From positions 1 to 32,295 of IMG/VR virus record IMGVR_UViG_3300020473_000085: 32,295 nucleotides of DNA, one strand, 5' to 3'. Both the position numbers and the translations under genes were made by a program. This document shows, one piece after another, positions 1-32,295 of the stretch. Source of the DNA: a virus. The notes under the pieces were generated by a model. The model saw nothing but the letters and a program-made list of their open reading frames with translations. It had not been told where the DNA came from and made no database searches. Positions within the stretch are counted from its first letter, which is position 1; each line of letters starts with the position of its first letter.

Positions 1-327
1 GACACAACTGATGGAACGACAGCTAACACAGTCAGTGCTGGTGCTATAGCATCAGGTGTCTATGGTCCTGGTACTATTAGTGCTACACAAGACGATCCAG
101 GTGAGGCATTCAGCTTCTCTACTGCGTTCACTCAAGGAGACGCTTTGGTAACATCTGCACCTTCAGTTGGTTCTGTTAGTGCATTAAGTAACCAGTTGTC
201 TACCGCAGCAGGAACCGCAGGTAATTTGGCTGGAACTGTAAATTCACAAGGTGCTCTGACCGTAACAGCTGGTGGGGCAGGTACTGTGGCTACTGGACAG
301 TTCGTTACAGAGCTTCAGGTAGACTAG
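1..327 (+). CDS. Partial hypothetical protein, Gly/Thr/Ala/Ser-rich C-terminus
   Basis: The reading frame is open from the first base and ends at TAG 325-327, so only the last 108 residues are present and the start lies outside the window. The visible part is rich in Gly, Thr, Ser, Ala and Val, has no cysteine and no membrane segment, and ends in TELQVD. This composition fits a secreted or virion beta-rich protein, but I do not recognise a family. It lies 4 nt before a gene with a clear signal peptide and shares its strand, so the three plus-strand genes at this end are probably one transcription unit. No function is assigned. Confidence 0.7.
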   Translation, partial: DTTDGTTANTVSAGAIASGVYGPGTISATQDDPGEAFSFSTAFTQGDALVTSAPSVGSVSALSNQLSTAAGTAGNLAGTVNSQGALTVTAGGAGTVATGQFVTELQVD

Positions 328-331
328 GATA

Positions 332-799
332 ATGAGACGAGTTATAGTATTACTATGGCTTAGTTTAATGGGATCATCAGCAAACGCCGTGCCTGTGGTC
401 CCAAATTTTCAGCAGGGAAGTATGACTAGTCATACCGAAACTGAAAGCACGGTAACTGAGACGATAAATTCAATTGATTATAGGACAGGATGGGAATACA
501 GCGTGACTGGGACAGGCATCTCAAACAATGGAGAACGTCTGAACCCCAATGTGACTACATCAACAGTAACCGTGGGTCAAGGAACCAACGGGGCAGACGG
601 TGCAATACAAGGAAGCGTGACTTCTTCCTACGATGCATTGGACTTCAGCACTCAAAGCCAATTCACACAGGCAACTCCAGGAGCAGCCTTTCAATTTACC
701 CAGAGTTACCAAGGACCAGGGATGACGAATCAAACTATCATCCAAAGAGTAACATCAATAGAGTCAGTCACCGATACAACAAGCGTGTTTACGCAGTAA
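332..799 (+). CDS. Putative secreted protein with signal peptide
   Basis: A 155-aa protein. The N-terminus has two arginines, a hydrophobic core (IVLLWLSLMG) and an Ala-Asn-Ala cleavage site near residue 19, which is a good Sec signal peptide. The mature part is rich in Ser, Thr, Gln and Gly, lacks cysteine and has no further membrane segment. The ATG at 332 follows the upstream stop by 4 nt, and AGGA at 326-329 may serve as a closely spaced ribosome site. The last ~50 nt run alongside the signal-peptide-like start of the next gene in another frame. A phage protein exported by the host could be virion-associated or act on the envelope; neither can be shown here. Family not recognised. Confidence 0.72.
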   Translation: MRRVIVLLWLSLMGSSANAVPVVPNFQQGSMTSHTETESTVTETINSIDYRTGWEYSVTGTGISNNGERLNPNVTTSTVTVGQGTNGADGAIQGSVTSSYDALDFSTQSQFTQATPGAAFQFTQSYQGPGMTNQTIIQRVTSIESVTDTTSVFTQ

Positions 800-834
800 T
801 AGCAACGGTTCTCGGACTTAATTCTTTACTACCA

Positions 835-1875
835 ATGAAGGCTTTCGCAGAAGGTGTTGGTGGTGTATCTGCTACTGCTAATCCTATCGCTAATAGTTCT
901 GGCTCAGTAACTAACCAGGCAATACAAGTTTTACAAGGTCCATACGTCACTAACACCTACGGTAATGGGGTGTCATGTCAGGGTACGACTCTCAATATGA
1001 CACCATACATTCAGTTCGCTGATAGTAGAAAGGATCCTTGGGAAGATTTTTATAATGAACCACAGTATAACATGACTGATACTAGTGGTAAGATGGTTCC
1101 TACCTATACTACTGTCAAGAACTACCCGTGGGAAGAGTGGTATGATACCAGAACTTATGTTAATGAAGCTGGTGAGACAGTAAGATGGTTCCCAGATGGA
1201 TCAGACATGACCATCATTCAAGATGTAGATAGTGCTAATGGTGTTCCAGATATAGTTGATGCTGATGGTGAGATGACACCTACATGGTTCAAGCCTGTAC
1301 GTACAGACATGAGAGCAAACCAATCCTTTAACCTAGGACTCTCTGCTACTCTATCCATACCATTGAACAGAGGTATGCAACGTCTTTGTAAGGAAGCTGC
1401 TACAGCAAATGTTAACATGCAGAATCAATTGATATCTAACAAGCGGTTAGACTTTGAGATCGCAAGACTTAAAAATTGTGGTGAACTCAAGAAGGCTGGT
1501 ATATTTTTCCACCCAGACTCACCTTATGCATCTATATGTGGTGACGTTGTGGTAACAAATCCTGGTGGACAACTACATCCACATAGTCATGACCTACCTC
1601 AACCTAACTTTGAGTCTTCTTCTTCTGAGAATCAATCTTCTTCTGAGCTTTCTCCTTCTTCTGATGATTCTTCGCAAACGGTATCTCAAGAAGACCTTTC
1701 TTCACCCGATACTGATTCGTCTTCTTCTCAGCTTCAGTCAAACGGTAAGGGGTTTTTCCGAGGATTGCGTTTACCTTTCCAATCACCTTCTTCACAGCAG
1801 GTTTCACAACCTTCAGAAGCAGATCTGCTAGGGGTTTGGCAAGTAGGGCAGATGAAGCAGCAACAGACGCAATAG
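835..1875 (+). CDS. Hypothetical secreted protein; start uncertain, Ser-rich tail
   Basis: From ATG 835 this is 346 aa. The frame is open further up, and the 20 codons before 835 encode basic residues, a hydrophobic run and Ala-Phe-Ala-Glu, which looks like a signal peptide, but no ATG, GTG, TTG or CTG lies in that stretch. The nearest upstream ATG (490) would add about 100 residues that look like a shadow of the preceding gene. The body has tryptophan-rich PWEDFY and PWEEWY segments, about 36 residues apart, a conserved-looking region around 1321-1560, and a Ser-rich last 85 residues. That 3' part (1604-1875) is antisense to the end of the minus-strand gene 1604-2581. Family not recognised; probably exported. 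Confidence 0.6.
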   Translation: MKAFAEGVGGVSATANPIANSSGSVTNQAIQVLQGPYVTNTYGNGVSCQGTTLNMTPYIQFADSRKDPWEDFYNEPQYNMTDTSGKMVPTYTTVKNYPWEEWYDTRTYVNEAGETVRWFPDGSDMTIIQDVDSANGVPDIVDADGEMTPTWFKPVRTDMRANQSFNLGLSATLSIPLNRGMQRLCKEAATANVNMQNQLISNKRLDFEIARLKNCGELKKAGIFFHPDSPYASICGDVVVTNPGGQLHPHSHDLPQPNFESSSSENQSSSELSPSSDDSSQTVSQEDLSSPDTDSSSSQLQSNGKGFFRGLRLPFQSPSSQQVSQPSEADLLGVWQVGQMKQQQTQ

Positions 1876-2581
1876 TCGCTGTAGTAACAACAATCTGAGC
1901 ACTGGGTAGGTACTGTTCAACTATACCTATGTCCTCATACAATGCTACACAAATATTTTTATTAAGGTTGTTAGGATCGGGTTGTAACTCGTGTCCTACA
2001 ACCTTTTCCTTTTCACTAGGACCAACTGCTCCTATCCTAGGATCAAGAGGACCAGGACACTCTGGATCACCCTCTGGTGTCTCTGTAGGAGGTGGTTTAG
2101 GAGTGTCTAGATCAGGGGCAGGTGGTGTCTCTCCTGTATCTACACCCTCTGCTTCCTCGTCTTGCTCCATGTATACTGTTCTCCAACTCAATTCTCTAGC
2201 ATCATAGTCAGGTGGTTGATAGTATGGCATACCACCATCACACAGAACTACGTTCTGCTTTGGATCATCATTAACTAAAGACTTACTTTTACTTGCTGGT
2301 CTCTTTGCATTCTCTTTGTGTACCTTAACACAACCAGGCATATTAACAATAGGTGTACCAGCATTAACAGTAACAGGTACTGTTGGTGGTATTGCAGTAG
2401 GTGGATTAACTACCCAAGTACGTGTGTCTTGTACATTAACATTCCTTATGTCTGCAACCCAAGCATTCCTAACACCAATAACATTAACATTGTCACTACG
2501 AATCAATGGTATCCCTGTCCCATTGACCTCAATGTTTTGAATACCTTGGTTACTATTGGTTGGAATGAATGGAATAGTCAT
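1604..2581 (-). CDS. Hypothetical protein, proline-rich middle, Lys-rich C-terminus
   Basis: A 325-aa protein with ATG at 2581, 2 nt after the stop of the upstream gene. Residues 1-85 are beta-like with many Asn, Val and Thr; residues ~150-180 are rich in Pro, Thr and Glu; a hydrophobic stretch (about 229-255, VVTTATIASVAASSALLAKP) could span a membrane; the last 50 residues are strongly basic with many Lys and Gln. It is the last gene of the minus-strand block that starts at the late promoter near 4255. The 3' end overlaps the plus-strand gene by 272 nt. The layout (soluble beta part, linker, membrane segment, basic tail) suggests a structural or membrane-linked role; no family is recognised. 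Confidence 0.7.
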   Translation of the reverse strand: MTIPFIPTNSNQGIQNIEVNGTGIPLIRSDNVNVIGVRNAWVADIRNVNVQDTRTWVVNPPTAIPPTVPVTVNAGTPIVNMPGCVKVHKENAKRPASKSKSLVNDDPKQNVVLCDGGMPYYQPPDYDARELSWRTVYMEQDEEAEGVDTGETPPAPDLDTPKPPPTETPEGDPECPGPLDPRIGAVGPSEKEKVVGHELQPDPNNLNKNICVALYEDIGIVEQYLPSAQIVVTTATIASVAASSALLAKPLADLLLKVVKPAVKKVIGKVNAILGKTPYRLTEAEKKTNQYRVKKGLLEIPFAKNHQKKEKAQKKIDSQKKKTQS

Positions 2582-2583
2582 TA

Positions 2584-2955
2584 CTATTTCATAATCCAGT
2601 CAGGAGGTTCTGCTCCTTCTAAATCATCATAATCTTCACCCAACCAATTATCTCTAACCATTGCTGGATGAAGTATGTCTTTAAAATAATCTCTATGTTC
2701 TTGTACTTGCTTGGCAGTCTTTGCCATACCAAAGTCAGTTGCTTCTATTAGTCCTAGTCCTGCAACAGCAGCAGTGATGACAGCAGCAGCACCAGCAACC
2801 CACTTCTCAAGCTTACGGATCCTTCCTTTCAATCTCTCATTCTCTTCACCCATGAGACGTTTGTTATCCTCTTCAAGGTCATCAACCTTTGTCTCTAGGG
2901 ATTTTATTCTTTCATTCTGCTCTCGTTGGAGAGCATGGTATGCTTCATCTGTCAT
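2584..2955 (-). CDS. Coiled-coil membrane protein
   Basis: A 123-aa protein. Residues ~8-50 are a charged heptad-like helix rich in Glu, Lys, Arg and Leu, followed by one membrane segment (about 53-71, AAAVITAAVAGLGLI) and a short acidic tail. The order long coiled coil, then membrane anchor, resembles small phage XhlA-type lysis or envelope proteins, but the similarity is architectural only. It is part of the run behind the late promoter at 4255-4262 and starts at ATG 2955, 9 nt after the upstream stop. A protein of the same design lies at 22483-22893. Confidence 0.72.
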   Translation of the reverse strand: MTDEAYHALQREQNERIKSLETKVDDLEEDNKRLMGEENERLKGRIRKLEKWVAGAAAVITAAVAGLGLIEATDFGMAKTAKQVQEHRDYFKDILHPAMVRDNWLGEDYDDLEGAEPPDWIMK

Positions 2956-2964
2956 AATTATTTC

Positions 2965-3240
2965 CTATGATACTTTACCACCCCATTCAGAATTAGGATC
3001 TAATCTCTCCATATAATTAAACCCACTACCTTCGGGGTAAATATATTTTCCATCCTTATCAAAGTTTGGACCTACCTTCTTTGCAGGGTATGTAGGATAA
3101 GGTATCTTACCTTCTCTCATTTCTCTACCCTTTCTCTTTCTCATCTCATTACCAGTCTCATGACCTTCAGGCATAGTAGGCCAAGAAGATCCTAAGAGCT
3201 CCTTGATCATCTCCTTAGTATAACCATTAGGATGGCTCAT
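2965..3240 (-). CDS. Hypothetical small basic protein
   Basis: A 91-aa hydrophilic protein with many Lys, Arg, Glu, Gly and Pro and no membrane segment. ATG 3240 overlaps the upstream stop in an ATGA junction, which supports this start and translational coupling. The N-terminal part (KEMIKELLGSSWP) looks helical; the C-terminal half contains YPTYP and YIYPEGSGFNY. No family is recognised. It sits among membrane proteins in the 1604-4233 block. Confidence 0.68.
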   Translation of the reverse strand: MSHPNGYTKEMIKELLGSSWPTMPEGHETGNEMRKRKGREMREGKIPYPTYPAKKVGPNFDKDGKYIYPEGSGFNYMERLDPNSEWGGKVS

Positions 3241-3494
3241 TTTGGTACTTGTTGTTTGTAGTCACCATTAGGTATTTGCATACCACTCACCCTACCAGTA
3301 GAAGTAGGCCATGCGTCTTTAATAGCAGCACGAACTTCTTCTCTGACTATGAGTTGTAACTCTGTCTTCTCTGCCTCTATTCTTTTTTGAGGACCACCAG
3401 TAGCATTGTCAATGGCAACATTACCACCAACAATACTACCAGTACCTACGACAGCAATTGCTGTTCCATAGGTTGCTATATCCTTTACGTCCAT
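3237..3494 (-). CDS. Hypothetical small protein with N-terminal hydrophobic segment
   Basis: An 85-aa protein. A Gly/Ala/Val-rich hydrophobic stretch at about residues 9-28 may be a membrane segment or an uncleaved signal. A Glu/Arg-rich helix follows (about 38-60, EAEKTELQLIVREEVRAAI), then a short polar tail. ATG 3494 overlaps the upstream TGA by 1 nt, and the stop overlaps the next start by 4 nt. The glycine-rich hydrophobic segment resembles that of the preceding gene product. Function unknown; a small envelope or lysis accessory protein is possible but unproven. Confidence 0.68.
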   Translation of the reverse strand: MDVKDIATYGTAIAVVGTGSIVGGNVAIDNATGGPQKRIEAEKTELQLIVREEVRAAIKDAWPTSTGRVSGMQIPNGDYKQQVPK

Positions 3495-3766
3495 CAGAAC
3501 GGACTGTTAGGTGAAGGAAGTGCTAGAGGAGAAGACTGAGGATTAGTTGCTTGATCAGAAGGCAACTTTAGGTCAAGAGCACCAGCACCACCTAGAGCAC
3601 CAGCACCCATGCCACCAACCACAGACTCAATTGCTGCTTCTTTGATGTCATCAATGATAGCATCTTTATTTACATAAACATAGGTTCCTACACCTATAAT
3701 ACCAGCGAGTGATACTCCTGATATTACACTGATTGCGTTAGCAATATCGTTGAATTTAATTTTCAT
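3494..3766 (-). CDS. Hypothetical single-span membrane protein
   Basis: A 90-aa protein with one hydrophobic segment near the N-terminus (about residues 13-31, VISGVSLAGIIGVGTYVYV), a short amphipathic helix (about 35-50), a Gly/Ala-rich stretch (50-65) and a Pro/Ser-rich tail ending SPNSPF. ATG 3766 is 2 nt past the upstream stop. It is consistent with a type I or II small membrane protein, but no motif identifies it. Confidence 0.68.
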   Translation of the reverse strand: MKIKFNDIANAISVISGVSLAGIIGVGTYVYVNKDAIIDDIKEAAIESVVGGMGAGALGGAGALDLKLPSDQATNPQSSPLALPSPNSPF

Positions 3767-3768
3767 GA

Positions 3769-4233
3769 TTATAATTTATAAGGTTTATCATCAGTATCTG
3801 ATACACCAACAATTTTAAGTGGTGCTTGTTCAATACGAATTGTTTGAGTAGGTCCAGCTTTCGCTATGATCTGTTCAATATCTTTTGCAGTAACAGGAGG
3901 AGGACCACCATTAGATCCATTACCATTACCATTCATCTTCATAGTACCGTCACCCTTTTTAGAAGCTGTCTGAATTCCGAAGCTAGCTAAAACTCCTGTA
4001 AAAACTGAGGCTATAAATGTCGGGTCTATTTTTTGTTGAGGAACGCCAGGTATGGCGACATAGTTTAAAGTTAAGATCCCTCCAGACCAGGCCAGCACTG
4101 TGATTCTCACCATTGTACTGATGATTGCTGCTTGCTCTTCGGGGTCGGGAAGAATTGCATCTTTTGCCCTAGCAAATATACCTTTCTTCTCTTCTTTCTT
4201 ATCAACTACCTCTTCTTTTATTTCATCTACCAT
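3769..4233 (-). CDS. Two-span membrane protein, holin candidate
   Basis: A 154-aa protein and the first gene after the late promoter at 4255-4262. Residues 1-35 are charged (runs of Glu and Lys), then two hydrophobic segments at about 36-60 and 70-88 are separated by a short turn with Pro and Gly, followed by a polar Gly/Asn/Pro-rich linker and a C-terminal acidic-basic region. Two short membrane helices in a small late protein fit a class II holin. The soluble C-terminal extension of about 65 residues and the lack of an adjacent muralytic enzyme are reasons for doubt. Recognition is by topology only. Confidence 0.7.
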   Translation of the reverse strand: MVDEIKEEVVDKKEEKKGIFARAKDAILPDPEEQAAIISTMVRITVLAWSGGILTLNYVAIPGVPQQKIDPTFIASVFTGVLASFGIQTASKKGDGTMKMNGNGNGSNGGPPPVTAKDIEQIIAKAGPTQTIRIEQAPLKIVGVSDTDDKPYKL

Positions 4234-4234
4234 T

Positions 4235-4257
4235 ATAACATATCAAGGCCATGTTAT
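4235..4257. repeat. 7-bp inverted repeat at a late promoter
   Basis: Perfect arms ATAACAT (4235-4241) and ATGTTAT (4251-4257) are separated by 9 nt. One arm overlaps the 3' end of the minus-strand TATAAATA box, the other lies just upstream of the ATG at 4233. With the usual late start about 6 nt after the box, most of one arm would not be transcribed, so this is more likely a DNA-level feature or chance in AT-rich sequence. Confidence 0.4.
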
Positions 4258-4262
4258 TTATA
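4255..4262 (-). promoter_or_regulatory. T4-type late promoter (TATAAATA)
   Basis: The minus strand reads TATAAATA here, the consensus for T4-family late promoters recognised by gp55-type sigma with gp33 and the gp45 clamp. It lies in the 36-nt gap between 4270-4575 and 3769-4233, 21 nt upstream of the ATG at 4233. It probably drives the small membrane-protein run 4233-1604. Confidence 0.65.
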
Positions 4263-4269
4263 TAAGTTC

Positions 4270-4575
4270 CTACTTATTATAGTATCCTCTTGGATATGAC
4301 ATACCATATGAAGGTCTTCTACCTATTAAATATCCTTTAGCATTTGATCCTAATCCACTTATAGTATGTTGTGTAGAAGGAGCATCAGCTTGAGTTCTAA
4401 GAATTGAACTCCAAGTAGGAGACATAGCAACTGGAGTATTATATGTTGGGGTAAACATATTAGAATTCTTATATGATGGTTGAGATCCAGTAGGATCTCC
4501 TTGAAGAGGATGAACTAAATCACTCAACGTAAATTCAGTATGAGTTACTGAAAATGAGGTATTAATATGTGACAT
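4270..4575 (-). CDS. Hypothetical protein, end of tail-fibre operon
   Basis: A 101-aa polar protein rich in Ser, Thr, Pro, Tyr and Gly, with no cysteine and no membrane segment. ATG 4575 overlaps the stop of the 825-aa structural gene by 1 nt (TAATG). The last third (GYLIGRRPSYGMSYPRGYYNK part) is rich in Arg, Tyr and Gly. Its location at the end of the fibre operon and its composition suggest a small virion component or fibre accessory protein, but no family is recognised. Confidence 0.68.
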   Translation of the reverse strand: MSHINTSFSVTHTEFTLSDLVHPLQGDPTGSQPSYKNSNMFTPTYNTPVAMSPTWSSILRTQADAPSTQHTISGLGSNAKGYLIGRRPSYGMSYPRGYYNK

Positions 4576-7052
4576 TAAGTACTCCTTGCTACAAATAATG
4601 TTCCAATAGATTGATCATATTGTGTACCATTCAATCCTGTTTGTTGTGTTTCATAAGCAGCTCTAATAACAGTATAGATTTCAGAAGCACTAACCTCTAC
4701 TGTATCACCTGGACGAAACTCTGTTTGTCCTGGACTAACTGCGAATTGTATGATTGCAAAATCATCAGGAATATAGTATGGAACAGGCATAATCTTTCCA
4801 CAAACAGGTAGTCCTTTTATAGGTCTATAATAATTAGCAGCGTCATCAACTTTTACTATGTAATTTGCAGACTTCTTTCTAGCATTCCAGCTGGATTGAT
4901 AAGTCCTGTCATGATTATTATCCCTGAAGTAAATTACATTATCAGTATCAGCATTGTTAGTGTCTATATTACAATCATATTTTGTTTTTAAAACTAACTG
5001 TCCAGATGAGTCATCATTATCTCTGAGCCAACCATAACTCATTTCCCTAGCTAATGAATTAGTATCTGATGGTTCATCTTGAGCACCACCATAATATTGA
5101 TATGAAGCTTGTCTGTAGTAGAAATCAATTTCTCTAGTTGATCCATATATGTAAGTAAATGAACCATTCCAGAGATAATCATAGTCACATACATTAGTTC
5201 CCCAATTAGGACCACGGTTAAGGAAGAAAGTAAAGTATGGATAGACTACTGCATTAATCTCTTGTACAAATTGAATTACACCAAAGTTATCATCCTGTGC
5301 TGGACCTTGTGCTCTATAGGTTCTTATCTCTATTGGATATTGCTTTGGAGTTGAAGTAGTTGCAAAGTAAAAGTGAGGGTAACCAGTTTCTTGCTGTGTT
5401 CTATCAGTAATATTCATCCAAGCGTAAGAAGATTGAACATCCATTCCTAAGTCACCAGTAAATCTACCAAAATGGGATTCTGTATCTCCATCATAATTTG
5501 TTCCCATACGATTCAACCATTGCCAATGAATACCAGACTTGATATGAAGCAGTGTATTGTTATTTGACAATGCAAAAGCCCAATAAGTTGTACCAAATGT
5601 CTTAGTAGCATCATTAATAACCTTAACGACTATGAACTTTCCATGAGAAGATTTCTGATACGCTGTTGTACCTTGCCCAATAGTAGTAGTTCTAATCTCT
5701 GCTACACCATCTCCTCCTACATTAGTATCTGAACCACCAGTAGACCCAGTTTGAGATGTACTAGTACCTATTGCATAATCATTTGTTGTTGCTAGACCAC
5801 CTATCTCTTCTCCAGGAATAGTATATGTCTCAGCAGCACCCCATCCATTTCCTACACTATGGATAGTAATACCAGCAACACATCTTACGTATTGATAACT
5901 ATCTTGTTCAGGTCTTCTCCATACCCTAATTTTTAACTCGGATCTACCACCACTAGCAGGGATAGTATGTTTCCAATAAGGAGCGAAACGACTGTTAACA
6001 TTTGCACTTGGTAATAAATTTATAACTCCTTTCTGTCCAGCATTAGTAGTATGAGCATATCCATAAGAATGTATTCCTTGATAACCTACATGAGTTGGTG
6101 CTGTTGGATCAAATACTTCATCCTCAGTCTGCTCCCAGCCTTTGAGAAACCAACTCCTGTCAGATCCATTCAATACTGGAAACTCTCTATAATCAAACAC
6201 ACCGCTTAGAGTAGATTGATTGTCTGTATTAATAACAGCATCAGCAGAATAACCACCGCTTGCCATTTGTCCATCAATAAATTCTACATCAGTACTATCA
6301 TAAAATATTATAGTAGTTCCTTGATATGCATCAATAGTTTTATTCTCACTCTCTGCATCTTGTGGTCTTTGGAAAGCCCATTTACCAGCAGTTTGTCCAG
6401 GATTAGAAGTCAAACTAATCTCAGTACCAGCAACTGCTGCTAAAGCTTCAGCTTCAGTAGAATATACTTTAAATGTTGTACCTTGATTCCAATTTATAAG
6501 CCTATTAGTCTCAGTTCTATCACCAATATAATAATCTGTGTCAGGAGTAAGTCCTCCTATGTTATCAGCATTAGCAGCATCACTTTCTCCAGGAGCCCAT
6601 CTTAACTTATCTCCATTTTCTATAAGATCATTCCTCTTGTGAGCATTATTACTATCAGTAGTATCAGCAGTAATAGTAACAGTATTATCAGTTGTATTAA
6701 CAGAAGATGGTCTCCAAAACTCCATTACATAAAGTGAAGTAGTTCCATTAGGTACTATCTGAAACCTCCTAGTTATTCTTGTAATAGGAGAAGGTCTATT
6801 ATCCCTAATACCACCACCATAAGACCAAATAGTGTTTCTATCTGGATGACTCCAAGTTCCCCATTCATCATTAGTATAAGGATTTGTAGTTCCAGGTGCT
6901 GTTACACAGCAAGGAACTCCAGTATTGGCATTAGAATCAGCACCATTCATGCCCATATTATAGAAGGCAGTCTCTAGACCATCTATTACTTGAGTATTCT
7001 CCCACCCATTTGCTCCACCATTAATAGGTACGACATCCATTGTTACTGCCAT
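4575..7052 (-). CDS. Large virion structural or adhesin-like protein
   Basis: An 825-aa protein with many Tyr, Trp, Asn, Asp, Thr and Gly, few Lys, no signal peptide and no membrane segment, typical of beta-rich phage tail or adhesin proteins. A Cys-Cys pair occurs at about residues 48-49. The region near residues 125-225 has a repeat-like pattern of NTVTITADTTDSN and TDYYIG segments, as in fibre beta domains. It starts at ATG 7052, 4 nt after the preceding fibre gene's stop, and is followed by an overlapping small gene. I infer a tail-tip or fibre role from context; I cannot name the family. Confidence 0.72.
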   Translation of the reverse strand: MAVTMDVVPINGGANGWENTQVIDGLETAFYNMGMNGADSNANTGVPCCVTAPGTTNPYTNDEWGTWSHPDRNTIWSYGGGIRDNRPSPITRITRRFQIVPNGTTSLYVMEFWRPSSVNTTDNTVTITADTTDSNNAHKRNDLIENGDKLRWAPGESDAANADNIGGLTPDTDYYIGDRTETNRLINWNQGTTFKVYSTEAEALAAVAGTEISLTSNPGQTAGKWAFQRPQDAESENKTIDAYQGTTIIFYDSTDVEFIDGQMASGGYSADAVINTDNQSTLSGVFDYREFPVLNGSDRSWFLKGWEQTEDEVFDPTAPTHVGYQGIHSYGYAHTTNAGQKGVINLLPSANVNSRFAPYWKHTIPASGGRSELKIRVWRRPEQDSYQYVRCVAGITIHSVGNGWGAAETYTIPGEEIGGLATTNDYAIGTSTSQTGSTGGSDTNVGGDGVAEIRTTTIGQGTTAYQKSSHGKFIVVKVINDATKTFGTTYWAFALSNNNTLLHIKSGIHWQWLNRMGTNYDGDTESHFGRFTGDLGMDVQSSYAWMNITDRTQQETGYPHFYFATTSTPKQYPIEIRTYRAQGPAQDDNFGVIQFVQEINAVVYPYFTFFLNRGPNWGTNVCDYDYLWNGSFTYIYGSTREIDFYYRQASYQYYGGAQDEPSDTNSLAREMSYGWLRDNDDSSGQLVLKTKYDCNIDTNNADTDNVIYFRDNNHDRTYQSSWNARKKSANYIVKVDDAANYYRPIKGLPVCGKIMPVPYYIPDDFAIIQFAVSPGQTEFRPGDTVEVSASEIYTVIRAAYETQQTGLNGTQYDQSIGTLFVARST

Positions 7053-7056
7053 TTGC

Positions 7057-8841
7057 TTATTCTCCGATTTTTAGTGCTGTTAATGTGACTGTGATTGCTG
7101 CTGCTGCATTACTTCTATTAGTAACGGAAGCATAAATTGTAGCTGTCCTAGGACTATCATTATTAAATCCCATAACGCCTGGTGTTATTAGTACCGCTTC
7201 GTTTGAACCTGATGTTATTACTTCAGCAATAACACCTGATCCTGGTAATGGGTCTTCACCTTGACTTCTAGTAGCATCAGCTTGCCTTGTAGCATCATCT
7301 ACATAGATTCTCACCCAACTTTCATGAGATACATGAACTTTATAAAGAACATACCCTTTATAACCTGTAATATTTAGGTCTATGTCTGTGTCAGGAGCAA
7401 CACTTGCAGTAGTAGCAGGAAGATCAGTTATAGCTGGAACAGTTGACCCACCTGTAGAACTAATAACTCCATTACCATCTATATTAATACTAGTACCATC
7501 AACCTTAACACCACCTAACACTGTTGTAGATGCTTCTGGTAGTGTGTATCCTCCAGCAGCAATATTAAGAGTACCGTCAACTGTAACACTACATCCAGTA
7601 CCAGGTTTAATAGTACCAACAGTACTAGCAGTAGCAATAGGTACAGAAGTTAAGTAACCTGACAAATCAGGTGGTGTGTATGTAAATGTCTTACCAACTA
7701 ATCCTAAGGATCCACTACCACTAGCAGCAGCAGGAGTTCCAACTTCATAAGCAAGAGTTTCTATCGTTACTTGCTGTGCATTTGCAGTCTTACTAACTGT
7801 TGTTCCACCACCACCAACCAACTCTACAGTATCAGTAGTTCCTGAATTGGGTTTAAGGTTTAAAAGAGCATGATTACTTGTGCTAGCTGTTACATCAAAA
7901 TCATAAAGAACAGTACTATTACCACCACCAGAACCAGTATTAGTGAAGCTGAAGTTTCCGTTTGCCTGATCATAACTAATAGTTAAACCAGTATGAGTAC
8001 CATTAACGAATGCTGTATTCATAGCAGCAAGGACATCACTGTCACCATAACCACCACCAGTTGCAGTCTCTTGTCTTATGTCAAGAGTTACTCCATCTGT
8101 TCTTGATACAGTAATACCATTTGATCCTGTAATAGTAAGATCTTGTACTGACTGATGATCAATACCAGATAATCTAAGCTTAGCATTCTTGGTATTTGTC
8201 GTATCATCTTGAACACTCCACTGATATTCCTGACCCTTTATGGTGATTTCATCAACACCCCATTGATTAACTGACTTGTCTATTGATATAGCATTACCTT
8301 CAACAGCAAGAACAAAATCACTTGGTGTACTACCACCATCATCATGTCTTATAATTTTTCTCGCAGCGTTCTGAGCAGCATTACCACCAGTATGATCTAA
8401 TGTACTAAGAGTATATGTTGTCTCAAATTCTCCTAGCAATGAAGCGAAGTCAGTATTAGTTGTACTATTTGTAATAACTATTCTTTGACCTGTCCAACCA
8501 GCACCATTAGAATAATATAAAACACCATTAGAATCATCATATGCTAGATGAGATTTATGAGTAGCAGCACCTGGAAAGGATGAGACGTTAGCATAAACAA
8601 CATCACTAGGAGCATTAACAAACTCAAGACCATTGGCAAGTCCATTAACCTTCACCCATTTATCTGTTGCTCCAGTATAATTATTGGGAGTATCAAGTAA
8701 TGCAGTGAAGTTTGTAACACCACCAGTATTAGCACCAACTGCCGAAGCTTGCCATGTAGTTCCATCCCATTTCCATGAGACACCAGCAGCATTATGAATC
8801 TGACCTGGTGTCAAATTAGTACTAGGAAAATCTATTGCCAT
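7057..8841 (-). CDS. Tail fibre-like structural protein
   Basis: A 594-aa protein. It opens with a short module (MAIDFPS, then AGVSWKWDGTTWQA at about 19-32) that also opens the 358-aa fibre protein at 10969-12045. The middle is low in Lys and rich in Gly, Ser, Thr and Asn with repeated 'ITGSNGITVSRTDG' and 'VDGTLNIAAGGYTLP' type segments, as in phage fibre stalks. The last ~102 residues (493-594), including DPLPGSGVIAEVITS, match the C-terminal domain of the 358-aa protein. No catalytic motif is visible. It is translated 11 nt after the protease gene and probably forms part of the adsorption apparatus. Confidence 0.78.
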   Translation of the reverse strand: MAIDFPSTNLTPGQIHNAAGVSWKWDGTTWQASAVGANTGGVTNFTALLDTPNNYTGATDKWVKVNGLANGLEFVNAPSDVVYANVSSFPGAATHKSHLAYDDSNGVLYYSNGAGWTGQRIVITNSTTNTDFASLLGEFETTYTLSTLDHTGGNAAQNAARKIIRHDDGGSTPSDFVLAVEGNAISIDKSVNQWGVDEITIKGQEYQWSVQDDTTNTKNAKLRLSGIDHQSVQDLTITGSNGITVSRTDGVTLDIRQETATGGGYGDSDVLAAMNTAFVNGTHTGLTISYDQANGNFSFTNTGSGGGNSTVLYDFDVTASTSNHALLNLKPNSGTTDTVELVGGGGTTVSKTANAQQVTIETLAYEVGTPAAASGSGSLGLVGKTFTYTPPDLSGYLTSVPIATASTVGTIKPGTGCSVTVDGTLNIAAGGYTLPEASTTVLGGVKVDGTSINIDGNGVISSTGGSTVPAITDLPATTASVAPDTDIDLNITGYKGYVLYKVHVSHESWVRIYVDDATRQADATRSQGEDPLPGSGVIAEVITSGSNEAVLITPGVMGFNNDSPRTATIYASVTNRSNAAAAITVTLTALKIGE

Positions 8842-8852
8842 TGTTGTTTACT

Positions 8853-10967
8853 CTATATTATGGTAATCGTACCAGACATGGATGAATGATACTCGCAGTT
8901 ATAATAATAAGTTGCTTTTGGAACTCCAGTAGTAGTCCAAGATACTGATGATGTGGATCCATTACCTGTAACTCCTTGAGGTCTCGCAGCAATAGAAGGT
9001 TGTCCTGGAGCTTGCCTATCACTAATCCAGAAAGGATGTCCACTCATATTTCCACTAAACTCTACTGTATCACCTTGGTTAATAACTATAGATGGGTCTC
9101 CATTGTTACTAAAGCTAGTCTGTCTATCATCACCAGTCATTATATAATCATTATTAGTTGTACTAACAGTAAATGGGAATGTTTTCACAAGTGGTCCTGG
9201 TGGTTGCCTGTAGAAATTATTAGTTCTTGGATACATCTGAGCATCTTGAACTAATTGAGGATCCCTACGTTCACCTTTCAGTTGATCTTTATACCACCCA
9301 CCTTGATACCCTGTATCATACCTTGGATTCCTAACATGAATCTCTAAGTTAGGACTATCAAAGAACAACCCACCATTTCCTCCACGGCATGTAGCATCAT
9401 CAAACCTAGCAGAAAATAGATCAAATCCTATATCATTATATCTTCCATGTTGTTGAATAAATGCAACGACATCACTGTTGGTGAATCTTTCTTTACCTGT
9501 TGCTAAACAAGCTGCCATTCCAGCAACCTGTGGTGATGCCATACTAGTTCCACTAATATTATGATACCAGTTACTGCCACCATACTTACCATCAGGTGTT
9601 CCAGCTCCTTGTAGTCCTGTGCTAGGATGAATACCATTTGGATCAACCCAACAAGAAACAATACTACTACCAGGAGCCCATACAGTAACTGCTGGTCCGA
9701 AATTTGAAAACGATGATCTTCTAAATTGAAAAGAAGTTCCAAGAGAACCTACAGCTATAACACCTTTAGCATTAGCAGGAGTAGATCCTTGCTGGTATTT
9801 AATACTTCCAACACCATTAAAGTAAACATAATTATTCCAATCAACATAAGATTCATGATTTGGATCTGGATGTGCTGCATAGAAATTGTTGTTACCCATT
9901 GCTGCTATAACAACTACACCATCCTCAATTGCATCTTCAATGTCTGCTCTCAATGCAATATAATCTAAATTAAATTTTCTCTTACTTGGACTTATTCCAA
10001 AGTCTATTTCCAATCCACCCATAGTCCATCCAGATGGATTGGGATTTGAACTATTATAAATTGTACCTCTATAATTTACACTACTAACATCACTTATAGA
10101 AATACCACTATCAAAAATACTTGATAGATTAGCACCATAACCCCAACTATGATTTGTAATCGTTGGATTTCTTTTTCCTGTCTCTGGATTGATAGGTTTA
10201 TATCTATGAAATGCTCTAAGATAATCAAAGATTAACATAGTACTTACAGCAGTTCCTTGGTTAGAAGGGTTACCAAGTACCTGCATACTATAGATATTTG
10301 CTTCAGGAGCCCATCCATAGTGTCTACCTGCAATGGTTCCTGCTACGTGAGTGCCATGAAATTCATAACAACCCAGTGATGAAAAATAATTAGGATATGG
10401 AGCACTAGGTATTGCTGCTCCATCATCATCTATACTAGTAACATATTGATTTAACTCAGCATACCAATCATACATCTGAAACCTATCTCTCATATCAGAT
10501 GGAGCTTTCCACTCTTCACAATCAAAAGCAACTGGGTCATCACAAACTACTACATCAACATGTCTACCATTATTAAATACCGTTACACTATCTGCAACTT
10601 CAGCAGATCCCCATTGATTCTTCCTTCTTTGTGCAGTATCTCCAGCACTATGAAGCTTAGCCCAGTCTCTATCATCTTGTAAATAACTTCCAGACTTACG
10701 AAACCATCCTGCTTGATCATAAGGTTCATTATTAACAGTATAAAAAGGTTCTGGATATATACCCTGATCCTCATACCTTTCTTCACACGCAAGAACTCTA
10801 GAGTCAGAACGTATAGTTGCTGCCTGTTCTTCAGTCATATAATACTGAGTGTTCCTACTGATAGGACGCTTCGTATGAAGCTTAAACCCATCAGATGTCA
10901 TGTCAGAATAAAAACCCTCTAGATCATCTCTACTCTTAAGGGTTACGATATAGATCTTATCAGCCAT
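8853..10967 (-). CDS. Subtilisin-like serine protease fused to a cupredoxin domain
   Basis: A 704-aa protein. Residues ~1-65 resemble an S8 propeptide (inhibitor I9 type). The S8 peptidase domain follows: Asp143 or 144 in VVVCDDP, His207 in HGTHVAG, Asn359 in AAMGNN (oxyanion) and Ser475 in SGTSMASP, all in the expected order. Residues ~595-704 form a second domain with blue-copper ligand spacing: His644 in GHPFWI, Cys691 in YYYNC, His694 and Met697 in CEYHSSM. No signal peptide is seen. It lies between two fibre genes, so I infer a virion-bound protease, perhaps for fibre maturation or for host surface proteins; the copper domain may be electron-transfer, copper-binding or structural. Start ATG 10967 lies 1 nt after the preceding stop. 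Confidence 0.9.
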   Translation of the reverse strand: MADKIYIVTLKSRDDLEGFYSDMTSDGFKLHTKRPISRNTQYYMTEEQAATIRSDSRVLACEERYEDQGIYPEPFYTVNNEPYDQAGWFRKSGSYLQDDRDWAKLHSAGDTAQRRKNQWGSAEVADSVTVFNNGRHVDVVVCDDPVAFDCEEWKAPSDMRDRFQMYDWYAELNQYVTSIDDDGAAIPSAPYPNYFSSLGCYEFHGTHVAGTIAGRHYGWAPEANIYSMQVLGNPSNQGTAVSTMLIFDYLRAFHRYKPINPETGKRNPTITNHSWGYGANLSSIFDSGISISDVSSVNYRGTIYNSSNPNPSGWTMGGLEIDFGISPSKRKFNLDYIALRADIEDAIEDGVVVIAAMGNNNFYAAHPDPNHESYVDWNNYVYFNGVGSIKYQQGSTPANAKGVIAVGSLGTSFQFRRSSFSNFGPAVTVWAPGSSIVSCWVDPNGIHPSTGLQGAGTPDGKYGGSNWYHNISGTSMASPQVAGMAACLATGKERFTNSDVVAFIQQHGRYNDIGFDLFSARFDDATCRGGNGGLFFDSPNLEIHVRNPRYDTGYQGGWYKDQLKGERRDPQLVQDAQMYPRTNNFYRQPPGPLVKTFPFTVSTTNNDYIMTGDDRQTSFSNNGDPSIVINQGDTVEFSGNMSGHPFWISDRQAPGQPSIAARPQGVTGNGSTSSVSWTTTGVPKATYYYNCEYHSSMSGTITII

Positions 10968-10968
10968 A

Positions 10969-12045
10969 TCATGCCTCTATCTGAACGAAGTGAACCGTTA
11001 CTGTTATGTTAGCAGAACTACCACTCTTGTTTACAACCTTAGCATATAGATTAGTACTAGGAGTTGTATCATCATTCCATCCTATAGTTCCTGGAGTAAT
11101 ATTCTGTACTGCTCCATCAGATGTAATGATTTCTGCTATGATACCTGTTCCTGGTAAAGGATCTGTTGTCTCATTCCTACTACTATCAGCACTTCTTGCT
11201 GGAATACTAGTATACAAAGTAACCCATGCAGCATGAGAAGTTTGAATCTTCAAAAGAGCATACGTTTTAACAGCAGTCATTTGAATATTGGAGACAGCAC
11301 CATCAAGAATATTTCCTGTTGATGCTTGAGCAGTAGTTCTTGATGTTAAACCTGTTGAAGCACCACCAGCACTAAGAACATTGATTGTTCCAAACATAGA
11401 AGGGTGTGCTGTACACTGATAATACAATGTATCAGGTGCATCCATTGGGACTAGGAATGTTAATGTGCTTCCACCAGCAGCATCTTGATTCGTTACACCA
11501 TCATTATATGCTGTTCCTCCACCTGCTTGAGCAACAGTAGACTGAATTCTAAATGGATGACCACCAGTTTCATTCTTAAACTTATAGGTCTGACCTCTTA
11601 CCAAATAAATTGTAGGATCATTGGCAGGTGTTGGGAATCCATCACCAGCAAAGATATAATCTGAACTACCATTTGCTGTTAGACTCCACTCAATCTCTGG
11701 GGCAGCAGTTAATACACCAGTGTCATCTGCTGCTGGAGCCCATGTAGATCCATCATACTTAAGAACATATCCTGTAGTAGGTGTACCACTTACAGTTACA
11801 TCAGTGAGATCATTTAAATCGTTAACAGATGACGTTGCAGATAAAGTATCGTTACTTATTGAGAGATTGTTACCTACTTTAATACCACCCTTTGTAGTAG
11901 CACTAGCAGTAGGTAATGAATATGCCAGATTTATTCCTTGTGCTGACCAACTATCGCCATCCCATGCCCATGTAACACCAGCAGCAGTGTGGGTTAAACT
12001 ACCATCAGTAGGTTCGTTTGTTGTTGAGGGGAAATTTATTGCCAT
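10969..12045 (-). CDS. Tail fibre-like protein with cupredoxin domain
   Basis: A 358-aa protein. It has the N-terminal fibre module (MAINFPS..., AGVTWAWDGDSW at about 22-33), a short segment DLNDLTDVTVSG... followed by YVLKYDGSTW (about 76-102), then a cupredoxin-like domain at about 115-225 with His163 in GHPFRI, Cys211 in LYYQC, His214 and Met217 in TAHPSMFG, the four ligands of a type 1 copper site. Residues ~259-358 match the C-terminus of the 594-aa fibre protein. It precedes the protease that carries a related copper domain. I infer a virion fibre or tail-tip component. Confidence 0.82.
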   Translation of the reverse strand: MAINFPSTTNEPTDGSLTHTAAGVTWAWDGDSWSAQGINLAYSLPTASATTKGGIKVGNNLSISNDTLSATSSVNDLNDLTDVTVSGTPTTGYVLKYDGSTWAPAADDTGVLTAAPEIEWSLTANGSSDYIFAGDGFPTPANDPTIYLVRGQTYKFKNETGGHPFRIQSTVAQAGGGTAYNDGVTNQDAAGGSTLTFLVPMDAPDTLYYQCTAHPSMFGTINVLSAGGASTGLTSRTTAQASTGNILDGAVSNIQMTAVKTYALLKIQTSHAAWVTLYTSIPARSADSSRNETTDPLPGTGIIAEIITSDGAVQNITPGTIGWNDDTTPSTNLYAKVVNKSGSSANITVTVHFVQIEA

Positions 12046-12050
12046 TTATT

Positions 12051-13940
12051 CTAACCTATTGCTACGGTTGCTTTCCATTCACCACCAAAGTATATAGCTT
12101 TAATAGTAAATGTGTTTGTTGTGTTTGCTTCAGTTGTACCAGTGATTGTTGCTTGAGTTGCATCAACACCATCAATACTTAATGTAGTCATTGTACGAGG
12201 AGTATTTCCTTGAGGAACAAAGATTGTCATATCAATATAAGTTCCATCAGTTGCAGAAGATCCAACAACCTTTACAGGGAAGTCAGCAAGAACAGATGTA
12301 CGAAGGAAATGAGTTGATTCCCATAACTTATATTCTTGTGCATCATCTGATAATGTATTTGCAACAGACTTACCATCCTGAGTAAGATCTTTTGAATTAC
12401 TCCAGTCAGTTAAATCATAGTTTGGATTTGCTGCACCATTAACAGTCTCTGGTGGCCATAGATCATTAGGACCAAGAGATTCTACAGTAACATCAGTAAG
12501 ACTAGCAAGGTATGCAACAAAGTCTGTAATAAAATAACCAGCACCTTGAGAGTTGGTCTTGTCTGGAGTACCAGATCTTCCAGGGAATTGATTACTAATA
12601 AATGTATCCAATCCACTGAAACTACCTCCAGCATCAGAGATTGCTTTAGGAAGTTTATTAGTATCTCTAGTATGGAACTTAACTTTACCTTGCTTGTTAG
12701 ACATCTTAATGTCATCACCTAACCACAAGGAATTATCAGATAAGAATAGATGTCTAATCTTCTTCTCTGCCGATCCTATATCATATTGTTCATGTGCTGA
12801 AGGTAACAGGTGACCTGTCATCTTAAGGTAATGCTGACTATAATTACCACTATTTCCGTTATGGAATGCTTCTAGTTCAACAGTCTGGTTACTAACTCTT
12901 GGTGTAAAGCTTGGTGACAATGGTGGAGAAGCATCAACCCACTGACTACCACTACCATCATTATACTGAACCTTTAGTCTACCCTCATCAGACTTCCACC
13001 AAAGATCTCCTGGTCCAGCAGTTCCTGGTGGGTTATCATTAACGGTAACACTAGCACCTCCTCCACCACCAGTAGCAGTAGAGTTAATTCTAAATCCTTC
13101 TGTTCCTATCTGATCAATAGTAATACCACTACCAGCAGTTACAAGAACATCATCCTGTACCCCAAAACTATCAGATAATCTTATCTTTACTCCAGCACCA
13201 TCAGCAACACAAGCTTGTGCATAAGTTGTATTAGTAAATGATGTTAGGTATCCAGCTGATGCATGGTTACCCCAGTTATATGCTGAGTTCCATTCGGTTA
13301 CTCTTTGATCAGTAATATTATTAGAACCCATGTCAATGTAGAATCCATTGACATCAAGTACTCCACCAAGTTGAGGAGTAGTATCTTCCAGAACATCTAG
13401 AATACCAGAAGAACCAGTACCAACAACCCATTTAGAAGTAGCAGTATCCCATTGAATGTATGATCCATCAGGTATAGGACTAGGAAGATTGACACCTGCC
13501 AAGTCAGTAATAGTAGCAGGTATAGCAGGTCTTCCAGTTAGATCAGAGTATGCACCAGAGAATAGAACAGGTTTGTTTAATATCCTTTCAACACCAGACG
13601 TAGCAGTCCAGTCAGAATTTACCTGTGCAAGAGGGATTGATGGTTTATTAACCAGATCATCATAATCACCACTCACTGCTACTGGTGAAAATGATGGTTT
13701 ATTTAAAATAACACCCAGTCCACTAGTTGCATTCCAATCAGCCTGCACCTGTGCAGCAGGTATAGCAGGGAAATCTTCCCATGCAACAGAAGAACCAGTG
13801 GACTTTAAAAATTGTCCACTGGTTCCAGTAGCACCAGCAACCTGTAATGGTTTGCCAGTTGGTATATTTACTCCATCCTTTACTTCAACTGGTCCATTAT
13901 CGTTGTAGTTGGAGATTTGATTCGCCAGTAATTTTGACAT
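12051..13940 (-). CDS. Tail fibre-like structural protein
   Basis: A 629-aa protein and first gene of the fibre operon, 5 nt before the next. Two related repeats occur at residues ~58-103 and ~104-141, each with AQV..DW.ATSG...ILNKP and a Y.DL..P.IP end, a pattern common in phage tail fibres. A GSSGILDVLEDTTPQLGG segment (~175) and a C-terminal beta-rich part follow. No signal peptide or membrane segment. ATG 13940 has AGGA 8 nt upstream. A T4-type late promoter lies 38-45 nt upstream and a 10-bp inverted repeat ends on the ATG itself. Probably part of the adsorption apparatus; the receptor is unknown. Confidence 0.8.
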   Translation of the reverse strand: MSKLLANQISNYNDNGPVEVKDGVNIPTGKPLQVAGATGTSGQFLKSTGSSVAWEDFPAIPAAQVQADWNATSGLGVILNKPSFSPVAVSGDYDDLVNKPSIPLAQVNSDWTATSGVERILNKPVLFSGAYSDLTGRPAIPATITDLAGVNLPSPIPDGSYIQWDTATSKWVVGTGSSGILDVLEDTTPQLGGVLDVNGFYIDMGSNNITDQRVTEWNSAYNWGNHASAGYLTSFTNTTYAQACVADGAGVKIRLSDSFGVQDDVLVTAGSGITIDQIGTEGFRINSTATGGGGGASVTVNDNPPGTAGPGDLWWKSDEGRLKVQYNDGSGSQWVDASPPLSPSFTPRVSNQTVELEAFHNGNSGNYSQHYLKMTGHLLPSAHEQYDIGSAEKKIRHLFLSDNSLWLGDDIKMSNKQGKVKFHTRDTNKLPKAISDAGGSFSGLDTFISNQFPGRSGTPDKTNSQGAGYFITDFVAYLASLTDVTVESLGPNDLWPPETVNGAANPNYDLTDWSNSKDLTQDGKSVANTLSDDAQEYKLWESTHFLRTSVLADFPVKVVGSSATDGTYIDMTIFVPQGNTPRTMTTLSIDGVDATQATITGTTEANTTNTFTIKAIYFGGEWKATVAIG

Positions 13941-13980
13941 ACTTCTAGTCCTGAAGACACTTGATCTAAGCTAGAAGTAT
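13939..13980. repeat. 10-bp inverted repeat spanning late promoter to start codon
   Basis: Perfect arms ATACTTCTAG (13939-13948) and CTAGAAGTAT (13971-13980) flank a 22-nt spacer. One arm overlaps the last three bases of the minus-strand TATAAATA box, the other overlaps the first two bases of the fibre ATG. If transcription starts about 6 nt after the box (near 13972), most of one arm is lost from the RNA, so the symmetry would act at DNA level or in read-through RNA. Confidence 0.7.
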
Positions 13981-13985
13981 TTATA
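13978..13985 (-). promoter_or_regulatory. T4-type late promoter (TATAAATA)
   Basis: The minus strand reads TATAAATA in the 47-nt gap before the fibre operon. The predicted start is about 32 nt before ATG 13940. It is the only visible promoter for the five-gene run 13940-4270, which fits late expression of virion genes. Confidence 0.72.
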
Positions 13986-13987
13986 AA

Positions 13988-14377
13988 CTACGTAGGACCA
14001 TCCAAATTGTCTAGGTCTTTTCCATGCCTTTTAGTCTCTTGCTCATCACCAAAACTAATTAAATCTTCATTGAGACTATATCCATAATCAAAATCCAATA
14101 TGTCCTCACCTTCGCCACCAGGAACATGAGTTGGGAAATTAATAACTGTGTCGTCAAGGTAAGGTGAGTCTAATTTAAAATTATACTCTGCCTTATTCCT
14201 ATAGTAACTGGTTGTGTTATCAACAGCTCTAATAGGTGTAGTAAGGATAAGTTCTTTTACTTTAGAGAGTGCTTCAAACATTGTCTCTAATTGTTCGTCT
14301 CTCTTATTCTCTAATGCTTCAATGATCGCCAAGCGAAGAGCATCATCTGCTTCTTCAATGTGCTTACGAATACTCAT
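13988..14377 (-). CDS. Hypothetical conserved phage protein
   Basis: A 129-aa protein. ATG 14377 is preferred over an in-frame TTG two codons earlier because AGGAG sits 7 nt before it. The first half is an amphipathic helix rich in Glu, Leu and Ala (IRKHIEEADDALRLAIIEAL and so on), the second half is acidic and polar with Gly/Asp and a basic patch (KRHGKD) near the end. It overlaps the end of the upstream oxygenase by 14 nt. The stop lies just before the late promoter of the fibre operon. Function unknown. Confidence 0.68.
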   Translation of the reverse strand: MSIRKHIEEADDALRLAIIEALENKRDEQLETMFEALSKVKELILTTPIRAVDNTTSYYRNKAEYNFKLDSPYLDDTVINFPTHVPGGEGEDILDFDYGYSLNEDLISFGDEQETKRHGKDLDNLDGPT

Positions 14378-15044
14378 TATCAATCTCCTTTAGTTGTCTT
14401 ATATTATAATTAATTGATTCTGGATATGCTTGAGGACGGTCACGTATGAAACAATTTGTTGCATACCTTACTCCCGAAGTAATCTCTTCTACTTCATGCA
14501 CCCATATAAAACCATTTGCAGGCCATATAAGAGCATCACCTTTACCTAAAGTAATTTTATACTTACCAAACCAAAATGAAAAATCACCACCAGTGTAATC
14601 ATCATTCAAATTTAAAGTACAACTTGCAAAGGTATATTCATTATGATCTATGTGAGGATGAATCTTACCTCCAACACCATACTTTAGAGTACGATATGTA
14701 TGAGGATAACGAATGAAATTATATCTACCTACATGAAAAGCTTCAAATGTATCAAGATAATCCTGATATTCTTGAACTATATCACCAACTTTTTTATGTA
14801 TTAAATTGAAAGCAGGACAACCAACATAGGTATCTTCATCAGTTATTGGGTCAACCCAAATACCTGATCTTGGTTCATGTTTAGTAAACTTAGAACCTAC
14901 AACCTCACCTGTAAGAGCATGTTTAGCATTCTCATTTATTGGTTCAGTTTTATTCTGTTCGTATTCAGATATAATCAGATCACATTCATCATCAGATAAA
15001 AATTTTTTCTTATGATAAATTAAATCAGTAAATTTAAATGTCAC
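14364..15044 (-). CDS. 2OG-Fe(II) oxygenase, prolyl 4-hydroxylase-like
   Basis: A 226-aa protein with the P4H-type double-stranded beta-helix. The facial triad is visible: His131-x-Asp133 in HPHIDHNE and His183 in WVHEVEEI, with the 2-oxoglutarate-binding Arg193 in GVRYATN. Such enzymes use O2, Fe(II) and 2-oxoglutarate to hydroxylate proteins or small molecules; the substrate is unknown. Cyanophages often carry several. The start is GTG 15044; the upstream 50-aa gene overlaps it by 11 nt. No ATG fits better. Confidence 0.88.
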   Translation of the reverse strand: MTFKFTDLIYHKKKFLSDDECDLIISEYEQNKTEPINENAKHALTGEVVGSKFTKHEPRSGIWVDPITDEDTYVGCPAFNLIHKKVGDIVQEYQDYLDTFEAFHVGRYNFIRYPHTYRTLKYGVGGKIHPHIDHNEYTFASCTLNLNDDYTGGDFSFWFGKYKITLGKGDALIWPANGFIWVHEVEEITSGVRYATNCFIRDRPQAYPESINYNIRQLKEIDNEYS

Positions 15045-15186
15045 AGGGGTTTTGGAATTTAGTCACATCGGTAGCAATATATTTTGTACCGTCTATTTTT
15101 TTAATAAGAAAGTCTTCACCATTTTCTATACGTATAGTATATTTGGCCAAGTCACCTTTAAATTCTTCTTCAGTTAGTTCAATCAT
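15034..15186 (-). CDS. Small hypothetical protein (50 aa)
   Basis: A 50-aa frame starting at ATG 15186, which overlaps the TGA of the glutaredoxin gene as ATGA, and ending at TAA 15034-15036. The sequence is acidic to neutral (MIELTEEEFKGDLAKYTIRI at the start, ending NPCDI) and looks like a small beta-alpha fold. The coupling on both sides supports that it is real. Function unknown. Confidence 0.62.
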   Translation of the reverse strand: MIELTEEEFKGDLAKYTIRIENGEDFLIKKIDGTKYIATDVTKFQNPCDI

Positions 15187-15431
15187 ACATTACAACATAT
15201 GTTTTCTTTTTGCATATACCTGATAGACTCTTGACATCCACCAAGGTTCTCACTGTTTAATACGACCTGTGGAAAGGTAGCACCTTCACCAAACTGTCCA
15301 TAAAATGCTTCTTTACTAAAGTGTTCATCAAGTTTATACTCAACATAATTTAGTTCAGAAATGCCTAGTACTTCTAGTATCTGTTGGCAATAAGGACATC
15401 CTTCCTTAGAGTAAACAGTGAAATTCTTCAT
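15183..15431 (-). CDS. nrdC: Glutaredoxin
   Basis: An 82-aa glutaredoxin with the active site Cys12-Pro-Tyr-Cys15, the TFPQVV cis-proline segment at about residues 52-57 and the GGCQE loop near 64-68 that contacts glutathione. In T4-like phages this kind of protein reduces the phage ribonucleotide reductase, which is encoded a few genes upstream. It overlaps talC (ATGA) and the 50-aa gene downstream. Assignment to the NrdC role rests on context and family; the fold itself is clear. Confidence 0.88.
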   Translation of the reverse strand: MKNFTVYSKEGCPYCQQILEVLGISELNYVEYKLDEHFSKEAFYGQFGEGATFPQVVLNSENLGGCQESIRYMQKENICCNV

Positions 15432-16102
15432 GCCTCTGGTGTTAAATCACTATTTAGCTTAGCGATTGTAGCAGCATGATCTTTGTCAAATATATCTAAA
15501 CCTTTATCGGTTAAGATATGCTTGTACATTCCTTCAAATACTTTGGGTGGCATAGTAACTATGTCAGCACCGTATTCAAAGGCTCTACCCACATCTCTAA
15601 CACCTCTGAGAGATGCTGCAAGAACTTTAGTCTCCACATCATGTCTCTGGAATACGTTAGCAATGTCTTTGACTAGACACAACCCACCAAAGGAGTTGTC
15701 ATCTACTCTACCTACAAATGGTGACACGTATGCAGCACCTGCTTTAGCAGCAAGTATTGCCTGTGACTGAGAGAAGATAAGAGTTACGTTAACTTTTATG
15801 TTATTCTCTGCAAGTTCTACACATGCCATCAATCCATCTGGTGTGCAAGGTACTTTAATTGTAGCACACTTGCCAAACTTTTTGTGTAATCGTTTACCTT
15901 CTGAAATCATATTCTCTTTACTACCTATGACTTCCATGCTGATATCATTAAGACCGATATCCTTAAGCTCTTGGTAAACATCTTCGTGCTTTTTACCACT
16001 CTTACGTATAAGAGATGGGTTAGTAGTTAACCCATCAACAAGTCCTGTCTTGAAACAAGACTTGATAACATCAGTGTCAGCACTGTCTATAAAAATCTTC
16101 AT
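15428..16102 (-). CDS. talC: Transaldolase-like protein TalC
   Basis: A 224-aa protein of the small transaldolase / fructose-6-phosphate aldolase family: MKIFIDSADTD start, TTNPS at 26-30, the Schiff-base Lys83 in TIKVPCTPDG, and the AAYVSPFVGR segment. Transaldolase moves a three-carbon unit between sugar phosphates in the non-oxidative pentose phosphate pathway. TalC is a known auxiliary metabolic gene of marine cyanophages, thought to raise NADPH and ribose phosphate supply for nucleotide synthesis, which fits its position next to glutaredoxin and ribonucleotide reductase. Coupled to both neighbours by ATGA overlaps. Length is normal for the family. Confidence 0.95.
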   Translation of the reverse strand: MKIFIDSADTDVIKSCFKTGLVDGLTTNPSLIRKSGKKHEDVYQELKDIGLNDISMEVIGSKENMISEGKRLHKKFGKCATIKVPCTPDGLMACVELAENNIKVNVTLIFSQSQAILAAKAGAAYVSPFVGRVDDNSFGGLCLVKDIANVFQRHDVETKVLAASLRGVRDVGRAFEYGADIVTMPPKVFEGMYKHILTDKGLDIFDKDHAATIAKLNSDLTPEA

Positions 16103-16305
16103 TCGTTTAAAGCTTCCATCTTTAGGAACTGTTCGTTCATATTATAATATAGTTTATAGTTAGTTGTCGTTACGTAGTAACCCACTATGTCGTTTCCATC
16201 ACAATTATATCCATAACCCTTAAGGGGTTCGTTAACTCCATCAATTCTGAATGTCTTACCACCTTTCTTTAGATAGTCATGAAATTTCTCATCAAGGTTT
16301 ATCAT
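16099..16305 (-). CDS. Hypothetical protein (68 aa)
   Basis: A 68-aa protein with many Tyr, Asn, Gly and Lys (KGYGYNCDGNDIVGYYVTTT), probably a small beta-rich fold. ATG 16305 overlaps the zinc-ribbon gene's TGA as ATGA and its own stop overlaps talC's start. Located between a zinc-ribbon protein and talC. No family recognised. Confidence 0.68.
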   Translation of the reverse strand: MINLDEKFHDYLKKGGKTFRIDGVNEPLKGYGYNCDGNDIVGYYVTTTNYKLYYNMNEQFLKMEALNE

Positions 16306-16550
16306 CGTTCTTCAAAGATCATTTTACGAACTCCTCTTCTTCGTCTTGCCTCTTGATATTCTAACTCCTGTGATGTGAAAAGCGATTCATTTTTAAATTT
16401 TGTATTATTCTGTAATATTATTACCTGATCCATATCATTAGCAGACACGACATCATCATGCACAGATGTCATGTTACTACATCCACACGAAATTATCCTA
16501 TGGCCATCGCTTTGTAGATCTTTTCCACAAGCGTTACATCTAACTAACAT
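16302..16550 (-). CDS. Small zinc-ribbon protein
   Basis: An 82-aa protein. The N-terminus has Cys5-x2-Cys8 and Cys22-x-Cys24 (CNACG and SCGC), a zinc-binding ribbon. The rest is polar, ending in a basic helix (QEARRRRGVRKMIFEER). It starts within the end of the GIY-YIG endonuclease gene (7-nt overlap) and is coupled to the next gene by ATGA. Such phage zinc ribbons are often nucleic-acid or protein adaptors; the exact role is unknown. Confidence 0.74.
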   Translation of the reverse strand: MLVRCNACGKDLQSDGHRIISCGCSNMTSVHDDVVSANDMDQVIILQNNTKFKNESLFTSQELEYQEARRRRGVRKMIFEER

Positions 16551-17002
16551 TCTTCTTTGAAATAATCTTTCCTATAGTAACGTCCTAAGATATTACTATT
16601 ATAATACTTTGGAGACCCATCTTCCAGAGTCTCCTGTAATACATTATGTAAAAATAACTGCTTAGTCTCTTCGTAGTTTACTCTTCCTGCTGTGGCATGG
16701 GTGGAGAGGATTTCTCTGGTAAAGGAATCCGAGCCCAAGCGTTTCCTGTCACCATTAAGTTCCTTAGAAGATCCGTAGTATGTCTTCCAGTTACTCTCAC
16801 TCGTCCTCCTGCGTCCACCACCTCTAGGCTTTCGTTTCTGTACGAAATATTTTCTCCCGATGTATTGTTGGCCAGTTTGTAGATTTGTAATCCTGTAGAC
16901 AAAACCGAACTGCCCGTCAATGTCAGCAGAAGTAAAAGTTGTACCCTGATAGGTCCAGGGGTTCTCATAACTTCCCTCTGAAGTTTGCTTATCTTTTTCC
17001 AC
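16544..17002 (-). CDS. GIY-YIG family endonuclease
   Basis: About 152 aa from GTG 17002. It shows the family signature: GFVYRITN at 33-40 (the GIY part), QYIGRK at 46-51 (the YIG part) with the catalytic-type Arg50, a second YYGSSK block near 75, and a Glu around 111-112 in NYEETKQLF. Basic stretches (KRKPRGGGRRR) follow, as in DNA-binding parts. Enzymes of this family cut DNA; phage members include mobile (Seg/homing-type) and repair-type nucleases. The start is uncertain: ATG 17010 just upstream is in another frame and has the better ribosome site, while ATT 17014 is in frame. The same frame is open upstream across one amber codon to the 50-aa gene. Confidence 0.8.
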   Translation of the reverse strand: MEKDKQTSEGSYENPWTYQGTTFTSADIDGQFGFVYRITNLQTGQQYIGRKYFVQKRKPRGGGRRRTSESNWKTYYGSSKELNGDRKRLGSDSFTREILSTHATAGRVNYEETKQLFLHNVLQETLEDGSPKYYNSNILGRYYRKDYFKEEC

Positions 17003-17014
17003 ATACCCATTAAT

Positions 17015-17167
17015 CTATTCCTCAGTATTTATATCCTCCTGTGAATGGATAGGAGGCCCCATTGTTTTATATTCAAGCTGAGTCCTGAGAAAGAGAACCT
17101 CCTGTTTGAGTTCCTCATTTTCTTTCTCAAGCCACTCGCAATGTTCTTGGTAGATTATTACGCTCAT
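17015..17167 (-). CDS. Small coiled-coil protein (50 aa), amber-separated from endonuclease
   Basis: A 50-aa protein from ATG 17167 to TAG 17015-17017. Residues ~7-32 are a charged helix with heptad Leu and Glu (EWLEKENEELKQEVLFLRTQ), a likely coiled coil; the tail is polar. A TATAAATA box lies 6 nt before the ATG, so the predicted transcription start falls on the ATG. The reading frame is the same as that of the endonuclease downstream, with a single TAG between. Its own 3' half contains a second TATAAATA box. Function unknown; it may be a free protein or the N-terminus of a read-through product. Confidence 0.6.
   Translation of the reverse strand: MSVIIYQEHCEWLEKENEELKQEVLFLRTQLEYKTMGPPIHSQEDINTEE
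17026..17033 (-). promoter_or_regulatory. T4-type late promoter (TATAAATA), within 50-aa gene
   Basis: The minus strand reads TATAAATA. With the usual geometry the RNA would start near 17020, giving a leader of about 18 nt to GTG 17002 and containing GAGGA. It would transcribe the endonuclease, zinc ribbon and following genes. Confidence 0.55.
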
Positions 17168-17172
17168 GGGCC

Positions 17173-17180
17173 TATTTATA
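17173..17180 (-). promoter_or_regulatory. T4-type late promoter (TATAAATA), ATG at predicted +1
   Basis: The minus strand reads TATAAATA in the 18-nt gap between genes 17186-17434 and 17015-17167. The predicted start falls at about 17167, exactly the A of the ATG, so any transcript from here would be leaderless. Confidence 0.6.
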
Positions 17181-17185
17181 CGAGT

Positions 17186-17434
17186 CTAACCACGGGTCTG
17201 GTATTTCTTTATACTTTCTTCCCATTCCTTCATGCTGCTCTGGCAATCTGGTGGTTCTGGATCTTTTATCCCCTTTTTCTTCTTCCAGTCGTTGTGCATA
17301 GCTTGCATCATCCAACTCTGGGATAGGGACTTCGGCCCATTCTGAAGCAAATTCCTCTTGTATGTACCTAGGGGGATCATACCTGCGTACTCTTCTCTCC
17401 ACGACTCGTCTCGTTGTTCTGGTTCTATACTCAT
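17186..17434 (-). CDS. Hypothetical protein (82 aa)
   Basis: An 82-aa basic, hydrophilic protein rich in Lys, Glu, Ser and Trp/Tyr. ATG 17434 overlaps the preceding gene's TAA by 1 nt (TAATG), which decides between this frame and a longer overlapping one on the same strand. No cysteine cluster or membrane segment. Function unknown. Confidence 0.66.
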   Translation of the reverse strand: MSIEPEQRDESWREEYAGMIPLGTYKRNLLQNGPKSLSQSWMMQAMHNDWKKKKGIKDPEPPDCQSSMKEWEESIKKYQTRG

Positions 17435-18018
17435 TATTGACTGAAGTTATAGTTGATAGTAATCCTTTGACCTTTCGTAGGGTACGAGCTAGCATGTGTT
17501 GTAAGTCCATCAAAAACTACCATTGAATTTTTCTTTGGTGTTACCCTATCTATAATCTTATATTCATCTTCACCATCGTAACCATATCCAAGAGGATCTA
17601 TCTTATCTTCGTGATCAAAGAAGTAAGTATCACCATCAGTATCAGTCACATAGAATAACACAACAATATGTGGGAAAGCTTGATCGCAATGAGGACCATG
17701 ATGTCCATGCCATGAAGGATTTGGTATATGCATACCCAATCTTATCCTATCCATATGTTTAATATCTAATCCTGACTTAGCACATACCGTATGATTTAAA
17801 CATTCAAATCTCTGCATCATATCTCTGTCAGAAAAAGGATTATCATCATACTTGGCATATACTGGATGAGCAAATGATGGGAATAATCTCACACTTTCTG
17901 GATCTGCATTTGGTCTAGATCCATCTCCAATATAATTCCAACCTATAGAATTAGATGTTAACATCCCTTCTAACCAATCAGCCTGCTCTACTGGTAGAAC
18001 ATCTTCAATAATCTTCAT
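17434..18018 (-). CDS. 2OG-Fe(II) oxygenase
   Basis: A 194-aa protein with His110-x-Asp112 in GPHCDQAF, distal His175 in GLTTHASSYP and Arg185 in QRITINYNF, i.e. the three metal ligands and the 2-oxoglutarate Arg of the double-stranded beta-helix dioxygenases. An acidic, Asp-rich loop (DTDGDTYFFDHED) follows the first motif. Substrate unknown. ATG 18018 overlaps nrdB's TGA as ATGA, so it is co-translated with ribonucleotide reductase, though a functional link is only inference. Confidence 0.87.
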   Translation of the reverse strand: MKIIEDVLPVEQADWLEGMLTSNSIGWNYIGDGSRPNADPESVRLFPSFAHPVYAKYDDNPFSDRDMMQRFECLNHTVCAKSGLDIKHMDRIRLGMHIPNPSWHGHHGPHCDQAFPHIVVLFYVTDTDGDTYFFDHEDKIDPLGYGYDGEDEYKIIDRVTPKKNSMVVFDGLTTHASSYPTKGQRITINYNFSQ

Positions 18019-19145
18019 AATTTAAATCCAGCAAAGGTATCTTTCTTAACGTCCTGTTTAATACTACCTACCATATAGCTTTCAACCTCTGTCTCTTGTG
18101 GTGCTACTTGCATACCCTTAGAAGATAACCAGTGTGCAGTCCAAGGTAAAGGGTTGTTTGCCATAGGTGTATCAAAGATAGGTTTCAACCCTATTGACTT
18201 CAACCTACGGTTAGCAGTCCATTCAACATAACTCTGTAATAATTTATCATTCAAACCAATAATACTCCCATCTTTAAACAAATACTCTGCCCATTCTTTC
18301 TCCTCTTCAACACATTTCTTAAACATTTCATAGACATTCTCTTCCTCTTCCTTAATGATATCAATCATCTCTGGATCATCACCTTCCTTCCACTTATTTA
18401 ATATATTTTGAGTGACTGCACAGTGTTGTGATTCATCCCTAGCAATAAGGGAGATAATTTTGGCTGATCCTTCAAGTAACTTAAGCTCACCAAATGCAAA
18501 GGAGCAAGCAAAAGAGACATAAAAGCGAATACCTTCAAGAATGTATACATTAGCAACTGCCCTATATAAATGTTTCTTTAAATCTTTACGTGTCCATTCT
18601 GAATTAGGATGACTCCTCATACCATCTGTCCAAGCACTGCTCTGACCATATTCATTAGCATAGTTAATAAAGTCATCGTATGCTTTAGTAACTGACTCAG
18701 CACGTGCAAGTATCTTCTCATCATCTAGTATAGTATCAAAGACCTCTGATGGATCTGGGTATACATTCTTAATGATGTGAGTATAAGACCTACTATGAAT
18801 CATCTCCATAGTCTGCCATATATTCATGCAACCTTCTAGTTCAGGTAAAGAACAATAAGGAGCAAAAGCCATACCAGGAGCACGACCTTGTACGGAGTCC
18901 AAGAGGATCTGGTACTTAAGATTGCTGGTAAATATGTGTCTTTGTGCTTCATTTAATGTAGGATAGTCTGCTCTGTCCTTCTGTAATGACACCTCTTCAG
19001 GTCGCCAAAAGAAACCTAACTGTGTCTGTGTTAACTTATCAAATATAGGATACTTAAACTTATCATATCTCTGGACTCCTAAAGGAGGACCAAAGAACAT
19101 CTGTCCTTTGGTGGTATCAACCTGCTTCGTATTGAAGACAGTCAT
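18015..19145 (-). CDS. nrdB: Ribonucleotide reductase, beta subunit (class Ia)
   Basis: A 376-aa protein. The di-iron ligands align with E. coli NrdB: Asp83, Glu114, His117, Glu204, Glu238 and His241, with the radical tyrosine Tyr121 in SRSYTHI. It supplies the tyrosyl radical to NrdA for reduction of NDPs to dNDPs. I chose ATG 19145, 10 nt after the nrdA stop, because it has AAAGG just upstream; the ATG at 19205 would add 20 residues that shadow the end of nrdA. The operon order nrdA, nrdB is usual in T4-like cyanophages. Confidence 0.95.
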   Translation of the reverse strand: MTVFNTKQVDTTKGQMFFGPPLGVQRYDKFKYPIFDKLTQTQLGFFWRPEEVSLQKDRADYPTLNEAQRHIFTSNLKYQILLDSVQGRAPGMAFAPYCSLPELEGCMNIWQTMEMIHSRSYTHIIKNVYPDPSEVFDTILDDEKILARAESVTKAYDDFINYANEYGQSSAWTDGMRSHPNSEWTRKDLKKHLYRAVANVYILEGIRFYVSFACSFAFGELKLLEGSAKIISLIARDESQHCAVTQNILNKWKEGDDPEMIDIIKEEEENVYEMFKKCVEEEKEWAEYLFKDGSIIGLNDKLLQSYVEWTANRRLKSIGLKPIFDTPMANNPLPWTAHWLSSKGMQVAPQETEVESYMVGSIKQDVKKDTFAGFKL

Positions 19146-19155
19146 ACCTTTGATG

Positions 19156-21495
19156 TCAGATTGCACAGCTTTCACACTGCTCTTCTTCGGTTGCAAAGAT
19201 GTCATCTAGTAAATTGGTAATCGCTGTTTGCTTTTTATCTTGTTCATCATGCCATCCAATTGGATGTGCAGGTTCATCAAAGTCAGTCTTAGTATCATAT
19301 GTATTCTGATAATAAGATGTCTTCCAACCATACTTAAAGGTTGTTAACAGATCTTGTGCCATGACACTGGTGGGAACTTCAGAATCATCGTAATGAAGTG
19401 GATTATATGACCAATTACCACTGATACCTTGATCAAAAAACTTCTGCATCACTGCTACTATCTTAATATACCCTTCGTTACTAGGCATATCCCATAGTAG
19501 TGTGTAGTTATTTTTTAGTGTAGCATATTGTGGAACAATCTGCTTAAGCGGTCCTTTCTTTGATTTCTTAGTGGACAAGTAATCTCTTGGTGGTTCAATT
19601 CCATTGGTTGCGTTTGACACAACGGAACTGCTCTCCGATGGCATTTGTGCAGACAGTGTTGAGTGCCGTAACCCGAACTCATGTATGTCTGACCGAAGAG
19701 ACTCCCAATCAAATGATAGGTCATTGGATACAATATCATCAACATCCTTCTTGTATGTATCAATAGGAAGGATACCATCATAGTACTTAGTACGATGGAA
19801 ATATCCACATGGACCTTTCTCTTGTGCTAACTTATTAGATGACTTAAGTAAATTGTATTGGAAAGCTTCAGTCAAATCATGTACTAATTTCCATGCCTTT
19901 GGATCATCATACTTAACACCTTGCTTGGCAAGATAATGTGCTAACCCAATATAACCTACACCAAGAGAACGTCTCGCAAGGGTACTAATACGTGCTGCCT
20001 CTACTGGATAGTCTTGATAGTCAATCAACTCTTCTAATCCACGTACAGCAAGGTCACAAAGTTCCTCTAACTCATCTAGGTTACGTAGTTTACCTACGTT
20101 GACAGCAGATAAGATACACAATGCTATCTCTCCATCACCATCAATATGACCAATAGGTTCAGTAGGTAATGTAATCTCCTGACAGAGGTTACTCATGTTA
20201 ACCTTGTCTTTGAATGATGAATGCTCATTGCAGTGGTCAATATTCATGATGTAAATACGACCTGTCTCTGCTCTTTCCTTAAGCAGATCTAAGATGAGCT
20301 CTTGTGCTCCAATAGTTTTTCTTGGGATTCTATCATCTGCTTCATAAGCAACATATTGCTCATCAAAGGATGGAGTACCAAAAGACTCATAAAGCCCAGG
20401 AACATTATGAGGACTGAAGAGACTAACATCCTCGTTGGATATAAATCGTTCATAAAATAATTTTGAAATTTGTATACTATAGTCAAGCTTTCTGACACGA
20501 TTGTCCTCAGTACCTTTATTGTTCTTAAGGACAAGGATGTCTTCTATTTCTTGATGCCAGATTGGGAAGTGGACTGTTGCTGATCCACCTCTGATGCCAT
20601 TTTGAGTGCAACATCTGACAGTCGCCTCAAATTTCTTGAGAAACGGTACGACACCCGTGTGTTGAACTTCACCGCCCCTGATTTTAGAGTTGATGCCACG
20701 GATTCTACCTGCGTTGATACCGATTCCCGCCCTTTGAGCAACGTAGTAACCAATAGCCATGTCACTGCTGAAGATGCTGTCAATCGTGTCATCAACATCA
20801 ACGAGAACACAGGATGCAAACTGTCTGAGAGGCGTTCGCACCCCTGCCATGATTGGTGTTGGGATGTTGATTTTGTGTCTGCTGATTGAGTCGTAGTATC
20901 TTCTGACATAATCCAACCTGTTTTCTTTATTATAATTCTGGAATAGAGTTGCAGCAATCATGATGTACATGTACTGTGGAGATTCATAAAGCTCTCCAGT
21001 ACTTCTATCCTGTACAAGATACTTGTCAACTACTTGACGAAGACCTGCATAGGTAAAGAGGTAGTCACGATCATGATCAATGAAACTATTAAGTTTCTCC
21101 CACTCTTCTTTTGAATATTTATCTATAATACCTGCATCATACACACCTAGATTAACACACTTCTGTACCTGTTTAGCAAGGTGAGGAAATCCTCTCTCCA
21201 ACCAACCAGAACCAAATAGTTGCTTTCTAAGACCATACAACAACAATCTAGCAGCAACAAACTGATAATTATAATGCTCTAGATCAATCAAATCACTGGC
21301 AGATCTCACAAGGATCTCTTGAATATTTGATGTCTTAATCTGATCATAGAACTGAAGACCTGAGTTCATTTCCACCTGTGAGGCACTCACACCACTACCT
21401 AAACCTTCACAGGCATCTTCTACCATTCTATGAATTTTGTCTAGGTTCAAAGGTTCTACAGACCCATCTCTCTTCTGAACATGTATCGTACTCAT
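19156..21495 (-). CDS. nrdA: Ribonucleotide reductase, alpha subunit (class Ia)
   Basis: A 779-aa protein. An N-terminal ATP-cone-like region (about 3-93) precedes the catalytic barrel. Active-site residues are visible: Cys229 (ASCVLV), Asn436-x-Cys438-x-Glu440 (NLCQE), Cys460 (ALCILS), and the radical-transfer pair Tyr728-Tyr729 (TSYYQNT). The last residues hold Cys774-x-x-Cys777, the shuttle cysteines reduced by glutaredoxin, matching the phage glutaredoxin nearby. It reduces ribonucleotides for phage DNA synthesis. ATG 21495 overlaps the primase stop as ATGA; an in-frame TTG further up is not needed. The presence of the ATP cone suggests allosteric control may be retained. Confidence 0.97.
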   Translation of the reverse strand: MSTIHVQKRDGSVEPLNLDKIHRMVEDACEGLGSGVSASQVEMNSGLQFYDQIKTSNIQEILVRSASDLIDLEHYNYQFVAARLLLYGLRKQLFGSGWLERGFPHLAKQVQKCVNLGVYDAGIIDKYSKEEWEKLNSFIDHDRDYLFTYAGLRQVVDKYLVQDRSTGELYESPQYMYIMIAATLFQNYNKENRLDYVRRYYDSISRHKINIPTPIMAGVRTPLRQFASCVLVDVDDTIDSIFSSDMAIGYYVAQRAGIGINAGRIRGINSKIRGGEVQHTGVVPFLKKFEATVRCCTQNGIRGGSATVHFPIWHQEIEDILVLKNNKGTEDNRVRKLDYSIQISKLFYERFISNEDVSLFSPHNVPGLYESFGTPSFDEQYVAYEADDRIPRKTIGAQELILDLLKERAETGRIYIMNIDHCNEHSSFKDKVNMSNLCQEITLPTEPIGHIDGDGEIALCILSAVNVGKLRNLDELEELCDLAVRGLEELIDYQDYPVEAARISTLARRSLGVGYIGLAHYLAKQGVKYDDPKAWKLVHDLTEAFQYNLLKSSNKLAQEKGPCGYFHRTKYYDGILPIDTYKKDVDDIVSNDLSFDWESLRSDIHEFGLRHSTLSAQMPSESSSVVSNATNGIEPPRDYLSTKKSKKGPLKQIVPQYATLKNNYTLLWDMPSNEGYIKIVAVMQKFFDQGISGNWSYNPLHYDDSEVPTSVMAQDLLTTFKYGWKTSYYQNTYDTKTDFDEPAHPIGWHDEQDKKQTAITNLLDDIFATEEEQCESCAI

Positions 21496-22481
21496 ACTTT
21501 TTTCCAATCGTTTAGTCTAAGGTTTGCTTCTAGTTTGTGATATACATTAGATTCTACCACCTTTTGCACATCATGTCCAGCTAGGTACATGTCGTTGATG
21601 TCCTTTTGCTGAATATTTTTTGGCCATATTACGACCTTATCTCCTCTGTCCACGGATCTGGAGATTCTATTGACGATTTCTCTGTTACGTGGTTCGTTAT
21701 CATAAATCCAAATATGATCGCTCCAGTTATACGTCCGAATATCAACATCAGACCCAGCCATCGCAACGGAATTCTTAATGAAGGTACTGTCAAACGGTCC
21801 TTCAACAATGTAAACTGGTTCTTCAACATTTATTCTGTCCTCTCCAAAGATTTTGGGTTTATCCTCATCAAGCATTATCGTAATGTATCTCATCTTTGCC
21901 GTAGGGGCTAGCGATCTGCCTTGATATCCGAAGAGTCTACCATCTTTATCCCTTAAAGGAATTATAATACGAGGACTATCTTGTCGGCAGTTATCAAAGG
22001 TTTTTTTCTGCTCATTAGTCCAAGCTTTAAACTTAGGACAATAGTAGAAGTAATCTAAGTCTTTGATACCTCGTTTTTCAAGATACTCTCGTGCTGGATG
22101 TTCAGTATTTAGCTCTGAAATCTTCTCTAAATTTACATCACCCCTATGGAAATTTGGGGGTGAAAAATTAAATTTTGGATTGGGTGTGACAGTACCCTTG
22201 CCAGTCCTACCATCCTTAAATTTCTCCATAACATATTGGTCATGAAGAAATGAATCTTGATCCTTAAGAAAGTTTGAAAGTGTCCTGCCAACACCACAAT
22301 TGTGGCACTTATACATGAAATCATTCTTAACCTTGAACAAATACCCACGAGCTTTGTTCTTCCTCTTCTGTGAATCACCACAGTAAGGACACCTAAAATT
22401 AAAAAGGTCTGCCTTCTTCTTAGTGAAGAGGGTCAGACGAGGTGAAACTAATTGTATGTACTTTACGTCAAGGTATGACAA
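21492..22481 (-). CDS. 61: DNA primase, T4 gp61 type
   Basis: A 329-aa protein. The zinc-binding domain has Cys31-x2-Cys34 (CPYCGDS) and Cys59-x2-Cys62 (CHNCG). A TOPRIM-like domain follows, with Glu227 in VYIVEGPFD and Asp261 in YDNEP. It makes RNA primers for the lagging strand with the gp41-type helicase. The start is TTG 22481: the frame is closed by a TGA two codons upstream and no ATG lies near, and the N-terminus (SYLDVKY) fits cyanophage primases. It is coupled to nrdA by ATGA, linking priming with nucleotide supply. Confidence 0.92.
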   Translation of the reverse strand: MSYLDVKYIQLVSPRLTLFTKKKADLFNFRCPYCGDSQKRKNKARGYLFKVKNDFMYKCHNCGVGRTLSNFLKDQDSFLHDQYVMEKFKDGRTGKGTVTPNPKFNFSPPNFHRGDVNLEKISELNTEHPAREYLEKRGIKDLDYFYYCPKFKAWTNEQKKTFDNCRQDSPRIIIPLRDKDGRLFGYQGRSLAPTAKMRYITIMLDEDKPKIFGEDRINVEEPVYIVEGPFDSTFIKNSVAMAGSDVDIRTYNWSDHIWIYDNEPRNREIVNRISRSVDRGDKVVIWPKNIQQKDINDMYLAGHDVQKVVESNVYHKLEANLRLNDWKKV

Positions 22482-22482
22482 A

Positions 22483-22893
22483 TCATCTCATCTGAGGTGA
22501 TTCTATCATAACAGGATTTGCTACTGGTGTCAACCTTGGTTGTGACTGTTGGAAGAATGGTCTAAGGATTGCTTGACCTGGTATACTAACTGCGAAAGAT
22601 ATAATAGAAAGAGCACCAAAAATAGTCCACATCTTCTTCTCCATGAGACGAAGACGATCATCAACCTTCCTGATATCTCTTTCACAACCTTTCCTTATAA
22701 GTTCTGTCTCACGATCAACTGCTCTATGAAGACTATCAATCTTCTCAAATAGGACAGCATCTATTCTATCTTGCTTGTCAAGCTTCTCGTCATGGACTGC
22801 CAACAACTGACCCATCTTGACTGAATTATCTTGTAGTGTCTCAACTACCTTTTCCAGCCTCTCTAAGATGGCGGTGTTAACATCCTTGTCCAT
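22483..22893 (-). CDS. Coiled-coil protein with C-terminal membrane segment
   Basis: A 136-aa protein. Residues ~5-87 form a long charged helix with regular hydrophobic positions, then one membrane segment (about 88-108, TIFGALSIISFAVSI) and a polar Pro/Gln tail. ATG 22893 overlaps the upstream TAA by 1 nt. The design matches the 123-aa protein at 2584-2955, although sequence similarity beyond that is not obvious. It could be an anchor or a lysis accessory protein; no motif decides. Confidence 0.72.
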   Translation of the reverse strand: MDKDVNTAILERLEKVVETLQDNSVKMGQLLAVHDEKLDKQDRIDAVLFEKIDSLHRAVDRETELIRKGCERDIRKVDDRLRLMEKKMWTIFGALSIISFAVSIPGQAILRPFFQQSQPRLTPVANPVMIESPQMR

Positions 22894-23579
22894 TAGACAC
22901 TACGGATAGCAAAGTCCAGAGCAGACTGGAATGTACTAGCATCCTTGTTCAACATGAATTGGAACTGCTTTTGATGCTCTCCTTCTAACTGTGCATAAGT
23001 AGCAGAGATTCTCTTAGCAGAGAAGTTATCTAAATTCTGTGAAGATCCATCAGCGAATTCAATCTTAGCAAAGTTTGTTTCACCACTTGGATTAAGTTCC
23101 TGTGTTGCCACGTCAAGTGCAACCTGTACCACATCTTGTCCTTCATTAACCATTTTATCACCTTCCAATTCTGTAGAGTTATTTAATTTGCCAAGCTTTT
23201 TCTCTTGACCTGATGCCTTCTTCTTAAAGTCTTGAAGACGTGCCTTCATAAGAGTATCCATTTCTGCACTCTTATTCTGCATAGACTTTTTCGCCTGATC
23301 CTTCTTGTTTTGAAGACTCTTTTGACGATCAAGTTTTTTCTTCTGGGCAATTTGTTTTTGAGCTCGCTCAGTATTAGTGGGAGCTGCTTCAGAAATTTGT
23401 TTTTCTTCTACTGTTTCCTTCATTTTCCTTTTGTTAATACGAGACATCAAATCTTTAGCACCTTTTGAACGACCATCAACTTGGTCTTGGTTGCCTTTCT
23501 TATAACGTCTGTGTTGTCGTGGATTGACTAGCACAAACGCTGGTGGTAGTGCTAATCCTTCACCATCTCCAGCCTTCAT
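22893..23579 (-). CDS. Hypothetical basic coiled-coil-rich protein
   Basis: A 228-aa protein. Residues 1-60 are basic with RQHRRYKKGNQ; residues ~60-135 are Lys/Gln/Glu-rich helix; the C-terminal ~90 residues look globular, with an LDFAIRS end. ATG 23579 overlaps the upstream TGA as ATGA. Lysine-rich helical proteins of this kind in T4-like phages are sometimes scaffold or internal head proteins, but I cannot identify this one. Confidence 0.7.
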   Translation of the reverse strand: MKAGDGEGLALPPAFVLVNPRQHRRYKKGNQDQVDGRSKGAKDLMSRINKRKMKETVEEKQISEAAPTNTERAQKQIAQKKKLDRQKSLQNKKDQAKKSMQNKSAEMDTLMKARLQDFKKKASGQEKKLGKLNNSTELEGDKMVNEGQDVVQVALDVATQELNPSGETNFAKIEFADGSSQNLDNFSAKRISATYAQLEGEHQKQFQFMLNKDASTFQSALDFAIRSV

Positions 23580-23932
23580 ATCAGATTCAACTCCTTTAAG
23601 CAGTCGTTATTTACATCATTATTTAGTGATAGAGGAAGTCTATCAAGAAACAATAGGAAAGATTTAAGTACTGGCCAATAATTCTCTTCTATCTTATAAA
23701 AGAGCAGTGGTGTAGCAGCATCACCAAACACATTATACAATAATATAATATGATTTAGTATGAGATGCGTCTTTAAAGCTCCAGTAGTTTCGTACCTACG
23801 AAATAGTCTCTTGATATATTTAAACTTCTTAATATCTTCCTCAAAGTCACTGTATGTGACAGACTGAGGATTGTTATAATTTTGAATAGCAAACATCAAC
23901 CAGTTATCCTGGTTCAATTCATCAAATTTCAT
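23576..23932 (-). CDS. Hypothetical conserved phage protein (118 aa)
   Basis: A 118-aa alpha-helical protein with KYIKRLFRRYETTG at about 38-51 followed by hydrophobic helices (LKTHLILNHIILLYNVFG and FLLFLDRLPLS). I have the impression that this sequence type is widespread in T4-like phages near head or replication genes, but I do not know a function. ATG 23932 is 8 nt after the Ig-like protein's stop, and it is coupled to the next gene. Confidence 0.72.
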   Translation of the reverse strand: MKFDELNQDNWLMFAIQNYNNPQSVTYSDFEEDIKKFKYIKRLFRRYETTGALKTHLILNHIILLYNVFGDAATPLLFYKIEENYWPVLKSFLLFLDRLPLSLNNDVNNDCLKELNLI

Positions 23933-23939
23933 TTACATA

Positions 23940-24527
23940 TTATTCTGTAACTGTAAGTGTTGCAGCAGAAGAGACAACTTCAACAGCACCAGCAGTTGTA
24001 TTGACCTTAACTCTGTACTGATTACCACTGTCACCAGCGACTACAGCAGCTGTCTCGTATGAGGTAGCAGTTGCACCTGAGATGTCAGCGAAGTCAACTC
24101 CAGAATTTGTGCTAAGCTGCCACTGATATGTAAGTGATCCAGCACCAGTCTTAGTAGCAGCAACTGTAAATGTTGCTGTGTTTGATCCGTTGGCTGCAAC
24201 AGTAGCAGCTGCTGGTTGTGTGCCAATTGCTACTGAAGATGCTGCATCTCCTGCAATTGTATCATCACTCTGAGTTTCATTAGCATTTGTATCTGCATTC
24301 GCAAGGGTGATTAAATGCTCTGCCTTATGACGAGTAGCTCCACTACTGTCATTGTAAGTAAAGTATGACCACCAACCAGGAGCATTGATACCACGAGATT
24401 TATTCTGTGCTAATGCTGCTTCAGTTTCGTCAACGAATACTATTGTTTTTGCTTGTGCTGATGCAGCGACACCAATACCTGCTTTGGTTTTGTTAGCATT
24501 GCTATCAGTTCTACCGTATAGAGACAT
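23940..24527 (-). CDS. Virion protein with C-terminal Ig-like domain
   Basis: A 195-aa protein. The N-terminal half (MSLYGRTDSNANKTKAGIGV onward) is polar with a WWSYF segment near 52-56. Residues ~100-193 form an Ig-like domain, with the YQWQLS strand (about 133) and a Tyr in QYRVKV (about 172) at positions expected for a bacterial/phage Ig fold. Ig-like domains decorate phage capsids and tails, as in T4 Hoc. No cysteine is present. A late promoter lies 36-43 nt upstream of ATG 24527, and GGAG sits about 9 nt before the ATG. Surface or head-decoration role is inferred. Confidence 0.76.
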   Translation of the reverse strand: MSLYGRTDSNANKTKAGIGVAASAQAKTIVFVDETEAALAQNKSRGINAPGWWSYFTYNDSSGATRHKAEHLITLANADTNANETQSDDTIAGDAASSVAIGTQPAAATVAANGSNTATFTVAATKTGAGSLTYQWQLSTNSGVDFADISGATATSYETAAVVAGDSGNQYRVKVNTTAGAVEVVSSAATLTVTE

Positions 24528-24562
24528 TGATTACGCTCCAATAATTACTGTTTTCTACAACT

Positions 24563-24570
24563 TATTTATA
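24563..24570 (-). promoter_or_regulatory. T4-type late promoter (TATAAATA)
   Basis: The minus strand reads TATAAATA in the 62-nt gap between the lipase and Ig-like genes, with a predicted leader of about 30 nt to ATG 24527. It probably drives the Ig-like virion protein and the run after it. Confidence 0.7.
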
Positions 24571-24589
24571 TTATTAGCAGTCACACAGG

Positions 24590-25186
24590 TTACGCATATA
24601 ATTTTTGTGCTGCTTCGTAGTATGATCCCATGTTATGATCAGCAACACCATCAAATTTGGTGTCCTTCTCATCCTTGAGTTGAATCTTAGGATGTGTGTG
24701 TACATATCCTGCCAACCAAGGTGGGGTTCCTGGTACTATATCATCTCCATGAACAAAACGTAAGTGCTCAAGATCCTTGATCCTCTTACGTAGTCTGCGT
24801 CCACCTGGTCTAGGTGATCCAGCAGTCACTAGGGCTACATTGGTATTGCCTGACTCCCATAACAAATCTGCAATTAAAGTAGCGGTTGCTCCACCAAGAG
24901 AGTGACCTGCAATAACAAGCTTTCTCTCTGGATTCAATCCCTCATATGCTACCACTAGTTGTGCTAGTGTCCTGTTGGCATTGTTCTTGAATCCTCTATG
25001 ACAATCGTCACGTTTAATAAGAAACTTCAGATTGGTTACCCAGTCTGTAGTCTCATTAGTTCCTTCAACTGCAAGAATGGTATGACCCTCCACCTTCCTA
25101 CTAACTAGGAAGTCTTGCTTATGTGGATACACATCTCTACAGCACCTTAGTGCTTCTAATACTACTTCTTTACTCAGTGTCATCAT
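24590..25186 (-). CDS. Class 3 lipase-like alpha/beta hydrolase
   Basis: A 198-aa compact hydrolase. The nucleophile elbow is GHSLGG at 94-99 with Ser96; Asp149 in HGDDIVP and His184 in ADHNMGSYY complete the triad in the class 3 (fungal-type) lipase order, and the SPRPGG segment at 124-129 fits the family. No signal peptide or membrane segment is visible, so it would act in the cytoplasm or be packaged or released at lysis. The substrate could be membrane or galacto-lipids of the cyanobacterial host, but this is inference. Two ATGs (25186, 25183) are both possible; the gene overlaps the upstream one by 17 nt. Confidence 0.85.
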   Translation of the reverse strand: MMTLSKEVVLEALRCCRDVYPHKQDFLVSRKVEGHTILAVEGTNETTDWVTNLKFLIKRDDCHRGFKNNANRTLAQLVVAYEGLNPERKLVIAGHSLGGATATLIADLLWESGNTNVALVTAGSPRPGGRRLRKRIKDLEHLRFVHGDDIVPGTPPWLAGYVHTHPKIQLKDEKDTKFDGVADHNMGSYYEAAQKLYA

Positions 25187-25808
25187 CTACCTCATATGTA
25201 ATTGTTTTTAGTGATTTTGCTACAGTGGTTTGGATATTAAAAGTTACTGTTGTACGTTTAACATCTTCCTCAGGATTGATATCACCCAATTGATATGCTG
25301 TTGTAGAAGGGAATATAATAAGCATACCCTCATCAACAGGATATTCAAAACCATTTATAGTACCACTGTCTGCTTTTGGAAAAGCTGATAAAAAATATGG
25401 TGGTTTATGTACCTCCCTATCAAAATCAACATGTAAAATAGCAGTCCAACCAACATTACCATTGGTATCCATTGGATAAGATGCTTCAGCAGTATCAGTA
25501 TCAAACCACATCTCTGTAATATCTAGTGTAGTTTCTTTGTACTCCTTAACACCTTTTGATTCTACAACAGCTCGTGAAAATTCTTTAAGTTGATCCTCAC
25601 ATATACCCAAGACAACATCTGTATAATGAGGAAGTTCTATCTCATTACGATCACGATCAGATGAATGACCGTCAAGAGGTTCAATTTTAGGAAGAAGATT
25701 TAATATAGTCTTCCTATGTTTATTCCAATTCTCAATAGGAAAAACAAATAGTGGTGTTGCAAACATAGGAACTACTCCCATATTTACTTTCGTATCATTA
25801 TCACTCAT
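25170..25808 (-). CDS. Oxygenase-fold protein lacking iron ligands
   Basis: A 212-aa protein. The start VVPMFATPLFVFPI and the region around residues 118-190 (GWTAILHVDFD, MLIIFPSTTAYQLGD, KRTTVTFNIQT) follow the layout of the phage 2OG-Fe(II) oxygenase at 31361-32011. Where that protein has the HxH iron motif, this one has polar residues without His, and where it has the distal His (PGWFKHG) this one has PSTTAYQLG. The Arg that binds 2-oxoglutarate (Arg185) remains. It therefore looks like a degenerate or repurposed member. His126-x-Asp128 nearby might serve as alternative ligands. Function unknown. Confidence 0.65.
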   Translation of the reverse strand: MSDNDTKVNMGVVPMFATPLFVFPIENWNKHRKTILNLLPKIEPLDGHSSDRDRNEIELPHYTDVVLGICEDQLKEFSRAVVESKGVKEYKETTLDITEMWFDTDTAEASYPMDTNGNVGWTAILHVDFDREVHKPPYFLSAFPKADSGTINGFEYPVDEGMLIIFPSTTAYQLGDINPEEDVKRTTVTFNIQTTVAKSLKTITYEVDDDTE

Positions 25809-25823
25809 AATTACAGTAAAATT

Positions 25824-26015
25824 TTATTCTTTAACACCCAAAGCTTTGTCTGGTGTTTCAGGAACCTTCGGCATTATTGTTGCTGTGGTTCCTTTCTTTA
25901 ACTTAACCTCTTTCTTTCCTTTAAACTTTTTCTCACTTTTCTTCGGTCCGTTGTCAACATCATGACCTTGATGTTTGTCACCGTATGCTTCAGTAAATTC
26001 TTTAAAGGACTTCAT
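25824..26015 (-). CDS. Small basic protein with capsid-targeting-like N-terminus
   Basis: A 63-aa, very Lys-rich protein beginning MKSFKEFTEA. This resembles the N-terminal capsid-targeting peptide of T4 internal proteins (MKTYQEFIAE), which is cut after the Glu by the gp21 prohead protease. The remaining ~53 residues are basic and Pro/Thr-containing, like DNA-associated internal head proteins. I infer a packaged or prohead-core protein; no family match was made. ATG 26015 has a gap of 21 nt from the upstream gene. Confidence 0.6.
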   Translation of the reverse strand: MKSFKEFTEAYGDKHQGHDVDNGPKKSEKKFKGKKEVKLKKGTTATIMPKVPETPDKALGVKE

Positions 26016-26036
26016 GAGATTAATCTTTATTTGTAT

Positions 26037-26186
26037 TTAGAATTGTTTAGGATGTGTAACTACATCACCATGTATCTCACCTATATCATCTATATGTGCA
26101 TGGTCAATATCAACATGTAGACCCTTTTCATAAAAGTCTGCAATCCTTTCTAACGCATTTGCTATGCGTACTAGTTCATCACTCAT
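26037..26186 (-). CDS. Small acidic protein of the Ycf35 cassette (49 aa)
   Basis: A 49-aa frame from ATG 26186, which overlaps the Ycf35-like gene's TGA as ATGA, to TAA 26037-26039. The first half is helical (MSDELVRIANALERIADFYE), the second half is His/Asp-rich (HVDIDHAHIDDIGEIHGD), which might bind metal. It is co-translated with the Ycf35-like protein. Function unknown. Confidence 0.65.
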   Translation of the reverse strand: MSDELVRIANALERIADFYEKGLHVDIDHAHIDDIGEIHGDVVTHPKQF

Positions 26187-26575
26187 ACCCACCTCGTTAA
26201 TGTAAGTTCAATACTATTATCATCCATTTCCCACTCTTCTTCTACCTGCCAACCTTCTTCTTTCATGGTATGATGTACAGTCATTCTAGCATACTGTTGA
26301 GTTACCTTATCCACGAACCTATTAGGTGGAACATTCAAACTCCATGTTTGCTCATCAGAATATAGATCATAACTTTGTGTCTGTTCATTCCAACAGAACC
26401 CAATGTCAGGTGCTACTGCAATACAAGCATTCATAACAGGATGTTCTTCTGCATGAGATGGATTCTCAATGACTAGATCCTGCTTCTCATTAACATTATA
26501 CTGTAGAAGGTTTAAAGCTTCTAATAGTATACCTTTATCTCTCAACTTAGTTTTAATAGTACTAAAGTGTGACAC
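26183..26575 (-). CDS. ycf35: Ycf35/DUF1257 family protein
   Basis: A 130-aa protein beginning SHFSTIKTKLRDKGILLEAL, the hallmark of the Ycf35 (DUF1257) family found in cyanobacteria, chloroplasts of some algae and cyanophages. The conserved features visible are this N-terminal segment and the acidic ends EEEWEMDDNS. The start is GTG 26575; it overlaps the upstream DUF2997-like gene by 14 nt. The molecular function of the family is not established. Being part of a cassette with its own sigma70-type promoter suggests early expression. Confidence 0.88.
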   Translation of the reverse strand: MSHFSTIKTKLRDKGILLEALNLLQYNVNEKQDLVIENPSHAEEHPVMNACIAVAPDIGFCWNEQTQSYDLYSDEQTWSLNVPPNRFVDKVTQQYARMTVHHTMKEEGWQVEEEWEMDDNSIELTLTRWV

Positions 26576-26762
26576 GTTGCACCCCCTTCTGTTCGTTGGT
26601 TGCGTAACGATCTGCTGTTTCTTGTGTGAAATGCACATGTCCCAGTGCATCTTCAACACGTTTTGTTAGGTTCTCACAAGCATCACCATAGACACCCTGA
26701 ACCTCCTCCTTCACCATACCATCTTGAGTAATGGTAAATTTAATCCTCTCCTGTCTTGGCAT
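26562..26762 (-). CDS. DUF2997-like small protein
   Basis: A 66-aa protein: MPRQERIKFTITQDGMVKEE, then a central GDACENLTKRVEDALGHV segment, which follows the layout of DUF2997 proteins that are found next to Ycf35-like genes in cyanobacteria. ATG 26762 is preceded by GGAGG with a 7-nt spacing, a strong ribosome site. It is the first gene of the cassette behind the sigma70-like promoter. Function unknown. Confidence 0.78.
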   Translation of the reverse strand: MPRQERIKFTITQDGMVKEEVQGVYGDACENLTKRVEDALGHVHFTQETADRYATNEQKGVQRVTL

Positions 26763-26787
26763 AACAAATCCTCCACGAGTATATGCT

Positions 26788-26816
26788 AGTGTAGCACAGG
26801 TTGATAGTTTTGTCTA
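26788..26816 (-). promoter_or_regulatory. Sigma70-type promoter before the Ycf35 cassette
   Basis: On the minus strand, TAGACA (26811-26816, -35) and TACACT (26788-26793, -10) are separated by exactly 17 nt in the 58-nt gap between the 202-aa gene and the DUF2997-like gene. A host-type early promoter here fits the strong GGAGG ribosome site (26770-26774) downstream. No TATAAATA box is present in this gap. Confidence 0.66.
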
Positions 26817-26820
26817 GTCT

Positions 26821-27429
26821 TTAATGACTTTTCTTCCAAATGTCCATGATTCTAGCGGTCTGCTTCTTGGCAGCATCCTTCCACTCCTGAGTATCCATGA
26901 TATCTACTTCTTCTTTCTTCACCTTCTTCGCCTTTTTACCATATCCTTCAGACGTTGTATCACATTCTACTTCTTCCTTCTTAACCTTCTTCTTATCCTT
27001 ATCCTTTGGATTTAAAGAATTACCATCTTTATCATACCCATACTGAGCATCTTCGTTTGCTCCAACAAGTACCGTATTTCTTATTTGAGCACCATACTTA
27101 GGCTTTAATCCTTGAGGATTTGTAGGTGGTTCACCACCAGTTGAAGATGCCTTTGGATCTTTCTTTCCTGTCTCATCCTTTACACCTAGTTCAGGTATAG
27201 TAGGTAGTCCAGTTGACTTATCAAATTCTATAGCAGGAAGCGATCCATTTACAGATGTGAATGATGCACCTGTTCCACCACCTTGCTTTTGTCCAGTAGG
27301 AATCTCTTCCTCCTTTATAGTACTATTCTGAAATGTATCACCTCCCATCCAACGATCATATGATTCCATCAATCCTGATGAAAACCCATCGTTAGCGGTA
27401 ACAGTATTTACGGTTCTCTGTTTATCCAT
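26821..27429 (-). CDS. Hypothetical hydrophilic protein with KKVKKEEV repeats
   Basis: A 202-aa protein, low in hydrophobic residues and rich in Lys, Glu, Gly, Asp, Pro and Thr, probably disordered. Two copies of KKVKKEEV occur near residues 147-154 and 168-175. The C-terminal ~30 residues (EWKDAAKKQTARIMDIWKK) are a likely helix. ATG 27429 follows a late promoter by about 29 nt. It could be a packaged or prohead-linked protein; no family recognised. Confidence 0.68.
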   Translation of the reverse strand: MDKQRTVNTVTANDGFSSGLMESYDRWMGGDTFQNSTIKEEEIPTGQKQGGGTGASFTSVNGSLPAIEFDKSTGLPTIPELGVKDETGKKDPKASSTGGEPPTNPQGLKPKYGAQIRNTVLVGANEDAQYGYDKDGNSLNPKDKDKKKVKKEEVECDTTSEGYGKKAKKVKKEEVDIMDTQEWKDAAKKQTARIMDIWKKSH

Positions 27430-27449
27430 GTTAAATTATAGACAGTCTT

Positions 27450-27662
27450 CTAGGATCTATTTATATCTCTAATATCCTTTACCCACGCACGAAACATCTC
27501 TCCACTCTCAGTGACACAGATAACATAGTTAACACCTGCTCTATGGATAGTTCCTTTCTGTCCTGTAATAGCATTCATTACAACATCACCCTCAACAAAC
27601 ACTTCCTTCTTACGGTAGTGTTGTCTTGTTGCTTGCTCACGTAGTTTCTTAAAGTTCTTCAA
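27450..27662 (-). CDS. Hypothetical basic protein (70 aa), TTG start
   Basis: A 70-aa basic protein: MKNFKKLREQATRQHYRKKE, then a small beta-like domain (VVMNAITGQKGTIHRAGVNYVICV). The start is TTG 27662, overlapping the TGA of the nucleotidyltransferase gene (TTGA), with GAGG 9 nt upstream; no ATG is available. The N-terminus (MKNF...) is loosely like capsid-targeting peptides. The 3' end contains the TATAAATA box for the next gene. The KOW-like turn GQKGTI may suggest RNA or protein contact, but this is weak. Confidence 0.64.
   Translation of the reverse strand: MKNFKKLREQATRQHYRKKEVFVEGDVVMNAITGQKGTIHRAGVNYVICVTESGEMFRAWVKDIRDINRS
27458..27465 (-). promoter_or_regulatory. T4-type late promoter (TATAAATA), inside gene end
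   Basis: The minus strand reads TATAAATA in the last codons of the 70-aa gene, with a predicted leader of about 23 nt to ATG 27429. Confidence 0.62.
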
Positions 27663-28240
27663 TTACCTTGCCTCACATCATTCATTAATTGTAAGCTATC
27701 CCACGTATTAAGTAAACCTCTAGTACCAAGCATGAACTTTGATGGCATATCATTATCTGCAAACTTTCTCATTAAAGAACCAGACATGGTAGAAGTATCA
27801 TCAAATATATCATAGTCCTCAAGATTTTTATCACTTGAAGTTCTAGTCTTCATAGGAGATTTAACTTCAATAGTCTTGAATGTGTGAGTCTTACCATTAG
27901 CAGCATTCAAAGCTTTAGAAAAGGATTCTTTTCTATCACTACCAACTATCATACAAATATGCTGATACTCACCCTGAAAATGCTCACATACTTTAAAAGC
28001 AGTCTTTAATTCAGGATCACCATTCCATATATGATCTTTATACTTGAAGAACATCTCCTTCATCCATTTAGTCTTAGTCCCAAATGACAAAGGATTCTTT
28101 TTCTTGTCCTGTGTGTGACTAGGAAAGATCCAATAGTCACACCTACCTGCTTCTTTAGCAACAGCCTGAACTAGTTCAAAATGTCCTACTGTTGGTGGAT
28201 TGAACCTACCAAATGTAAAGACTAATCGTTTTTCTGCCAT
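27659..28240 (-). CDS. Cytidylyltransferase-like / NMN adenylyltransferase-like nucleotidyltransferase
   Basis: A 193-aa protein. GRFNPPTVGH at 11-20 holds the T/HxGH nucleotide-binding motif, and SGSLMR at 153-158 resembles the C-terminal ISxTxxR motif of the nucleotidyltransferase alpha/beta-phosphodiesterase superfamily; VGSDR at 99-103 is also typical. Members join a nucleotide to NMN, pantetheine phosphate or polar alcohols. In T4-like phages NadM/NadV-type NAD genes occur, but the substrate cannot be read from sequence. ATG 28240 overlaps the ligase-like gene's TAA by 1 nt, so the two are co-translated. Confidence 0.85.
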   Translation of the reverse strand: MAEKRLVFTFGRFNPPTVGHFELVQAVAKEAGRCDYWIFPSHTQDKKKNPLSFGTKTKWMKEMFFKYKDHIWNGDPELKTAFKVCEHFQGEYQHICMIVGSDRKESFSKALNAANGKTHTFKTIEVKSPMKTRTSSDKNLEDYDIFDDTSTMSGSLMRKFADNDMPSKFMLGTRGLLNTWDSLQLMNDVRQGN

Positions 28241-29451
28241 TATCCTTTAACCCACCTATCAGCAACAGCATCCTTCTTAAAGTTTGCTTGGCTAAATCCT
28301 AAACGATCAACCAATTTAAATGCTTTAGTGCCATTTGCTATGGCAACATACCCTTCTGGATTAGTCATTTCAATACCATCGTCTGTTATAAGATAGGTTC
28401 CAAACTTCTCACCTTGCTGTAGCTTCTCTATGAAGATCTCCTTAGCATCCTGAATGATTTTATATAGGGACACAACCTTCTCAAAAGATTTAGCATTATC
28501 ATCAAGGAAATTCTCTCCATCATACAATTTCTTTAACTTCGCTGCTTTTGTCTTTGGTTGCTTCACAGCATCTGCTGCTTTCTTACACTCTTGACTGAAA
28601 TATTTTCTAAAATTTGACGTAAAATTAGTATCAACCTTCTTACCTACTCTCACATACTTATTAAAATACTGTTTCAACTTCGGTCCTACTGTAAGTGCAT
28701 CTTTATTTGCTATCTGATCTCTTATTATATTTAAAAAACCAGATGTATCACGAACCATACTAGAAGTACTAGTCTTGAGTCTAGATAGTCTTTGTTTTTC
28801 TGTCTGTGTTAATAACATATTAGTACCTAGAGTATCCAACTCAGCACTAATAACAAATACATCTTTACTATCCTTCAACTTACTGACATCATATCCAAAT
28901 GTTGCACTCATAGTAGAAATAGTATTACCAGTATAAGTGGTGTGAAATACTACTCCTATCTTAGCATTGTTTGCTTGACTAAAATCATCAGAATCATGTG
29001 GTATGGAATACATTATTGTGTTTGGTTTGAAGGTTAATGACCTAACACCATCAATAGTCTGAATTCTTTTATCATCTGTGAATAAAAGATCACCTTGTGC
29101 TACACCAGTGATACCTAAACTAGGCAAATACTTCAATGCTGACTTCAATTTCTTAACTAATCCAGGAGCATGTCCATGATTATTATCAATATCAGCATCT
29201 GAAAAATTAATCTTAGCATCCTTATTGAAAATAGATTTAGTACCAACAAAGAACTGTCCTGTACCAGGATAAGTACCACAGAATATAGCAGGAGCACCAT
29301 CCCACTTCGTAGTTATCTTAAAATTTCCAGTTGACTTAGTACTAAATGTCTTTGCAAGTAAATCTAAGAAAGCAAAAGCATCTGTTACACCCTGTTGTCC
29401 ATCCAACAGAATACTATCTTCTAAATGTTCTAGGTGAGTATTCTTAGACAT
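28240..29451 (-). CDS. Protein with nucleic-acid-ligase-like nucleotidyltransferase motifs
   Basis: A 403-aa protein. Lys49-x-Asp51-Gly52 in TTKWDGAPAIF matches motif I (KxDG) of covalent nucleotidyltransferases (DNA/RNA ligases). GTKSIFNK follows (~70-77), GDLLF at 120-124 could be motif III, and near the C-terminus EGYV at 366-369 followed by GTKAFKLVDR at 374-383 looks like motifs IV and V. The ~315 residues between motifs I and IV exceed the usual spacing, with a helical Lys-rich insertion at ~210-330, so this is a divergent or inserted variant. A ligase would join nucleic acid ends through AMP-lysine; role inferred only. Start ATG 29451 overlaps the previous stop (TGATG). Confidence 0.74.
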   Translation of the reverse strand: MSKNTHLEHLEDSILLDGQQGVTDAFAFLDLLAKTFSTKSTGNFKITTKWDGAPAIFCGTYPGTGQFFVGTKSIFNKDAKINFSDADIDNNHGHAPGLVKKLKSALKYLPSLGITGVAQGDLLFTDDKRIQTIDGVRSLTFKPNTIMYSIPHDSDDFSQANNAKIGVVFHTTYTGNTISTMSATFGYDVSKLKDSKDVFVISAELDTLGTNMLLTQTEKQRLSRLKTSTSSMVRDTSGFLNIIRDQIANKDALTVGPKLKQYFNKYVRVGKKVDTNFTSNFRKYFSQECKKAADAVKQPKTKAAKLKKLYDGENFLDDNAKSFEKVVSLYKIIQDAKEIFIEKLQQGEKFGTYLITDDGIEMTNPEGYVAIANGTKAFKLVDRLGFSQANFKKDAVADRWVKG

Positions 29452-31184
29452 CAAAACACCTTAGCAAAAGGACCATATCTAGGACCAGCTTTAGAAGCAA
29501 GGTATACCATATCAGTACAAAATTCATCTAACTGATCTCCTGCATTACTATCAGTATTATTGCCCTGTAATGACATGACTAAAGACAACCACGAAATCTG
29601 CATCAACTTAGAGTTCGCTACCCAATACTGAGTACCAAAAACAGTCATAATTTTATCATAACAAGCTTCCCCATCAAGCTTTGTTCCATTATACTTGTCA
29701 CTCTCTACGGTAACTCCTTTGGAAATTAAATTATCAATCCTATTGACCCACTTAGTTTTCTGATCAGCAAATGTATCTGCATTTCTAGCATACTCTGGAT
29801 CAGAATTACTCTTCTTAAATTTATCTCCAACATAAAGCTTAAGAAGATTCTCAACATATTCTACTGTTGCCTTACCCATACGAGCAGCACTAGCACCATG
29901 CTGTGTTGGTTCATACTTTAAATTATCTAATTTGCTACTTGAGTTTGCTTTAATCTGAAAATCATAAATGGTTCCTGGACCACCTTTAGGACCATCCCTA
30001 ACAAGCAATCTAGTATCCTGTGAGGCAAATGTTCTGACACCTTTTTTAGTTTCAAGATCCATAAAGCACTGAGCAGATTCAAAACTCATGAACTTAGATC
30101 CAATATCATTAAAGAAATCATCATTGGTATTATATACCTTCCATAAAGCATCCTTTGCAGTAACTTTCTTTAAAGATAACCCCATCAATTCTTCACTCTT
30201 AAACCAGTCTCTAAAGATTTTATTCAACTGATTCAACTTAGCACTAACTCTCCACCTTCCTTTAGTTACCTCACCTTCTTTAGGAGCTTTCATAGCATCC
30301 TTAATAAAATTCATTTTCTGAGTTTCATTATGAATCAACCATATATCAGCAGGATTCCAGTTATCCTTTGGATGAATTTTAAATTGTTTTCTAAGGAGAT
30401 CACTAATAAAATCCATGAACCCACCTTCACGATTGAAGTGTTGGAAGTCCCTCCTTTTAATTTTTTCTAATACAATTCTATTTTGTGCAGCAAAGTTATG
30501 TAACCACTCATCATCAACCTCATCTATATCACCAATCCTCTTGAATACCTCACGAAGATTTTCCATTACCTGATCATCTGCTTTGATCTTTGCTACTGTA
30601 GTAAGGTCATGATTAGAACCCTTCATTGCATGTCTAAGGACACGAGCAGTTCCAATCTCCTGTATCCTAGTCATGGTTGACTCACTAACCTTACCACCAC
30701 TTGAGGTCATTACCTTACCTGTTTTCATAAACTTAATCAACTGCATATGTGGTTGTGGTACAGTCTTTCCTTTTTGTGTTGGAAACCCTGCACTTGCTGG
30801 CAATTGAAATCCTATAACTACCTCAGTAACACCATCTGCTCCCTTTTCTTTTGCTTTTGCACTTGTTTGCTTTACCCTATTAGCAACCCTATCCTTTTTA
30901 TTCTGTTTATATCTCAGAACGATATCATCAACTACAGACTGAGAAGTTTTAATTAAAATTTGATTTGGTGACTTAGTAGGTTTATCAGAAGGCTTTTTAT
31001 TAGGCCAATTAAAATCTGTATCTTTCCAAAATTTTGCACCACTATTATCCATCCTAGTACCATAACTGGGACTAGCAATATATCTCCACAACAATCCTAA
31101 CTCTCTACTAACCTCTGTATGTTTTGCACGGTTAGCTTTACCAATTAGATCTCTTGAGTAATTAATTTGAGTAAGTGCAGCCAT
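29451..31184 (-). CDS. Hypothetical large protein (577 aa)
   Basis: A 577-aa, Lys-rich, mostly soluble protein. I see no recognised domain, signal peptide or membrane segment. Notable parts are a basic region (about 95-130, many Lys/Arg), an Asp-rich segment (RIGDIDEVDDEWLHNF, ~220), a Phe-rich RKQFKIHPKDNW region (~270) and a C-terminal stretch ending GPRYGPFAKVF. The start ATG 31184 lies 1 nt after the T-run of a hairpin. It is followed without a gap by the ligase-like gene (TGATG). Because it is strictly coupled to the ligase-like and nucleotidyltransferase genes, it may act with them. Confidence 0.72.
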   Translation of the reverse strand: MAALTQINYSRDLIGKANRAKHTEVSRELGLLWRYIASPSYGTRMDNSGAKFWKDTDFNWPNKKPSDKPTKSPNQILIKTSQSVVDDIVLRYKQNKKDRVANRVKQTSAKAKEKGADGVTEVVIGFQLPASAGFPTQKGKTVPQPHMQLIKFMKTGKVMTSSGGKVSESTMTRIQEIGTARVLRHAMKGSNHDLTTVAKIKADDQVMENLREVFKRIGDIDEVDDEWLHNFAAQNRIVLEKIKRRDFQHFNREGGFMDFISDLLRKQFKIHPKDNWNPADIWLIHNETQKMNFIKDAMKAPKEGEVTKGRWRVSAKLNQLNKIFRDWFKSEELMGLSLKKVTAKDALWKVYNTNDDFFNDIGSKFMSFESAQCFMDLETKKGVRTFASQDTRLLVRDGPKGGPGTIYDFQIKANSSSKLDNLKYEPTQHGASAARMGKATVEYVENLLKLYVGDKFKKSNSDPEYARNADTFADQKTKWVNRIDNLISKGVTVESDKYNGTKLDGEACYDKIMTVFGTQYWVANSKLMQISWLSLVMSLQGNNTDSNAGDQLDEFCTDMVYLASKAGPRYGPFAKVF

Positions 31185-31185
31185 T

Positions 31186-31211
31186 AAAAAAGGGGAGTTC
31201 AACTCCCCTTT
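31186..31211 (-). terminator. Hairpin terminator abutting a start codon
   Basis: The minus strand carries an 11-bp perfect inverted repeat (31201-31211 and 31189-31199 around base 31200; AAAGGGGAGTT paired with AACTCCCCTTT) followed by a run of six T (31191-31186). It has the form of an intrinsic terminator for the 52-aa gene's transcript. The ATG of the 577-aa gene begins just after the T-run, so read-through RNA would have this hairpin immediately before its start. Confidence 0.82.
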
Positions 31212-31368
31212 ATTTATCAAGATCTTCAAAGACTAATGGTTTATACTTCTCGTACAACTCATTCATTCTTGGTTCCATTTTACGAGACTTCCATAATTGT
31301 CTCAATATATCTTTCATGTCTGTCATGGGAACACGTACAGATAATCCATTGGATTCTGGTTCAGTCAT
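31210..31368 (-). CDS. Small hypothetical protein (52 aa)
   Basis: A 52-aa frame from ATG 31368 to TAA 31210-31212. The helix DMKDILRQLWKSRKMEPRMN and the end FEDLDK suggest a small alpha-helical protein. It overlaps the upstream oxygenase's stop by 8 nt and ends at the hairpin terminator, which supports its being a real last gene of the unit. Function unknown. Confidence 0.66.
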   Translation of the reverse strand: MTEPESNGLSVRVPMTDMKDILRQLWKSRKMEPRMNELYEKYKPLVFEDLDK

Positions 31369-32011
31369 GTGCTTCAAAATCAGTAGAGTTTGTTACATCT
31401 TGCCAAGGATTCACATTATCACCTCGTATATTATCAATGTATATGTTAAATGATAAACTTATTCTAGTTTCGTCTGTATTATTTCTCTTAATACCATGTT
31501 TAAACCAACCAGGAAAAAGAATTATCTTTCCTTCCTCTGGATCAGCTGTCATACTATTTGATAAATGATTGAATACTACAGAACTTGCTAGGTTAGTATT
31601 AGGAGACTCAAAGAAAATCTTACCATCCTTACCATTTGTTTTATGGTAGTATACTCCAGATATATCAACCGATCCATGATCATGAATGTGTCCATAGTGA
31701 CCTGGTTTGAATAAGGCAACCCAAGAACTATCAATATGATATTTCAAATCATTTGTATACCCAATAATATCCATATATTTTTGGAGATGATCACCTATAG
31801 CAGACTTTAAATTTTTTAAAGAATGCTTTGCAAAATAATTTTCCCTAAATGTAGGATCAGAAAGATAATGAGTCTCTCCAAAATGATCATTATATTTAAA
31901 GTCTACTTTATGCAAAGAATCTTCTATTTCTTTCTGCACATTATCAAAAGCAGATCCTCTAACCTTTCCAATATAAACTGGTGTAGCAAAGGCAGGAATT
32001 ACATTACTCAT
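31361..32011 (-). CDS. 2OG-Fe(II) oxygenase, phage type
   Basis: A 216-aa protein of the phage 2OG-Fe(II) oxygenase type that begins IPAFATPVYIG. The iron site is HIHDHGSVDISGVYY with His110 and His112, the distal His172 is in GWFKHGIK, and Arg183 in TRISLSFNIY binds 2-oxoglutarate. Substrate unknown. ATG 32011 overlaps the MazG stop as ATGA. It is the intact relative of the degenerate protein at 25170-25808. Confidence 0.88.
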   Translation of the reverse strand: MSNVIPAFATPVYIGKVRGSAFDNVQKEIEDSLHKVDFKYNDHFGETHYLSDPTFRENYFAKHSLKNLKSAIGDHLQKYMDIIGYTNDLKYHIDSSWVALFKPGHYGHIHDHGSVDISGVYYHKTNGKDGKIFFESPNTNLASSVVFNHLSNSMTADPEEGKIILFPGWFKHGIKRNNTDETRISLSFNIYIDNIRGDNVNPWQDVTNSTDFEAHD

Positions 32012-32295
32012 CTATCACCCACCCTACGATGTTCTGATTTCTCTACATCAAATGAACCACTAGGGTAACGCTTTTCTAATTTAGTTACGTTACGTCTAAT
32101 AACATCATTAATATCTACATCCAATGCCATACATGCTTGCATCACATACCACATAGTATCACCCAACTCAATAATAAGATGCTCTCTATTGTCGTCATTC
32201 CAAGGTTTACCTTGAAACACCATCTTCTTAACAATCTCAAGAAACTCACCAGACTCAGCAGCAAGCCCAACGCCAGCAGTGGTAAGACGTTCAAT
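32008..32295 (-). CDS. mazG: MazG-like nucleotide pyrophosphohydrolase, partial
   Basis: The frame is open to the window's right edge, so the N-terminus is missing; 95 residues are present. AAESGEFLEIVKK gives the first helix with the ExxE motif, and LIIELGDTMWYVMQA the second with ExxD, the Mg2+-binding pattern of all-alpha NTP pyrophosphohydrolases. MazG-like proteins hydrolyse nucleoside triphosphates or (p)ppGpp-related molecules and are common in marine cyanophages, where they are thought to shift host nucleotide pools. Ends at TGA 32008-32010. Confidence 0.85.
   Translation of the reverse strand: MERLTTAGVGLAAESGEFLEIVKKMVFQGKPWNDDNREHLIIELGDTMWYVMQACMALDVDINDVIRRNVTKLEKRYPSGSFDVEKSEHRRVGDR

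Follow-up and report, generated by a model that had tools for sequence, protein, structure and literature searches.

A near-universal gene family of T4-like cyanophages, DUF6267, is predicted to encode a diverged ligase-like nucleotidyltransferase

Do the T4-like cyanophages, which rank among the ocean's most abundant viruses, carry a ligase of their own? Homologues of g30 had not been found in cyanomyoviruses when the question was reviewed in 2010; the host ligase was then judged the likelier explanation, with unidentified distant homologues as the other possibility (PMC2984593). One reading frame in the 32,295-nt virus record analysed here (the window) bears on this question, as it had been proposed from the sequence to encode a divergent ligase-like nucleotidyltransferase. 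We found that, because its conserved residues and predicted shape are ligase-like, this protein may be the ligase which these phages were thought to lack.

The frame runs on the minus strand from an ATG at position 29451 to a stop codon ending at 28240 and its product is 403 aa long. When compared to Pfam the protein matched DUF6267 (PF19782) over profile positions 1–373 of 376 (E = 7.8e−119), with 397.8 bits against a curated cut-off of 27 bits. Its PHROG match was phrog_455 (E = 1.4e−112), and its counterpart in phage P-HM2 is annotated as T4-GC 71. DUF6267 is a large existing Pfam and PHROG family which has no assigned function and was named by no paper in the literature searched. The suggestion that the protein represents a new architecture was therefore not borne out: it is not isolated, and half of the members of its family lack the long insert described below.

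The other genes of the window include mazG, a gp61-type primase, nrdA/nrdB, glutaredoxin, talC and tail genes (names beyond those tested were read from the translations), and their order matches the replication region of P-SSM2. The DUF6267 frame overlaps the stop codon of the 592-aa gene upstream and the start of the 193-aa gene downstream (Table 1). Among the phages examined which carry the long form of the protein, DUF6267 was found within the uvsX-gp41-mazG-gp61-nrdAB replication region. Elsewhere in the window, a 704-aa subtilisin-like protease is encoded among the tail-fibre genes (8853–10967, minus strand), and its C-terminal stretch resembles, by eye, part of the 358-aa protein at 10969–12045.

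Table 1 Features of the DUF6267 locus, with positions in the window.
Feature	Position	Strand	Basis
DUF6267 protein (T4-GC 71, PHROG 455), predicted covalent nucleotidyltransferase/ligase-like enzyme	28240..29451	-	Pfam, PHROG, AF2
Motif I K49-W-D-G-A-P54, Lys49 the predicted nucleotide-accepting lysine	29290..29307	-	K49, D51, G52 in 113/113
Motif III position Q119-G-D121 (within QGDLLF)	29089..29097	-	D121 113/113, Q119 112/113; strand 117-124
Motif IIIa position H170-T171, invariant pair	28939..28944	-	113/113; strand 165-174 (DSSP)
Lys-rich helical stretch (about residues 205-345) separating positions IIIa and IV	28417..28839	-	DSSP of AF2 model; short forms
Motif IV E366-G-Y-V369	28345..28356	-	E366, G367 113/113; opens strand 367-372
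Motif V K379-L-V-D-R383	28303..28317	-	K379, R383 113/113; strand 376-381
HIGH-type, NMN-adenylyltransferase-like nucleotidyltransferase of 193 aa (T4-GC 190 type), downstream neighbour	27659..28240	-	PF01467
70-aa conserved downstream protein	27450..27662	-	phrog_4808 E 8e-35; phrog_395 positions 207-270, E 2e-12
592-aa upstream neighbour, overlaps DUF6267 start codon	29451..31229	-	phrog_1462, E 1.9e-77

The motifs on which the original prediction was based (KWDG with Lys49, QGDLLF, EGYV and KLVDR) are all present, in the order I-III-IV-V. We scored conservation in 113 representatives with < 70% identity, to which 353 full-length relatives had been reduced. The residues found in all 113 were K49, D51, G52, G59, K72, D121, N144, Y148, H170, T171, N264, K337, E366, G367, K379, R383, F386 and N390. 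The conservation across homologues of Lys49, the Glu of EGYV and the final Lys, which the prediction had made its test, was thus complete, and since these residues were 100% invariant in such diverse representatives the motif set is more than chance. Further invariant or near-invariant residues lie at the N terminus (H6, H9, E11 and D12). Ligases usually have Glu at motif III and an aromatic residue at motif IIIa. In DUF6267 the acidic residue at the motif III position is not Glu but Asp (D121), invariant and on a beta strand, and the strand at the IIIa position (residues 165–174) carries the invariant H170-T171 plus a near-invariant Y173. In the long form E366 and K379 are 13 residues apart, equal to the distance between E227 and K240 of T4 Rnl1.

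AlphaFold2 predicted the fold of the window protein (104 sequences) with a pLDDT of 93.0 and a pTM of 0.88, and that of a natural relative which lacks the insert (L218) with a pLDDT of 94.2 and a pTM of 0.89. K49 ends the strand formed by residues 44–49, a second strand follows, and the motif order is kept on beta strands. This placement on strands is as expected for the ligase superfamily, judged by Rnl1 and the DNA ligases. Only 20 residues follow R383; these form two helices with no further domain in the model, and neither an OB domain nor a motif VI was seen in the 403-aa protein after motif V.

When the insert-free relative was compared to the 350,542 chains of the PDB using Foldseek, the first-ranked match was the Thermococcus DNA ligase 3rr5 (E = 0.026, probability 0.85). 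All 11 matches with a probability ≥ 0.2 were ligases, comprising archaeal and human DNA ligases, including LIG1, and T4 Rnl2. NAD+-dependent ligases (3baa and 6krh) and a chain of a capping complex were found at lower ranks. In the BFVD database, the best reliable match outside DUF6267 was an annotated RNA ligase (probability 0.89). No PDB match reached E < 0.001, and the alignments were short with TM-scores of 0.25–0.35. These structural matches are weak one by one yet consistent. The full-length model gave noisy results, dominated by the insert and by carbonic anhydrases, which the insert-free relative resolved; the carbonic-anhydrase matches had a TM-score of about 0.08 and were discarded as background. 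The proposed likeness of the fold to ligases was therefore borne out in part: the predicted core ranks with DNA and RNA ligases, but at E-values no better than 0.026 and over short, low-TM alignments.

Comparisons of sequences and profiles were less informative. By sequence, the 403-aa protein matched no ligase family and no PDB chain significantly, and in Pfam there was no match to PF01068, PF01653, PF09511 (Rnl1) or PF09414 (Rnl2). Searches of the PDB sequences with one sequence and two profiles yielded nothing beyond matches to the helical insert that were coiled-coil-like or due to chance, and alignments of the DUF6267 profile to T4 Rnl1, Rnl2 and gp30 using hhalign were not significant. 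In a decoy test with 26 targets Rnl1 ranked first, with the correct register of motifs IV and V; we do not count this as proof because its lead over the capsid protein gp24 was marginal. The lack of a significant sequence or profile match to ligases, together with Foldseek E-values above 0.001, is what would be expected if the protein were no nucleotidyltransferase and its ligase-like motifs had arisen by coincidence in an unrelated fold. We think this very unlikely, as five motif positions occur in the right order on the expected strands and are invariant over 113 diverse sequences, and every PDB match of appreciable probability was a ligase. The protein is very probably an enzyme of the ligase superfamily: the invariant motifs and the Foldseek ranking point to a diverged nucleotidyltransferase of the ligase type, as had been proposed, although this was not matched by significance in the sequence profiles.

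The distance between motifs I and IV, which was originally given as about 315 residues, is 317 residues from K49 to E366, and the Lys-rich helical insert postulated between these motifs was seen in the AlphaFold2 model, where residues 216–345 form helices. Members of the family fall into two length classes. The long form, which includes the window copy, is about 400 aa in length and keeps motifs I and IV 317 residues apart. The short form, of about 290–300 aa, accounts for roughly half of the relatives sampled; its median distance between the two motifs is 235, and about 80–100 residues of the helical region are missing. The spacing is thus unusual in the window copy and in the long form but not across the family: it comes from a helical insert in one branch, which the short forms lack.

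Relatives of the protein were found in about 470 phage records. Nearly all are T4-like phages that infect Synechococcus or Prochlorococcus, and the few others come from phages of Pelagibacter, Methylophilales, Vibrio and Stenotrophomonas. There was no relative among plasmids, and the Vibrio relative had no match in viral_contigs. By name, and not record by record, the counts for Synechococcus and Cyanophage records were 371 and 61 with DUF6267, 376 and 61 with gp41, and 374 and 61 with DUF6433. Nearly every marine T4-like cyanophage checked has DUF6267.

According to PMC7824862, a DNA-binding domain of the ligase type is encoded on its own in most of these phages, AAX44695.1 being an example. 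We identified this P-SSM2 protein (L438:18440-19063) as T4-GC 313, a member of DUF6433, and the DUF6433 profile gave a weak match (E = 0.003) to the N-terminal part of the DNA ligase of phage DLP6. PF01068 was found in 0 of 24 Kyanoviridae genomes or large contigs which carry DUF6267, and DUF6433 in 22 of them, the remaining two being contigs of 129–133 kb. In the 12 complete Kyanoviridae genomes there was no match to PF01653, PF09414 or PF09511 and no homologue of T4 Pnk. All eight Straboviridae records lacked both DUF6267 and DUF6433, and seven contained PF01068, the eighth being a 149-kb contig. A tblastn search with T4 gp30 gave no cyanophage genus among the ten commonest names listed. The co-occurrence of DUF6267 and DUF6433 may reflect shared ancestry, with both being core genes of the clade. 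DLP6 carries DUF6267, DUF6433 and an NMNAT-like protein along with a normal PF01068 DNA ligase, and a distant DUF6267 relative in Vibrio phage EniLVp02 is accompanied by a DNA ligase, Rnl1, Rnl2 and Pnk; because these two phages carry both, DUF6267 is not simply an alternative to gp30.

Two other candidates were set aside. The P-SSM2 protein T4-GC 194 (L453:31271-32074), considered as another ligase, is annotated "tRNA ligase" but is class II aminoacyl-tRNA-synthetase-like (PF00152), and its label looks misleading. The 592-aa upstream neighbour, considered as a ligase DNA-binding domain, belongs to phrog_1462 and has no PDB match.

The same genomes bear on what such an enzyme would act on. The original prediction pointed to phage RNA repair which counters tRNA damage by the host. 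An RNA-end ligase of this kind, delivered with the virion or made early, would, like T4 Rnl1, mend RNAs (tRNAs or others) that host defences have cut. The spacing and sequence of motifs IV and V (EGYVA...K) are indeed closest to T4 Rnl1, and the BFVD match outside the family was to an RNA ligase. We do not favour this role, since T4 Pnk, Rnl1 and Rnl2 were absent from the 12 complete Kyanoviridae genomes and, in the long-form phages examined, the gene is placed in the replication region; the best PDB matches were also DNA ligases. Overall we give the reading about one chance in four.

Early delivery of a counter-defence enzyme would, on the other hand, suit a further feature of the family. We searched N termini for leaders of the T4 capsid-targeting type, the criterion being an aromatic residue around each of positions 4 and 7 and a Glu around position 10; in T4, targeting is affected by leader positions 4 and 7, and processing by positions 8 and 10 (PMC9026906). 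Such leaders were found in 24 of 62 long-form DUF6267 representatives, 58 of 171 GC 190-type proteins and 51 of 136 proteins of the 70-aa type, with L143, L205, L133, L111 and L131 among the loci which bear them. The controls were 36/1137 other forward ORFs, 0/716 reverse ORFs and 0/51 short-form DUF6267 representatives. Fisher tests gave P = 1e−17 for long-form DUF6267 and P = 1e−31 for the GC 190-type proteins, values which are optimistic because the sequences are related. These 24 long-form relatives start like MLNYQEYLTE or MKSYKQFLVE, similar to the injected T4 proteins IPII/IPIII (MKTYQEFIAE); in contrast, no such leader is present in the window copy or in any of the 51 short-form representatives. 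Judging by their N termini, this suggests that the leader-bearing DUF6267, GC 190-type and 70-aa-type proteins form a set of head-packaged, injected enzymes, so that some members of DUF6267 may be delivered at infection.

The GC 190-type protein is the immediate downstream neighbour of DUF6267, and mass spectrometry has found T4-GC 190 in the virions of S-SM1 (PMC3037559). For the 193-aa protein of the window, the best NCBIfam match, below threshold, was to nicotinate/nicotinamide-nucleotide adenylyltransferase. An NMNAT-like gene was found within 3 kb downstream of DUF6267 at 93 of 120 long-form and 30 of 97 short-form loci, with positions taken by midpoints since the frames overlap. The two proteins are fused in L113, L122 and the S-PM2 protein A0A0M6VVW4. 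The 70-aa protein which comes next in the window is homologous to the C-terminal part of the larger GC 190 proteins.

Some related arrangements were also observed. At L023:2594-5212 an 873-aa open frame joins an upstream segment (phrog_3560) to DUF6267, as a possible fusion or an in-frame gene junction. In one S-PM2 record (L085, AJ630128) DUF6267 is split over two frames, whereas the S-PM2 record LN828717 matches in one piece, and BFVD contains a 591-aa fused S-PM2 protein. In DLP6 (L466) an open frame of 737 aa, starting at about record position 53994, includes the NMNAT-like protein and a basic region; its further C-terminal domains look ParB/sulfiredoxin-like by eye.

Tight linkage to and natural fusion with an NMNAT-like protein (93/120 long-form loci; L113 and L122) would also fit a ligase-fold enzyme which does not join nucleic acids but transfers an NMP, such as AMP, to a small molecule, a protein or an RNA 5′ end, in one pathway with its neighbour. 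Such a role would agree with the missing nucleic-acid-binding OB domain and with the coexistence of DUF6267 and true ligases in DLP6 and EniLVp02. However, the linkage would fit the recycling of NMN by an NAD+-dependent ligase too, many short-form phages have DUF6267 away from the NMNAT-like gene, and the structural matches were mainly nick-sealing ligases. We consider this kind of transfer rather unlikely, at around one chance in five.

The best explanation, which we hold to be probable, places DUF6267 in the polynucleotide ligase/capping-enzyme superfamily as a diverged covalent nucleotidyltransferase; it probably joins polynucleotides, and its favoured putative role is that of the ligase of T4-like cyanophages. 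Taken separately, the joining of polynucleotides is a putative activity which we think somewhat more probable than its absence, and a function as the DNA ligase of T4-like cyanophages is a possibility to which we give about one chance in three. In the proposed reaction, Lys49 would attack ATP or NAD+ to form lysyl-AMP, with D121 (III), the strand carrying H170/T171 (IIIa), E366 (IV) and K379 (V) holding it in place, and the AMP would then be passed to a 5′-phosphate so that a nick or break could be sealed. The helical insert may stand in for the missing OB or C-terminal domain in binding nucleic acid. In a Kyanoviridae genome without gp30, DUF6267 could supply the catalytic core and DUF6433 a separate DNA-binding domain, and if DUF6267 uses NAD+, its NMNAT-like neighbour could turn NMN back into NAD+. 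In the boldest form of this idea, which we regard as improbable, a split ligase made up of these three parts replaced the T4 DNA ligase, and the catalytic and NMNAT-like parts, which bear leaders in many members, would enter the cell along with the phage DNA, ready to seal nicks.

We present this as a hypothesis for the function of a gene which nearly all T4-like cyanophages checked carry, and whose activity is predicted. It provides a concrete candidate for the missing ligase: a predicted active-site lysine is defined, DUF6433 is a possible partner in DNA binding and an NMNAT-like enzyme is linked to it; because the gene, the lysine and the partners can now be named, the question is open to direct bench testing.

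Among known systems, DUF6267 resembles T4 RNA ligase 1 (gp63, PF09511) in its motif order I-III-IV-V and in having EGYVA followed by Lys 13 residues on. It differs from Rnl1 in having Asp rather than Glu at motif III, a helical insert before motif IV and no C-terminal domain after motif V, and the profile similarity between the two is not significant. With the ATP-dependent DNA ligases (PF01068; Thermococcus 3rr5 and human LIG1), which gave the best structural matches to the insert-free core, it has the KxDG, EG and K motifs in common, but it lacks a PF01068 match, an OB domain, motif VI and a fused DNA-binding domain, for which there is the separate DUF6433 in the same genomes. At the IIIa position, where ligases have an aromatic residue, the invariant pair is His-Thr, with the near-invariant Y173 on the same strand. 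The NAD+-dependent DNA ligase LigA (PF01653) shares the KxDG lysine, and 3baa and 6krh were among the lower-ranked structural matches; unlike LigA, DUF6267 has no PF01653 match and no recognisable NAD+-binding Ia domain.
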